41,719 nt of DNA from a virus: positions 1 to 41,719 of the IMG/VR virus record IMGVR_UViG_3300028608_000034; one strand, given 5' to 3'. A model generated the notes under the pieces. The model saw only the letters and a program-made list of their open reading frames with translations, ran no database searches and was not told the DNA's origin. Below are positions 1 through 41,719 of this stretch, in pieces. The position numbers and the translations under genes are program-made. How positions within the stretch are numbered: position 1 is the first letter of the stretch; each line of letters opens with the position of its first letter.

Positions 1-224
1 AGCGGACACCGTCGAGGTAGATGGGCGAGTTGTCGGCGTCCCGCAGGCCGCGCAGGCGGCGACGCAGGAAGCGACCCGTGAAGGCGACGTTGACGTCGAA
101 CTCGTCGTCCTCGACGAAGCCGAAGGCCTCGTTGATGTCGTCCGCGAGGTCGATGCCGGTGCCGTCGGCGATGGCGTTGCCCGCAGCGACCGCGCCAGGC
201 ACCAGGGCCGGGTCGAGCCAGGTG
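1..224. repeat. Terminal overlap, left copy
   Basis: Matches 41496-41719 in the same orientation with 8 mismatches (positions 23, 175, 182, 186, 190, 191, 194, 197) and no gaps. Seven of the eight lie within 23 bases. The changes are mainly silent, with V/I and A/T substitutions in the capsid protein. Confidence 0.9.
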
Positions 225-625
225 GCAGGCTTGTTGACGCCGAAGAAGACCGCCTCGTCGAGGACGCGGCCGAACTCCTGCGACACCAGCGGGCGAACCT
301 CGCCCCAGATGTCGAAGCGGGTGTCGGCGATGGTGTTCTCGTGCACGGGCACGATCACCGCGATCTCCTCAGCGACGAGGTTCTTGCCGGTCCACGAGAC
401 CTTGCTGGTCGGCTTGGTGCCGGTCGCCGAGCCGGACGTGTCGTCCGTCACCCAGCCAGCGGTCGGCAGGGCCGCGAGCACGGGCATCGAGACCGTACCG
501 GCCGACATGCGGATGGACCGGAACGCGGCGAGCGCTGCGGAACCCGACGTCTCCGGCTTGATGATGGAGTCGAGCTCCTGGGTGGCGAGAAGGGCCAGTG
601 CATCGGCCCGCGAGATGTCAGCCAT
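1..625 (-). CDS. Major capsid protein, N-terminal two thirds (cut by window edge)
   Basis: HK97-fold-type major capsid protein that forms the head shell. It begins with ATG at 625, shortly after the scaffold gene, with an AGGAAGGAG ribosome site and a small GGCC-TTCG-GGCC tetraloop hairpin just upstream. The N-terminus (MADISRADALALLATQELD) leads directly into a body with FGRVLDEAVFFG and LDPALVPGAVAAGNAI, the pattern of phage capsid families that have a separate scaffold. The reading frame is open to base 1. The remainder is at 41194-41719, where the last 224 bases overlap this segment with V/I and A/T differences in the protein. Joined across the overlap the protein has 308 residues, normal for the family. 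The identity rests on motif, length and position. Confidence 0.85.
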   Translation of the reverse strand, partial: MADISRADALALLATQELDSIIKPETSGSAALAAFRSIRMSAGTVSMPVLAALPTAGWVTDDTSGSATGTKPTSKVSWTGKNLVAEEIAVIVPVHENTIADTRFDIWGEVRPLVSQEFGRVLDEAVFFGVNKPATWLDPALVPGAVAAGNAIADGTGIDLADDINEAFGFVEDDEFDVNVAFTGRFLRRRLRGLRDADNSPIYLDGVR

Positions 626-664
626 GTGACTGACTCCTTCCTGGCCCGAAGGCCCTTGGTGGTC

Positions 665-1243
665 TTACGACTTCGCCCCGTTGGCCCACGCTGCGCGGAT
701 GAGCTCGTTCGGGTCGTGCTTCTTGCCTCCGGTGTCACCGGCTGCGGCGGAGCCGAGTGCGGTGCTGGTGGCGGAGGGGTTCGCCTTCTTCCAGTCCTTG
801 ACGAGGTCCTCGATGTCCTTGTCGGACTCGAACAGGTCCTTGGTGAAGGTACGGCTGTCGAGCGCCTTGGAGATGGGACCCCCGGCTGCGAGGAGGAACG
901 CCTCGAGCCGGTCGTACCGGGTCTGGAGGGTCTCGAGGGCCTCGGTCGTGGGGCGTGCGCCCAGCTCGGTCTCCAGGTCGGTGACCTTCTTGGACTTGGC
1001 GCGAAGCTCGGCGAGCTCGGTGTTCGCCTTGGAGAGCTTGGCCTTGTCGTCCTTGAGCTGCTTCACCAGAGGGTGGTCGTCAGGGATGACGGTGTCCTTG
1101 GTGATGACCGGGGTGGCCTCGGGTGCTGCCTGCTGCTGCGATCCGTTACCCGACGTGTCGTCGGTGGTCTGCTGCTGCTGGCCCTGCTGCTCCTGATCCT
1201 GCGTGTCGCTGGCGGAGCCGTTTTCCTGCTGTTCGGTGGACAT
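665..1243 (-). CDS. Head scaffolding protein
   Basis: Scaffold protein of 192 residues that guides capsid assembly and is absent from the mature head. Residues 1-50 are a Gln/Ser/Thr/Asp-rich disordered tail, residues 60-110 form a charged coiled coil (LKDDKAKLSKANTELAELRA), and the C-terminus ends in a small basic helix (HDPNELIRAAWANGAKS) of the kind that binds capsid protein. Its place directly before the capsid gene fits. A promoter (TTGCAC, 17 bp, TAAGCT) lies upstream at 1262-1290, so scaffold and capsid can be transcribed separately from the portal and MuF genes. The call is based on composition and synteny. Confidence 0.8.
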   Translation of the reverse strand: MSTEQQENGSASDTQDQEQQGQQQQTTDDTSGNGSQQQAAPEATPVITKDTVIPDDHPLVKQLKDDKAKLSKANTELAELRAKSKKVTDLETELGARPTTEALETLQTRYDRLEAFLLAAGGPISKALDSRTFTKDLFESDKDIEDLVKDWKKANPSATSTALGSAAAGDTGGKKHDPNELIRAAWANGAKS

Positions 1244-1261
1244 GTCGTCCTGCCTTCCTGT

Positions 1262-1290
1262 AGCTTAGCGGATGGTCGCTGCGGGTGCAA
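1262..1290 (-). promoter_or_regulatory. Promoter for scaffold and capsid
   Basis: On the minus strand a -35 TTGCAC (1285-1290) and a -10 TAAGCT (1262-1267) are separated by 17 bp, followed by an AGGAAGG ribosome site and the scaffold ATG. It belongs to the TTGCG-type promoter family seen elsewhere in this window. It lies in the 113-bp gap between the MuF-like gene and scaffold, where little else is present. Confidence 0.6.
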
Positions 1291-1356
1291 CTACCAGTTC
1301 TCCCCCCGGCGTGTCGCCTTGCGGCACAAGGACCGGGGCCTCCCTTGCGGGGAGCT

Positions 1357-2337
1357 CTATGACCGTCCCAGGGGGACGATGACGTTCTTGAAGTGTTGGC
1401 GGGTGAGCCTGTCGGCGAAGTTCTCCGCGCTGGCCCTGCTGCCGGTGAACTGGGAGACCTTCCAGGCCCCCTCGGTGAAGTAGAGGTTTGCCCACTGGTA
1501 GTCCCGGACGCTGGTCCTGGTGAACGTGGTCCCGTCCGGTGCCGTGGCCGTATAGGGCGTGGACCCTCCCTTGCTAGTCGTCCCAGCAGCTCCTGGAGTC
1601 GTCCTAGAAGCGCCTGGGGCCGTCTTGGGGGTGCTACGGGGCACCGGGGCCGCTACAGCCCGCGCCAGGGCCGCAGCGCCAGAGGTCTCCACCGGGGGCA
1701 CACGGTCCCGCCACTGGCGGTCCTGCCAGATGATGGGCTGACGCTGCGGGGCGTTCATCAGGGTGCCTCGGTAGGCCACACCTGAGGGGAGCATCGGTGC
1801 CAGGGTGCATCGGCCGTTCGGGTGGTCCCGGATGGTGCGGTCCGTCACGATCAGGCCGTCGCGGTCCTTGCACCAGGCGCAGGTCCGGGGGCCGTCCTCG
1901 CTGGACCACACCATGACCAGCCCGAGCCCCTCGGTGCTGTCCCACTGGTTCTTCCAGTAGGCCGACACCGTCTCGGTGCGAGCCAGGCGGGTCAAGCGAT
2001 AGAACGACTTGTCCATACCTGCCCGGAACATGGCCCGTGCTGCGTCCTTGGCGTTCAGGCCCGCTGCGATGCTCGCCTGGATGACGGCCTGCTTCATGTC
2101 ATCGTAGATGGTCCACATGTGGGGCGACAGCTCGAGCAGCTTGGGGGCAGGGAAGTCGGCCAGGTACACACCGAGCCTGGCGACCTCCCCGCCCATACGC
2201 TGGATGAGCGCGCTGCTGCGGTTCTGGAACTGATTGATGTAGGCGTCCATGTCCCGCTCCTGGCTGATGCCAGCGACCCAGGCGAGGTAGAGCTTGCGCA
2301 GCTCCCTCTCCATCTGGCCGGTCGGAACGGTTGCCAT
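1357..2337 (-). CDS. MuF-like minor head protein
   Basis: Phage Mu gpF / SPP1 gp7-type head morphogenesis protein, 326 residues, found inside the capsid next to the portal. Residues 1-110 are helical. The family core follows: RLARTETVSAYWKNQW, then DGPRTCAWCKDRDG and HPNGRCTLAPM with the conserved Cys/His positions. Residues about 215-260 are a low-complexity Pro/Thr/Ala linker. The last 65 residues (TPYTATAPDGTTF onward) form an extra domain not needed for the MuF fold, possibly an ejected or cargo domain, function unknown. It starts at ATG with AAGGA upstream, ten bases after the portal stop. Confidence 0.8.
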   Translation of the reverse strand: MATVPTGQMERELRKLYLAWVAGISQERDMDAYINQFQNRSSALIQRMGGEVARLGVYLADFPAPKLLELSPHMWTIYDDMKQAVIQASIAAGLNAKDAARAMFRAGMDKSFYRLTRLARTETVSAYWKNQWDSTEGLGLVMVWSSEDGPRTCAWCKDRDGLIVTDRTIRDHPNGRCTLAPMLPSGVAYRGTLMNAPQRQPIIWQDRQWRDRVPPVETSGAAALARAVAAPVPRSTPKTAPGASRTTPGAAGTTSKGGSTPYTATAPDGTTFTRTSVRDYQWANLYFTEGAWKVSQFTGSRASAENFADRLTRQHFKNVIVPLGRS

Positions 2338-2346
2338 GATCAGTCC

Positions 2347-3774
2347 TTACGCCTTGGCCCGCTGGCCGGGGTTCTGCTCGTACGCCTTGACCTGGCCAGG
2401 TGTGGCCGGGGTGCCCTTCTGGCCCATTGCCGTCATGTCGGTCGGCTCGCCCGGTGCAGGCGGGAACGCGATGGGCTCGCCCATGCTGTCGTCCTCGTAC
2501 TCGTCCAGGTCCACCCCAGGGGTCACGACCTCGGCGATGTACTTGAGGGGGTAGCCCATCGTGGACAGCGCGATACCGTGTGCATCGAGGGCCTCCTGGA
2601 GCAGGTCGTCGCTCTCGCCCCAGAACTCGTACTCCATGTCCGGCTGCGTGTCCTCCGGCGCGTCCTGCTGGTCGTCCTGGAGCGTCCCAGCGCTGTCCCG
2701 GCCCCCCTTGGGCTTGGCCTGGGTGTCCACGACCTCCTTGGTCTTCTCCACGCCGAGCAGGTCAGCGAGGCGCTCGAGCTCGGGCTCGATGTCGTCACGC
2801 ATGCGGCTGACCTTGGTGTTGAAGCGCTTGCTGAGCACCTTGAGGGCCACACCAGTCGGCGGGGTTCCCGTCCCAGGCTTGAAGAAGTACCCCGGGATGC
2901 CGAACGACTGCGGCACCTTGTCCACGATGCTGTCGTGGTAGCCGATCATGTCGTTGATGGTCGGCGGGGTGAGCTGCCCGAACGGCCCCTCGGCGCTGGT
3001 GGTGAAGATGCGCCCCGTGGCACCGTCGGCCTTGTGCTCCTTCATGGCCTCCTCAACGACCTGGCTGGTCTTCGGGAGGTAGGGGTTCGTCGGGGGCATC
3101 TCGAACTTGAGCAGGTACCAGAAGGGCCGCGCGTACATCTCGGCGATGACCGTCTGGTCGATGATACTGTGGTTCAGGCGGTCCTGCAGGGCTGCGAGGC
3201 TGGCCCCGAAGCCCTTGTCGTCCAGGGCGAACCGGAACAGCTCGTAGTCGCTGTGCTCCTCGTGGTACTGGTAGCCCTCCTTCGTGGCAGGGCCGAGGTC
3301 CGTGGGAACGTCCTTGGTGAAGAGGGTGGCCTGGCCGTCGCTGGTCACGAACGTGACGTAGTCCTGCATCAGCTTGAGGCTGCGGGTGTAGATGGCCGTG
3401 ACCGTGTACAGGCCGTCACTGATCATCTCGTAGTGCTCGGGGAAGTGGGGAGTGCCTGCGGAGTCCACCACGACAGGACACTCCCCACGGGAAAGGAGGG
3501 GGACCAGGCTCTGGCTGAACCCCCTCAGCTCATCGGGGACCGGCACCAGGTTCATCGCGTAGAGGTCGATGACGCTCTTGAACACGTTCTCGCTGGTCTG
3601 CTGGTCCTTCAGGTTCGGGAAGGCCTCGCTGACGTAGGTCTCCCATGCCGTGCCCCGCAGGGTGTACGACATCTTCCCGTTGTAGTACGGGGCGTAGGTC
3701 GGGCTGTCCCTGTTCACAAGGAACTGCTCCACACTGTTCATGCTGCGCGTCTGCGTCTCAATGGTGTCGGACAT
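2347..3774 (-). CDS. Portal protein
   Basis: Portal protein, 475 residues; twelve copies form the DNA channel at the head vertex and dock the terminase. The N-terminal half is mixed alpha/beta with the portal-type segment FKSVIDLYAMNLV. The centre has LAALQDRLNHSIIDQTVIAEMYARP, typical of the portal stem and wing region, followed by PPTINDMIGYHDSIVDKVPQS. The tail is acidic and disordered (KPKGGRDSAGTLQDDQQDAP). Size, sequence and position between TerL and MuF agree. AAAGGAG stands 7 bases before the ATG. Confidence 0.88.
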   Translation of the reverse strand: MSDTIETQTRSMNSVEQFLVNRDSPTYAPYYNGKMSYTLRGTAWETYVSEAFPNLKDQQTSENVFKSVIDLYAMNLVPVPDELRGFSQSLVPLLSRGECPVVVDSAGTPHFPEHYEMISDGLYTVTAIYTRSLKLMQDYVTFVTSDGQATLFTKDVPTDLGPATKEGYQYHEEHSDYELFRFALDDKGFGASLAALQDRLNHSIIDQTVIAEMYARPFWYLLKFEMPPTNPYLPKTSQVVEEAMKEHKADGATGRIFTTSAEGPFGQLTPPTINDMIGYHDSIVDKVPQSFGIPGYFFKPGTGTPPTGVALKVLSKRFNTKVSRMRDDIEPELERLADLLGVEKTKEVVDTQAKPKGGRDSAGTLQDDQQDAPEDTQPDMEYEFWGESDDLLQEALDAHGIALSTMGYPLKYIAEVVTPGVDLDEYEDDSMGEPIAFPPAPGEPTDMTAMGQKGTPATPGQVKAYEQNPGQRAKA

Positions 3775-3811
3775 GTCAGCTCCTTTCAGGGGCTTGGGTT
3801 ATTGGGTGCCA

Positions 3812-3839
3812 GGGGCCAGACCTCGTGTGGCCTGACCCC
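3812..3839 (-). terminator. Hairpin between small beta protein and portal genes
   Basis: An 8-bp stem (GGGGTCAG with CTGGCCCC read on the minus strand, one G-T wobble) and a 12-nt loop sit in the 76-bp gap before the portal gene. There is no U-tract, as is common in GC-rich actinobacteria, so it may be a weak terminator or processing site. The loop and 3' side contain one copy of the repeated octamer GTGTGGCC. Confidence 0.4.
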
Positions 3840-3850
3840 CAGCGCTTACA

Positions 3851-4204
3851 TCAGCCTTCGAAGCTCACGTCGGCGTGGAAGTCGACCCACAGGTTCGGGT
3901 TGACCGAGTCCTCGAAGAACCCGGACATCGTGAACGCGCAGTTCCAGCCGACGGGGTTGTACCCCATCCAGGTCCACGCGGGCAGGACGCCCCAGGTCTT
4001 GGAGACACGGACCGGACCCCAGCGGGTGTTCCCGGCTGCGTCGCGGAGCTTGACGTCCCAGCTCACGCGGGTGAAGACGAAGCCCCCCATCGTGACGTCG
4101 GTCAGGCGGAAGTTGACGTGACCCTTGAAGTAACGCCAATAGGTGAAGACGGCTCCATTACCTGCCTGGAACCCTCCCTGAATGTTGTAGATGTACGGTG
4201 CCAT
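3851..4204 (-). CDS. Small beta-rich structural protein, paralogue of the 40430-40840 product
   Basis: Protein of 117 residues without a recognised named family. It is rich in Trp, Phe and Tyr and appears all-beta. The segment RVSKTWGVLPAWTWMGYN and the pattern G-x-V-(x)3-L-x-DV near residue 30 recur in the protein encoded just after the capsid gene (YKTWGVNPGWAVLANL), so the two are likely paralogues. Its place between terminase and portal suggests a virion surface, decoration or lectin-like protein, but that is inference. An AAGGAAA ribosome site precedes the ATG. Confidence 0.6.
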   Translation of the reverse strand: MAPYIYNIQGGFQAGNGAVFTYWRYFKGHVNFRLTDVTMGGFVFTRVSWDVKLRDAAGNTRWGPVRVSKTWGVLPAWTWMGYNPVGWNCAFTMSGFFEDSVNPNLWVDFHADVSFEG

Positions 4205-4223
4205 TCTGTTTCCTTGTCTGCCC

Positions 4224-4241
4224 GGACCCTTGCCGGGGTCC
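4224..4241 (-). terminator. Short hairpin at the end of the TerL gene
   Basis: GGACCC and GGGTCC pair perfectly over 6 bp around a 6-nt loop, immediately after the TerL stop codon. It could attenuate read-through into the next gene. There is no U-tract. Confidence 0.35.
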
Positions 4242-5629
4242 TAGTTACGCATGCCGAGGAAGTCGGCGCGTCCGTTGTTGATGGCTTGCGTCAGTGCATC
4301 CACATCGTCGTCGTGCTTGCCGAACGGGAAGTCCCGCAGCTCGCTCATCATGGACTCGTCGTACACCATGTCCACCACGGCGACGTTACCTTGGTCCACC
4401 GTGGGCTGTGCCGCCAGGGCACGGACTTCCTTGCTGCCCCCAGGCGTGACCGGCTTGATCAGTGCTGCCCGCTTGCGCAGGGTGTTGATCAGGGCCGTGC
4501 CGTTCGCCGCCTTCTCCACGTAGATGCGGGAGGTCTGGGGCCACTTGGCCGACATGCGCAGCACCGCGTTCACGGTCTCGGTGAAGGTGAGGCGGTCATG
4601 CACCCGGTCCACGAGGATGAACTTCTGGCCGATGAGTGCGTACACGTGTCCGGCCACATAGTCACCCGTACCTGCCGAGGACTGCTTCTTGGTGCCCGTG
4701 CCGATGGAGCCGAACGTGAGGTCCCAGGACTGGATGATGAGCGCACGCTCCAGCGTCTGGAAGCTGCCGGTACGCTCGTCCTTGAAGACCACGTTCTCCC
4801 ACGGCACGATGTCGATCTTGTCGACGTTGATGTAGCTCCCCCCGGTGACCTTGGGGTCACCCTGATAGAGTGCCTGCCAGACGTAGGTCCCGACAGCGTT
4901 CTTGATGAGCTGCCATGACCTCTCTGTCCGGTTCTGCACCGAGGGGAGCCACTCCCCGACCTCGCGGCCCAGGACATCGTCATCATGCGATGCCTGTGCG
5001 GGGATATTGATGTACGTCGCCGACAGGGCCTTGATCACGTGAGCGATCAGGTCATCCTTGTGCCAGCGAGTACAGATCACGACGATCTGGGACAGGTTGG
5101 ACATACGGGTCATGACCACCGAGCTGAACCATTCCACGGTCTGCTCACGGATCGTCTCCGACTGCGCCTCTTGCATGTCCTTGATCGGGTCATCAATGAC
5201 TGTGAAGTCCGAGCGGAAGCCGGTCATGGCCGAACCGCGTCCCGCAGCCAGCAGCCCCCCGCCTTCCCTCGTGCTCCACATCTGAACTGTGCTTGCGCCT
5301 GACTTCAGAGGCGTCCATGCCCCCACCAGCGCGCGGACCTGGCGGGACACCGCGTTCGCACGTGCCTGGCTGTACGTCGCGTACACGACCTTGAGCCACG
5401 GGTTCCGGATGAGCTGCCAGGCGATGTAATGGACGATCCAGGTCGTCTTTCCCTCCTGCGGGGGCGTCGAGTAGGCCACACAGCTAAGCGGGGTGTCGAG
5501 CGCGTCTTCAGGCATGGAGCCCGAAAGCGCCTTAGTCAGCGCCGATTCGCGGATGCCTGCTGCCTCGCAGTACAGACCGAAGTCCTGCTCGATGTCCTCG
5601 AACTCGTATTCAACGACGGTGTCAAGCAC
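4241..5629 (-). CDS. terL: Terminase large subunit (TerL)
   Basis: ATP-driven DNA packaging motor and headful/cos nuclease, 462 residues. The ATPase domain carries a Walker A motif TPPQEGKTT near residues 55-63 and Walker B FTVIDDP near 142-148. The nuclease domain has SWDLTFG near residue 300 (first metal-binding Asp), YVEKAANG, and an acidic C-terminal cluster KHDDDVDAL near 440, the usual three acidic sites. It starts with GTG at 5629, overlapping the end of the small subunit gene by 8 bases, with GAGGTGAG upstream. Length and motif order are normal. Whether packaging is headful or cos was not determined. Confidence 0.92.
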   Translation of the reverse strand: MLDTVVEYEFEDIEQDFGLYCEAAGIRESALTKALSGSMPEDALDTPLSCVAYSTPPQEGKTTWIVHYIAWQLIRNPWLKVVYATYSQARANAVSRQVRALVGAWTPLKSGASTVQMWSTREGGGLLAAGRGSAMTGFRSDFTVIDDPIKDMQEAQSETIREQTVEWFSSVVMTRMSNLSQIVVICTRWHKDDLIAHVIKALSATYINIPAQASHDDDVLGREVGEWLPSVQNRTERSWQLIKNAVGTYVWQALYQGDPKVTGGSYINVDKIDIVPWENVVFKDERTGSFQTLERALIIQSWDLTFGSIGTGTKKQSSAGTGDYVAGHVYALIGQKFILVDRVHDRLTFTETVNAVLRMSAKWPQTSRIYVEKAANGTALINTLRKRAALIKPVTPGGSKEVRALAAQPTVDQGNVAVVDMVYDESMMSELRDFPFGKHDDDVDALTQAINNGRADFLGMRN

Positions 5630-6266
5630 TCTTGCTCACCTCCGCGACAACCTCATCGACAGAGATGCCAGGGAACGACTTGAGCAGGCGAGCAGCCTCA
5701 CGAGCGGTCTGGATGCGAAGGCGCTTGGTGTCGACCTCTTCCGTCCCACCAGTGACCTCGTGCAGCAGCCGGAGGATCTGGATCAACTCCGCTTCCGCCT
5801 TGTGGAGCTCCTGCACCCAGACGGACGTCCCTGCGCGCTTGGTCCTGGACTCCTGCGTGCCCTCCTTGGACTGCACCGTGCCCTGAATGTCGTACTCGGT
5901 GACGGTGTGCGTCTCGGTGAGCGTGCCGATGTGGCGCTTGGTATCCTCGCTGGAGATCTTGATGCGCAGCGCCAGGACGTCGGCCAGCTTGTTCCGTGCG
6001 AGCTTGTTCAGCTCCTCAGCAACGGAAACGCCTCCAGTGTCAGGGGAGATGCCCCACAGCGTCGCGGCCTGCTGGCTGATGCTGGCTCGCGTGCTTGCCC
6101 TGACACTGGAGGCTGTGCCCCCACCGTGCAACGTGCAGACCTTGAGCCCTGCCACTGCGCGACGGCGACAGGGCGACCCACTGGTGGTATGCGCGGTGCA
6201 CTGACCCCCCGCCGGACGGCGACGACCTGGGGTGTCGTCCTTGTCTCGGCTCGGCTGGGAGGGCAT
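5622..6266 (-). CDS. terS: Terminase small subunit (TerS), leaderless start
   Basis: DNA-recognition subunit of the terminase, 214 residues. Residues about 20-45 contain the Cys/His motif CTAHTTSGSPC...VCTLHGGG that is typical of actinophage small terminases. The rest is helical, with the oligomerisation segment VWVQELHKAEAELIQILRLL. The start chosen is ATG at 6266. A -10 box TATGCT ends 8 bases upstream with a matching -35, and no ribosome site is present, so the mRNA probably begins at or near this codon. An in-frame ATG four codons upstream lies inside the -10 box and is therefore unlikely. It overlaps TerL. Confidence 0.85.
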   Translation of the reverse strand: MPSQPSRDKDDTPGRRRPAGGQCTAHTTSGSPCRRRAVAGLKVCTLHGGGTASSVRASTRASISQQAATLWGISPDTGGVSVAEELNKLARNKLADVLALRIKISSEDTKRHIGTLTETHTVTEYDIQGTVQSKEGTQESRTKRAGTSVWVQELHKAEAELIQILRLLHEVTGGTEEVDTKRLRIQTAREAARLLKSFPGISVDEVVAEVSKSA

Positions 6267-6273
6267 GACCAAG

Positions 6274-6303
6274 AGCATACAGCACCCAGGAAGACCAGCG
6301 CAA
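6274..6303 (-). promoter_or_regulatory. Promoter for the terminase operon (leaderless)
   Basis: On the minus strand a -35 TTGCGC (6298-6303), an 18-bp spacer and a -10 TATGCT (6274-6279) are followed after only 7 nt by the TerS ATG. The -35 lies in the loop of a 9-bp imperfect inverted repeat (GGAGGCCAG pairing with CTGGTCTTCC). This is probably the main promoter for late head genes. Confidence 0.65.
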
Positions 6304-6343
6304 GTCTGGCCTCCCTGGGCGTGTCGCGGATCCCCCCGGAACG

Positions 6344-6802
6344 TTACAATCCGATAACGGTTGCCGTCCCATCCGCCTGCGTCTGGATGCCTACGGTCAG
6401 CCGTGCCCCCACGCTGGCCCAGTAGCGCCACTCGGTGACGCCATCCCCGACGCGTGCCTCCGACCCGTCCAGGCCGAAGACGTGTGCCCCGTGACCGCTC
6501 AGGTAGCGCCGCAGCATCGCGACGACCGTGAGCTCGGGTGCTTCCCGCTCACCCTCCTTGCCGCTGAACCGCCTGGCCACAAGAGGAGGATGGTCCTCGT
6601 TGGTCAGGTTCAGCCAGAACCCGGCAGGCGTGCGGACCTGGAGCGAGACGTAGGCCCACTCCCGGTCAACGACGCGCCACGTCCCACGGACCCGCAGGCG
6701 CTGGACCGGGACGATCCCGTCACTGCGAGCGGCGAGACGATCGGCCGGTGCGGAGTTGACGTGCCCGGACGAACGCTTCGGGCCGATGATGGTTTCGGAC
6801 AT
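6344..6802 (-). CDS. Hypothetical protein upstream of terminase
   Basis: Protein of 152 residues, family not recognised. It has no signal peptide or membrane segment. The middle is beta-like with RVRGTWRVVDREWAYVSLQV, followed by a conserved-looking basic patch VARRFSGKEGERE. The start is ATG with AAGGGAG 7-8 bases upstream, and a promoter of the TTGCG family lies 50 bases further up. It is the second gene of the leftward block, so it may act early in late-gene expression or head formation; the sequence does not say which. Confidence 0.6.
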   Translation of the reverse strand: MSETIIGPKRSSGHVNSAPADRLAARSDGIVPVQRLRVRGTWRVVDREWAYVSLQVRTPAGFWLNLTNEDHPPLVARRFSGKEGEREAPELTVVAMLRRYLSGHGAHVFGLDGSEARVGDGVTEWRYWASVGARLTVGIQTQADGTATVIGL

Positions 6803-6849
6803 AGGGGTGGACTCCCTTGTTGATGTGAGGGGCTAACTGCCTTGACATG

Positions 6850-6879
6850 ACACTAGCAGCAGCCCCGAGCATTTCGCAA
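6850..6879 (-). promoter_or_regulatory. Promoter upstream of the 6344-6802 gene
   Basis: The minus strand reads -35 TTGCGA (6874-6879), 18 bp, -10 TAGTGT (6850-6855). A 5-bp inverted repeat (GAGTA / TGCTC) encloses the -35. The transcript would have a leader of about 40 nt containing an AAGGGAG ribosome site, unlike the leaderless members of the family. Confidence 0.6.
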
Positions 6880-7137
6880 CTACTCTGTCGCGGTGATTTC
6901 CCAGTACGTGTCCGGACGGATCTTGCCGTCGTTCCACGTCTCGAGATAAAGCGAGCGGGTCGGCCGCTGGGGATCAAGGTAAGCACCCTGCTCCTCCGAC
7001 CAAACGAAGACTTCACCACCTGGCGTCTCGAGCGAGACCGGTGTGTAGTCATCCAGCAGTTCGCTGAAGACCTGAACGCCGGACATCGTGAGCTGAGTCG
7101 CGCGACCCGTGTCCGGCTGGGGCTCTGTGGTGGGCAT
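6880..7137 (-). CDS. Small hypothetical protein, leaderless start
   Basis: Protein of 85 residues, family not recognised. It has a short acidic/polar N-terminus (MPTTEPQPDTGR) and a beta-rich body (GGEVFVWSEEQGAYL). The frame is open upstream, but the ATG at 7137 is preferred because a -10 box TAAGCT ends 8 bases before it with a -35 TTGTGC 17 bp further up, and no Shine-Dalgarno sequence is present. It is the first gene of the leftward block, next to the divergent control region, where a small regulator would be expected, but no DNA-binding motif is visible. Confidence 0.55.
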   Translation of the reverse strand: MPTTEPQPDTGRATQLTMSGVQVFSELLDDYTPVSLETPGGEVFVWSEEQGAYLDPQRPTRSLYLETWNDGKIRPDTYWEITATE

Positions 7138-7144
7138 ACCTGCC

Positions 7145-7173
7145 AGCTTACACCCTGCGCCCCCTGCGCACAA
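7145..7173 (-). promoter_or_regulatory. First leftward promoter (leaderless)
   Basis: The minus strand reads -35 TTGTGC (7168-7173), 17 bp, -10 TAAGCT (7145-7150), then 7 nt to the ATG at 7137. The -35 is within the loop of an imperfect GC-rich inverted repeat (GCGCTCGCC / GGGGGCGC). It marks the left side of the divergent control region. Confidence 0.6.
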
Positions 7174-7219
7174 CGGCGAGCGCCTACGCCCAGCAGGGAC
7201 CACTCAGCCGGACTGCGAT

Positions 7220-7261
7220 GATGGGCGCGACAGCGCCGGAGGCGCGTGTGGAGCGCTCATC
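7220..7261. other. Nested stem-loop
   Basis: GATGGGCGC pairs with GCGCTCATC over 9 bp (one wobble). Inside the loop GCGCC pairs with GGCGC over 5 bp around GGA. The structure could form in RNA of either strand. No gene begins or ends close to it on the plus strand, so it may be part of a small RNA, a leader or a protein-binding site. Confidence 0.4.
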
Positions 7262-7340
7262 ACGGTAGAGCAGCCGAGCGTGTGCGTGGTCGGGGTGTCA
7301 GACGCGATGCCCGCACGCTAATACCTACATTGCACACTCT

Positions 7341-7369
7341 CTCCCACTTGCTCCTCCGGAGCGTGGGAG
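7341..7369. other. Bulged hairpin in the control region
   Basis: CTCCCAC / GTGGGAG (7 bp) encloses GCTCC / GGAGC (5 bp) with a 2-nt bulge and a 3-nt loop. It is the most stable simple hairpin in the region. It could be a terminator insulating the divergent promoters. Confidence 0.45.
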
Positions 7370-7482
7370 TCGTGTGGTTCGAAGCTTACCAAAACTTATA
7401 AGGGGCAGACCGCTCTAGTGGCGGCACCCTGGGGGTACCCCCTCCCCTGGCCCTTTAGTTATAAGGCGACACGCCGTGCGGT

Positions 7483-7511
7483 TTGCGTGATGGTCGAGGG
7501 GTGTGTATGTT
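7483..7511 (+). promoter_or_regulatory. First rightward promoter
   Basis: A -35 TTGCGT and a -10 TATGTT are separated by 17 bp. The expected transcript starts about 50 nt before the first rightward gene, and its leader contains a small CCGCCT/AGGCGG hairpin and an AAGGAG ribosome site. Confidence 0.6.
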
Positions 7512-7569
7512 TGTGGCCAGCACACCGCCTCATTCGGGCAGGCGGGGATAACTGAAGGAGAGAGCCATC

Positions 7570-7863
7570 ATGGCTGAAAGCTGGGCAGTAGTTCAGATGC
7601 ACGAGGACTGCGCTGAGTGCGAGGGATGCGCGGAAGACGCGATCATCCACGCCAAGGCGACCGGTTCCGGGCAGGCGACTATGAGGGGTATCGCCACACG
7701 TAGCACCGACCCGCAGGCGACCCCGCACATCACCCATGAGGCGACCGTGAAGCGGTGCATCTGCTCGGGCAAGGAGTATCAGGTCTACCCCGGCATGGAC
7801 GGCCAGCAGCACACGGACCGCTGCCCCATCGCCCTCGGGAACGCTCGGGACATCGAGGCATGA
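7570..7863 (+). CDS. Cys-rich small early protein
   Basis: Protein of 97 residues, family not recognised. Seven Cys and several His residues (DCAECEGCAEDA near the N-terminus, CIC and CP in the C-terminal half) suggest that it binds zinc. It is the first gene of the rightward block, a position where phages often place host-takeover proteins, but no function can be assigned. ATG follows AAGGAGAGAGCC. Its stop overlaps the next ATG (ATGA), indicating translational coupling. Confidence 0.65.
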   Translation: MAESWAVVQMHEDCAECEGCAEDAIIHAKATGSGQATMRGIATRSTDPQATPHITHEATVKRCICSGKEYQVYPGMDGQQHTDRCPIALGNARDIEA

Positions 7864-8231
7864 ACAAGGAGCGTACCCTCGCAGCCAAGCTGATCCTCGA
7901 TCTGACCAAGGTGGCCACACGTGAAAACGGTATGAGTCGCCGCGCATCCTCCGCTGTCGAGACCTGCCTGCGGGCACTGATCTCCAGCGAGGAGAAGGCC
8001 CTGAAGGGCATGGAGCCGTACAAGGACAACGCCACGACCGCGCCGAACTACGCCAAGGCCCGTGAATGCCTGGACTACTTGAACAGCGCAGTGGAGGCCC
8101 TGCTGGACGGCGAGTACGAGGAAGTCACGGAGCTCATGCACCTGGCCATCGACCCGCCTGTTCCCGAGCCGGTGAAACCTGTCAAGAAAACTTCGCGTAA
8201 GGGGTTGCGAACCGCTTCACGATCACGCTAA
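7860..8231 (+). CDS. Hypothetical early protein
   Basis: Protein of 123 residues, family not recognised. It is mostly helical (LAAKLILDLTKVATREN), ends in a basic tail (KPVKKTSRKGLRTASRSR) and has no membrane segment. It is translationally coupled to the preceding Cys-rich gene through ATGA. The last ten codons and the stop lie over the next promoter, and the tail uses codons that are unusual for this genome, so the C-terminal tail may be shaped by the promoter rather than by protein function. Confidence 0.65.
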   Translation: MNKERTLAAKLILDLTKVATRENGMSRRASSAVETCLRALISSEEKALKGMEPYKDNATTAPNYAKARECLDYLNSAVEALLDGEYEEVTELMHLAIDPPVPEPVKPVKKTSRKGLRTASRSR

Positions 8232-8234
8232 GAT
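8205..8234 (+). promoter_or_regulatory. Promoter with imperfect dyad around the -35
   Basis: A -35 TTGCGA and a -10 TAAGAT are separated by 18 bp. The -35 lies at the apex of an imperfect inverted repeat (CGTAAGGGGTT / AACCGCTTCACG, about 10 pairs with one mismatch and one bulge). It overlaps the end of the upstream gene and drives the DUF2786 gene with a leader of about 40 nt. Confidence 0.65.
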
Positions 8235-8278
8235 CATTCATGTAAGCAAGTCCACCCCCGAACAAGGAGTCCACCACC

Positions 8279-9007
8279 ATGTCGGAAAAGAAGGCAGAAC
8301 TCATCGCCCAGCTTCTCGCCAAGGCTGAGTCCACCACGCCGGAAGAGGCCGAAGCGCTCATGGAGCACGCGGCACGCCTCGCCGCCAAGTACATGATCGA
8401 CCAGGCGACCATCGACGCCAAGCGCGCCAAGGCTGGCCAGCCCATCGAGCAGATCGTTACCAAGACGGTCACGTTCACCGGGGCTTACCGGCTCGAGTGG
8501 ATCGCTCTTGGTGTGGCCGTGTGCAACGGTCTCGGCAACCTGCGCAACCTGCAGAGCACGTTCAAGAACAAGGCGGCGACGCTGTACGTCATCGGCTACG
8601 AGTCGGACGTGGAGCAGGCGCTCATCCTCATCAACAGCCTCCAGGTCCAGGCTACGGTCGCCGTCCGCGCATGGTGGAAGGAGAACAAGGTGGACTTCAT
8701 GTGGGAGACCTCCTACGACCAGGAGGCCGCGCGTCGCAGCTTCGCCAAGGGCTTCGGCTTCGGCGCAGGTGCCCGCATCAAGGAGAACAAGAACCAGGTC
8801 GTCCAGGAGGCGGGCACGGGAACGGACCTGGTCCTGGCTTCCCGCGACGCCAAGGTGCAGGAGCACTTCGACGGCATCAGCACCCGTGCGAACCGTTCGC
8901 GTGGTGGCAAGGGCTCGTTCGGTGCCATGAGCGCAGGGCGCGAGGCTGGGCGCAACGCCAACACTGGCGACAAGGGCCTGACCGGCGGTCGCGGGATCGA
9001 GGCCTGA
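8279..9007 (+). CDS. DUF2786 domain protein
   Basis: Protein of 242 residues. The first 45 residues match the DUF2786 pattern (LIAQLLAKAESTTPEEAEALMEHAARLAAKYMI), a helical domain common in actinobacteria and their phages, of unknown function. Residues 60-150 look like an alpha/beta domain (WIALGVAVCNGLGNLRN), and the tail is Gly/Arg-rich. The start is ATG with AGGAG 9 bases upstream. It heads a short operon with the next two genes. Confidence 0.75.
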   Translation: MSEKKAELIAQLLAKAESTTPEEAEALMEHAARLAAKYMIDQATIDAKRAKAGQPIEQIVTKTVTFTGAYRLEWIALGVAVCNGLGNLRNLQSTFKNKAATLYVIGYESDVEQALILINSLQVQATVAVRAWWKENKVDFMWETSYDQEAARRSFAKGFGFGAGARIKENKNQVVQEAGTGTDLVLASRDAKVQEHFDGISTRANRSRGGKGSFGAMSAGREAGRNANTGDKGLTGGRGIEA

Positions 9008-9008
9008 C

Positions 9009-9194
9009 ATGGCTGTCTACGTGCTGGCCCGCACGGGCAAGGGGCGACCCACCCTTCAGCACTGCCTGGCCGACGACGGCATGCACTCGGTGTGCGGGCT
9101 GGACGTCACTGCCTGGAGCCGTGCCTACCAGGACAAGCCCATCCGTGAGATCATGTGCCGCAAGTGCGCTAAGAAGCTGACAGGCGCAGCATGA
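9009..9194 (+). CDS. Small putative zinc protein
   Basis: Protein of 61 residues. HC near residue 18, C near 29 and the CRKC pair near residue 50 could form one zinc site. Similar short proteins are frequent in actinophages and have no assigned role. It starts one base after the preceding stop and overlaps the next gene by ATGA. Confidence 0.6.
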   Translation: MAVYVLARTGKGRPTLQHCLADDGMHSVCGLDVTAWSRAYQDKPIREIMCRKCAKKLTGAA

Positions 9195-9583
9195 GCACCG
9201 TCTGGGGGGACATGACCGTGGCTCGGGCCATGTCCCTCTGGACCTTCGGGCGGGCCTTCCCGGTGGACGGGGACCGCTTGCACACGGAGGTCTACTTTGA
9301 CAGGCTGACCAGCTTCTACTTCCAGAAGATGTCCGAATCCATTGTTGCGCAGCTTTCAATCTTCGGCTATGATGAAGGTATGGAAAAGGACAAGCCCCTT
9401 CACGAGCAGTGCCCCTCGATCGAGGAGCTGCGTAAGTACATGATGGACGACAACGGCTGGACCGAGGAGGAGTGGCACCAGTTCTCGGGGTACTACTTCC
9501 GCGACATGGACCCGGTGGCCGGTACCACCAGCCTCACCCGCGACCAGTGGTCCATCCGGATCATGGAGTACAGCGGGGAGTGA
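9191..9583 (+). CDS. Hypothetical early protein with an internal promoter
   Basis: Protein of 130 residues, family not recognised. The first 60 residues are hydrophobic/aromatic (LWTFGRAFPVDGDRLH). The C-terminal 67 residues are acidic (EELRKYMMDDNGWTEEEWHQ) and could stand alone. A complete promoter with codons unusual for the genome lies inside the gene (9345-9373), 6 nt before an in-frame ATG at 9380, so a shorter 67-residue product may be made from a leaderless mRNA. The full-length start is supported by the ATGA overlap with the gene before it. Confidence 0.6.
   Translation: MSTVWGDMTVARAMSLWTFGRAFPVDGDRLHTEVYFDRLTSFYFQKMSESIVAQLSIFGYDEGMEKDKPLHEQCPSIEELRKYMMDDNGWTEEEWHQFSGYYFRDMDPVAGTTSLTRDQWSIRIMEYSGE
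9345..9373 (+). promoter_or_regulatory. Intragenic promoter with leaderless ATG
   Basis: A -35 TTGCGC and a -10 TATGAT are separated by exactly 17 bp, followed by 6 nt and the in-frame ATG at 9380. The codons forming it (CTT, TCA, TAT, GAT, GAA) are unusual for this genome, which argues for selection on the DNA sequence. Confidence 0.5.
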
Positions 9584-9601
9584 ATTAGTCGGGGCTGGGG
9601 G

Positions 9602-9631
9602 TTGCGCAAACCTTCAGCCCCGCACTAAGAT
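9602..9631 (+). promoter_or_regulatory. Promoter with -35 in a hairpin loop
   Basis: A -35 TTGCGC and a -10 TAAGAT are separated by 18 bp. A perfect 8-bp inverted repeat CGGGGCTG / CAGCCCCG (9590-9597 and 9615-9622) brackets the -35. It drives the 9671 gene. Confidence 0.65.
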
Positions 9632-9670
9632 GAACTTATCAAGCAAGGCCACACCAGTCAGGAGCCCACC

Positions 9671-9982
9671 ATGTCCAAGACCGTCCTTCTCGGAGTCAAC
9701 TCGAACCAGGGTTACTCGCCCGAGCAGATCAGCACCAGCATCACGCTGGCCGACCTGCTGAACAGCGTGCAGGAGGCCATCGAGCAGTTCGGCGAGGACG
9801 CCCAGGTGGTCGTCTTCACGGGCCAGAGCTACGGGGCGGACTTCGGTTCCCTGCAGACCCTGGGCCACGGCGACAGCACCGTCAGCATCACCGACGCAGC
9901 GCCGGACAACTGCCCCGCCTGCGGCGAGCCCATCGACGAGGCCGTCTACGGCCAGTGCGACAACTGCGGCGAACAGCTTTGA
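9671..9982 (+). CDS. Small protein with C-terminal zinc ribbon
   Basis: Protein of 103 residues. The N-terminal 75 residues form a conserved-looking alpha/beta unit (SITLADLLNSVQEAIEQFGE). The last 25 residues carry CPACG and CDNCG, a four-Cys zinc ribbon. It is a single-gene transcription unit between two hairpin-promoters, which suggests that its level is set separately. The function is unknown. Confidence 0.65.
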   Translation: MSKTVLLGVNSNQGYSPEQISTSITLADLLNSVQEAIEQFGEDAQVVVFTGQSYGADFGSLQTLGHGDSTVSITDAAPDNCPACGEPIDEAVYGQCDNCGEQL

Positions 9983-9986
9983 AATA

Positions 9987-10024
9987 GTTGAAGGGTGAGG
10001 GTTGCGAAGCCTTCACCCTTCAGC
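9987..10024 (+). other. 14-bp inverted repeat enclosing a -35 box
   Basis: GTTGAAGGGTGAGG pairs with CCTTCACCCTTCAGC-type sequence over about 14 bp (two wobbles); the 10-nt loop holds the -35 of the next promoter, and the -10 follows directly after the stem. It starts 5 bases after the stop codon, so it can serve as terminator of the upstream gene and as operator for the downstream one. Confidence 0.6.
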
Positions 10025-10030
10025 TAGACT
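10002..10030 (+). promoter_or_regulatory. Promoter at hairpin apex, before the 10067 gene
   Basis: A -35 TTGCGA and a -10 TAGACT are separated by 17 bp. The transcript would have a leader of about 30 nt with an AAGGAG ribosome site. Confidence 0.65.
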
Positions 10031-10066
10031 TCAAGTACCAAGTCACCACGACACAAGGAGCAGGAC

Positions 10067-10390
10067 ATGGACTTCCAGGCATTCATCAACAAGGCCATCG
10101 CCGACAACCCCATCGAGGCCAAGCTGGTCCGCAAGGTGGTTCGGGCGCTGGCCAAGGCGGGGCACCCGGTCTCGTCGGTCTGGGACGGTGTCGAGACCAC
10201 GTCGGTCCGCACCGAGCGGGACATCATGGAGCAGGTGTTCAACCTGGACGAAGCCTTCCTGCAGACCGAGGACGACAACTGGGTGCGCCTCACGATGGGC
10301 AACGAGTGGGACGTGATCACGGACTACACCACGGACCTCGAGGCGGCGCTCCAGCCGGTCAGCGACTACATCGACAAGCACCAGCAGTAA
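10067..10390 (+). CDS. Hypothetical protein preceding the modification cassette
   Basis: Acidic protein of 107 residues, family not recognised. The N-terminus is helical (FINKAIADNPIEAKLVRKVV), followed by a beta segment (NWVRLTMGNEWDVITDY). It has its own promoter and is followed by a GC-rich terminator hairpin. It may be independent of the cassette that follows. Confidence 0.6.
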   Translation: MDFQAFINKAIADNPIEAKLVRKVVRALAKAGHPVSSVWDGVETTSVRTERDIMEQVFNLDEAFLQTEDDNWVRLTMGNEWDVITDYTTDLEAALQPVSDYIDKHQQ

Positions 10391-10397
10391 GCTAGTC

Positions 10398-10424
10398 GGG
10401 CCGGGGGCACACCGCCTCCGGCCC
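10398..10424 (+). terminator. Terminator-like hairpin
   Basis: GGGCCGG / CCGGCCC, a 7-bp perfect stem with a 13-nt loop, lies between the 10067 gene and the modification cassette. It is not followed by a U-tract. Confidence 0.45.
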
Positions 10425-10443
10425 CCACCCCTGAAAGGAAGAC

Positions 10444-11337
10444 ATGGACCTCTCCATCAAGGACGTCGTCTGGTTCGCGAACCAGCGGCATCGCGCCTGG
10501 GCTGGCCAGCGCGTGTCCGACCCCATCGTGGCGACCCGCAAGTTCACGAACGTGTTCCGCGTGCTGGACCGTGGCTCGCAGTACCTCATGACCCTCATGA
10601 ACGCCTACGACCGGACCGAGACCCGCGACCGTGTGGCCCTGAGCTACTTCTACCGTCAGGTGAACCGGCCGGACACCATGAACGAGATCATCCAGGCGAA
10701 CGAGGGCTACGTGCCCAGCTTCGAGGAGATCACGAACCCCAAGTGGTATGACAAGGTCGTCGCTCCAGTCGTCCTCAAGCGTCCTGGCAAGTTCCTGAAC
10801 GGTGCGTACATCATCCTCATCAAGCCGGGGGACAGCAGGGGGACCCTGGAGAAGATGAAGGAGATGTTCCCCCAGGCGGGGCCGTCGCTGGAGAGGGTGG
10901 CCACACTGAGCAGCCTGGCGAGCCGGGTGCGCGAACTGCAGAAAACCCCTGGCCTCGGGCCGTTTCTGGCGATGCAGATCGCTACCGACCTGGGGTACTG
11001 CCGGGGCGAGGAAGACCAGGAGAACGACTTCATCCTGGCTGGCCCTGGCTCCCGCAAGGGCATCGGCTTCATGCTGGGGCTGGGCAAGGACGCCAGTCCT
11101 GCGCAGGCCGTACAGACCATCACGACGTTCCCCGTGGAGAAGCTCCCCGAGCTCCCGGGGTCCAACGGCAGGGCTGCGAGCTGGATGGATATCCAGAACG
11201 TGTTCTGCGAGTTCAGCAAGTACGCACGGTTCAAGCGCGACAACAAGGTGGGGTCGGAGGCCTACCAGCGCAACGGACACTTTTCCACTAGCATCCCGGC
11301 CCAGTTCGTGCTAGGATCAACACGTCAGCCCCGCTGA
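10444..11337 (+). CDS. DNA base hypermodification protein (5-hmdU kinase helical-domain / thymine pyrophosphorylase type)
   Basis: Protein of 297 residues that resembles the helical domain shared by 5-hydroxymethyl-dU DNA kinases and alpha-glutamyl/putrescinyl-thymine pyrophosphorylases. Seen directly: DPIVATRKFTNVFRVLDR at residues 26-43 (the family signature with FTNVFR and DR), and a helix-hairpin-helix-like LQKTPGLGPFLAMQI near 165-180. Members act on hydroxymethyluracil or its pyrophosphate in DNA; no kinase P-loop is present in this chain. It lies directly before a thymidylate-synthase-like gene, which supports a role in thymine modification. The exact reaction is not shown. Start is ATG after AAAGGAAG. 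Confidence 0.72.
   Translation: MDLSIKDVVWFANQRHRAWAGQRVSDPIVATRKFTNVFRVLDRGSQYLMTLMNAYDRTETRDRVALSYFYRQVNRPDTMNEIIQANEGYVPSFEEITNPKWYDKVVAPVVLKRPGKFLNGAYIILIKPGDSRGTLEKMKEMFPQAGPSLERVATLSSLASRVRELQKTPGLGPFLAMQIATDLGYCRGEEDQENDFILAGPGSRKGIGFMLGLGKDASPAQAVQTITTFPVEKLPELPGSNGRAASWMDIQNVFCEFSKYARFKRDNKVGSEAYQRNGHFSTSIPAQFVLGSTRQPR
11289..11317 (+). promoter_or_regulatory. Possible weak promoter before the TS-like gene
   Basis: A -10 TAGGAT follows TAGCAT by 17 bp at the end of the upstream gene, in codons unusual for the genome. The -35 matches the family poorly. A 6-bp hairpin (GTCAGC CCC GCTGAC, 11324-11338) follows. Confidence 0.3.
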
Positions 11338-11365
11338 CACGAGTCCACAATAGGAGAATATCGCA

Positions 11366-12133
11366 ATGCGTCAGTACAACACCGACGACGTGGTTCTGGC
11401 CCTGGCCAGCGCCCCCATCGATGCTCGCACCGGGAACCGGGTCCTGTACTCGGCTTCCTGGCTGGCCGACACCCCCAGCATGATCGGCGAGCGGAACGAG
11501 GACTGGGTCCGCCGCGAGATCGACTGGTTCTTCACCGGGAGCGACGCCCTCGCCGACATGGAGGGACCGGTGCCGCAGGCGTTCCAGGCGTGCGCCGGAA
11601 CCGACGGCAAGGTGAACAGCGCCTACGGCCACATCTTGTTCGGCAAGGGCGAGCACCTGCCCCCGCAGCCCAGCCTCGCCGACCGCATCATCAACGCCTT
11701 CATCCAGGAGGGCAAGCACACCCGGCACGCAGTCGCCATCATCAGCGACCGCAACGTGCACCGGCTGGCCCGCCACAACGAGCGCAACGACTTCATCTGC
11801 ACGAACGCGCTGAACGTGTACATCGACCACGAGGACAAGCTCCACATCGTGGCGCAGATGCGCAGCATGGACGCGGTCTGGGGCTACCGGGCGGACTACT
11901 CCATGTGGGACGCGCTGATGGACTGGCTGCTGGGCTCGCTGGAGTGGGTCTACCCCGAGGTGACCCGTGGGCCGATCACCTTCCAGGTCGGCAACCTGCA
12001 CGTCTACCCCCGGCACCACGACCTCCTCCTGAAGCAGGCCGACATCGTGGACGACAAGCTCGAACGCCTGGCGCGTCGGGCCTGGATGGACCAGACCATC
12101 GCCACCGAGAAGGCACAGGAGCAGCAGTCGTGA
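11366..12133 (+). CDS. Thymidylate-synthase-like dUMP/dCMP (hydroxy)methylase
   Basis: Protein of 255 residues of the thymidylate synthase superfamily. Folate-dependent members add a methyl or hydroxymethyl group to C5 of dUMP or dCMP. Seen directly: FICTNALNVYI with Cys145 where the catalytic Cys of PCH is expected, then AQMRSMDAVWGYRADY at 163-178, matching the RS-x-D phosphate and nucleotide-binding region. The replacement of PCH by ICT and the branch-like RSMDAVWGYRADY resemble phage hydroxymethylases rather than host ThyA. Together with neighbouring genes this suggests 5-hydroxymethyl-dUMP production, but methylation of dUMP cannot be excluded. Confidence 0.75.
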   Translation: MRQYNTDDVVLALASAPIDARTGNRVLYSASWLADTPSMIGERNEDWVRREIDWFFTGSDALADMEGPVPQAFQACAGTDGKVNSAYGHILFGKGEHLPPQPSLADRIINAFIQEGKHTRHAVAIISDRNVHRLARHNERNDFICTNALNVYIDHEDKLHIVAQMRSMDAVWGYRADYSMWDALMDWLLGSLEWVYPEVTRGPITFQVGNLHVYPRHHDLLLKQADIVDDKLERLARRAWMDQTIATEKAQEQQS

Positions 12134-12468
12134 ACCCGCTGGAGGCAGGCGACCCCTGGGAGTGGCTGTGGGTCATGATGCTCTGGGTGTTCTGGGCTCT
12201 GGCCGTGATCGGTGCACTGATCCTCATCTTCGCCATCCTGGTCGGCTTCTGGCGGGCCATCCGGGGCATCCTGCCCCAGACGTCGGGACTGCGCAGGGCG
12301 CAGGTCCAGGACAGCGCTGGCAAGGTGGCTGACTCCTTGTACGGCTCGCAGTTCAGCGGTCACGGCATGGCCTTCATGGCAGGCGTGGACTACGTCATCC
12401 GGGCCATCGAGCGCAAGCCCTACGCCAGCCGGACCAAGCGTCGGCAGCAGCCGACCAAGCTGATCTGA
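12130..12468 (+). CDS. Small membrane protein
   Basis: Protein of 112 residues with one long or two close membrane segments at about residues 12-42 (MMLWVFWALAVIGALILIFA), then a basic cytoplasmic tail ending in KPYASRTKRRQQPTKLI. It starts with GTG overlapping the preceding stop (GTGA). Its position inside the modification cassette may be accidental. It does not look like the holins at the other end of the genome. The function is unknown. Confidence 0.6.
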   Translation: MNPLEAGDPWEWLWVMMLWVFWALAVIGALILIFAILVGFWRAIRGILPQTSGLRRAQVQDSAGKVADSLYGSQFSGHGMAFMAGVDYVIRAIERKPYASRTKRRQQPTKLI

Positions 12469-12474
12469 TAGACT

Positions 12475-12506
12475 GGGGGCCGGTTCCCGGGACGGCACCG
12501 GCCCCC
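12475..12506 (+). terminator. Terminator-like hairpin inside the cassette
   Basis: GGGGGCCGG pairs with CCGGCCCCC over 9 perfect bp around a 14-nt loop that contains CCCGGG. It lies between the membrane-protein gene and the glycosyltransferase gene. Confidence 0.5.
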
Positions 12507-12526
12507 TCCACCCCAAGGAGAACACC

Positions 12527-13462
12527 ATGAAGAGGAAGCCTGAGCTCCCCCTCCTGATCCCCAGCTACAATCGGCCGGGGGCACCGCTCATCAAGCTGGC
12601 GACGCAACTGCTGGGGGACGACTACCCCTGGTTCGTGTTCGTGCGCCGCAGCCAGCACCGTGACTACATGGCAGCAGGCGCACCCCGGCACCACTTGGTC
12701 GCCGTCAACGACAACACGATCCGCACCCTGGGCCACACCAGGAACTATATGATGCGCTGGGCTCTGGAGGAGGGCTTCAAGCGGGTGTTCGACTGGGACG
12801 ACGATGTGGCCCGCATCGGCCGCAAGCTCCCCGACGGCACCCGGCACCAGTCCTGGAAGTCCACGGGCAACGACGACGCGTGGTTCGACGGCCCTGGGTA
12901 CTGGCAGGAGGCGAGCCACCTGGCGCACCAGGTCTTCGACCTGTACGACGGCACCGTGGCAGGCAGCATCCAGAATCAGCGCTGGGCCAGCAGCCTCACG
13001 CTCCAGGTGCAGTGCGGCAAGACTCCCCGCCGGACCAAGATCCTGGAGGTTGAGCGCCTCACTGAGAACGAGCTGTGGTGCCCTCGGGAGTTCCGCTTCC
13101 ACGGCGAGGACATCGGCAACACTGCGCTCTACCTGGAGAACGACTGGCAGATCTTCACCATCTGCAACCTTGTGTACGACTTCATCAGCGAGACGGACGT
13201 GAACCTGCCGTCCACGCTGCGCAGCCGGGACGAGGACGAGAACAAGGCCGTGCACGCCCAGGAGTACGAGGACCTCATGGGCTACGACATCGCGAACTAC
13301 CTGCGGGTGAACAAGGCGTACCCCGACGGCTCGTACATGTACGGCGACATCGACTGGCGCAAGTTCCGCAAGCACACCGGTCAGGTTTCATACACTCACG
13401 CGTTCAGTGCTATCATGGACCGCGTGCCCCTGGCGGATATCCCCGCCACCATCCACCAGTAA
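12527..13462 (+). CDS. Glycosyltransferase, TET-associated (TAGT)-like
   Basis: GT-A-fold glycosyltransferase-like protein, 311 residues. The N-terminus LPLLIPSYNRPGAP is the nucleotide-sugar binding start. FDWDDDVARIG at 88-97 supplies the acidic metal-binding motif, and FHGEDIGNTALYL near 191-203 supplies the acidic catalytic segment. The pattern is that of glycosyltransferases linked to oxidised or hydroxymethylated bases in phage DNA (TET-associated family). No TET/JBP oxygenase is visible here, so the acceptor hydroxyl would have to come from the TS-like enzyme. A cell-surface or protein acceptor is the alternative. Start is ATG after AAGGAG. Confidence 0.68.
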   Translation: MKRKPELPLLIPSYNRPGAPLIKLATQLLGDDYPWFVFVRRSQHRDYMAAGAPRHHLVAVNDNTIRTLGHTRNYMMRWALEEGFKRVFDWDDDVARIGRKLPDGTRHQSWKSTGNDDAWFDGPGYWQEASHLAHQVFDLYDGTVAGSIQNQRWASSLTLQVQCGKTPRRTKILEVERLTENELWCPREFRFHGEDIGNTALYLENDWQIFTICNLVYDFISETDVNLPSTLRSRDEDENKAVHAQEYEDLMGYDIANYLRVNKAYPDGSYMYGDIDWRKFRKHTGQVSYTHAFSAIMDRVPLADIPATIHQ

Positions 13463-13476
13463 CAAGGAGAACCCAC

Positions 13477-14121
13477 ATGCTCATCGCATTCGAAGGCCCC
13501 GACGGTGTCGGCAAGTCCACGTCCGCCCGCCTGCTCAGCCACAACGGCACGCCCATCTACAACGCCACCAAGGAGAACCACAAGGGCGCACGCAGGGAGC
13601 TCGAGCAGGGCTCGTCGGCGTTCGGCTTCGGTCAGGACCTGGTGCAGACGTTCGACCGCATCGACTGGCTGACTCACATGGTCTACCGGCTGGCCATGCC
13701 GAACAAGGAGTGGAACGACGAGCGCGTCCGCACTGTGTTCGCCATGCCCGACACGCATCTCGTCATCAAGCTCCACCGCATGGACTACGACGGCAACTTC
13801 TTCGGCGCTCCCCCCATCCAGCACGCAGAGGACGAGGGGTACAAGCTGGACCAGCTCCTCAAGGTGAACCAGGCGTACTTCTGGTTCCTCCAGTACTTCC
13901 AGGGCATCAACCACGCCTGGGAGTACAGCCTGTTCCGCAGCCTCACGGCCGTCGACGTCTGGTTCGACGAGGACGGCAAGCGTCATCAGACGCTCGGCCT
14001 GTTCCGCTCGCCGGTCGTCACGCCCAGCGGGGAGACCGACCCGGGAGCCGGTGAGCAGGACTTCACCGACGAGGATATCCTCGACCTCCTTCGGGCGGAT
14101 GAGCTCCAGCGCGTCGGCTGA
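13477..14121 (+). CDS. P-loop deoxynucleotide or 5-hmdU kinase
   Basis: Protein of 214 residues of the thymidylate-kinase-like P-loop group. Walker A is FEGPDGVGKST at residues 5-15, and a DR-type motif occurs in VQTFDRIDWLTHMVYRL. No lid region is clear, and the C-terminal 70 residues differ from bacterial Tmk. In the context of the neighbours it may phosphorylate hydroxymethyl-dUMP to feed the polymerase, or phosphorylate hydroxymethyluracil in DNA as 5-hmdU DNA kinases do. ATG follows AAGGAGAACCC. Confidence 0.65.
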   Translation: MLIAFEGPDGVGKSTSARLLSHNGTPIYNATKENHKGARRELEQGSSAFGFGQDLVQTFDRIDWLTHMVYRLAMPNKEWNDERVRTVFAMPDTHLVIKLHRMDYDGNFFGAPPIQHAEDEGYKLDQLLKVNQAYFWFLQYFQGINHAWEYSLFRSLTAVDVWFDEDGKRHQTLGLFRSPVVTPSGETDPGAGEQDFTDEDILDLLRADELQRVG

Positions 14122-14818
14122 GGCTTGGCACCCCCACCAGGATCATCTCTTCCAGGTGGGGGTGCTCATCGCCCGAGCAACCGACCGCCTCCTGCCCGCA
14201 GCAGCCCGACAGGAGGCCTCCCAGGAACTGACCCGCCTGCGGGACCAGGGCCTCATCATCAACAAGTACGGCAAGGAGACTCCAGTGGCCAAGAAGAGCA
14301 GGGCTCACGCCACACCTGACGCCACCACGTTCACCGGCCAGGGCATCATCTTCGCAGTCATCGACAACCGTGAGGAGATGGAGCGGGGTGCCACCACGGT
14401 CGACGTCATCGCGGACGGTATCGAGGCAGCGCTGGACGCAGGGCACGAGGACAGCGAAAGCATCGCCCGGTACCTGACCACCAGCGCGTTCCAGCACATT
14501 CCTGACAAGCGCGTGCGCTTCAACTCGGTGCTCAAGGCGGGCGACGTGGTGGGCGCGTACATCTTGCGGAAGCTGTACAATAGCTTCAACGAACTGGCCA
14601 AGATGTCCGAGGAGGAAGAGGACCCCCAGCAGAAGAAGCTTCTCGCAGCCGAGGCGCGCGGTTTCGCCGAGGCACTTACCATCGTGCTGAGCCCCTTCAG
14701 CAGCGAGGACCCCAAGGACCCCCGGCTTGTCAACTGGGACGAGGTCGACCGCATGACAGACAACTTCGAAAAGGAACAGCGCCTTGTCCGGCGCGAACGA
14801 AAGGGAAACCCCCAGTGA
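14099..14818 (+). CDS. Hypothetical protein with uncertain start
   Basis: Protein of up to 239 residues, family not recognised. It is helical and acidic in the middle (ELAKMSEEEEDPQQKKLLAAEARG) with a charged C-terminus (FEKEQRLVRRERKGNPQ). Three starts are possible: ATG at 14099 (used here, 23-base overlap with the kinase gene), GTG at 14162, and GTG at 14285, which has a good AAGGAG 6 bases upstream. The codons between 14162 and 14284 look coding (third positions mostly C or G), so a long form is preferred. The stop overlaps the next GTG. Confidence 0.55.
   Translation: MSSSASAEAWHPHQDHLFQVGVLIARATDRLLPAAARQEASQELTRLRDQGLIINKYGKETPVAKKSRAHATPDATTFTGQGIIFAVIDNREEMERGATTVDVIADGIEAALDAGHEDSESIARYLTTSAFQHIPDKRVRFNSVLKAGDVVGAYILRKLYNSFNELAKMSEEEEDPQQKKLLAAEARGFAEALTIVLSPFSSEDPKDPRLVNWDEVDRMTDNFEKEQRLVRRERKGNPQ
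14128..14165 (+). other. 11-bp perfect hairpin at a gene boundary
   Basis: GCACCCCCACC pairs with GGTGGGGGTGC over 11 bp around a 16-nt loop, 7 bases after the kinase stop codon. It looks like a terminator, yet the next reading frame is open through it, so it is either an intergenic terminator (if that gene starts at 14285) or a structure inside coding sequence. Confidence 0.5.
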
Positions 14819-15687
14819 CCACCTTCACTCACCGTCACCCGTCCGTCGAGGCCCTGCGCCTCACCATCCAGAACGCCGAGGAGGTTGCGAAGTGGTGTGG
14901 CGGTCGCGTCATCACGTCGCGCTCCGACGGCTTCTGGGTCATGTTCACCGACGTGAACGGCCAGTCCCAGACCGCAGTCCCCAGCGACTTCATCGTCAAG
15001 TACGAGGCGGGCAAGTACGCACGGTTCACCGAGCCGGAGTTCGAGTCGGAGTACTTCACGCTCGGCCACACCGAGTCGCGGGAGTTCGTGCTCGCCCGCC
15101 TGGCGTCCAGCCTGGGCATCGAGGAGGCCCTGGGCGACAGCTACGAGGCCGGTCACGCTGAGGGCTTCCACATGGGCCGCAGCACCCCGGAGCAGGGACA
15201 CAAGGCCCAGCGTCAGAACCGGGAGTTCCACGAGGCGATGGGCATCGAGAGCCAGGCGACCCCGAGTGCCATCCCCGCCGATGACGTGCCCGTGGTCATC
15301 GAGCTCATCCGTGAGGAGTTCATCGACGAGCTGATCCCGGCCCTGGGTGCGCGCGTCACGTTCACCCCCGACGGCAAGTTCGACAACATTCTGGTCCTCG
15401 GTGAGCCGAACGTGGTGGAGATCTACGACGCCCTCATCGATATCCTCTACGTCACTTACGGGGCGCTCAACCGTGCAGGCATGGACGCGGAGCCGGGGTA
15501 CGACGAGGTCCAGGGCAGCAACATGTCCAAGCTCGGGGCCGACGGCCAGCCCATCATCGCGGGCGAGAACGACCCCGACGGTGTGTTCCCCGGTCGCGTC
15601 AAGAAGGGGCCGAACTATTACAAGCCGAACCTCGCCGACGTGCTGCGCGAGCAGGGCTGGGACGAGACGGAAGAGCAGGTCGCCTGA
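14815..15687 (+). CDS. MazG-like nucleoside triphosphate pyrophosphohydrolase
   Basis: Protein of 290 residues with two parts. Residues 1-85 are a small beta domain (GGRVITSRSDGFWVMFTD). Residues 135-290 match the all-alpha NTP pyrophosphohydrolase superfamily: REEFIDELIPALG (metal-binding Glu residues near 167-172), EIYDALIDILYVTYGALNRAG (Asp residues near 205-209), then SNMSKLGADGQPI and KKGPNYYKPNL, as in the phosphoribosyl-ATP-PPase/MazG-like phage enzymes. Such enzymes hydrolyse dNTPs to dNMPs. Near the modification cassette it may remove dTTP or dUTP to favour a modified nucleotide, which is inference. It starts with GTG (GTGA overlap). Confidence 0.75.
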   Translation: MTTFTHRHPSVEALRLTIQNAEEVAKWCGGRVITSRSDGFWVMFTDVNGQSQTAVPSDFIVKYEAGKYARFTEPEFESEYFTLGHTESREFVLARLASSLGIEEALGDSYEAGHAEGFHMGRSTPEQGHKAQRQNREFHEAMGIESQATPSAIPADDVPVVIELIREEFIDELIPALGARVTFTPDGKFDNILVLGEPNVVEIYDALIDILYVTYGALNRAGMDAEPGYDEVQGSNMSKLGADGQPIIAGENDPDGVFPGRVKKGPNYYKPNLADVLREQGWDETEEQVA

Positions 15688-16073
15688 TGGAGATCCGCAC
15701 CGGCCTCCGGCCCAGGGTGCGCAGGTTCACCCAGCCCCGGTCTGGGACGCCCCTGGCCATCTCTCTGCTGGACAGCCTGGGGGTCCTGGAGACGCCCCCT
15801 GGCCTGCCCCGGGACCTGTGGTGCGTGGAGCTCGAGCCGGAGGGCCAGCCGGGGCTCGTGGCGAACGCCATCATCACAGGCAAGGAGCCGGTCATCACTA
15901 AGGAGGGGCACGCCTTCCCCAGCCCGCTCACCCGGCCGAACGAGTGGCCCGCTCAGGAGGCCTGGGTGCGGGGCAAGTACAATGTCCCTGAGGACGCCCG
16001 GATCGAGGACCGCGAGGACGAGGAGATGGGTGTCCGTCTCCGTCAGCTCTCCTGGTGGAAGGTGACCGTCTGA
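15687..16073 (+). CDS. Hypothetical protein
   Basis: Protein of 128 residues, family not recognised. It has a basic N-terminus (IRTGLRPRVRRFTQPRSG) and an acidic C-terminal third (PEDARIEDREDEEMG). There is no membrane segment or cysteine cluster. It is coupled on both sides by TGATG overlaps, so it is in one operon with the MazG-like gene and the helicase gene. Confidence 0.6.
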   Translation: MEIRTGLRPRVRRFTQPRSGTPLAISLLDSLGVLETPPGLPRDLWCVELEPEGQPGLVANAIITGKEPVITKEGHAFPSPLTRPNEWPAQEAWVRGKYNVPEDARIEDREDEEMGVRLRQLSWWKVTV

Positions 16074-16327
16074 TGTACCTGGGGACGAGGCTCACTTCAC
16101 ACACGCTCAAGGTGGACGAGGAGAGCCTCGTCTCCCAGCAGGCCAACGAGATCATCATGGACCTCAAGGTCAAGCTGTCGGCGGAGGACGCCCGCCTGCG
16201 GCGCTTGCTCCCGGACCCGCCTCCTGGCTTCAGGTGGGTCTACGAGCTCCAGTCACACGTGGACCGCGACCCCTTCCGGGACAACGAGGTCCAGTACCGT
16301 ATCATCTACAAGCTTCAGGAGTTCTGA
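16073..16327 (+). CDS. Small hypothetical protein
   Basis: Protein of 84 residues, family not recognised. It has a helical centre (SQQANEIIMDLKVKLSAED) and a beta-like end (QYRIIYKLQEF). Translation is coupled to both neighbours by TGATG overlaps. Confidence 0.6.
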   Translation: MYLGTRLTSHTLKVDEESLVSQQANEIIMDLKVKLSAEDARLRRLLPDPPPGFRWVYELQSHVDRDPFRDNEVQYRIIYKLQEF

Positions 16328-16593
16328 TGGACATCGACAAGGAGTTCGCCGCAGCAGACCGGCGGATCCAGCGCAGCATCGAGCGCAACTACCTCATCGC
16401 GATGGCCAAGCTGGAGGGCATGACGCCCGAGGCCTATGCCGCCAAGCTGGACCAGGAGGCACGGCAGAAGGCGGTCGACGCTGCGGCCGAGGCTTCCCGC
16501 GCAGTCGGCCGCGCCTATGGCGTGATGGCACGGTCGCTCAGCGACGCGATCAACAACATCGCCGAGGGGTTCCGGGAGGCGTTCGGCCGATGA
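16327..16593 (+). CDS. Small helical protein before the helicase
   Basis: Protein of 88 residues, almost entirely helical and Ala-rich (DQEARQKAVDAAAEASRAVG), probably a coiled coil. No family was recognised. It overlaps the helicase gene by ATGA, so the two are probably made together. Confidence 0.6.
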   Translation: MDIDKEFAAADRRIQRSIERNYLIAMAKLEGMTPEAYAAKLDQEARQKAVDAAAEASRAVGRAYGVMARSLSDAINNIAEGFREAFGR

Positions 16594-18008
16594 GCACCTT
16601 GGTCCTCCGCGACAGCCAGCAGGTCGCCCTCGAACGGCTCTGCGAGCCGGGGCGTACCTACGCGGCCCTCTGGGCAGAGCCCCGCAGCGGGAAGACCGCT
16701 GTAGCCCTGCGCTGGCTCGAGCACGTCCGGCCTCGTGTGGCTGTGGTGCTCGGGCCGAAGATCGCGGAGGCCACATGGCGCAGCGAGGCGGCGAAGTGGC
16801 TGACCATCCCGTACAGCTTCCACCCGCTGACCGCAGGCAACGAGTACCCCGGTCACGCCATGTTCCGCCGCCTCGCACTCATGTTCGTCAACTACGAGCA
16901 GTTCGGCAAGGCCCCGTTCAAGCGCCTGCGCCCCTACCTGGCCAGCCTGTCCAAGTTCTGCAAGGGCGAGGGCGCGATGCTTCTGGACGAGAGCCACATC
17001 ATCAAGACGCCGAACACGGTCATCGGCAAGAACGTCCGGCCGCTGGCTGAGGACTGGAAGTACCGGCTCCTGATGACCGGGACGCCTGTCACGAACCCCA
17101 GCCAGATCGACGCAGTGTACGGCCAGTGGACGTTCCTGAACCCGGCCATCCGGGACAAGTGGCCCACGGCGAAGGACTTCCGCGAGCACTTCGGCGAGTG
17201 GACCAACGTCAAGGGCTACCCCGAGCTCATCCGGCCCATCCGGCAGGCGGAGCTGAACGCCTACCTCCAGCCAGACGTCATCACGATGGTCGGCCCTGGC
17301 GACCCTGTGCCGGTGCGCCGCATTCGGTACCCTGTCCCCGAGCAGGTACGGGCAGACCTCAAGGAGATGCTGAAGGAGGGGCTCCTGGAGGACTACGAGG
17401 GGGGCCACACCGTACTCGGGCTGAACCCCCTGGTGCGCCTCCTGCGCATGAGGACCATCGTGGCAGGGTGGGCCAAGACCGAGGAGGGCGAGTACATCAA
17501 CGTCCCCGAGGCCGCACGGGCACGCCTTGGCGCGCTGAACTACGTGATCACCCGCAAGTGCAAGGGCAAGATCATCGTCGCGTGCACGCATATCCACGAG
17601 GTCAAGACCGTGGCCCGCTGGCTGCGCCGCAAGGGGCTCGGGCACCGGGTCATCACCGGGGCAGTCAAGAACCGCAACGAGGTCATCGAGGACTTCCAGT
17701 ACGACCCGGACTGCCGGGTGCTGCTGGTGCAGCCGAGGACCGTATCGATGGCGGTGGACATCAGTGTGGCCAACGACCTGATCTGGTTCACAAGCGACTT
17801 CAACTACGTCACGTTCAAGCAAGCCAGTGACCGCATCAAGCTGTCCCCGGCCAGTCCCACGGTCTGGTTCCTGGCGGGCAAGGGCACCGTCGACGAGGAC
17901 GTATGGCAGACCCTGATGGTCAACCACAATCACCTGACAACAGTCATCCGGAAGATCCGCCGAAAAAACTTTCGGCCAGGAGTTGCGAGAGTGCGGAGGG
18001 GTGTGTAA
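16590..18008 (+). CDS. SNF2/SF2-type DNA helicase
   Basis: ATP-dependent DNA translocase of 472 residues. Motif I is AEPRSGKTAVAL (residues 29-40), motif II the box LLDESH near 131-136 and motif III MTGTP near 162-166. The second RecA-like half contains KIIVACTHIHEVKTVARWL, VLLVQPRTVSMAVDI and a final QASDRI arginine-finger motif. Small SNF2-like helicases of this type are typical in phages beside a VRR-NUC nuclease, also found here. The last 15 codons overlie a hairpin and a promoter and use codons unlike the rest of the gene. It starts with ATG in an ATGA overlap. Confidence 0.85.
   Translation: MSTLVLRDSQQVALERLCEPGRTYAALWAEPRSGKTAVALRWLEHVRPRVAVVLGPKIAEATWRSEAAKWLTIPYSFHPLTAGNEYPGHAMFRRLALMFVNYEQFGKAPFKRLRPYLASLSKFCKGEGAMLLDESHIIKTPNTVIGKNVRPLAEDWKYRLLMTGTPVTNPSQIDAVYGQWTFLNPAIRDKWPTAKDFREHFGEWTNVKGYPELIRPIRQAELNAYLQPDVITMVGPGDPVPVRRIRYPVPEQVRADLKEMLKEGLLEDYEGGHTVLGLNPLVRLLRMRTIVAGWAKTEEGEYINVPEAARARLGALNYVITRKCKGKIIVACTHIHEVKTVARWLRRKGLGHRVITGAVKNRNEVIEDFQYDPDCRVLLVQPRTVSMAVDISVANDLIWFTSDFNYVTFKQASDRIKLSPASPTVWFLAGKGTVDEDVWQTLMVNHNHLTTVIRKIRRKNFRPGVARVRRGV
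17959..17976 (+). other. Hairpin in the helicase 3' end
   Basis: GCCGAAA / TTTCGGC, 7 perfect bp with an AAAC loop, lies directly upstream of a promoter. It resembles an intrinsic terminator placed within coding sequence. Confidence 0.4.
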
Positions 18009-18011
18009 CAT
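17983..18011 (+). promoter_or_regulatory. Promoter for the basic-tail protein
   Basis: A -35 TTGCGA and a -10 TAACAT are separated by 17 bp. It overlaps the helicase stop codon. The leader to the next ATG at 18079 is about 60 nt with an AAGGAGAAC ribosome site. Confidence 0.65.
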
Positions 18012-18078
18012 GGACCTTGTCAGCAGGCAGGGACCTGCTCCCAAATCGCAATATCCGGCCACAAACAAGGAGAACATC

Positions 18079-18516
18079 ATGGCCACTTCGAAGAACACCA
18101 AGGCAGCGGTCCTCGAGGACGAGTCGGTCGAGGCGGAGGTCGCCGAGCTGACCCCGAAGCAGATCATCAACGAGGGCATCGTCAAGGTCCTCGAGGCGTC
18201 GGGCGTCGGCGTCCAGCACGCACGGTACAAGGCCATGCGAGCCATCGCCTACCAGGCGTTCGTCGAGGCCATCGAGTCGGACGACTTCGAGGGTCTGGTC
18301 GACCGCGCCATCGCCGGTCTCGACGAGCTCCCCTCCGGCTGGGAGATCGAGAAGCACGCGGCCGAGGAGGAGGCCCCGAAGCCCGCAGCCAAGCGCGCGT
18401 CGGCCAAGGCCCCCGCCAAGGAGGAGGCCCCCGCCAAGGCTCCGGCCAAGCGCGCCCCGCGTGCCGCAGCAGCCAAGGCCCCGGCCGCGACCGCTCGCAA
18501 GCGCCCCTCGCGCTGA
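18079..18516 (+). CDS. Histone-like protein with Lys/Ala/Pro-rich tail
   Basis: Protein of 145 residues. Residues 15-90 are a small acidic helical domain (GIVKVLEASGVGVQHARYKA). Residues 97-145 are a low-complexity basic tail of repeated AKAPAK/AAAKAP units ending in RKRPSR, like the tails of actinobacterial HU and histone H1. The tail should bind DNA non-specifically; the head domain may give specificity or self-association. It has its own promoter and a strong terminator, so it is a single-gene unit probably made in quantity. The function as a nucleoid or replication accessory protein is inferred. Confidence 0.65.
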   Translation: MATSKNTKAAVLEDESVEAEVAELTPKQIINEGIVKVLEASGVGVQHARYKAMRAIAYQAFVEAIESDDFEGLVDRAIAGLDELPSGWEIEKHAAEEEAPKPAAKRASAKAPAKEEAPAKAPAKRAPRAAAAKAPAATARKRPSR

Positions 18517-18526
18517 GCACCAGACG

Positions 18527-18565
18527 CACCCCTCGTCACCTGACCCGAACAGGTGGCGGGGGGTG
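18527..18565 (+). terminator. Strong terminator after the basic-tail protein gene
   Basis: A 16-bp stem (including CACCTG / CAGGTG and CCCC / GGGG) with a 7-nt loop begins 11 bases after the stop codon and is followed by TTCTCGG. It is among the longest stems in the window. A second small hairpin (CTCGG / CCGAG, 18568-18585) follows directly. Confidence 0.7.
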
Positions 18566-18588
18566 TTCTCGGTTCTAGAGCCGAGGGT

Positions 18589-18665
18589 CGGGTGAGGCCA
18601 CACCAGGCCGGAACCATGCGCGGTGTGTTGGAAGCATGGTCCGGGTTCGATTCCCGGTCACCCAC
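18589..18665 (+). ncRNA. tRNA-like cloverleaf element upstream of the DNA polymerase gene
   Basis: A 77-nt element folds into three arms closed by an acceptor-like stem. The acceptor-like stem is CGGGTGA / TCACCCA (6 of 7 pairs). The arms are a 4-bp GGCC arm, a perfect 7-bp arm ACCATGC / GCATGGT with a 14-nt loop, and a textbook T-arm CCGGG-TTCGATT-CCCGG. The T-arm and total length are those of a tRNA. The loop of the middle arm is twice the size of an anticodon loop and no anticodon stem of 5 bp with a 7-nt loop was found. It is probably a decayed tRNA or a tRNA mimic in the polymerase leader, not a working tRNA. Confidence 0.45.
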
Positions 18666-18693
18666 AAGTCAACAACAAGTAGGAGTCCACCCT

Positions 18694-20556
18694 ATGGAAC
18701 TGATGATCAGCGATGACTGGGCTGAGGTCGAAGAGTACCTGGCCCTCTCAGACGACATCACGTACTTCGACATCGAGACGACGGCCCTGACCGTCGGGCA
18801 CGGCCAGATCCTGTGTATCGCCCTGGCACCCCTGGACCGTGACGACGTCATGGTGTGGTGGCCCAGCAGCGAGGCTGAGATCGCCAAGCTGCGCATCCGC
18901 AGGGGTGCCGCCCACAACTCACCCTTCGACACCCGCTGGCTCTGCAGCTACGGAGCGAAGATCCGGGTCGTGTGGGACACCATGCTGATGGCCTACCTGC
19001 AGGACGAGAACCACCCCATCGGCCTCAAGGACCAGGGCATGCGGCACCTGGGGCTCGAGGACTGGTCCGACCCGAACGTCAAGTCGCTCGGCGAGGAGTT
19101 CGGCCAGTTCTGGGAGGACCGGGTCAAGATACCTCGTGTGGCCTGGAAGCTGAGCAAGAAGCGCGTCAGCATCTACGCGGGCAAGGATGCCCACATCGGG
19201 CGCGAACTGCTCAAGCACCAGCGCCGCCACAACAAGCGCAACCTCCGGCCGGGTGAGAACCCTGTCCGCATCATGCGGGACATCATGCTCCCTGCGGTCA
19301 AGCCCCTCCAGGAGATGGAGGCGAACCGCATGCCGGTCCGGATGGGCATGGTCAAGAAGACCAAGGAGCGCGTCCAGGCGGAGATCGCCAAGATCGAGCA
19401 GCAGCTTGAGAAGTCCATCCCGCCGAAGGACCGCTGGCCCTCGTTCGTCAAGTCGGTCAACTGGGGCAATTCCAACTGGACTAAGTGGTGGCTCTTCATC
19501 CACCAGGGCGCGGTCTGCCCCGCAGTCGGCAAGCCCTCCAAGACCTGGCCCGATGGGGTGCCCAGCCTGTCCGCCGAGAACCTCAATAAGATCGACCACC
19601 CCGCAGCCAGGCTCCTCGTCAAGCGCGCAACCCTGTACAAGCAACTGACCGGGTTCCTTATCCCCATCGAGGAGCGCACGCGGGACGGTAGGATCGGCAC
19701 CAGCTTCAAGCTCACCGGTACGGTCACGGGCAGGCTCTCCAGCAGCAGCCCGAGCGACGAGGACCCTGGGCTGAACAGTCAGCAGATCCCGCGCGACAAG
19801 GCCACACGTAACCTCTTCGGGGAGAAGGGCCTCGCCTGGATCGAGGTAGACTTCAGCCAGCTCGAGCTCCGCATCGTCGCGCGCCTTGCCAACGACCCCA
19901 CCATGATCCGGCTCTTCGAGGAGGGCACGGACATTCACACGTTCATGGCGCACAAGCTGGTCGACGCTGACGAGCTCACCAAGGAGCACCGCTCGCTCGC
20001 CAAGGGTGTCAACTTCGGGTTCGTGTACGGCATGCGCGAGAAGCACTTCGCGGACTACGTGCGGGAGAACTACGGGGTCATCATCAACCCCAAGGACGCA
20101 GGCAAGTTCCGCGCCGAGTTCTTCAACACGTTCGGTTCGCTGGAGGACTGGTACCGGAAGCAGCGTCGGGAGGCCATCGAGTACGGTGGGGTCCACAACG
20201 AGTTCGGCCGGTTCCGCCACTTGCCCAAGGTGTACAACGACGATTACTGGGTGCAGGAGAACGCCTTCCGCCAGGCGATCAACAGTCCGGTCCAGTCGCT
20301 AGGCTCGGACTTCATGCTCATCAGTCTGGGCCGAATTGCTCGGGACTTGCGGGTCCGGGAGTTGGGTGCTAGACTCATTACCACTGTCCACGACAGCGTG
20401 TGCTTGACGGCCCCGTACAGCACCGCGCGCAAGGTGGGCAGGATTGTTCAACAGACTATGGAAAAGGCTGACGATGGTCTCACGCGCAAGTTCTTCCTCA
20501 AGGCAGACGTCACGATCTCGCGATGCTGGGGAGGCGAGCCCCTTGCGGAATTCTAA
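18694..20556 (+). CDS. DNA polymerase, family A, with 3'-5' exonuclease
   Basis: Replicative DNA polymerase I-type enzyme of 620 residues. The exonuclease motifs are complete: YFDIET (Asp26, Glu28), HNSPFD (Asn75, Asp79) and YAGKDAH (Tyr161, Asp165). The polymerase motifs are VDFSQLELR (motif A, Asp386), RSLAKGVNFGFVYG (motif B, 433-446) and TTVHDSV (motif C, His566-Asp567). There is no N-terminal 5'-nuclease domain. ATG at 18694 is chosen because AGGAG lies 8 bases upstream; the frame is open further back but runs into the hairpin region. A promoter-like element lies inside the 3' end (20347-20375). Confidence 0.93.
   Translation: MELMISDDWAEVEEYLALSDDITYFDIETTALTVGHGQILCIALAPLDRDDVMVWWPSSEAEIAKLRIRRGAAHNSPFDTRWLCSYGAKIRVVWDTMLMAYLQDENHPIGLKDQGMRHLGLEDWSDPNVKSLGEEFGQFWEDRVKIPRVAWKLSKKRVSIYAGKDAHIGRELLKHQRRHNKRNLRPGENPVRIMRDIMLPAVKPLQEMEANRMPVRMGMVKKTKERVQAEIAKIEQQLEKSIPPKDRWPSFVKSVNWGNSNWTKWWLFIHQGAVCPAVGKPSKTWPDGVPSLSAENLNKIDHPAARLLVKRATLYKQLTGFLIPIEERTRDGRIGTSFKLTGTVTGRLSSSSPSDEDPGLNSQQIPRDKATRNLFGEKGLAWIEVDFSQLELRIVARLANDPTMIRLFEEGTDIHTFMAHKLVDADELTKEHRSLAKGVNFGFVYGMREKHFADYVRENYGVIINPKDAGKFRAEFFNTFGSLEDWYRKQRREAIEYGGVHNEFGRFRHLPKVYNDDYWVQENAFRQAINSPVQSLGSDFMLISLGRIARDLRVRELGARLITTVHDSVCLTAPYSTARKVGRIVQQTMEKADDGLTRKFFLKADVTISRCWGGEPLAEF
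20347..20375 (+). promoter_or_regulatory. Promoter-like sequence inside the polymerase gene
   Basis: A -35 TTGCGG and a -10 TAGACT are separated by 17 bp, with the rare codon AGA in the -10. The next gene starts 168 bp downstream. It could give the recombination genes a separate transcript. Confidence 0.4.
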
Positions 20557-21718
20557 GGGGCGTGCGCAGCAGCTTCCGTCAACTGGGCTCAAGCCCCAGT
20601 CGGTCTTCCGCGGCACCTGGCCCAAGACCGACGATGGCAAGCTGGTCATCACTCAGAGCATGGTCAGCTCGTTCGTCGAGTGCCCCCGCGAGACGTACTA
20701 CGGTATCGTCCTCGGCCTGCGGCCCCGGCTGGAGAGCAAGCCCTTGACGCGCGGCACCTGGGTCCACTCGCTGCTCGAGGAGCGGGCCAACGGTCGCGAC
20801 TGGCGTGCCAAGCACCAGGAGACGATCGAGAAGGGCCGGTTCGAGCAGTTCGACGAAGAGGTCGATGTGCTGGCCACCGAGTGCGAGCGCATCATGATGT
20901 CCTACGAGTACAAGTACCGGAAGGACAAGCTCACCCCCATCGTCGCTGAGCTGACGGTGGAGCGCGCCATGTTCCGCGGCAAGGTGCTCTATCGCGGCCG
21001 CATCGACCTGATCGTTATCGACGAGAACGGTGACGTGTGGCTGGTCGACCACAAGACGCACGCCAAGATCCCCGACTGGCGCTACCGGGAGCTCGCCTTC
21101 CAGCACTACTCCTACCTCTGGGCCTGCGAGAAGAGCGAGTCATACGCGGCGCTCCGGTACAAGGGCAAGCCCCTGCCCCAGCCCAAGGGGTTCATCTACG
21201 ACTACTGCAAGACTGGCTCCATCTCGGTGCCCAGCTTCACGCTCAAGGGCAAGATCAGCCGACAGCTCAAGCCGACTGGCACCACGCTCCCGGTCTTCAA
21301 GGCATGGCTCAAGGAGCACAAGCTCATGACCGTGGTGCGGGGCGAGGAGCTCCTGGCGATCGAGGATGACGAGGAGCGCGAGTACGTCGAGGACTTCCTT
21401 GTGGCCTTGGAGCAGCGTGACTATGACGACCTGTTCCGCCGCGACAAGATGGAGTTCAGCCCTGCCCAGCGGGAGCGACAGCGCAAGGCGTTCTTCACGT
21501 CTGCCCGCAGGCTGCTCCAGTACCGTTGGGACGACCCCGACTGCATCGAGCGCAACCTGCACGCCTGCTCCGATTACATGTGCAATTACAAGGACCTCAC
21601 CATCGCGGACCTGATCCACGGCCACTCGGAGATCGAGCAGCGCACGCGCTACGTCCGGACCCGCGACCCGCTCGACTACTACCCGAACCAGAAGAAGAAA
21701 GCGAAGGCCAAGAAGTGA
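20543..21718 (+). CDS. PD-(D/E)XK nuclease, Cas4/RecB-like, with Fe-S cysteines
   Basis: Exonuclease-like protein of 391 residues. ITQSMVSSFVECPRETYY has the N-terminal cysteine (Cys47). RGTWVHSLLEE gives the motif I His75, RGRIDLIV Asp155, VDHKTH the catalytic D-x-K at 169-171, and AFQHYSYLW the helix with Gln187. Three further cysteines close to the C-terminus (CIERNLHACSDYMC) complete a probable 4Fe-4S cluster as in Cas4 and AddB. Start is TTG at 20543 with GGGAGG upstream, overlapping the polymerase end by 14 bases. It probably prepares single strands for the Sak4-like ATPase encoded next. Confidence 0.75.
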   Translation: MRNSKGRAQQLPSTGLKPQSVFRGTWPKTDDGKLVITQSMVSSFVECPRETYYGIVLGLRPRLESKPLTRGTWVHSLLEERANGRDWRAKHQETIEKGRFEQFDEEVDVLATECERIMMSYEYKYRKDKLTPIVAELTVERAMFRGKVLYRGRIDLIVIDENGDVWLVDHKTHAKIPDWRYRELAFQHYSYLWACEKSESYAALRYKGKPLPQPKGFIYDYCKTGSISVPSFTLKGKISRQLKPTGTTLPVFKAWLKEHKLMTVVRGEELLAIEDDEEREYVEDFLVALEQRDYDDLFRRDKMEFSPAQRERQRKAFFTSARRLLQYRWDDPDCIERNLHACSDYMCNYKDLTIADLIHGHSEIEQRTRYVRTRDPLDYYPNQKKKAKAKK

Positions 21719-22380
21719 CCCTGAAAACGATCTACGGTCGCCCCAAGGTGGGCAAGACGACGTTCACCCTGGCAGGTGCCCCCAAGGGCAAGACCGGGAT
21801 CATCTCGGCCGACCAGGGCCTCATCGGCATCGACACCACGGGGTTCGATGTGGAGGAGGACACCAGCCTCAAGAACATCGACAAGCTCCTGAACGGGGCG
21901 TTCATGCGCAGTAATCAGCGCATCGTCCTGGACACGGCCACATCGTTCTATGCGGACCTGCTGATCGAGATCGCTGGTGGGGGCACCCCCAGCCTGAACC
22001 AGCGAGGCATCGCGAACAACAACCTCGCCACCATCCTCCGTACGCTGCGCAACAGCAAGAAGGACGTCTACGTGGTGTGCCAGGAGAAGCTCCAGCTTCC
22101 CAACGAGGACTGGAGCCCCGAGGACGAGGACGAGGACCTGGCGGTCATGACCGGCCCCGACCTCTCCCCCGGCCCTTACTCCATCCTGATGCAGATGTCC
22201 GACGCGATCGGCCGTCTGTACATCGCCCACGTGAACGACAAGCCGGTGCGCCGCCTCTGGCTCGGACCGTCGTCTAGCATTGTGGCCGGTGCACGTAGTA
22301 AGGTGTACAAGGGCACTCCGCCTTACCTGAAGCAGCCGACCCCGGCTCGCTTGAACCAGCTTCTCGGTTGGACCCGCTGA
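21715..22380 (+). CDS. Sak4-like RecA-fold ATPase
   Basis: Protein of 221 residues of the phage AAA_24/Sak4 type, a short RecA-fold single-strand annealing or recombination protein. Walker A is YGRPKVGKTTF (residues 7-17) and Walker B QRIVLDTATSF near 62-72. QEKLQLPNED, the LSPGPYSILMQMSD helix and the final KGTPPYLKQPTPARL are as in that group. It starts with GTG in a GTGA overlap with the nuclease gene and is followed by an SSB-like gene, the usual partner. Confidence 0.78.
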   Translation: MTLKTIYGRPKVGKTTFTLAGAPKGKTGIISADQGLIGIDTTGFDVEEDTSLKNIDKLLNGAFMRSNQRIVLDTATSFYADLLIEIAGGGTPSLNQRGIANNNLATILRTLRNSKKDVYVVCQEKLQLPNEDWSPEDEDEDLAVMTGPDLSPGPYSILMQMSDAIGRLYIAHVNDKPVRRLWLGPSSSIVAGARSKVYKGTPPYLKQPTPARLNQLLGWTR

Positions 22381-22409
22381 CCGAGATACCCAAGAAGAAG
22401 GAAATGAAC

Positions 22410-23276
22410 ATGGCAACCAAGGCCAAGAAGATCCGTCTCGACTTCTCCAAGGTGGAGGAGCGTTCGGGCTGGAACACCAAGCACATCGACGAGGGCCTCT
22501 ACCCGATGACCATCGCGTCGGTGGAGGAGACCGAGGCGCAGGACGGGACCGACATGCTGGTCTTCGCGCTGGTACCCACCAGCAGCAAGATCAAGACGCG
22601 TCGCTTCCCGTTCTACTGCAAGCTCCAGCAGAACCAGCTCTGGAAGCTCCGCGACCTCTTCGTCGCTGCGGGCATCCCGGTCCCGAAGAAGGCGCAGCAG
22701 ATCGACCCGAACAAGGTCGTCGGCAAGACCGTCGCCGTCGAGGTCGTGGACGACTCGTACAAGGGCACCATCCGCTCCACGGCCGACTCGGTCTACGAGC
22801 TCTCCATCATCGACGACGCCGACCAGGACGCCGACGACGAGTACGAGGGCGACGAGGAGGACGAGGACTACGAAGGTGACGAGGACACCGACGAGGACTA
22901 CGACGACGAGGAGGAGGGTGACGAAGAGGACGAAGAGGACGAGGAGGAGCCCGACTACTCGACCTTCACCCTCGCCCAGCTTCGCAAGGCCGTCAAGGAC
23001 ATGGGCGAGGACCCCACGGGTCTGAAGAAGGCCGAGCTCCTGGACCTGCTCGAAGGCGAAGCCGACGAGGACGAAGACGACGAGGACTACGAGGACGACC
23101 TCGGCGACGAAGACCTCGAGGACGAGGATGACGACGAGGACGAGGAAGACGAGGAAGAGGAGGCCCCGGCCCCCAAGCGTCGCCCCGCAGCCAAGTCGGC
23201 TCCCGCCAAGAAGGCCGCGCCCAAGGCGGCACCGGCCAAGGCTGCTCCGGCTCGCCGCACCGTCAAGCGCCGCTGA
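22410..23276 (+). CDS. SSB-like protein with HeH/SAP insert and basic tail
   Basis: Protein of 288 residues with five parts. Residues 1-135 are a beta domain like the phage SSB/DUF669 group (LDFSKVEER, GLYPMTIASVEETEAQDG). Residues 136-182 are almost all Asp/Glu. Residues 183-216 are a helix-extension-helix/SAP-like DNA-binding motif (FTLAQLRKAVKDMGED). Residues 217-251 are again acidic. Residues 252-288 are a basic Lys/Ala/Pro tail. The start is the second ATG (AAGAAGGA 6 bases upstream); the first is too close to the ribosome site. Gene order after Sak4 supports a single-strand-binding partner. Confidence 0.68.
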   Translation: MATKAKKIRLDFSKVEERSGWNTKHIDEGLYPMTIASVEETEAQDGTDMLVFALVPTSSKIKTRRFPFYCKLQQNQLWKLRDLFVAAGIPVPKKAQQIDPNKVVGKTVAVEVVDDSYKGTIRSTADSVYELSIIDDADQDADDEYEGDEEDEDYEGDEDTDEDYDDEEEGDEEDEEDEEEPDYSTFTLAQLRKAVKDMGEDPTGLKKAELLDLLEGEADEDEDDEDYEDDLGDEDLEDEDDDEDEEDEEEEAPAPKRRPAAKSAPAKKAAPKAAPAKAAPARRTVKRR

Positions 23277-23277
23277 C

Positions 23278-23571
23278 GTGGATGAGGCCAGCATCGTCCG
23301 TGCGATGATGACTCGCCTCAACTCCATCCCTGGCGTCTACTGCGTCCGTACACACGGGGGTTCCTTTCAGCAGAAGGGAACCCCCGATGTACTCGGGTCG
23401 GCCCACGGTCGCTTCTTCGCGATCGAGGCCAAGCGCAGCGCCAAGGAGGAGCCCACCAAGGCGCAGAAGTACAACCTCAAGAAGTTCCGTGAGGCTGGCG
23501 GCAAGACGTTCGTCAGCTTCGACCCCAAGGCTCAGGAAGTAGTGGAGTGGATAGCAACCCTCTCGAGCTGA
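23278..23571 (+). CDS. VRR-NUC nuclease
   Basis: Protein of 97 residues matching the VRR-NUC group of PD-(D/E)XK nucleases. GGSFQQKGTPDVLG carries GTPD at 34-37 and FFAIEAKRS carries E-x-K at 50-52; the segment QKYNLKKFREAGGKTF supplies the final conserved helix. VRR-NUC proteins of phages are probably structure-specific nucleases and often occur with an SNF2-type helicase. Start is GTG at 23278, one base after the preceding stop; no clear ribosome site, so coupling is likely. Confidence 0.8.
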   Translation: MDEASIVRAMMTRLNSIPGVYCVRTHGGSFQQKGTPDVLGSAHGRFFAIEAKRSAKEEPTKAQKYNLKKFREAGGKTFVSFDPKAQEVVEWIATLSS

Positions 23572-25247
23572 TGCGGAAGGTGTGGCGGCACTCAGGCGTT
23601 CGTGGAAACGTCTGGGTGCCGTCCATCGCCAACATCGGCGACAAGGACAAAGAACGGTTCCGTGAGGGCGAGGCACTGGATGCCCGCACCGGCAAGCTCC
23701 CTGACATGCGGGAGGCGCTGGACTGGTACTGGACCCCTGCAGTCAGCCACGGCGACAATCGCAGGGCCAAGAAGTACCCCTCGCAGCGTGTGATCTGGGT
23801 GGACTGCGACGAGTCCTACGACCGGAAGCTGCTGGAGTCACTGAGACCCTCGTACATGTGGGAGACCAGCCCCGGCCACACTCAGGCGATCTGGCTTCTC
23901 AAGGACCCGCTCAAGCCCAGTGAGTATCACCGTGACGGCTTCATGGGGATGCTGACCCATGCCCTCGGCAGTGACAAGTCCGGCGTCGACATCGGCCAGC
24001 TTCTCCGCGTTCCCGGCTCCTGGCACCACAAGCGCGCCCCGTTCCAGGGCAAGGTCCTGCGCAGCACCGGCCAGGTCTACACGCGCGGGCAGGTGCTCTC
24101 CCGTGTGGCCCGTGGGCTGGGCTTCCCGGCTGGGCTGGCCAGCGAGCTCGCCGCCGAGGACCCCTACGGGGACCGCAGCAAGCTCCTCTGGAAGTTTGCC
24201 CGCCAGGCCGCTGAGCTGGGGCTCGACGAGAAGCTCACCTTCAAGCTCATCAAGGCGACCGCCTGGAACAAGTGGCAGGACGACCCTGACCGGCTCAAGG
24301 AGGACATCTCCAACGCCTACGCGGCCCAGCCTGAGACCAAGCCCAAGCCCAAGGCCAGCAACCCCATCGAGGACGACGAGGTCACGGAGGAGTCGGTCAG
24401 CGCGTGGAAGATGTCCACCGTGGAGGAGTTCGGGCCGGTCATCCGCAAGCCGATGCCCTGGCTCGTCAAGGGCCTCATCCCCGAGGGTGGCTGTGGGCTG
24501 CTGGTGGCCCCGCCCAAGGTAGGCAAGACCCGCGTCTCCATCGAGCTGGCCCTGGGCATCGCCTCCGGCCGCAAGCCCCTCGGCATCAGCGTGGCCAAGC
24601 CCAAGCCTGTCGGCTTCTTCAGCCTGGAGGACGGGGACTACCTGTTCTCCGAGCGCCTGTCCGAAGGCATCAACAAGAGCCGAGGTCGGGAGAAGTACCA
24701 CTGGGAGGGCCACATCGGGCAGGACCGCATCTGGTATCCGGCGGAGCCCCTGCCCCTGCTGACCCGGTTCGACCCCATCGATCTCAGCGAAGGTCGCCTC
24801 CACGTAGAGGACGACGGTGAGGTCACCTGCGACACCCCCTGCGACAAGATGCGGCTCTACGAGACGATCAACGAGTACGGCCTCAAGATCGTCATCCTGG
24901 ACACCTTGTCCATGTCTATCGGCAAGGCTGAGGTCTCCTCCTCGACGGACATGTACGCCATCCTCAAGGACCTCAAGATCATCGCGAAGGCGACTGGCTG
25001 CGCCATCATGTTTATCCACCACACCCGCAAGCGCGTCTTCGAGAAGGGTGAGTCCATCCAGGAGATGATCCTGGGCAGTACGGCCCTGCACGGCTGGTCG
25101 GACTTCATCATGAACCTGGCCCCGCCTGCCGAGGACATGGACTTCCTGCGCCTGGGGGTGCAGACCAAGCGAGGCTCTGGCCTGTACTACATCAACGACC
25201 GGCTCCAGATCATCAAGGCACCCCCGCCCGAAGAAGTTGAGGAATAG
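23547..25247 (+). CDS. Primase-helicase fusion (RepB-primase-like plus RepA/DnaB-like ATPase)
   Basis: Replication protein of 566 residues. The N-terminal 170 residues resemble archaeo-eukaryotic/RepB-type primases: VIWVDCDES (Asp86, Asp88), TSPGHTQAIWLL (His111) and LLRVPGSWHHK. Residues 285-560 form a RepA/AAA_25 hexameric ATPase with Walker A VAPPKVGKTR near 319-329, the FFSLEDGDY segment, VILDTLSMS (Walker B) near 450 and IMFIHHTRK. The middle is an acidic linker. Start is GTG at 23547 with AGGAAG 7 bases upstream, overlapping the nuclease gene by 25 bases. It likely primes and unwinds for the family A polymerase. Confidence 0.75.
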   Translation: MDSNPLELMRKVWRHSGVRGNVWVPSIANIGDKDKERFREGEALDARTGKLPDMREALDWYWTPAVSHGDNRRAKKYPSQRVIWVDCDESYDRKLLESLRPSYMWETSPGHTQAIWLLKDPLKPSEYHRDGFMGMLTHALGSDKSGVDIGQLLRVPGSWHHKRAPFQGKVLRSTGQVYTRGQVLSRVARGLGFPAGLASELAAEDPYGDRSKLLWKFARQAAELGLDEKLTFKLIKATAWNKWQDDPDRLKEDISNAYAAQPETKPKPKASNPIEDDEVTEESVSAWKMSTVEEFGPVIRKPMPWLVKGLIPEGGCGLLVAPPKVGKTRVSIELALGIASGRKPLGISVAKPKPVGFFSLEDGDYLFSERLSEGINKSRGREKYHWEGHIGQDRIWYPAEPLPLLTRFDPIDLSEGRLHVEDDGEVTCDTPCDKMRLYETINEYGLKIVILDTLSMSIGKAEVSSSTDMYAILKDLKIIAKATGCAIMFIHHTRKRVFEKGESIQEMILGSTALHGWSDFIMNLAPPAEDMDFLRLGVQTKRGSGLYYINDRLQIIKAPPPEEVEE

Positions 25248-25250
25248 GGG

Positions 25251-25279
25251 TTGCGTGCTTGGTGATGATCGTGCATACT
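25251..25279 (+). promoter_or_regulatory. Leaderless promoter for the zinc-ribbon protein
   Basis: A -35 TTGCGT, 17 bp and a -10 CATACT are followed after 6 nt by the ATG at 25286. It begins three bases after the primase-helicase stop. No ribosome site is present. Confidence 0.65.
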
Positions 25280-25285
25280 GATCAC

Positions 25286-26176
25286 ATGGAGATCAACAGC
25301 ATCATCGTCAAGCACCACTCGCACGTCGGCTACGAGTTCGTCGAGTACAACGGCACCTTCTTCAAGGGTTGCCGTCGCTGCGGAGGCACTGGCCACTACA
25401 GCTTCAACGGCTTCGACTCCATCTGCTACTCCTGCGGCAACACGTCCGCCAAGCTCGGCGACGAGCTGGGTACCCTCGAGGACGCTCAGAAGTGGTGCGA
25501 GGCCAAGGCTAAGGCGCAGGCCAAGCGTGACGCCAAGCGCGAGGAGGAGCGCCTCGCCAAGCTGGCTCGCCGCCAGTCGGCATGGGACCAGCTCGCCGCC
25601 GGTCACCCGCAGATCTGGGAGCTCGTCAGCACCGCAGCCGACGTCGCCAGCTTCGCCGAGAACCGCGAGTCGCACATCACCGAGCGCGACAACTTCGTCC
25701 GCTCGCTGGCCGACCGCCTCTGGAACCTGGACGAGCGCCCCTACACCGCACGTCAGCTCGAGGTCCTCCAGGCCATCGCAGAGAAGCGGGCCACACGCAA
25801 GGAGGAGGCCGCTGAGACCCCAGCACCCGAGGGTCGCGTGGTGGTCACCGGCGAGATCGTCGGGGCCAAGGTCGTCGAGGGTGACTACGGCACTGCGTAC
25901 AAGGTGACGGTCAAGGACGACCGGGGCTTCCGCGTCTACGTGTCGCTCCCCAAGGCGCAGGCCGACGAGGCCTACGACGCATACGACGAGGCGCTGGTGG
26001 CTGCTGGTAAGAGCCGCTACGACTTCGGTCCGTCCTGCTGGTTCCTGGGCGCGCAGGGCACCGACGAGCAGGGTGTCAAGGGTCGCCGCATCACGTTCAC
26101 CGCAGCGCTCACCCCCAGCCGGGACGACGTCAGCTTCGCCTTCGGCTCGCGCCCCACGAAGGGCGCATGGCTCTAA
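25286..26176 (+). CDS. Zinc-ribbon protein with coiled coil, leaderless
   Basis: Protein of 296 residues, family not recognised. Residues 30-55 hold a DnaJ-like zinc motif (CRRCGGTGHY and CYSCGN). Residues 65-100 are a charged coiled coil (EAKAKAQAKRDAKREEERLA). The C-terminal 95 residues look like a small beta barrel (GRVVVTGEIVGAKVVEGDYG), possibly OB-like. The start is decided by the promoter: the -10 box ends 7 bases before this ATG and no Shine-Dalgarno sequence is present. Similar proteins are common in actinophage replication regions, with a nucleic-acid-binding role supposed. Confidence 0.65.
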   Translation: MEINSIIVKHHSHVGYEFVEYNGTFFKGCRRCGGTGHYSFNGFDSICYSCGNTSAKLGDELGTLEDAQKWCEAKAKAQAKRDAKREEERLAKLARRQSAWDQLAAGHPQIWELVSTAADVASFAENRESHITERDNFVRSLADRLWNLDERPYTARQLEVLQAIAEKRATRKEEAAETPAPEGRVVVTGEIVGAKVVEGDYGTAYKVTVKDDRGFRVYVSLPKAQADEAYDAYDEALVAAGKSRYDFGPSCWFLGAQGTDEQGVKGRRITFTAALTPSRDDVSFAFGSRPTKGAWL

Positions 26177-26186
26177 TCCGGCTGGT

Positions 26187-26212
26187 GGGGCTGGGGCTTG
26201 TGCCCTGGCCCC
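26187..26212 (+). other. 11-bp inverted repeat with -35 in its loop
   Basis: GGGGCTGGGGC pairs with GCCCTGGCCCC over 11 bp (two G-T wobbles) around the loop TTGT, which is the beginning of the -35 TTGTGC. It comes 11 bases after the stop of the zinc-ribbon gene, a terminator position. Confidence 0.55.
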
Positions 26213-26227
26213 CGGCTGTGCCATACT
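26198..26227 (+). promoter_or_regulatory. Leaderless promoter for the small membrane protein
   Basis: A -35 TTGTGC, 18 bp and a -10 CATACT are followed by 7 nt and the ATG at 26235, with no ribosome site. Confidence 0.6.
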
Positions 26228-26234
26228 GCCTCTC

Positions 26235-26483
26235 ATGGATACCTTCGATGACCTCCTCGTTCAGGAGGAGCAGCCCCAGACCCGGCGTCGTCGCCGCGAG
26301 GGCTCCAGCGCGCTCGCGGGGCTCTTCGGCCTTCTGCTCATCGTGATCGGCCTGGTCACCTGCTGCGCTGCTGTCTGGTTCGTCCTTCAGTTCGCCTGGT
26401 GGCTGTTCCTGGTGTTCCTCGAGGGTGCAGGCATGTCGACCGGCAACTTCCAGAACCCCGACTACGGCAACTTCGTCGACTAG
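26235..26483 (+). CDS. Small membrane protein, leaderless
   Basis: Protein of 82 residues. It has an acidic/basic cytoplasmic N-terminus (EEQPQTRRRRREG) and one long hydrophobic stretch, residues 25-62 (LFGLLLIVIGLVTCCAAVWF and on), that may span the membrane once or twice, then a short polar end. The function is unknown. As an early gene at the end of the rightward block it is more likely to act on the host membrane than in lysis. Confidence 0.6.
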   Translation: MDTFDDLLVQEEQPQTRRRRREGSSALAGLFGLLLIVIGLVTCCAAVWFVLQFAWWLFLVFLEGAGMSTGNFQNPDYGNFVD

Positions 26484-26486
26484 TTG

Positions 26487-26515
26487 TTGCGAACCTTGAA
26501 GGGCTCGTGTAGGCT
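26487..26515 (+). promoter_or_regulatory. Leaderless promoter for the last rightward gene
   Basis: A -35 TTGCGA, 17 bp and a -10 TAGGCT are followed by 6 nt and the ATG at 26522. TTGAAG / CTTCAA forms a 6-bp inverted repeat over the spacer and -10. Confidence 0.65.
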
Positions 26516-26521
26516 TCAACC

Positions 26522-26713
26522 ATGACAAACAACAACGAGTCCATCAAGTCCGTCAAGGCCGAAGACCTCGAGCACGGTCAGCGCATCATCGACCCCGAGG
26601 GCAACGAGGCCACCGTCATCCGCCTTCGCCGCGTCGACCACCAGCGGGGTCGCCTGGAGACGGACCTGGGTGTGGCCGTGGTCCTCCTGGAGCAGCCCTT
26701 CCCCGTGCTCTAG
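26522..26713 (+). CDS. Small hypothetical protein, leaderless
   Basis: Protein of 63 residues, probably a small beta barrel (KAEDLEHGQRIIDPEGNEAT followed by VIRLRRVD). Proteins of this size and pattern are common in actinophages without an assigned role. The start follows the -10 box by 6 nt. A strong bidirectional terminator follows. Confidence 0.6.
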   Translation: MTNNNESIKSVKAEDLEHGQRIIDPEGNEATVIRLRRVDHQRGRLETDLGVAVVLLEQPFPVL

Positions 26714-26727
26714 TCCCCCGCACACCA

Positions 26728-26759
26728 AGAGGCCCCCCGGCAAGCGCCAGGGGGCCTCT
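26728..26759. terminator. Bidirectional terminator between the converging blocks
   Basis: AGAGGCCCCC pairs with GGGGGCCTCT over 10 perfect bp; inside the 12-nt loop GGC can also pair with GCC. It lies between the stops of the last rightward gene and the last leftward gene and can serve both. Confidence 0.75.
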
Positions 26760-26769
26760 CTCGTTGGCG

Positions 26770-27105
26770 TCAGATGCCGTCGAGCGTGTCCTGCGAACGG
26801 GTCACCGGCTTGGTCGCCGCCGACTCCTCCACGATGACCGCAGCGCTGTTCTTGCTGCCGATCGCACGGGCACCGTCGTACAGGCCCGAGGCGCTGAGGC
26901 CGAGGATCACGCCGAGGCTGATGGCCCCGAGCACGGTCTGGGTGCTGAGCACCCCGGCCCCCGCGAAGAGGTCGAAGATGGCGAAGGCCACACCGAGCAG
27001 GATGGCCAGCAGCGGCGCGAACGTGCTGCGCAGGCCGAGGTCCTTGGCGAGGGTGACCACGGCGATGATCGCCGGGATGGATGCGAGAGTGATGACGGTG
27101 TCCAT
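26770..27105 (-). CDS. Membrane protein, holin candidate
   Basis: Protein of 111 residues with two or three membrane segments: about 5-20 (LASIPAIIAVVTLA), 28-52 (FAPLLAILLGVAFAIFDLFA) and 57-75 (TVLGAISLGVILGLSASG), then a polar tail. Its place directly after the endolysin and the other membrane protein is that of a holin, which opens the inner membrane at the end of infection. The family was not named. It is the last gene of the leftward block. Confidence 0.65.
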   Translation of the reverse strand: MDTVITLASIPAIIAVVTLAKDLGLRSTFAPLLAILLGVAFAIFDLFAGAGVLSTQTVLGAISLGVILGLSASGLYDGARAIGSKNSAAVIVEESAATKPVTRSQDTLDGI

Positions 27106-27108
27106 TTC

Positions 27109-27513
27109 CTAGTGTCCCTTGATCTTTTCGACCAGGGCGTGCAGGGGCTTCGGGATCCGGATGGAGTCAGTGACGGCCTCCTTGGTCTCCTCGCTTGCGT
27201 GCTCGATGTTGTCGAGCCGCGCGTCGAGTGACCGATCCTGATCCTTCAGCTCCTGTACGTCCTGGACGAGGGTGTCCTGCGTTGCCTTGACGTCACTGAG
27301 CGTCTCCCACAGACGATCGATAGCATCCCCGATGTTCTTGCTCCCGTGGTTCGTGATGATGTCGTTCTGGACCTGCTCCACCTTGGCGTGTGTCGCCTTG
27401 GTCTCGCGCTGGACCTTGTTGACCTTCGCCACGAGGACGCCTCCATAGGCGGCGACCAGGGCCACGAGAAGGGGGGTAAGAGCGTTGAGGATGCGCTCGA
27501 TGGCCTCCAGCAT
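27109..27513 (-). CDS. Membrane-anchored coiled-coil protein (DUF2746-like), holin or antiholin candidate
   Basis: Protein of 134 residues. One N-terminal membrane segment (residues 8-30, ILNALTPLLVALVAAYGGV) is followed by a long charged coiled coil (residues 33-115). This is the pattern of the DUF2746 proteins that sit between endolysin and holin in many actinophages. The role in lysis is inferred from position. AAAGGAGG precedes the ATG. Confidence 0.65.
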   Translation of the reverse strand: MLEAIERILNALTPLLVALVAAYGGVLVAKVNKVQRETKATHAKVEQVQNDIITNHGSKNIGDAIDRLWETLSDVKATQDTLVQDVQELKDQDRSLDARLDNIEHASEETKEAVTDSIRIPKPLHALVEKIKGH

Positions 27514-27543
27514 GAGGCCTCCTTTCGGTAGTGCTGTGGGGAC

Positions 27544-28269
27544 TTAGCGGTTGAGCTTGGCGTAGGTCAGCGGGCCGACGATGCGGTCGACCGTGAGACC
27601 GTTGCGCGACTGGAAGTCGGCGAGCGCCGCCTTGCTCTTCGGACCCCAGTTGCCGTCCACCACCAGGCCGTAGCCGTGACGGTTCAGGAGCCACTGAATG
27701 TCCGCGAACGTGAGCTGGCTCACGTCCTTGTTGAGGGGCTTGCCGACCGGGAAGAAGACCGCGTCGGTGTTGGGACCCCAGATACCGTCGGCCACCAGGC
27801 CCGCGCCTGCCTGCGCCGCCTTGACCTTGGCCGTGGTCTCGGGGCCGTACTTGCCGTCGACCGCAGCGCCGACCTTGCGCTGAATGTCCTCGACCGAGCG
27901 GTTGACCGTCACGCGGCCGACGTTGCTGGCCGGGCGACCCTTGAAGGTGTAGTGCACCGGGTCGGTCGGGCCGTACCACTCGAAGCCGAACTCCTTGAGC
28001 TTGGCGCGATCGCTGGTGTAGTTGTAGACGTCCACCGCGATACCACCCCCGGCCACATGGTTCGACTCCTTGGCGGGGCGCGCCGGGGGGTACAGCCCAG
28101 CGCGCTCACCCCGGTCCCACTTGTCGATGATCTCCTGCTGCTGCGCCTCGGTGACGCCAGCACGGTTGATCTTGATCACACCGTACTTGTCCTCGAGGGC
28201 GTTGATGGCGTCGGCTGCGTCCTCACGGAGCCACATGCCGGGGTGGTTCTTGAGTGCCTTGGTGGCCAT
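27544..28269 (-). CDS. Endolysin: M15-type peptidase with two peptidoglycan-binding domains
   Basis: Lysis enzyme of 241 residues. Residues 1-115 resemble the D-Ala-D-Ala carboxypeptidase/VanY (M15) fold, with SNHVAGGGIAVDVYN supplying His71 and Asp80 of the zinc site and DPVHYTF the second His near 106. Two PG_binding_1-type repeats follow, each with the D-G-x-(W/Y)-G-P signature (DGKYGPETTAKV, DGIWGPNT, DGNWGPKSKAALADFQ). The second ATG is used because AAGGAG lies 8 bases upstream; the first is only one base from it. It cuts peptide cross-links of the host wall. Confidence 0.8.
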   Translation of the reverse strand: MATKALKNHPGMWLREDAADAINALEDKYGVIKINRAGVTEAQQQEIIDKWDRGERAGLYPPARPAKESNHVAGGGIAVDVYNYTSDRAKLKEFGFEWYGPTDPVHYTFKGRPASNVGRVTVNRSVEDIQRKVGAAVDGKYGPETTAKVKAAQAGAGLVADGIWGPNTDAVFFPVGKPLNKDVSQLTFADIQWLLNRHGYGLVVDGNWGPKSKAALADFQSRNGLTVDRIVGPLTYAKLNR

Positions 28270-28302
28270 TCTCATTCTCCTTGTTAGTTCGGCGGGCAGG
28301 TG

Positions 28303-30438
28303 CTACAGGATCGGGATCCTGTTGTCTGGGTCCAACCTGCCCCCCTTTACTCGTTCCCAGAAGCGGACGTCCTCCTGACCCAAGCGCCATACGGCGATTC
28401 CGTCCAGACCCCACTCACTGTCGGCCAGGTCACGGCTGTGAGCCATGTACTCGGCGTCGCTGTAGTGGCTGAGGCTGGTGCCCTGCGGGTCGCAGAGGTA
28501 AGCGTTGCTGATCCAGCAGTCGATGTCACGGGGGATGAGCTTGACCTGGCGGGTCTGACCCGCAGCGATGCCCACCCCCTTCAGGTGGATGAAGGCCCAG
28601 TCGTTGGAGATGGCCTGCGTGCGCGTGGTGCGCTCCTCCACGTCGGTGTTCACACGGAAGCGGTTGAAGCCGTCCCAGGTGACGTTCGTGCGCGGGATGC
28701 GGCCCACGTCGTAGAACATGAAGGGGCCGACCTGCACGTCCACGGCCTCGCGGGGGTTGTACCACCAGGCATCGCCCCAGCGGACGTGATCGAACCACGC
28801 CTGCCCGCTCATGCTGACCATCCCACTGCGTCCGGCCACATAGCTCGTGTCGTTGTACTCGAGGACCAGCGGCACGTCAACCTCGGTCCGGCTGTAGTAC
28901 ACCCGAGCGTGCTGGCCCCGCACCCGCAGGCCGATCACGGCACGGCCGGAGCCAGGGTTGTCGCTGAGGCCAGGTGCGCTCACTGCTGCCGTCGCCAGGG
29001 TCGTCCCGTTGCGGCTCAGGATGAGCGTGCCCCACTGGTCCACGGTTGCCTCGTACGAGCCGTGGAAGACGCCAGCCCTGCCCCCAGCAGCGGGAAGCTG
29101 GAACCGGCCCTGGACGTGGTACTCGCCGCCTGCGTCGATGTTCGTGAGCGACAGGCGACCAGCAGCCCCGACGCGGAACTGGCCGTAGGTACGGGGGTTG
29201 AGCAGCGGGTCACCCTGACGCCAGTGGCTCCAGGCTGCGCCGCCTGCCTGATTGTAGTAGATGCCCAAGGTGCCAGCCGTGGCGCAGTCATCGTCCATGA
29301 TTGTGGCCGACTGAGGGTCGCGCTGGAGGACCTCGAGCGTGATGTTGTGAACGTCGTTGTTGGCCCACTCGCCGTTCGCGTCCACGACCTGGATGGGCCG
29401 GACCGTGTGCTCCATGTACTGCGTACCGACCGTCTGGTCAGCCATGCCGCCCACGGGGTCGGCCGCTGCGACACCATAGCGGGTGAAGTACGACTTGCCG
29501 TTGAACTCCCCGAGCTCCATGCCGCTGCTGGCCGTGCGCTGGATGGCCGTGGCCCACCAGTAGCACCCGATCAGCGTGAAGGGGCTGTTCGTCTCCTTGT
29601 CGCGGAACACGAACCAGCTCGCACGGGTCTGGTCCCAGGCGACAGGGTCGTCGTCACCGGGCATCGGCCCCCACACACCGGTCGCCATGAAGTAGAACCA
29701 GTAGTACGCGCCAGAGTTGCCCCGGTACGGCCAGCCGGGGTAACCCGGGAGGTCCTGCACAGGAGCGTGGATGGACCAGTTCTGCCCGTAGGCCGGGACG
29801 CCCATGAGGACCTTCTCAGGGGGGATCACAGAGACGGTCCAGTCATACACCTGCTGAATCCAGAAGCGGGGTGCGATGGGACCGGGGGCGCTACCCGACC
29901 AGGCGAAGTCATACGTCATGATGGCGACCTGGTCGAGATACGCGCCGAACAGCTCGTAGTCGAGCCAGTTCTCGCCACCGATGCTGAAGTTGCCCTCGGT
30001 TGCTGCGGGCAGGGCTGCGGACAGCTTCTTGCCGAAGGTGCGCGCGTGGTCCCCGAGGATGGTGTACCCTGCGTAGGCCTCGGCCGTGGTCATGTTGCTG
30101 CCGAAGCCCTCGGCGTCCATGTCCAGGCCGTACAGCCAAGGGTACGACGTGTAGATGCCCGCCATCTGCGACAGGATGGTCGCCCGGAACGTGGCGTCGG
30201 TGTTCAGCATCTTCCAGGCGGTCGCGCTGAAGCACTGGAGGGTGAGCCACCAGCGAATGTTCGGGTGCTTGGCGCGGACTGCGTCGACGGTGTTCTGAAT
30301 GTTCAGGTTGACGAGGCCCGTGGTGCGCAGCTCATAGGCGACCAGGAACACGTCGTCGATGTTCTCGCCGTACTTGTCCAGGACGCCCTCGGTGCGGACC
30401 GTGGCGTTGGCGTGCCAGAGCGTGACGCGGGTGCCCAT
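28303..30438 (-). CDS. Tail-associated GH18-like hydrolase with C-terminal beta domains
   Basis: Large tail protein of 711 residues. Residues 1-310 match the glycoside hydrolase 18 barrel: YGLDMDAEGFG at 103-113 corresponds to D-x-x-D-x-D-x-E, with Glu110 the probable acid; MTYDFAW near 174-180 and MGVPAYGQNW near 240-249 are later barrel-strand motifs. Residues 400-710 look like jelly-roll/LamG-type sandwiches (WSHWRQGDPLLNPRTYGQF) that may bind glycans. As the last tail gene it probably cleaves beta-linked GlcNAc polymers on the host surface. Substrate is inferred. Confidence 0.72.
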   Translation of the reverse strand: MGTRVTLWHANATVRTEGVLDKYGENIDDVFLVAYELRTTGLVNLNIQNTVDAVRAKHPNIRWWLTLQCFSATAWKMLNTDATFRATILSQMAGIYTSYPWLYGLDMDAEGFGSNMTTAEAYAGYTILGDHARTFGKKLSAALPAATEGNFSIGGENWLDYELFGAYLDQVAIMTYDFAWSGSAPGPIAPRFWIQQVYDWTVSVIPPEKVLMGVPAYGQNWSIHAPVQDLPGYPGWPYRGNSGAYYWFYFMATGVWGPMPGDDDPVAWDQTRASWFVFRDKETNSPFTLIGCYWWATAIQRTASSGMELGEFNGKSYFTRYGVAAADPVGGMADQTVGTQYMEHTVRPIQVVDANGEWANNDVHNITLEVLQRDPQSATIMDDDCATAGTLGIYYNQAGGAAWSHWRQGDPLLNPRTYGQFRVGAAGRLSLTNIDAGGEYHVQGRFQLPAAGGRAGVFHGSYEATVDQWGTLILSRNGTTLATAAVSAPGLSDNPGSGRAVIGLRVRGQHARVYYSRTEVDVPLVLEYNDTSYVAGRSGMVSMSGQAWFDHVRWGDAWWYNPREAVDVQVGPFMFYDVGRIPRTNVTWDGFNRFRVNTDVEERTTRTQAISNDWAFIHLKGVGIAAGQTRQVKLIPRDIDCWISNAYLCDPQGTSLSHYSDAEYMAHSRDLADSEWGLDGIAVWRLGQEDVRFWERVKGGRLDPDNRIPIL

Positions 30439-30920
30439 CAGACGCTCCAGACCAGGCTGTTCAGGATGATGTAGGATGCACCGGTCACCGCAGGGATCGA
30501 GTAGAAGTTGATCTCCCCCGTGGAGCCGTTGATGCGGAACTGGATGGGGACGATGGCCGTGCTCGTGAAGATGGCACCGACTCCCATGCGGTGCTTCCCG
30601 TCAGTCGGCCGGTGCGTGCTGGTGACCGTGCCGAGGGTGTAGTACGTGCCCGCCGAGAAGCTGCTAGGGCAGTTGATGACACCCGGCTCCAGGGTCACGA
30701 CGTTGCCGTCCTTGATCGTCTGGGTGGCCACATACGAGGCGTTCGACGTGTAGCCCGACCCCAGCGTGATAGCGGTCTTGGTCGGGGCAGGCGGCACGAC
30801 GATGGCGTCGATGAGGCCCTTGAGGTACGTGTCGTTCGCGTACAGTGTGGCCAGCGCGTCAGCCAGGTCGCTGAACGTGGTGGGACCGTAGTCCACGTCA
30901 TCGGGTTCGACGAGAGGCAT
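30438..30920 (-). CDS. Minor tail protein (small tip or fibre)
   Basis: Protein of 160 residues. The N-terminal helix (FSDLADALATLYANDTYLKG) could trimerise; the rest is beta-rich with Gly/Ser/Thr repeats (TLGSGYTSNASYVATQTI), as in short tail fibre or carbohydrate-binding proteins. It is contiguous with the preceding gene and the GH18-like gene. No named family. Confidence 0.6.
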   Translation of the reverse strand: MPLVEPDDVDYGPTTFSDLADALATLYANDTYLKGLIDAIVVPPAPTKTAITLGSGYTSNASYVATQTIKDGNVVTLEPGVINCPSSFSAGTYYTLGTVTSTHRPTDGKHRMGVGAIFTSTAIVPIQFRINGSTGEINFYSIPAVTGASYIILNSLVWSV

Positions 30921-31516
30921 TACCAGCTCCCATGATCAGCCAGGACGTCAGCCCAGGTCAGGTGAAAGGCCCAGACACGGTTCCACCCCTGCGGGTGCGC
31001 TGCCGTGACAGAGCCGAGGTCGGTGCGGACAGGGCTACCGGGGTCCGCGTGGATGCCCTTGACCCCCACGATGGCCGACATGAGGCCGGTCGTGGTGAGG
31101 TCCAGGCGCTGGTCGGCGCGAGCCGTGTGGTGCGGGGTAACCCCTGCCCCGGTGCTCGTGCTGTACTCGTATCCGTTCATCTCCTGCGGGGAGCTGATAT
31201 CGCCCCAGTACAGCAGGCCCCACTGGACGGTCTGCGTGCCCACGGGGTACACCTGGCCCCGGTACGGGCTGGCCTCGTCCTCGTCGGCTGCGACCCAGGT
31301 GTCATAGTCCGCCTGGATCATGCCGTTGATGAAGCGCCAGGTCTCGTCCGTCACGAGCCCCAAGTCGCCCACCATAGGCGACCAGGAGAAGAGGCTGCTG
31401 CCAGGGTTGAGCTGAATGTCCGTGACCTTGGCGTCGCTGGCCGTGGTGATCTTGACCTTGACACCGGCCACACTCTTGGACGGCTTGAGCTGGCCGAACG
31501 TGCGCAGGAAGCTCAC
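30920..31516 (-). CDS. Minor tail protein with repeated N-terminal beta motif
   Basis: Protein of 198 residues, no named family. The first 50 residues (VKVKITTASDAKVTDIQLNPG) match the small protein encoded directly upstream (IKVKVTTADSPVEVTDLILQAG), so the two share a duplicated beta domain. The rest is rich in Trp and Tyr. It probably belongs to the baseplate or tail tip. Confidence 0.6.
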   Translation of the reverse strand: MSFLRTFGQLKPSKSVAGVKVKITTASDAKVTDIQLNPGSSLFSWSPMVGDLGLVTDETWRFINGMIQADYDTWVAADEDEASPYRGQVYPVGTQTVQWGLLYWGDISSPQEMNGYEYSTSTGAGVTPHHTARADQRLDLTTTGLMSAIVGVKGIHADPGSPVRTDLGSVTAAHPQGWNRVWAFHLTWADVLADHGSW

Positions 31517-31701
31517 GGGGTCACCCCCGCAGTCCAGGGCATCTCGGTCACGTTGGGAACCCAGCCCGTGCCCGTGGTGCCAGCCTGCAGGATGAGGTCA
31601 GTGACCTCGACCGGCGAGTCGGCAGTGGTGACCTTCACCTTGATGGTGAGGGTCTGCTTGAAGGTCTGGGGGTTGCGGACCTGCACACGGCGAACGGCCA
31701 T
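31513..31701 (-). CDS. Small tail protein, paralogue of the next gene's N-terminus
   Basis: Protein of 62 residues, a single beta domain (TIKVKVTTADSPVEVTDLIL). Similar to the N-terminus of the 198-residue protein encoded next. It overlaps both neighbours by a few bases. The role in the tail is inferred from position. Confidence 0.55.
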   Translation of the reverse strand: MAVRRVQVRNPQTFKQTLTIKVKVTTADSPVEVTDLILQAGTTGTGWVPNVTEMPWTAGVTP

Positions 31702-34127
31702 CAGAGCTCCAGAGTCATGGTCTCAGTGGTGCCGTCCGTGTACTGGAACGTCACCTCGATCTGCAGGGCTGCGTCCGTGTCGGCGTCCACCTGGGCGGAG
31801 AACACGTACGACTCACGGTTGTCGCTGGCCACGGTCTGCTCGAGCGAGCCCCCGCTGGCACCGAACGCGAAGCTGTACCGGCCAGTCGCGCCCCCCTCCA
31901 CGACGCTCACACCCGAGCCTGCCCAGTGCGCCATCCCATTGTCTCCCCGGCTGTTGATCAGCAGGTTGAAGGGGTTGATGTCGCGGGTGTCGATGGTCTG
32001 CCCCGTGGTCAGGGCTCCCGGGTCGTTGCTGTCGTCACTGCTGGCAAGGCTGCGCAGCTTGTTCGCGAGGGTGATCTTGCTGTTGCGGAGGTCCACGTAG
32101 TCGATCTCGAGCTGGACCACGCGGTTCTTGACGGACTGGGCGTAGTCCTCGTCCATCACGAACACGATGTCCAGGACCTCGAACCGGTCGACCTCGTCCA
32201 CCCGGTCCACCAGCCCCGCGACCTGGTACTCGTAGCTGAGCTGAGGCTTGGCGCGGTCTGCGATGAAGGCGTTCAGGAAGCGGAGCATGGCCTGGGGCGT
32301 CATGCCGGACTTGAAGTCGTAGGTCGACTCGCGGACCTGCGTGGTCCACGTGAAGTCCTCCACGTACTCCACCCCACCGTTCGCCGGGGCGATGGTGAGG
32401 CCGTCCGCGTTGCGACCGTAGATGCGCGTGACGAGGGACGTGGTGTCCTCCCGCTTCTGCGCCGACGTGATGCCCTTGACGTAGTCGAAATACGTGCCCC
32501 GGTCACGACCACCCTGGTCCAGCAGGTGGACGAACTTGTTCTTGTCATCGAACACGAGGTCGCCACCGTAGATCTTCGCGATCTGCTGGAGCACCCCGAG
32601 GACCGTGCCCTTGTCGTTCTCCCAGCCGAGCACCCCGATGGGGTCGACCTGGCCCACGTACCAGTCGGTCCCTGCCAGGACCGTCGTGATGGCCTCGGCT
32701 GCGGTCATGCTCCAGGTCTGCTGAGCGATCTCGCCCGCGTACAGCAGGTCGTACCAGATGCGCTCGCAGTAGACCTCAGCGATGGCCTTGCCGCGCGACT
32801 TGGTGGTCGTGACGCTGCGGGCCACATAGTTCCGGCCCTTGAACCGCACCGGCATCTCGGCCTCGATGGTACGGGCCTTGGGGTCACCCATGCTCAGGGC
32901 GAACGTGAGGGTGGACTCGTTGCTGGAGTTGTCCAGGGTCCGGCACGCGAGGAGCGTGTCCTGAAGGAGAACCCCTCCCCCGCTGGGCACCACGAGGAGC
33001 GGGTCGAGGGAGAACGGCTCGACCGGCAGGGTGCTCGGCAGGGGAGGGGTCGCGGGAGGAGCCGTGCTCAGCAGGATCTCGTCGATGTAGCTGTCCAGTG
33101 TGGCCAGCGTGACTTCGTACTGGATCCAGGCCGCGTTCGGCTCGGTCGTGATGTCGGAGGCATCGTGCCAGGCCGACCAGGCTGTGAGGTTGGAGCTGGT
33201 CCGGTAGCGCACCGTCGCGCCACTGCCGTTGACCGTAAGCTGCGGGGTGTCCGTGCCCCAGGCCCCCGGCATGGCGCGGCTCTGGAGGACGACAGGGAGG
33301 CTTGCCGTAGGACGCACGCTGGCACGGCCGGAGACCGTGGTGCAGTCCGCGCCAGTGGCCTCGAGCGCACCGTTGGCGAGCCGGTTCCGGAGTGCCCACT
33401 GGCCAGCGTTGCCAGCGAACGGGGCGACCACCACGACCTCGTCGAGGATGGCCTGCGCGTAGAACGTGGCGGGGCCGTACCCTGCCTCCAGGTGCGCGAC
33501 GCATGCGTTGTTCAGGCTGGCCACACCAGAGGCGGACGCGCTGGTCCCGTCGCTGAGCTTGACCGCGTGCACCGACCAGGTACCAAGCGTGACGTCCATG
33601 ACCGCACCGATCCAGAACCACTCGTTCGGGGTGATCTGGAAGCCGGTGAGGTAGTTGTTGACGACCTCGGTGCCTGCGTTGTTGTAGAAGCGATAGTTGA
33701 CCAGGTCGTTCGGGCCTGCGCTGTGGTTCACCGTCAGGTGGAAGAGGGGTGCTGCTGCGCCACCACGGGTCGAGACGACCGGGCTCCACTGTTCGGTGTT
33801 CTTGCCGTTGTACCAGGCACCGACCATGACCGACCCGCTGGTAGGCCAGAGGGTGCCATCGTTCTCGATGTGGAGGTACGACTGCTCGCTGACCCCGAGG
33901 TTGTTGATGCGGATGCCCGTGCCCCAGCGGTTCGCCACGGCGACGGCACTGGTGCCACCGTACTTGATGACCTTGGCGTCGCGGTTCTTGCCACTGGCAT
34001 CCGGGGTCGGACGGTCGACGGTGCTGCCGACGAACGAGTCCATGCGGAGCAGGAGCTGAGTGACGGCATCCGGGTCCCACTCACCGGTCCAGTCGCCCCG
34101 GCTGGTGGCGCGGGAGTACTCGGCCAT
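31701..34127 (-). CDS. Large tail protein: LamG domain fused to baseplate hub (Tal-like)
   Basis: Protein of 808 residues. Residues 45-240 look like a concanavalin/LamG sandwich (SVMVGAWYNGKNTEQWSPVV, WFWIGAVMDVTLGTWSVHAV). Residues 385-700 resemble the tail-associated hub proteins of siphoviruses (ARTIEAEMPVRFKGRNYVA, then GDLVFDDKNKFVHLLDQGG). The C-terminal 110 residues (NLLINSRGDNGMAHWAGSG) are another jelly-roll. It follows the distal tail protein, the expected place of the hub. The N-terminal LamG may bind host glycans. Confidence 0.7.
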   Translation of the reverse strand: MAEYSRATSRGDWTGEWDPDAVTQLLLRMDSFVGSTVDRPTPDASGKNRDAKVIKYGGTSAVAVANRWGTGIRINNLGVSEQSYLHIENDGTLWPTSGSVMVGAWYNGKNTEQWSPVVSTRGGAAAPLFHLTVNHSAGPNDLVNYRFYNNAGTEVVNNYLTGFQITPNEWFWIGAVMDVTLGTWSVHAVKLSDGTSASASGVASLNNACVAHLEAGYGPATFYAQAILDEVVVVAPFAGNAGQWALRNRLANGALEATGADCTTVSGRASVRPTASLPVVLQSRAMPGAWGTDTPQLTVNGSGATVRYRTSSNLTAWSAWHDASDITTEPNAAWIQYEVTLATLDSYIDEILLSTAPPATPPLPSTLPVEPFSLDPLLVVPSGGGVLLQDTLLACRTLDNSSNESTLTFALSMGDPKARTIEAEMPVRFKGRNYVARSVTTTKSRGKAIAEVYCERIWYDLLYAGEIAQQTWSMTAAEAITTVLAGTDWYVGQVDPIGVLGWENDKGTVLGVLQQIAKIYGGDLVFDDKNKFVHLLDQGGRDRGTYFDYVKGITSAQKREDTTSLVTRIYGRNADGLTIAPANGGVEYVEDFTWTTQVRESTYDFKSGMTPQAMLRFLNAFIADRAKPQLSYEYQVAGLVDRVDEVDRFEVLDIVFVMDEDYAQSVKNRVVQLEIDYVDLRNSKITLANKLRSLASSDDSNDPGALTTGQTIDTRDINPFNLLINSRGDNGMAHWAGSGVSVVEGGATGRYSFAFGASGGSLEQTVASDNRESYVFSAQVDADTDAALQIEVTFQYTDGTTETMTLEL

Positions 34128-34903
34128 CAGATCCTCCTTGCCGGAACGCGTCCGGTTGCCTTGGTGAACGTACCTGCCGAGATGCTGATCGGGACGCTGA
34201 TGGTGCCGATGCCCTCGAGACGCTCGAAGCTGGTCATGCGGTCGGCCACGTTGCGCACCTTGTCACCGGTCGCTGTGGTCTTGATGTAGAAGTCCATCTC
34301 GCCGAAGTCCAGGACCATCGTCTGGGCTGCGGTGAGGGGGCCGGTGACCACGGTGCCACCGACGGTCAGCGACTGCGCAGCGGACAGCACACCGCGGAAT
34401 TCGATGATGGGGTGGTAGCTGGTGTTCCCGCCTCCGGTGAGACTCATCCCTCCCGGAGCTGTGGTCTCCTCAGGGGCTCCCAGCGCCACCCCGTAGGGGC
34501 TGGGCGTGGTAATGGTGGCCGTGCCCGCCATACGGCAGACGCCCTGGTCGCTGAACCAGATGACCTTGTCACGCTCCCACTCGATCGCCTGGCTGAGGAC
34601 GCCCTGCCAGATCCACTCGCTGCCTGCGGGGTTCGGCGTGAAGTCCTGCAGACCGTTGAGCCGGGGGTTGAGCGCCTGGCTGATCTGGTCGGCCTTGGCC
34701 ATCACGTCGTCCAGGTCGCTGCCCGTGAGCTCGAGGTTGAAGACCCACTCCTGCTCGGTGAAGCGCGACTGGTAGTACAGCGAGCCGTCGCCTGCGGGCA
34801 GGTCGTCCAGCGCCAGGTCGACCGGGAGGGTCGGCCAGGCCCGGAGGATGGCCTTGAGGCCGGTGATGTCGGACGTGTCGAACGTCCCCAGCTTGAAGCT
34901 CAT
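34127..34903 (-). CDS. Distal tail protein (Dit-like)
   Basis: Protein of 258 residues that forms the hub ring at the tail tip. The N-terminal half is a split barrel (LPVDLALDDLPAGDGSLYYQ, EWVFNLELTGSDLDDVM). The C-terminal half is a galectin-like beta domain with TATITTPSPYGVAL, a motif common to siphovirus tail components. Position directly after the tape measure is diagnostic. It overlaps the tape measure stop by ATGA. Confidence 0.75.
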   Translation of the reverse strand: MSFKLGTFDTSDITGLKAILRAWPTLPVDLALDDLPAGDGSLYYQSRFTEQEWVFNLELTGSDLDDVMAKADQISQALNPRLNGLQDFTPNPAGSEWIWQGVLSQAIEWERDKVIWFSDQGVCRMAGTATITTPSPYGVALGAPEETTAPGGMSLTGGGNTSYHPIIEFRGVLSAAQSLTVGGTVVTGPLTAAQTMVLDFGEMDFYIKTTATGDKVRNVADRMTSFERLEGIGTISVPISISAGTFTKATGRVPARRI

Positions 34904-37176
34904 GCGAGCACCCCCTGAGCGCGAAGTTCGCGAGTCATGTCGGTCTTGAGTGCCGTGCTGAGTGCACGGATGTCACGGTCGTCACGGACGGTCATCTCGG
35001 CCACACTGACCAGGGGGCCGGTGATGGTCACCGACTGCGCCCCGCCTGCACCGCTCGGTGTGGCCGTCATGCTGGACGTGGGCACCGCACCCGGGATGAA
35101 CTGCTGGGTGAGCGTCTGCGTGGTGTTGGCCTGCATCGCCAGGTCGGGAAGCTTCTGGGCCTCCTTGACGATCTTCTTGTTCAGGTCGGCGATGGGGTCG
35201 AGCGCTGCGTCTTCGTTCTTCTCGACACCGACACCGATGCCCGGCGGAAGCCACTCACCGACCTCGTCCTCCATCCGGCGGGACGGCGACTTGATGCCGA
35301 AGAACGACTTGATGCCGCCCATCACGTTGTTGACGAACCCGCCGATCTTGCCCATCAGCCAGCCCGCAGCGTTGCTGATACCGGACCAGAGACCCTGGAT
35401 GAGCTGGAGGCCTGCCTTGGCAAGCTGTGGCACAGCCCCGATGATGGCACCGACGATGCCGCCGATGATCTGCGGGATGGCCCCCACGATGGTTCCGATG
35501 ATCTGAGGCAGGTTCGTGATGAGTGCCGTGATCAGCTTGATACCGGCCCCGATGAGGAGCGGAATGTTGCTGAAGATCGCGTTCAGCAGCGAGCTGATGA
35601 TCTTGGGCACGGCACCGACCAGCGCCGAGATGATGGCGGGCAGGTTCTGCACCAGCGACGTGATCAGCTTGATGCCCGCGTCGATGATGAGCGGGATGCT
35701 GCCAAGCACTGCGTTGATGATCGAGTCGATGAGCGTAGGCAGGACCGCGACCACCTGCGAGATGATGGTCGGCATGGCCTGGATGATGCCGTTGAAGAGC
35801 TGGACTGCGGCATCCAGCAGCAGCGGCACGCCAGTCACGATGAACGAGACGATGGCGTTGATGATCGTGGGGAGCATCGCGATGAGCTGGGGAATGGCCG
35901 TCAGGATGCCCTGGATGAGCCCGGTCACAAGCTGGATGCCAGCGTCGAGCAGCATGGGCAGGGCATTCACCAGCGACCCGATCATGCTCATGACACCGTT
36001 CACGATGAGCGGGATCAGGGTCGGAAGCGCCTGCGCGATACCCGATGCCAGTGCGACGATCGCCTGCACGCCTGCGGTGATGAGCTGAGGCCCGAGCTCC
36101 ATGAGGGTCTGGACCAGGCCGATGACCCCAGGGACCAGGGCCGTGATGAGGCCGGGAAGCGCCTGCGTTATGCCCGTGATGAGACCGCCCACCAGGGCCA
36201 CACCAGCGTCCAGGATGGCCGGGATGGCGGAGCTCACTGCGCCCACCAGCGACCCCATCATTTCGCCGAGCTTGGGACCGAGCGTAGCGATGTTGGCACC
36301 GATGTTCTCGATGACCGGGGTGACGTTGGTGATGACCAGCTCGAGCGAGTCGATGACGTTGCCTGCCAGGCTGGCCACATCAGCGTCCGCGCTACCCAGG
36401 CCGATCAGGAGGTTGTCGAAGCTGGACCGCAGCATGCCGACCGAACCGCTGATGGTCTCGGTGGCTTCCTTGGCCGTGGTACCGGCGATGCCCATCTCGT
36501 CCTGGACGGTGTGGATCGCCTCGATGATCTTGTCGAAGGAGACTTCGTCCAGGTTGCTGGCCGTTGCCTCGAAGCTGTCGCCCATGACGCCCGAGTCGTT
36601 GACCAGGCGGGCCATCTCCTCGCGGGTGCCGCCATAGCCGAGCTTGAGGTTGTCGAGCATCGTGAAGTTCTGCTTCGCGAAGCCCTGGTAGGCGTTCTGG
36701 ATATCGCCGATGTTGGAGCCGAACTTGTTGGCGTTGTCGCTCATGTCGACCATCGCCGTGTTCGCCACGTCCGCCGCCTTGGCGGTGTCGCCGCCCAGAC
36801 CCTGGAGCAGCGCAGCGCTGAAGCTGGTGACCTGGGACATGTACTCGTTGGAGCTGAGCCCTGCGGTCTTGTACGCGTCGGCCGCGTACTGCTGCATCTT
36901 ACCGGCCGAGTCCTTGAACATGGTCTCGATGCCGCCGATGTTCTGCTCGTACTGAGCATACTGGCTGATCACGCCAGCAGTGAGAGCCCCGCCAGCGGCG
37001 ACCGCTGCGGTCGCGAACCCGACGAGAGCCGTACCGGCACCCTTCAGGCCCTTGCTGACGAGGCCCCCCAGCTTGGAGTCCGCGTCGCTGGCACTGTCGC
37101 CCACTCCGGCGAGGCCCTTCTGGACCTGGTCGGAGCCGTCAAGCGAGAGCTTGATTCGGACATCGTTATCTGCCAT
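34900..37176 (-). CDS. Tape measure protein
   Basis: Protein of 758 residues that sets tail length. It has an N-terminal charged region (VRIKLSLDGSDQVQKGLAGV), Gly/Ala-rich helices (GTALVGFATAAVAAGGALTA), then a long series of imperfect repeats of roughly 35-40 residues (units like IPQLIAMLPTIINAIVSFIV, IPLIIDAGIKLITSLVQNLP) over residues 290-590. With about 1.5 angstrom per residue the tail would be near 110 nm. The hydrophobic repeats can insert into the membrane during DNA entry. Confidence 0.88.
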   Translation of the reverse strand: MADNDVRIKLSLDGSDQVQKGLAGVGDSASDADSKLGGLVSKGLKGAGTALVGFATAAVAAGGALTAGVISQYAQYEQNIGGIETMFKDSAGKMQQYAADAYKTAGLSSNEYMSQVTSFSAALLQGLGGDTAKAADVANTAMVDMSDNANKFGSNIGDIQNAYQGFAKQNFTMLDNLKLGYGGTREEMARLVNDSGVMGDSFEATASNLDEVSFDKIIEAIHTVQDEMGIAGTTAKEATETISGSVGMLRSSFDNLLIGLGSADADVASLAGNVIDSLELVITNVTPVIENIGANIATLGPKLGEMMGSLVGAVSSAIPAILDAGVALVGGLITGITQALPGLITALVPGVIGLVQTLMELGPQLITAGVQAIVALASGIAQALPTLIPLIVNGVMSMIGSLVNALPMLLDAGIQLVTGLIQGILTAIPQLIAMLPTIINAIVSFIVTGVPLLLDAAVQLFNGIIQAMPTIISQVVAVLPTLIDSIINAVLGSIPLIIDAGIKLITSLVQNLPAIISALVGAVPKIISSLLNAIFSNIPLLIGAGIKLITALITNLPQIIGTIVGAIPQIIGGIVGAIIGAVPQLAKAGLQLIQGLWSGISNAAGWLMGKIGGFVNNVMGGIKSFFGIKSPSRRMEDEVGEWLPPGIGVGVEKNEDAALDPIADLNKKIVKEAQKLPDLAMQANTTQTLTQQFIPGAVPTSSMTATPSGAGGAQSVTITGPLVSVAEMTVRDDRDIRALSTALKTDMTRELRAQGVLA

Positions 37177-37202
37177 TGCCGGTTCTCCTTTCCTGCTGGT
37201 AG

Positions 37203-37577
37203 TTACTGATCGGGAGTGGGAAGGACTTCGCCGTAGCCCTGGGCCAGCCAGTACAACCCCATCGAGGGGTCAGGGCCGTTGCCCCGCTGGTGCGCCTCGA
37301 GGACCGACTTGTTGGCCGTTCTCCACATGTCCTGACCCTGGGCGATGGCCTGCATCGCGGGGCAGTCAAGGGACCAAGGCGTATAGTCCTCGACGGTCTC
37401 TTCCCGTCCCAATCTTGAGTTGTGAAGGTGCTGTGCAAGCGGTCGCCCGCAGCCGGGGCACCTGGTCTCCTTGATGGTCTTCCACTGGGAGAGGACCTCC
37501 AGGTCCAGCTCCGTCCAGGTGTCGGGGTGCCCCTCGTCAAGGAGGCGAAGCGGGGGACGCCCCGACACCAGGGCCAT
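37203..37577 (-). CDS. Tail assembly chaperone, downstream frame (probably made by -1 frameshift)
   Basis: Frame of 124 codons from ATG 37577, with CPGCGRPL and a C in LDCPAMQAI that may bind zinc. No ribosome site precedes the ATG. The frame is open upstream in the -1 phase relative to the first chaperone gene, reading YEIGPRLALLLD before the ATG, so it is probably the C-terminal extension (GT product) of the chaperone, as in lambda gpG-GT. The slip must occur in the last 40 bases of the upstream gene; no perfect X-XXY-YYZ site was seen. Confidence 0.6.
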   Translation of the reverse strand: MALVSGRPPLRLLDEGHPDTWTELDLEVLSQWKTIKETRCPGCGRPLAQHLHNSRLGREETVEDYTPWSLDCPAMQAIAQGQDMWRTANKSVLEAHQRGNGPDPSMGLYWLAQGYGEVLPTPDQ

Positions 37578-37591
37578 GTCCAGCAGGAGTG

Positions 37592-38164
37592 CTAGTCGCG
37601 GCCCGATTTCGTAGGGCGGATCGTGACCTCACCCGACGAGTTCTGCCAGGCCATGAAGGACTGGACGACCGGGTGCATGTTGCTCCCGGCGAGGATGGAC
37701 TTGTTCCCGCCACGGACGGAGACAGAGATGGCATCCGTGATCAGCGGCTCGGGCTTGACCCACTCCTCGCCGGGGTGGGACTCGTCCCAGTCCTCCGGCT
37801 GTACGGGGTCGGTGCCGAACACACCGATGAAGACCTTGGGCAGGACCCGCTCGTACTGCTCGATCGGCGTCAGGTTCGCCTTCGTGAGTGCCTCCCACTC
37901 CCCGAGGGGGAGCTTCTTGTACTGCACGTAGGCCAGGCGCTCTTCGGGCTTGGTCTCGGCCACACGAGCCTTGAGCGCGTCGATGTTGTCACCGAGGAAC
38001 GGCTGTCCCGCCAGCTTCGTCATCGCCTGCGCTTCGGCGAGCTCCTTCTTCGCCTGCTCGTGCTCGGGGCTGTACTTCGCCCCCAGGTCCAGCTCGAGGG
38101 TGAGGATCTCCTCGCGGCGCTCCTCCACCGCTCCCATGAGCTCTTCGTAACTGCTGAATGCCAT
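37592..38164 (-). CDS. Tail assembly chaperone (G-like)
   Basis: Protein of 190 residues. It is acidic and helical (YEELMGAVEERREEILTLEL; EHEQAKKELAEAQAMTKLAG) and lies between major tail protein and tape measure, the invariant site of tail chaperones that coat the tape measure before tail assembly. The C-terminus (SFMAWQNSSGEVTIRPTKSG) is where frameshifting to the next frame would occur. AAGGAGAACAG precedes the ATG. Confidence 0.72.
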   Translation of the reverse strand: MAFSSYEELMGAVEERREEILTLELDLGAKYSPEHEQAKKELAEAQAMTKLAGQPFLGDNIDALKARVAETKPEERLAYVQYKKLPLGEWEALTKANLTPIEQYERVLPKVFIGVFGTDPVQPEDWDESHPGEEWVKPEPLITDAISVSVRGGNKSILAGSNMHPVVQSFMAWQNSSGEVTIRPTKSGRD

Positions 38165-38192
38165 CTCTGTTCTCCTTCAGTGTGGCTGTGGC

Positions 38193-38690
38193 TCAGGCCG
38201 CGATCGGGACCGAGGTCTTGCTGCGGGCAAGGACCGTGATGTGGGCAGTGATGCCGACGAACGTGTTGTTCGCCTCGACCGGGTCGATGGAGGTGATGAT
38301 CACCTTCCAGACCCAGATGCGCTGAGCTGCGGCCGGAGCCGTCTCGTGCGGCAGGCCGTCCCGACGCCAGATGTACACGACGTCGCCGACGTTGAGGCCG
38401 TCGATGAGGTCATCGTCGTCCTGGCCCGTGGTCTTGATGACCAGGTCGTCGACCGAGTGCGTGGTGCTGCCCGGGATCTGCTCCGACTCGGGGTCGCACA
38501 GCCAGTCGATCGACTCGCTGTCCGTCGAGCTGGTGCCGTTCATCGTGGTGATCGAGCAGTCCAGTCCGATGCCGGTGTTGATCTCGGCGAGGGTGGGCGA
38601 CTCGATGTTGACGATGACCGGGGCCACACCGACCGCGACGTTGCCCCGGCTGATCTGCGTCGCCGGGTTCCACTGGGTGAGGGGTGCCAT
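38193..38690 (-). CDS. Major tail protein
   Basis: Protein of 165 residues that stacks to form the tail tube. Beta-rich with an N-terminal LTQWNPATQISRGN and the core LDCSITTMNGTSSTDSESID, TTGQDDDDLIDGLNVGDVV, IWVWKVIITSIDPVE. Size, beta content and place immediately before the tail chaperones support the call. GGAAGGAAG precedes the ATG. Confidence 0.78.
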   Translation of the reverse strand: MAPLTQWNPATQISRGNVAVGVAPVIVNIESPTLAEINTGIGLDCSITTMNGTSSTDSESIDWLCDPESEQIPGSTTHSVDDLVIKTTGQDDDDLIDGLNVGDVVYIWRRDGLPHETAPAAAQRIWVWKVIITSIDPVEANNTFVGITAHITVLARSKTSVPIAA

Positions 38691-38703
38691 GTCTCTTCCT
38701 TCC

Positions 38704-38916
38704 TTACTTGGCGGAACCCGGCTTGGGTCCCTGGCTGTCCGGGGCCGTGGCGACCTCGGAGATGGGCTTGGGGGTGCGGGGCTTGTACGTCAGCACCGAC
38801 TCCCCCGGCTTGAGGTCGCGCACCTTCTCGTGCGTCGCCTCGTTGAAGTTGGACTCGGAGATGGCGTACTGCACGCCCGACTCCTTGTGCTTCACGACGA
38901 TGCCCTTGCTGGCCAT
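38704..38916 (-). CDS. Small structural protein between tail terminator and tail tube genes
   Basis: Protein of 70 residues, small beta (IVVKHKESGVQYAISESNFN) with a Pro/Lys-rich end. The ATG at 38916 has AGGAGGT 7 bases upstream, the best ribosome site in the region, implying high expression. Similar short proteins in this place have no fixed function. Confidence 0.6.
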   Translation of the reverse strand: MASKGIVVKHKESGVQYAISESNFNEATHEKVRDLKPGESVLTYKPRTPKPISEVATAPDSQGPKPGSAK

Positions 38917-38917
38917 G

Positions 38918-39277
38918 TCAGATACCTCCTGTGTTGATCTGGACCGTGACTTCGGTCTCGTAGTGCCCCTCCACGGGAGCGCCTGAGTAGCCCATGGACG
39001 CGGCGAGGGTGCTGCCCCCGACCCGCTCACCGTGGACTGCTGCGATGACCTCCTTGGCCAGATTGAAGGAGGCCTCGACCGACCCCCCGCAGGCGTAGAG
39101 GTTGAACTGATTGTCCCAGTCGATCGCCGACCCGTTCAGGGCGAGGTTCTCGTAGTTGATGAGCATGGGACGCTGGACCACGTAGGGCACCTTCGCCCCG
39201 CTGCGTGCGTACCCATCGAACACGGCGACCCCGATGGCTTCCACCAGGGGGCGAATGTCGGAGAGCGCGATGCCCAT
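38918..39277 (-). CDS. Tail terminator or completion protein
   Basis: Protein of 119 residues, alpha/beta (LSDIRPLVEAIGVAVFDGYA; ETEVTVQINTGG). Its position after the HK97-gp10-like gene and before the tail tube is that of the tail terminator. No clear motif, so the call rests on size and gene order. Confidence 0.6.
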   Translation of the reverse strand: MGIALSDIRPLVEAIGVAVFDGYARSGAKVPYVVQRPMLINYENLALNGSAIDWDNQFNLYACGGSVEASFNLAKEVIAAVHGERVGGSTLAASMGYSGAPVEGHYETEVTVQINTGGI

Positions 39278-39278
39278 G

Positions 39279-39620
39279 TCAGATTCCCAGCTTGTCGGGG
39301 TCGAAACCCATGTCGGTCGCCTGCGTGCGGAGCTTGTCCGCTGCGGTGATGTGGAAGGGCCGTGCCCGCATCCGGCTGGTGCCGAGGGCCACATATGCCG
39401 CGTAGTCCACGGTCGGGCCGATCAGGTACTTGTCCTTCCCGACGGCCTCTGCCGTGGTGCTGTTGAGCATGGTGCCGGTGTCCACCGCGTGGAAGCCCTG
39501 GATCTCGCGCTTGACGAGGCCGACGCCCACCTGGGCGAGCTGCTTCAGCTCGGTGCTGCCGGGGCTCTTCTGGCTGGCCTTGGCGTAGCGGGAGGCGAGC
39601 TCCCCCATCGTGATGCTCAT
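39279..39620 (-). CDS. HK97 gp10-like head-tail connector
   Basis: Protein of 113 residues. VKREIQGFHAVDTGTMLNST and IGPTVDYAAYVALGTSRMRA-RPF are the signatures of the HK97 gp10 family (VDTGxLxxS, YAxxVExGT-like), which joins head and tail. It overlaps the gene before it by ATGA. Confidence 0.82.
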   Translation of the reverse strand: MSITMGELASRYAKASQKSPGSTELKQLAQVGVGLVKREIQGFHAVDTGTMLNSTTAEAVGKDKYLIGPTVDYAAYVALGTSRMRARPFHITAADKLRTQATDMGFDPDKLGI

Positions 39621-40024
39621 GCGAGGCCCTCCTTCCCCTGCTGGTCCACCGCGTCGATGTCGGATGCGACGCCCTTGCGCAGCACCGCGACACCGTTCTG
39701 GCTGATCTTGTCGAGGAGGAGCACCTTGCCGACCAGGCTGGGCTCGGTCATGGCCTTGGTGACCCGGATGGCCTGCCCCGGCTCGAGCGCAGTGCCGACC
39801 GGCACCTTGACCGAGTAGATGTTCGTGACGAGGGACTCGGCCGCGTTCGCCAGTGTGGTCGTCTGCACCAGGCCAGGGATCGGGTCTCCGACCGGGGTGA
39901 GCTCGCGCTGGGTGTTGTGCCCGACGGTGACCAGGTCACCCACGTTCAGGACCTGGAGCTCGTCGATGAGCAGCAGCGCCAGCAGGCGGGAGCTCTCAGC
40001 CAAGGTCTGAGTCGACATCACCAT
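39617..40024 (-). CDS. Head-tail joining protein (hypothetical)
   Basis: Protein of 135 residues, beta-rich (NVGDLVTVGHNTQRELTPVG; LEPGQAIRVTKAMTEPSLVG), compatible with a stopper or small head-closure protein. The start may be ATG 40024 (AAGGGGG 7 bases upstream) or ATG 40018 two codons in. It overlaps the previous gene by 29 bases, unusual but in a compact connector operon. Confidence 0.6.
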   Translation of the reverse strand: MVMSTQTLAESSRLLALLLIDELQVLNVGDLVTVGHNTQRELTPVGDPIPGLVQTTTLANAAESLVTNIYSVKVPVGTALEPGQAIRVTKAMTEPSLVGKVLLLDKISQNGVAVLRKGVASDIDAVDQQGKEGLA

Positions 40025-40412
40025 AGTGAGACCCCCTTCCGGACATGTCGGTCTTGCGGACGTGAGGCCCCTCGGGGATGGCCACACGTGAGAGCGCCGA
40101 GTTGGCGTTCATGGTGTTGCAGATCACGCTCTGCGAGCGGAAGTAGGAGGCGAGGGCACCCCAGTTCGGCGCGTCCACGGCGATGGAAGTGCCCTCGCTG
40201 GAGGTCTGACGGACGACAGGCTGTGCCTGCAGGAACCCGAGCAGCGTGAGGGCCGCGTAGTAGACGTCATACGTCACCTCGTAGCCCGCTTCACCCGGCC
40301 AGATGCCGAAGCTGTCGGGGATGCGAGCACCGTCGAGCGCATTCTGTTTCTGCGTCTCGGTCAGGCTCGCGTACCCCGGAAGGTTCGCCAGCAGCGCGTT
40401 CAGCTCGTCCAT
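39996..40412 (-). CDS. Head-tail adaptor protein
   Basis: Protein of 138 residues, helical N-terminus (MDELNALLANLPGYASLTET), then IWPGEAGYEVTYDVYYAALT as in the gp6/gp15-like adaptors that bind under the portal. ATG 40412 with AGGAGA is preferred to a longer frame. Call by fold pattern and order. Confidence 0.62.
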   Translation of the reverse strand: MDELNALLANLPGYASLTETQKQNALDGARIPDSFGIWPGEAGYEVTYDVYYAALTLLGFLQAQPVVRQTSSEGTSIAVDAPNWGALASYFRSQSVICNTMNANSALSRVAIPEGPHVRKTDMSGRGSHYGDVDSDLG

Positions 40413-40429
40413 GTCAGTTCTCCTGTGTG

Positions 40430-40840
40430 TTAGGCGACGTACTCGAGCGTCGCCTTCCACGTGGTGTAGAGCGGTCGGTTATAGAAGTCCTCCCCGTTGC
40501 CGCAGCCGATGCACGAGCCAGTGCCCGTGACGTCAGCGCGAACGCGGAAGGTCGTTCCGTAGGTCCCGCCGAGATTGGCGAGTACGGCCCAGCCGGGGTT
40601 CACACCCCACGTCTTGTAGACGTGCGCCGAGCCGATCGTGTGGCCGTTGAGCGAGTTGATCAGTTCGAAGAAGAAGTGGCACGGGCTGTTCCAGACCATC
40701 CCCTGACCGGTGTTCGGGTGCGCCCCGACCACGTCCCAGAGGTTGATGCGGACCTGACCGGCCTTCATGGTCCGGCCCTTGGTGTAGGAAACCGGAACGT
40801 AGTTGCCAGCCTGGGAAGCGCCCATCTGCTCACTGACCAT
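40430..40840 (-). CDS. Small beta-rich structural protein, paralogue of the 3851-4204 product
   Basis: Protein of 136 residues, no named family. The segment AHVYKTWGVNPGWAVLANLG and flanking strands (GQVRINLWDVVG, TTFRVRADV) match the protein encoded between terminase and portal. This copy has a Cys/Gly-rich insertion (CIGCGNGEDFYNRP). Probably a virion decoration or receptor-binding module; AGAAGGAGCATC precedes the ATG, and a hairpin lies upstream. Confidence 0.6.
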   Translation of the reverse strand: MVSEQMGASQAGNYVPVSYTKGRTMKAGQVRINLWDVVGAHPNTGQGMVWNSPCHFFFELINSLNGHTIGSAHVYKTWGVNPGWAVLANLGGTYGTTFRVRADVTGTGSCIGCGNGEDFYNRPLYTTWKATLEYVA

Positions 40841-40860
40841 TGTGATGCTCCTTCTATGAC

Positions 40861-40897
40861 TGAGGGGCAGAGCAGGACCCGCCTACCCTGCCCCTCA
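40861..40897 (-). terminator. 10-bp hairpin after the post-capsid gene
   Basis: TGAGGGGCAG pairs perfectly with CTGCCCCTCA around a 17-nt loop, directly downstream of the stop at 40907 on the minus strand. It may lower expression of connector and tail genes relative to capsid. Confidence 0.55.
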
Positions 40898-40906
40898 TTT
40901 CGGTGG

Positions 40907-41197
40907 TCACTCGGCCGGGGTGGCCGGTGCCTCTCCGGTGCCTTCGCCCGTTGCCGGGGCCTGGCCCTGGATCTCGTCCTCGACGGAGCCCTGGTCGTCC
41001 TGGCTGGCCACATCGACCTCGACCGGGGCCTGCGCTGCCTGGACCGCCTTGAGGCCTGCGAGCTCGGCTGCCTTGGCGATGCCCCGCTCCTCGACCAGTC
41101 GGGCGACGGCCTCACGCTTGCTGGCCTCGAACTGCTCCGCTGCCTTGGCCTTGGCCTCGCGGCGCTGCGCGTCCCACTGGGACTGCGTCAGGCTCAC
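40907..41197 (-). CDS. Small helical protein coupled to capsid
   Basis: Protein of 96 residues with a helical, charged N-terminal half (WDAQRREAKAKAAEQFEASK) and a disordered Glu/Gln/Ala/Pro tail. It starts with GTG overlapping the capsid stop (GTGA). It may be a head-associated or Rho-like helix protein, but no family was recognised. Confidence 0.6.
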   Translation of the reverse strand: MSLTQSQWDAQRREAKAKAAEQFEASKREAVARLVEERGIAKAAELAGLKAVQAAQAPVEVDVASQDDQGSVEDEIQGQAPATGEGTGEAPATPAE

Positions 41198-41719
41198 GGG
41201 GTCACGTCCGGCGTGATGACGGCGAAGGGGTAGTCCGTGACCTCCCCGCCTGCGGTCGAGAAGGCCGTCGAGTACGCGACGCGGAACTTGAACCGCAGCG
41301 CGACCATGTCCTTCTCGGCCAGGTTGATGCCGCCGATGGTGGCCTCCGTGAGGAGCTTGACCTGGACGTCCTCGCGGATGCCGAGCAGCACCTTGGAGCG
41401 GTCGCCCGCCAGGAGCACGGCCTCGTCGCGGTCCCACGAGCGGTTCCCGACGTACATCAGGTCCTGGCCGTAGATCTCCGCGGTCCGGTTGTCCGAGCGG
41501 ACACCGTCGAGGTAGATCGGCGAGTTGTCGGCGTCCCGCAGGCCGCGCAGGCGGCGACGCAGGAAGCGACCCGTGAAGGCGACGTTGACGTCGAACTCGT
41601 CGTCCTCGACGAAGCCGAAGGCCTCGTTGATGTCGTCCGCGAGGTCGATGCCGGTGCCGTCGGCGATGGTGTTGCCTGCGGCGATGGCACCGGGCACCAG
41701 GGCCGGGTCGAGCCAGGTG
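41194..41719 (-). CDS. Major capsid protein, C-terminal half (cut by window edge)
   Basis: C-terminal part of the capsid protein. FVEDDEFDVNVAFTGRF, RGLRDADNSPIYLDG and IREDVQVKLLTEATIGG lead to FRVAYSTAFSTAGG and a stop at 41194, the C-terminal P-domain pattern of HK97-type capsids. Bases 41496-41719 are a second version of bases 1-224, so this is the other end of the same gene on a circular or terminally redundant molecule, not a second capsid gene. Confidence 0.85.
   Translation of the reverse strand, partial: TWLDPALVPGAIAAGNTIADGTGIDLADDINEAFGFVEDDEFDVNVAFTGRFLRRRLRGLRDADNSPIYLDGVRSDNRTAEIYGQDLMYVGNRSWDRDEAVLLAGDRSKVLLGIREDVQVKLLTEATIGGINLAEKDMVALRFKFRVAYSTAFSTAGGEVTDYPFAVITPDVTP
41496..41719. 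repeat. Terminal overlap, right copy
   Basis: Right copy of the 224-bp terminal overlap. The removal of one copy gives a unit of 41,495 bp in which the capsid gene is intact. Confidence 0.9.

Follow-up and report, generated by a model that had tools for sequence, protein, structure and literature searches.

A putative cytosine hydroxymethylation and DNA glycosylation cassette with an HMUDK_hel protein in a likely Microbacterium Cluster EA-type phage

When a thymidylate synthase (TS)-like enzyme, an HMUDK_hel protein, a glycosyltransferase (GT) of the TAGT type and a P-loop kinase are encoded in a single phage cassette, which DNA base do they modify, and how? Such a cassette is found in IMG/VR record IMGVR_UViG_3300028608_000034, analysed here over its whole 41,719 nucleotides (the window; Table 1). 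A preliminary description had read it as four genes in a row for the glycosylation of thymine. All four genes are present, although they are not strictly adjacent (a small gene separates the TS-like and TAGT genes), and the start of the kinase gene is corrected to 13477. The cassette genes share one strand and have a high third-position G+C where computed. Judged from sequence, the cassette is not due to chance: there are 191 Microbacterium phage records with a homologue of the TS-like enzyme, 191 with one of the kinase and 42 with one of HMUDK_hel. The small intervening gene is 85% identical to its counterpart in Ilzatvirus BeeBee8, and several counterparts in relatives are annotated as "membrane protein". 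A Pfam search with the gene between kinase and MazG gave no match. NCBIfam gave no informative names.

Table 1. Features of the cassette and the DNA polymerase gene
Feature	Position	Strand	Basis
HMUDK_hel / aGPT-Pplase1-type protein, 297 aa	10444..11337	+	PF18723, phrog_2396, AF2 model
Putative dCMP hydroxymethylase, T4 gp42 type, 255 aa	11366..12133	+	PDB 1b49 match, alignments, tree
Small conserved protein, probably membrane	12130..12468	+	phrog_4198 (E-value: 4e-46)
Putative TAGT (GT-A) DNA glycosyltransferase, 311 aa	12527..13462	+	PF20691, phrog_842, AF2 model
P-loop nucleotide kinase, proposed 5-hm-dCMP kinase, 214 aa	13477..14121	+	phrog_4121 (E-value: 2e-66)
Conserved gene between kinase and MazG	14168..14818	+	BeeBee8 counterpart 89% identical
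MazG / PRA-PH nucleotide pyrophosphohydrolase, proposed dCTP remover	14815..15687	+	PF01503 (E-value: 5e-10), phrog_4159 (E-value: 2e-131)
Family A DNA polymerase, start codon uncertain	18553..20556	+	PF00476 (E-value: 7e-63)

The TS-like protein scores barely above the cut-off of PF00303 and has FICTN instead of PCH. In the PDB it matches T4 gp42 structures (1b49; E-value: 7e-24), whereas ThyA structures reach only about 0.3. Residues C145 (the catalytic Cys), T146 and D177 align with FMCTN and GFRND of T4 gp42, which has the same Thr beside the catalytic Cys. The base-specifying position is Asp in the window enzyme and Asn in M6-type enzymes (one-residue indel, GxxGxN), while E. coli ThyA has GLPFN. 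Asp177 is a mark of TS-family proteins from cytosine-modified DNA (PMC8670742). In a maximum-likelihood tree, the window clade groups with T4 gp42 (support 100/99), the Asn-type enzymes (M6, Montesquieu type) form a separate clade (95/91) and RB69 is a long branch that does not join the window clade. From these sequence and tree tests of family and substrate class, the protein looks like a dCMP hydroxymethylase of the T4 gp42 type. Its counterparts in Cluster EA phages are annotated as "thymidylate synthase"; no paper testing this enzyme was found in the literature searched.

The glycosyltransferase had been described as TAGT-type with DDD and GED motifs, and this description holds. It scores 32.1 bits against PF20691 (cut-off 27.5; E-value: 1e-7), and the match, at residues 8-108 of the protein, falls mainly in the profile's N-terminal half; most Cluster EA counterparts score 43-57 bits and Casey 17. 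It also matches phrog_842 (beta-glucosyl-HMC-alpha-glucosyltransferase; E-value: 3e-8). DDD occupies residues 91-93 and HGED surrounds D195; the invariant columns of the alignment are D91, D92, D93, D195, R232 and W277. A PDB sequence search gave no useful match, and the AF2 model (pLDDT 84.5) has GT-A structural matches in the PDB. By its sequence, the protein is a member of the phage TAGT family and a putative DNA glycosyltransferase. The TAGT of T6, a hydroxymethylcytosine-DNA glucosyltransferase, acts on glucosylated hmC DNA, and lone TAGTs occur in 288 of 753 GT-bearing phage genomes (PMC13216743). The substrate base of the T6 enzyme already bears one glucose and receives a second, so that direct action of a lone TAGT on hmC is an extrapolation.

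The preliminary reading of dUMP hydroxymethylation followed by glycosylated or otherwise hypermodified thymine draws on the occurrence of HMUDK_hel beside dUMP-type hydroxymethylases elsewhere and of TAGT, HMUDK_hel and an Asn-type TS together in other phages. The Asp177, the Thr after Cys, and the gp42 match and clade all argue against it. The thymidine hypermodification system of M6 and ViI comprises a dUMP hydroxymethylase, a 5-hmdU DNA kinase and an amino acid:DNA transferase. The window resembles such cassettes (M6, ViI, Montesquieu) in having HMUDK_hel near a TS-superfamily hydroxymethylase, but this enzyme is of the dCMP type, and a TAGT is present instead of the other two activities: profile searches that detected positive records found neither the 5-hmdU DNA kinase (PF18748) nor Ploopntkinase3 (PF18751) in the window, and ADDT, TET/JBP and the T4 alpha- and beta-GT had no match in the record in searches run without a positive control. 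Thymine was rejected on Asp177 and the tree, and this pathway is considered improbable; nucleobase hydroxymethylation with DNA glycosylation, and the lack of a TET/JBP match, stand as described. Little weight is also given to the production of another C5-modified dCMP (5-hydroxy-dCMP, known from RB69, or 5-methyl-dCMP, known from Xp12), with the glycosyltransferase acting on that or on something else. The RB69 5-hydroxy-dCMP synthase belongs to the same superfamily (PMC13390438), with an Asp and CT likewise close to its active site, but the window enzyme stands nearer to T4 gp42 (only 25% identity) than to RB69 ORF048c (20%), and it retains the motif MRSxDxVxGxRxDY, present in T4 and absent from RB69. 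RB69-like synthesis was judged less likely on these identities and the motif. Among the structural matches of the glycosyltransferase are TarP, TarS and RmlT, enzymes of wall teichoic acid, which would suit a role in glycosylating the cell surface or wall and none in DNA modification. Such a role is very unlikely: only the GT-A fold is in common, the sequence profiles are TAGT and phrog_842, and the gene lies between those for the hydroxymethylase and the kinase, in a slot taken by other TAGTs in relatives. In the profile checks, the TS-like protein does not fall with ThyA, nor the glycosyltransferase with cell-wall enzymes.

The P-loop protein, taken earlier for an hmdU kinase, does not match PF18748 and was rejected as a 5-hmdU DNA kinase on that ground. 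Across Microbacterium phages it accompanies the hydroxymethylase rather than HMUDK_hel. It has no detectable sequence similarity to PDB entries and is probably an hm-dCMP kinase. In contigs with modified cytosine, PF01503, the domain of the MazG protein, is found together with TS-like genes (PMC8670742).

HMUDK_hel bears the FTNVFR/DR signature previously ascribed to it (FTNVFRVLDR) and matches PF18723 (E-value: 3e-34; 119 bits against a cut-off of 25) and phrog_2396 (E-value: 6e-63). All invariant residues are kept (F34, N36, R39, D42, D182, G200-G202, D249, C255, E256 and K259). A PDB sequence search gave no useful match, nor did Foldseek alone give a significant one. The best structural match of the AF2 model (pLDDT 91.6) is the 5-PmdU glycinyltransferase PUGT (8z2n; Z-score 10.7 over 229 residues), followed by HhH-GPD DNA glycosylases. 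A profile-profile comparison with ADDT was not significant, although the structure points to the related PUGT.

Among 78 non-redundant HMUDK_hel loci, a base-kinase-like neighbour is found at 33, a TAGT at 28, both at 0 and neither at 17, counting within flanks of up to 10 kb, beyond which a kinase or GT gene would escape. The iterated HMUD1 and Ploopntkinase3 profiles were counted as one class because they overlap in 8 ORFs. On the HMUDK_hel tree the partner changes many times, with at least 9-10 changes forced by well-supported branches. A TAGT of the window type has HMUDK_hel nearby in 9/9 cases with upstream sequence, and the two genes adjoin in an unrelated phage with a D-type TS (L109). 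Most TAGT-bearing Cluster EA phages lack HMUDK_hel, so TAGT does not generally depend on it. The mutual exclusion of kinase and TAGT may mean only that one hydroxyl can go either of two ways, and is not proof that HMUDK_hel contacts either enzyme.

The PUGT match and the intact conserved residues would also suit an HMUDK_hel that is itself a transferase, adding another group to phosphorylated 5-hydroxymethylcytosine, so that the DNA would contain two hypermodified cytosines, one of them glycosylated. So would the overlap, seen in Kojivirus relatives, of HMUDK_hel with a kinase-like gene assigned to the PHROG of the M6 kinase. This reading is doubtful given that the window yielded no base kinase in searches with working positives, that the ADDT comparison was not significant and that HMUDK_hel with TAGT but without kinase or ADDT is recurrent. 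From co-occurrence and predicted fold, HMUDK_hel is instead proposed to be a base-flipping partner serving both the kinase and the glycosyltransferase routes. More tentatively, it would be neither a kinase domain nor thymine-specific, but an interchangeable base-presenting subunit for a base kinase or TAGT tailoring 5-hydroxymethylpyrimidine in DNA, moved from uracil-type to cytosine-type phages. If so, the Kojivirus pair would mean that a kinase acts on 5-hydroxymethylcytosine in DNA, which the known 5-HMUDK does not do (PMC6457204). The kinase-or-glycosyltransferase rule makes the role of HMUDK_hel directly testable.

The proposed pathway, which probably yields phage DNA with glycosylated 5-hydroxymethylcytosine, is as follows. 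The hydroxymethylase would convert dCMP and methylene-THF to 5-hm-dCMP; its family and substrate class are taken from the sequence and tree tests. The P-loop kinase would form 5-hm-dCDP, and host NDK the triphosphate. MazG would remove dCTP, such that the phage polymerase incorporates 5-hm-dCTP. HMUDK_hel, as its co-occurrence and fold suggest, would bind the DNA and expose the hydroxymethylated base to its partner (here the GT, in other phages a base kinase), and TAGT would place a sugar, donated by a nucleotide-sugar, on the hydroxymethyl group. For the kinase, MazG and TAGT steps, the grounds are the families of the enzymes, synteny and the known biochemistry of T4 and T6.

This route had been thought not to be described, which holds in part. 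Hydroxymethylase, kinase and GT follow the logic of T4; HMUDK_hel is the new ingredient. In common with the T4/T6 5-hydroxymethylcytosine pathway (gp42, gp1, gp56, glucosyltransferases, T6 TAGT) are a dCMP-type hydroxymethylase related to gp42, a nucleotide kinase, a pyrophosphohydrolase and a DNA glycosyltransferase related to T6 TAGT. The window differs in its lone TAGT with no GT-B alpha- or beta-GT match, its kinase without detectable similarity to PDB sequences, its HMUDK_hel and its setting in a 42-kb actinobacterial phage. The 5hmC carbamoyltransferase phages from MetaGPA share the Asp177 TS-like enzyme, PRA-PH and a tailoring transferase, but the window has a glycosyltransferase instead of a carbamoyltransferase, plus HMUDK_hel (PMC8670742).

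Hypermodified cytosine is probably present in about 190 sequenced Microbacterium phage records, most of them isolates from a single laboratory host, and these phages are tractable material for the function of lone TAGTs and the role of HMUDK_hel / aGPT-Pplase1. The window itself likely derives from a Microbacterium Cluster EA-type phage with a 42-kb genome and a soil-bacterium (actinobacterial) host. Its gene order is as in Cluster EA phages (Ilzatvirus, Elerivirus, Neferthenavirus, Kojivirus). Its neighbourhood is Ilzatvirus-like (82% identity for the hydroxymethylase, 89% for gene 14168), its TAGT is of the Elerivirus/Neferthenavirus type (80-83%) and its HMUDK_hel is 75% identical to that of Kojivirus. 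The corresponding region of the Ilzatvirus relative BeeBee8 has neither HMUDK_hel nor the window GT type, whereas the window has both together.

The preliminary description named four genes, which are real and lie in a single run with the other window genes listed below; downstream lie genes for a helicase and for a DNA polymerase of family A. Among the DNA matches of the window, 195/199 are Microbacterium phages (top match an Ilzatvirus), and by sequence this IMG/VR virus record of 41,719 bases is related to the Microbacterium Cluster EA phages. The run is interpreted as an actinobacterial phage cassette for cytosine hydroxymethylation-glycosylation, which is unremarked in the annotated relatives. 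It shares its pathway logic with T4: hydroxymethylase, kinase, dCTP removal and glycosyltransferase.

Cassette genes of the window and kinase-like genes of two Kojivirus phages
Feature	Position	Strand	Remarks
HMUDK_hel	10444-11337	+	
TS-like	11366-12133	+	
Small conserved protein, hydroxymethylase to glycosyltransferase slot	12130-12468	+	Counterparts in relatives, several annotated as membrane proteins
TAGT	12527-13462	+	
P-loop kinase	13477-14121	+	
Conserved gene	14168-14818	+	
MazG-type pyrophosphohydrolase	14815-15687	+	
P-loop kinase-like, Golden gp55	L006:1353-1958		PF18751, E 3e-17; overlaps HMUDK_hel start
P-loop kinase-like, Kauala gp53	L010:1368-1973		PF18751, E 3e-16; overlaps HMUDK_hel start

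The TS-like protein scores 24.4 bits against the thymidylate synthase profile (cut-off 24.3). Against structures, it matches T4 deoxycytidylate hydroxymethylase at 7e-24 and ThyA at about 0.3. Alignment of its motifs FICTN and GYRADY to FMCTN and GFRNDY of T4 identifies the catalytic Cys145 together with Thr146 and Asp177. In the TS superfamily, Asn at residue 177 (E. coli numbering; the window number is identical by coincidence) specifies dUMP and Asp specifies dCMP, and Asp177 with a changed residue 147 marks family members of cytosine-modified DNA (PMC8670742). Asp is present in every Cluster EA-type enzyme of the set compared. The enzymes beside HMUDK_hel in M6- or Montesquieu-type phages carry Asn, shifted by a one-residue indel, in all readable motifs (one locus is unreadable); the only exception is L109, a locus of an unrelated phage, which has Asp. 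In a maximum-likelihood tree the window clade and T4 gp42 are joined at 100/99 and the Asn-type enzymes form a separate clade (95/91), while the deepest joins (including E. coli ThyA, RB69 and L109) involve long branches and are unsure. The gp42 match and clade and Asp177 indicate that the modified base is most likely cytosine, and the thymine proposed earlier is not borne out.

The P-loop kinase has homologues in 191 Microbacterium records, the same count as the hydroxymethylase, with or without HMUDK_hel, a distribution that fits a 5-hm-dCMP kinase. The 5-hmdU DNA kinase profile recovered a positive record but did not match this protein. Removal of dCTP would fall to the MazG/PRA-PH protein; in contigs with modified cytosine, PF01503 and TS-like genes are found together (PMC8670742). 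The glycosyltransferase is above the TAGT cut-off, keeps D91-D93, D195, R232 and W277, and is modelled by AlphaFold2 as GT-A (pLDDT 84.5). The TAGT of T6 is a beta-glucosyl-HMC-alpha-glucosyltransferase whose substrate is hmC DNA that already carries glucose; what TAGTs do when they occur alone is noted as an open question (PMC13216743). The space that separates the hydroxymethylase and kinase genes varies in Cluster EA, with no TAGT (Kojivirus), one TAGT or two, and the TAGTs differ greatly in sequence. This may reflect diversification in the sugar or in how it is linked.

Sequence identities mark the window as a mosaic. The hydroxymethylase, small protein and gene 14168 are 82%, 85% and 89% identical to those of the Ilzatvirus BeeBee8, whereas the TAGT is 23% identical to that of BeeBee8 and 83% to that of Juanyo. 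HMUDK_hel is 75% identical to that of Kauala; the BeeBee8 region is without it. Luna18 gp45 (L005:8239-8940), a homologue of gene 14168-14818, is labelled "glycosyltransferase" yet has no match to glycosyltransferase profiles, and is probably mislabelled. Golden has an annotated tRNA-Phe (anticodon AAA; L006:10937-11018), at whose place Clock and Fulton have undetermined tRNAs; an ARAGORN search of the window found no tRNA.

Of the Microbacterium records, 42 carry HMUDK_hel, and the window protein retains every residue that is invariant in 30 relatives. The best match of its model (pLDDT 91.6) is the 5-phosphomethyl-dU glycinyltransferase crystal structure 8z2n (Z 10.7, 4.2 A over 229 residues). 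The next matches are HhH-GPD DNA glycosylases, a group of base-flipping enzymes. Among helical proteins a Z near 10 is suggestive, not proof, and comparing profiles with the ADDT (amino acid:DNA transferase) family gave no significant result.

In the window, HMUDK_hel stands in a cytosine setting. It appears to have entered this context, as its tree places the Cluster EA proteins among those from dUMP-type phages. L109 is a second cytosine-type case, with a window-type TAGT (32% identity) directly followed by HMUDK_hel and an Asp-type TS-like protein in the same record. In this phage (L109:1518-3434 and L026:874-2220; IMGVR_UViG_3300031998_000142), the C-terminus of the Asp177 TS-like protein resembles dCMP deaminase. 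TAGTs close to that of the window lie near HMUDK_hel in every case having upstream sequence (Juanyo, WilliamStrong, Morrigan, Chepli, KatChan and Luna18, which are close relatives, L108, L109 and the window).

Of all outcomes the most interesting is a partner rule for HMUDK_hel, which can be tested. Initially 125 loci were classified, and the search was then repeated with iterated profiles. Counting genes within locus flanks, 33 of 78 non-redundant HMUDK_hel loci have an HMUD1/Ploopntkinase3-type kinase, 28 a TAGT, 17 neither and 0 both. Among dUMP-type loci flanked on both sides by 4 kb or more, TAGT occurs in 0/18 kinase or ADDT loci versus 11/17 remaining loci (Fisher p 3e-5, not a strict probability as loci are related). 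Mapped onto the tree of HMUDK_hel, the labels kinase and TAGT each require 13 changes, at least 9-10 of which are forced by well-supported branches (quick method), which indicates repeated exchange of the partner. Most simply read, one hydroxymethyl group can go either to a kinase or to a glycosyltransferase, and HMUDK_hel acts in a step that the two routes share; the step proposed here is binding of DNA and flipping of the base. The Pfam name, "kinase helical domain", and the older name, "thymine pyrophosphorylase", both fail to fit TAGT loci without a kinase.

TAGT near HMUDK_hel also occurs with a dUMP-type (Asn) hydroxymethylase at L064:6822-7619 and in loci L074, L075, L077, L080 and L100, and also in L039, L050, L054 and L060, of other phages. 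No kinase or ADDT was detected in these loci, which are candidates for the glycosylated 5-hydroxymethyluracil that the preliminary description had imagined.

Golden and Kauala have an Asp-type (dCMP-type) hydroxymethylase and no TAGT. Golden gp55 falls in the same PHROG as the 5-hmdU DNA kinase of M6, and gp55 and Kauala gp53 are predicted as candidate 5-hydroxymethylcytosine DNA kinases. Since 5hmC is not a substrate of 5-HMUDK (PMC6457204), phosphorylation of 5hmC in DNA would, if true, be a new kinase activity. The family carries the PHROG 800 label "terminase small subunit", which is copied in some records.

Follow-up and report, generated by a model that had tools for sequence, protein, structure and literature searches.

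The human mascRNA and menRNA (RF01684) are tRNA-like elements within longer transcripts, in which the acceptor and T-arm are kept, the D-arm is reduced and the arm at the anticodon position is altered and non-decoding. The elbow of mascRNA recruits RNase P and RNase Z, by which the RNA is cut (PMC11693755). RNase P of bacterial hosts also processes phage transcripts, namely the C4 antisense RNA of phages P1 and P7 and the M3 RNA, and its further substrates include pre-tmRNA and mRNAs such as that of T4 gene 32 (PMC11143913). Extensively truncated tRNA is tolerated by the bacterial enzyme (PMC4919922). In mitochondrial and polycistronic transcripts, tRNAs or tRNA-like elements situated between two reading frames serve as punctuation, and their excision frees both mRNAs. 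Structured leaders are also known from genes for phage replication proteins, as in the translational operators of T4 gp43 and gp32. The gp43 operator is a small hairpin.

The tRNA-like structure (TLS) described here lies in the leader of a DNA polymerase gene in a 41.7-kb virus record (IMG/VR), which was analyzed as a whole and is referred to as the window. The window is related to Microbacterium phages of the genus Ilzatvirus, actinobacteriophage cluster EA. Like mascRNA, the TLS keeps acceptor and T-arm, has a reduced D-arm and carries an altered, non-decoding arm at the anticodon position; unlike mascRNA, which occupies the 3' end of long nuclear RNAs, it is located in a phage mRNA leader, and there is no homology between the two. 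Processing by host RNase P, which it would share with C4 and M3 RNA, is proposed for the TLS, and an excision of the kind seen in tRNA punctuation is possible, although the TLS is not a tRNA. C4 RNA differs in being an antisense regulator and not a swappable element in front of a DNA polymerase gene. Canonical phage tRNA genes (RF00005) are the evident ancestor, but these possess a usable anticodon arm, whereas the TLS is nearly always without one and is fixed in an mRNA leader. With the T4 operators it has in common the structured leader of a replication gene; recognition by the polymerase, as for gp43, is argued against below. The features of the locus are as follows.

18079–18516, plus strand: gene upstream of the TLS, 145 aa, phrog_4077, function unknown (sequence, PHROG match)
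18526–18566, plus strand: strong G+C-rich hairpin of 17 bp with a 7-nt loop, after the stop codon of the upstream gene (seen when the 75 upstream nt and when the entire leader were folded)
18567–18586, plus strand: second hairpin of 8 bp, TCTCGGTT-CTAG-AGCCGAGG, directly 5' of the cloverleaf (fold)
18589–18665, plus strand: TLS in the DNA polymerase leader (sequence, fold, motif scan, covariation)
18590–18595, plus strand: acceptor-like stem, 5' strand GGGTGA, pairing with 18658–18663 (covariation)
18596–18609, plus strand: D-like arm GGCC-ACACCA-GGCC (fold)
18613–18640, plus strand: middle (anticodon-position) arm ACCATGC/GCATGGT with the 14-nt loop GCGGTGTGTTGGAA (stem covaries in the Ilzatvirus type)
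18641–18657, plus strand: T-arm CCGGG-TTCGATT-CCCGG (sequence, motif scan, covariation)
18658–18665, plus strand: acceptor-like stem, 3' strand TCACCC, then an A at the discriminator position and a C; CCA is not encoded
18666–18693, plus strand: linker rich in A and C, with the ribosome-binding site (AGGAG) for the polymerase (sequence)
18694–20556, plus strand: family A DNA polymerase gene, 620 aa (Pfam PF00476, E 5.8e-63; PHROG 17)

An earlier note, made from the letters of this DNA, had described a tRNA-like cloverleaf at 18589–18665 that lacks an anticodon loop and ends 28 nt before the polymerase ATG at 18694. Letters, fold and measured distance bear this out. The window TLS consists of a 6-bp acceptor stem, with C18589 unpaired opposite A18664, a 4-bp D-like arm, a 7-bp middle arm with its 14-nt loop and a textbook T-arm; the 5-bp anticodon stem, 7-nt loop and U33 of a tRNA (RF00005) are missing. 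Its D-loop is complementary to GGTGT of the middle-arm loop, and a kissing contact between CACC of the D-loop and GGTG of the middle loop, both invariant in the Ilzatvirus type, is possible. Free energy alone is weak evidence for the element, as 13 of 200 shuffled sequences folded equally well (77 nt, z -2.0). Over the entire 184 nt of the leader, structure is strong: z is -3.2, and none of 200 shuffles was as good.

Searches with tRNA and RNA family models detected no normal tRNA in the window: ARAGORN reported zero tRNAs and no Rfam family reached its gathering score. The best-scoring Rfam match of the TLS is mascRNA-menRNA (RF01684), at 23.2 bits well below the gathering score of 42.5 bits, followed by tRNA-Sec with a sub-threshold 21.9 bits. 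Consequently, and in the absence of a canonical anticodon arm, a plain tRNA was rejected. In relatives, detection by such programs is mixed; the elements of eleven of them, at the same site, score 34–50 bits with the tRNA model RF00005, while the window copy remains below threshold. A strict motif, defined as an acceptor of at least 6 out of 7 bp, a perfect 5-bp T stem and a TTCRA loop, has a single match in the 41.7-kb window, at the TLS. Among the scanned related loci it was found at most once per locus, on the sense strand and always in the polymerase leader, compared with 13 matches per 2.5 Mb (about 0.001 per leader) in random sequence of similar dinucleotide make-up. A chance fold is ruled out by the rarity of the motif together with the stem covariation described below.

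The leader has a recurrent architecture. Phage Ilzat has a stretch of approximately 20 kb of co-directional genes that mostly overlap or are tightly spaced, and the widest gap in it is the 199-nt leader of the polymerase gene. A strong hairpin comparable to that of the window precedes every folded TLS, usually at a distance of 0–10 nt (about 20 nt at most, in loci L005 and L023), and this gap is usually too small for a promoter; the A/C-rich linker and the ribosome-binding site come after the TLS. The earlier note had placed the element behind a very strong terminator. The strong hairpin exists, but it has no U-tract and a terminator scan made no call, so that it is not a consensus intrinsic terminator. 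The second hairpin lies between it and the cloverleaf. This second, 8-bp hairpin belongs to the Ilzatvirus type and is absent from most other types. In L027 and L049, a second hairpin is located directly 3' of the TLS (GGGAGGCTGAAAAGCCTCCC and GGGAGCCTGAGAAGGCTCCC, respectively). The phrog_4077 protein, encoded between the helicase and polymerase genes, has a Lys/Ala/Pro-rich basic C-terminal tail like those of histone-like proteins.

The leader of the window is matched by 137 phage records (blastn), and 191 Microbacterium phages encode a polymerase 60–80% identical to that of the window. A tRNA-like element was present in all 20 GenBank Microbacterium cluster EA loci examined, between the same two flanking genes, and at the same site in 30 of 32 IMG/VR relatives with a complete leader, the exceptions being L022 and L026. 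No such element was found in the leaders of Gordonia, Mycobacterium and Streptomyces phages with polymerases of roughly 32–37% identity (L042–L045), and IMG/VR relatives with approximately 25% identity in the polymerase gave no convincing element, only weak, chance-like matches. Cluster EA phages are lytic and have a leftward replication operon, according to their published description (PMC7302621). The open-access literature yielded no earlier description of the TLS. A non-decoding tRNA mimic in the polymerase leaders of cluster EA is thus real, conserved and, within that literature, unreported.

The capacity for decoding has been lost almost everywhere. A canonical anticodon arm exists in only two lineages: L015/L016 with the anticodon CAA and L024/L025/L057 with CAU and two mismatched acceptor pairs (L057 by eye); an anticodon-arm match in L027 falls within a larger stem-loop and was not counted. 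The site in L024 (1278–1349), L025 and L057 holds a near-complete tRNA-Met (CAU), perhaps a recently captured or an eroding tRNA. Elsewhere, the middle arm is virtually absent (Zepp, Clock, L060), comprises 6–7 bp with a loop of 14–15 nt (window, Golden, Pikmin) or 8 bp with a 20-nt loop (L027), or is replaced by a middle region of 93 nt (Eleri, Zenitsu). GenBank annotation reflects this variety: the element is labeled tRNA-Pro in ChickenKing, tRNA-Phe in Pherbot and Golden, tRNA-Ser in ColaCorta and tRNA-Undet in Clock, and while it is annotated as a tRNA in L003, L006, L040, L048 and L049, it is unannotated in L004, L008 and L041. The cluster EA paper mentions a tRNA-Ala (PMC7302621), which we take to be the TLS because the sites examined showed no other tRNA.

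Selection on the remaining parts was assessed in 29 distinct element versions, by aligning the stems alone, cut out and linked through A spacers, rather than contiguous natural sequence; the spacer columns were excluded from pair counts. Of the cells of the acceptor and T stems, 96.8% are paired, and 10 of 12 pairs show two-sided changes. The covariation score is 0.751; shuffling gave 0.245 ± 0.022, and sliding the partners gave no more than 0.126. Pairs 4:69, 6:67, 7:66 and 49:65 each occur as five standard pair types. Most versions have the 7-bp acceptor of a tRNA (6 bp in the window) and nearly all a perfect 5-bp T-arm; the T-loop TTCRA is invariant, and pairs 52–62 and 53–61 are G-C throughout. 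Among the 8 sequences of the Ilzatvirus type, covariation extends to the 7-bp middle stem, with two-sided changes in four pairs, and the middle-loop motif CGGTGTG is unchanged. Pairing is therefore conserved in relatives, where its lack had been named by the earlier note as evidence against the cloverleaf, and the element qualifies as the tRNA mimic that the note had considered, with acceptor and T-arm kept and the decoding arm lost or altered.

The commonest 3:70 pair is G3:U70 (11 of 29 versions), and the acceptor has few G-U pairs at its other positions. These G-U pairs, chiefly at 3:70, disfavor a DNA-level cruciform. G3:U70 is the identity pair of alanyl-tRNA synthetase (AlaRS), and A73 is present in most versions, with ACCA encoded in six. 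Along with the invariant middle loop of the Ilzatvirus type, these traits would suit a free small RNA that is excised by RNase P and Z, receives CCA and acts in trans, for example after charging by AlaRS or through contact with EF-Tu or some other tRNA factor of the host; its site at the polymerase gene would be inherited rather than functional. This scenario is unlikely: 17 of 29 versions have A-U or G-C at 3:70, so that a universal role as AlaRS substrate is unsupported, the normal 3' end is missing in many versions, and the site has stayed fixed despite exchange of the element between phages.

The distance of the TLS from the polymerase start codon bears on a rather unlikely second alternative, in which the folded leader itself, bound by a host tRNA-binding factor, would act without being cleaved and control either the access of ribosomes to the polymerase mRNA or the decay of this mRNA. 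In lineages without a pseudoknot, the TLS is always 24–51 nt from the start codon, as expected for a cis element of this kind. In other lineages, this distance is 79–231 nt, too far for direct occlusion, and the last 30–60 nt before the start codon contain an H-type pseudoknot, GCGG-UUU-AGUC-U-CCGU-UGAAC-GACU, just 5' of the Shine-Dalgarno sequence (L007, L018, L019, L024, L027, L031, L037, L038, L047, L049, L054, L056, L057, L060). As MAFFT misaligned the pseudoknots, covariation was calculated from stem pieces of equal length; 98.6% of cells are paired and 5 of 8 pairs show two-sided changes, with a score of 0.549 against 0.227 when shuffled. Its last strand, GACUCC, is by eye complementary to GGAGUC of the ribosome-binding site, and therefore the pseudoknot and a sequestered ribosome-binding site may be alternative states. 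The presence of this covarying structure suggests translational-type control of the polymerase leader, and the pseudoknot is a better candidate than the TLS for regulating translation of the polymerase. The pseudoknot has no match in Rfam and is closer in form to the T4 gp32 operator. A search for its motif in the window was negative, and the fold of the window leader shows no structure trapping the ribosome-binding site together with the TLS.

Mapping of element types onto the polymerase tree revealed that the TLS behaves as an exchangeable cassette and is not strictly essential. The polymerases of Eleri (L031) and ColaCorta (L049) are 99.2% identical, yet their elements measure 124 and 67 nt and have unrelated middles. 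Likewise, Mandalorian (L038) and Juanyo (L047) differ in element type with polymerases 95.3% identical and near-identical flanks. Conversely, the type with TACCCCAAC is present before polymerases of four separate clades. L022 has no element, while its polymerase is 99.5% identical to that of L023 and both DNA flanks are approximately 97% identical, representing a natural deletion or empty site. Wherever the element occurs, it adjoins the polymerase gene, which would agree with the autoregulatory operator for the phage's own polymerase that the earlier note had put forward by analogy to T4 gp43. However, such an operator should change along with its polymerase, and near-identical polymerases with unrelated or absent elements make recognition by the polymerase very unlikely. 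Since the rest of the element is exchanged, whatever reads it probably uses the acceptor and T-arm, i.e., is part of the host tRNA machinery.

A tRNA gene that is decaying and carried neutrally is a highly improbable explanation. Descent from a tRNA is clear from the sequences, the anticodon arm is retained in two lineages and L022 lacks the element altogether, but paired changes keep the stems intact across polymerases that differ by 22–38% in protein sequence from that of the window, and under neutral decay the acceptor and T-arm should erode as quickly as the anticodon arm. The decayed phage tRNA of the earlier note is accordingly right as to origin, while a neutral pseudogene is disfavored by the compensatory changes among the 29 versions; the TLS is not a working tRNA and not a decaying one. 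Rapid exchange of the variable arm between near-identical phages would also fit a role of the TLS as bait for anticodon nucleases of the host or for defense toxins that cleave tRNA, an arms race having shaped this arm. Such a decoy function is very unlikely, as almost no version retains the anticodon loop that such nucleases would cut and the fixed site is left unexplained.

As the best explanation, held tentatively and with somewhat less than even confidence, we propose that the TLS is an mRNA punctuation signal, placed just after a 3'-protecting hairpin and cut by host RNase P and perhaps RNase Z. In this model, RNase P would read the stacked acceptor/T-arm and the T-loop elbow and cut at the 5' side of the TLS, and RNase Z or an exonuclease might act at its 3' side. 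Cleavage would split the polymerase message from the upstream message for the helicase and basic protein, leave the latter with a strong protective 3' hairpin (18526–18566 in the window) and fix the 5' end of the polymerase message, and hence its stability and translation. The middle arm would be dispensable for cutting and thus free to become shorter or longer or to be exchanged. In agreement with this model, the parts that are kept are those read by bacterial RNase P and the parts that are lost are the decoding ones, the acceptor/T-arm stack and elbow being seen at the level of secondary structure and covariation. In addition, the base at position -1 is U or A in 19 of 26 elements with 7-bp acceptors, in a G+C-rich genome. 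On the other hand, bacterial RNase P prefers an RCCA end, and although A73-C74 is found in most versions, a full ACCA after the stem is rare (6 distinct versions; the window reads ACAAG), and the window TLS is among the least tRNA-like, with no GG in the D-loop, a 6-bp acceptor and a score below the Rfam tRNA threshold. Moreover, L022 and L026 manage without the element. Covariation of the middle stem and invariance of its loop also indicate that this arm is not free in the Ilzatvirus type, where something may read it.

More generally, it is possible, though we hold this with lower confidence, that non-decoding tRNA mimics serve as one-site cassettes in cis, exchanged within a large phage group, through which host enzymes of tRNA processing gain control of the polymerase message. 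The anticodon-position arm would then have been re-used as a module that differs between lineages, and the mimic would, in many of them, be accompanied by a pseudoknot competing for the ribosome-binding site. If true, the TLS would be a DNA-phage counterpart of mascRNA-type tRNA mimicry. The element is present throughout a phage group with more than 100 sequenced isolates and a laboratory host in routine use, so that its function is directly testable. Most of the “single tRNA genes” that annotation assigns to this site in these phages are not decoding tRNAs, and claims about codon supply that are based on them are therefore unsafe.
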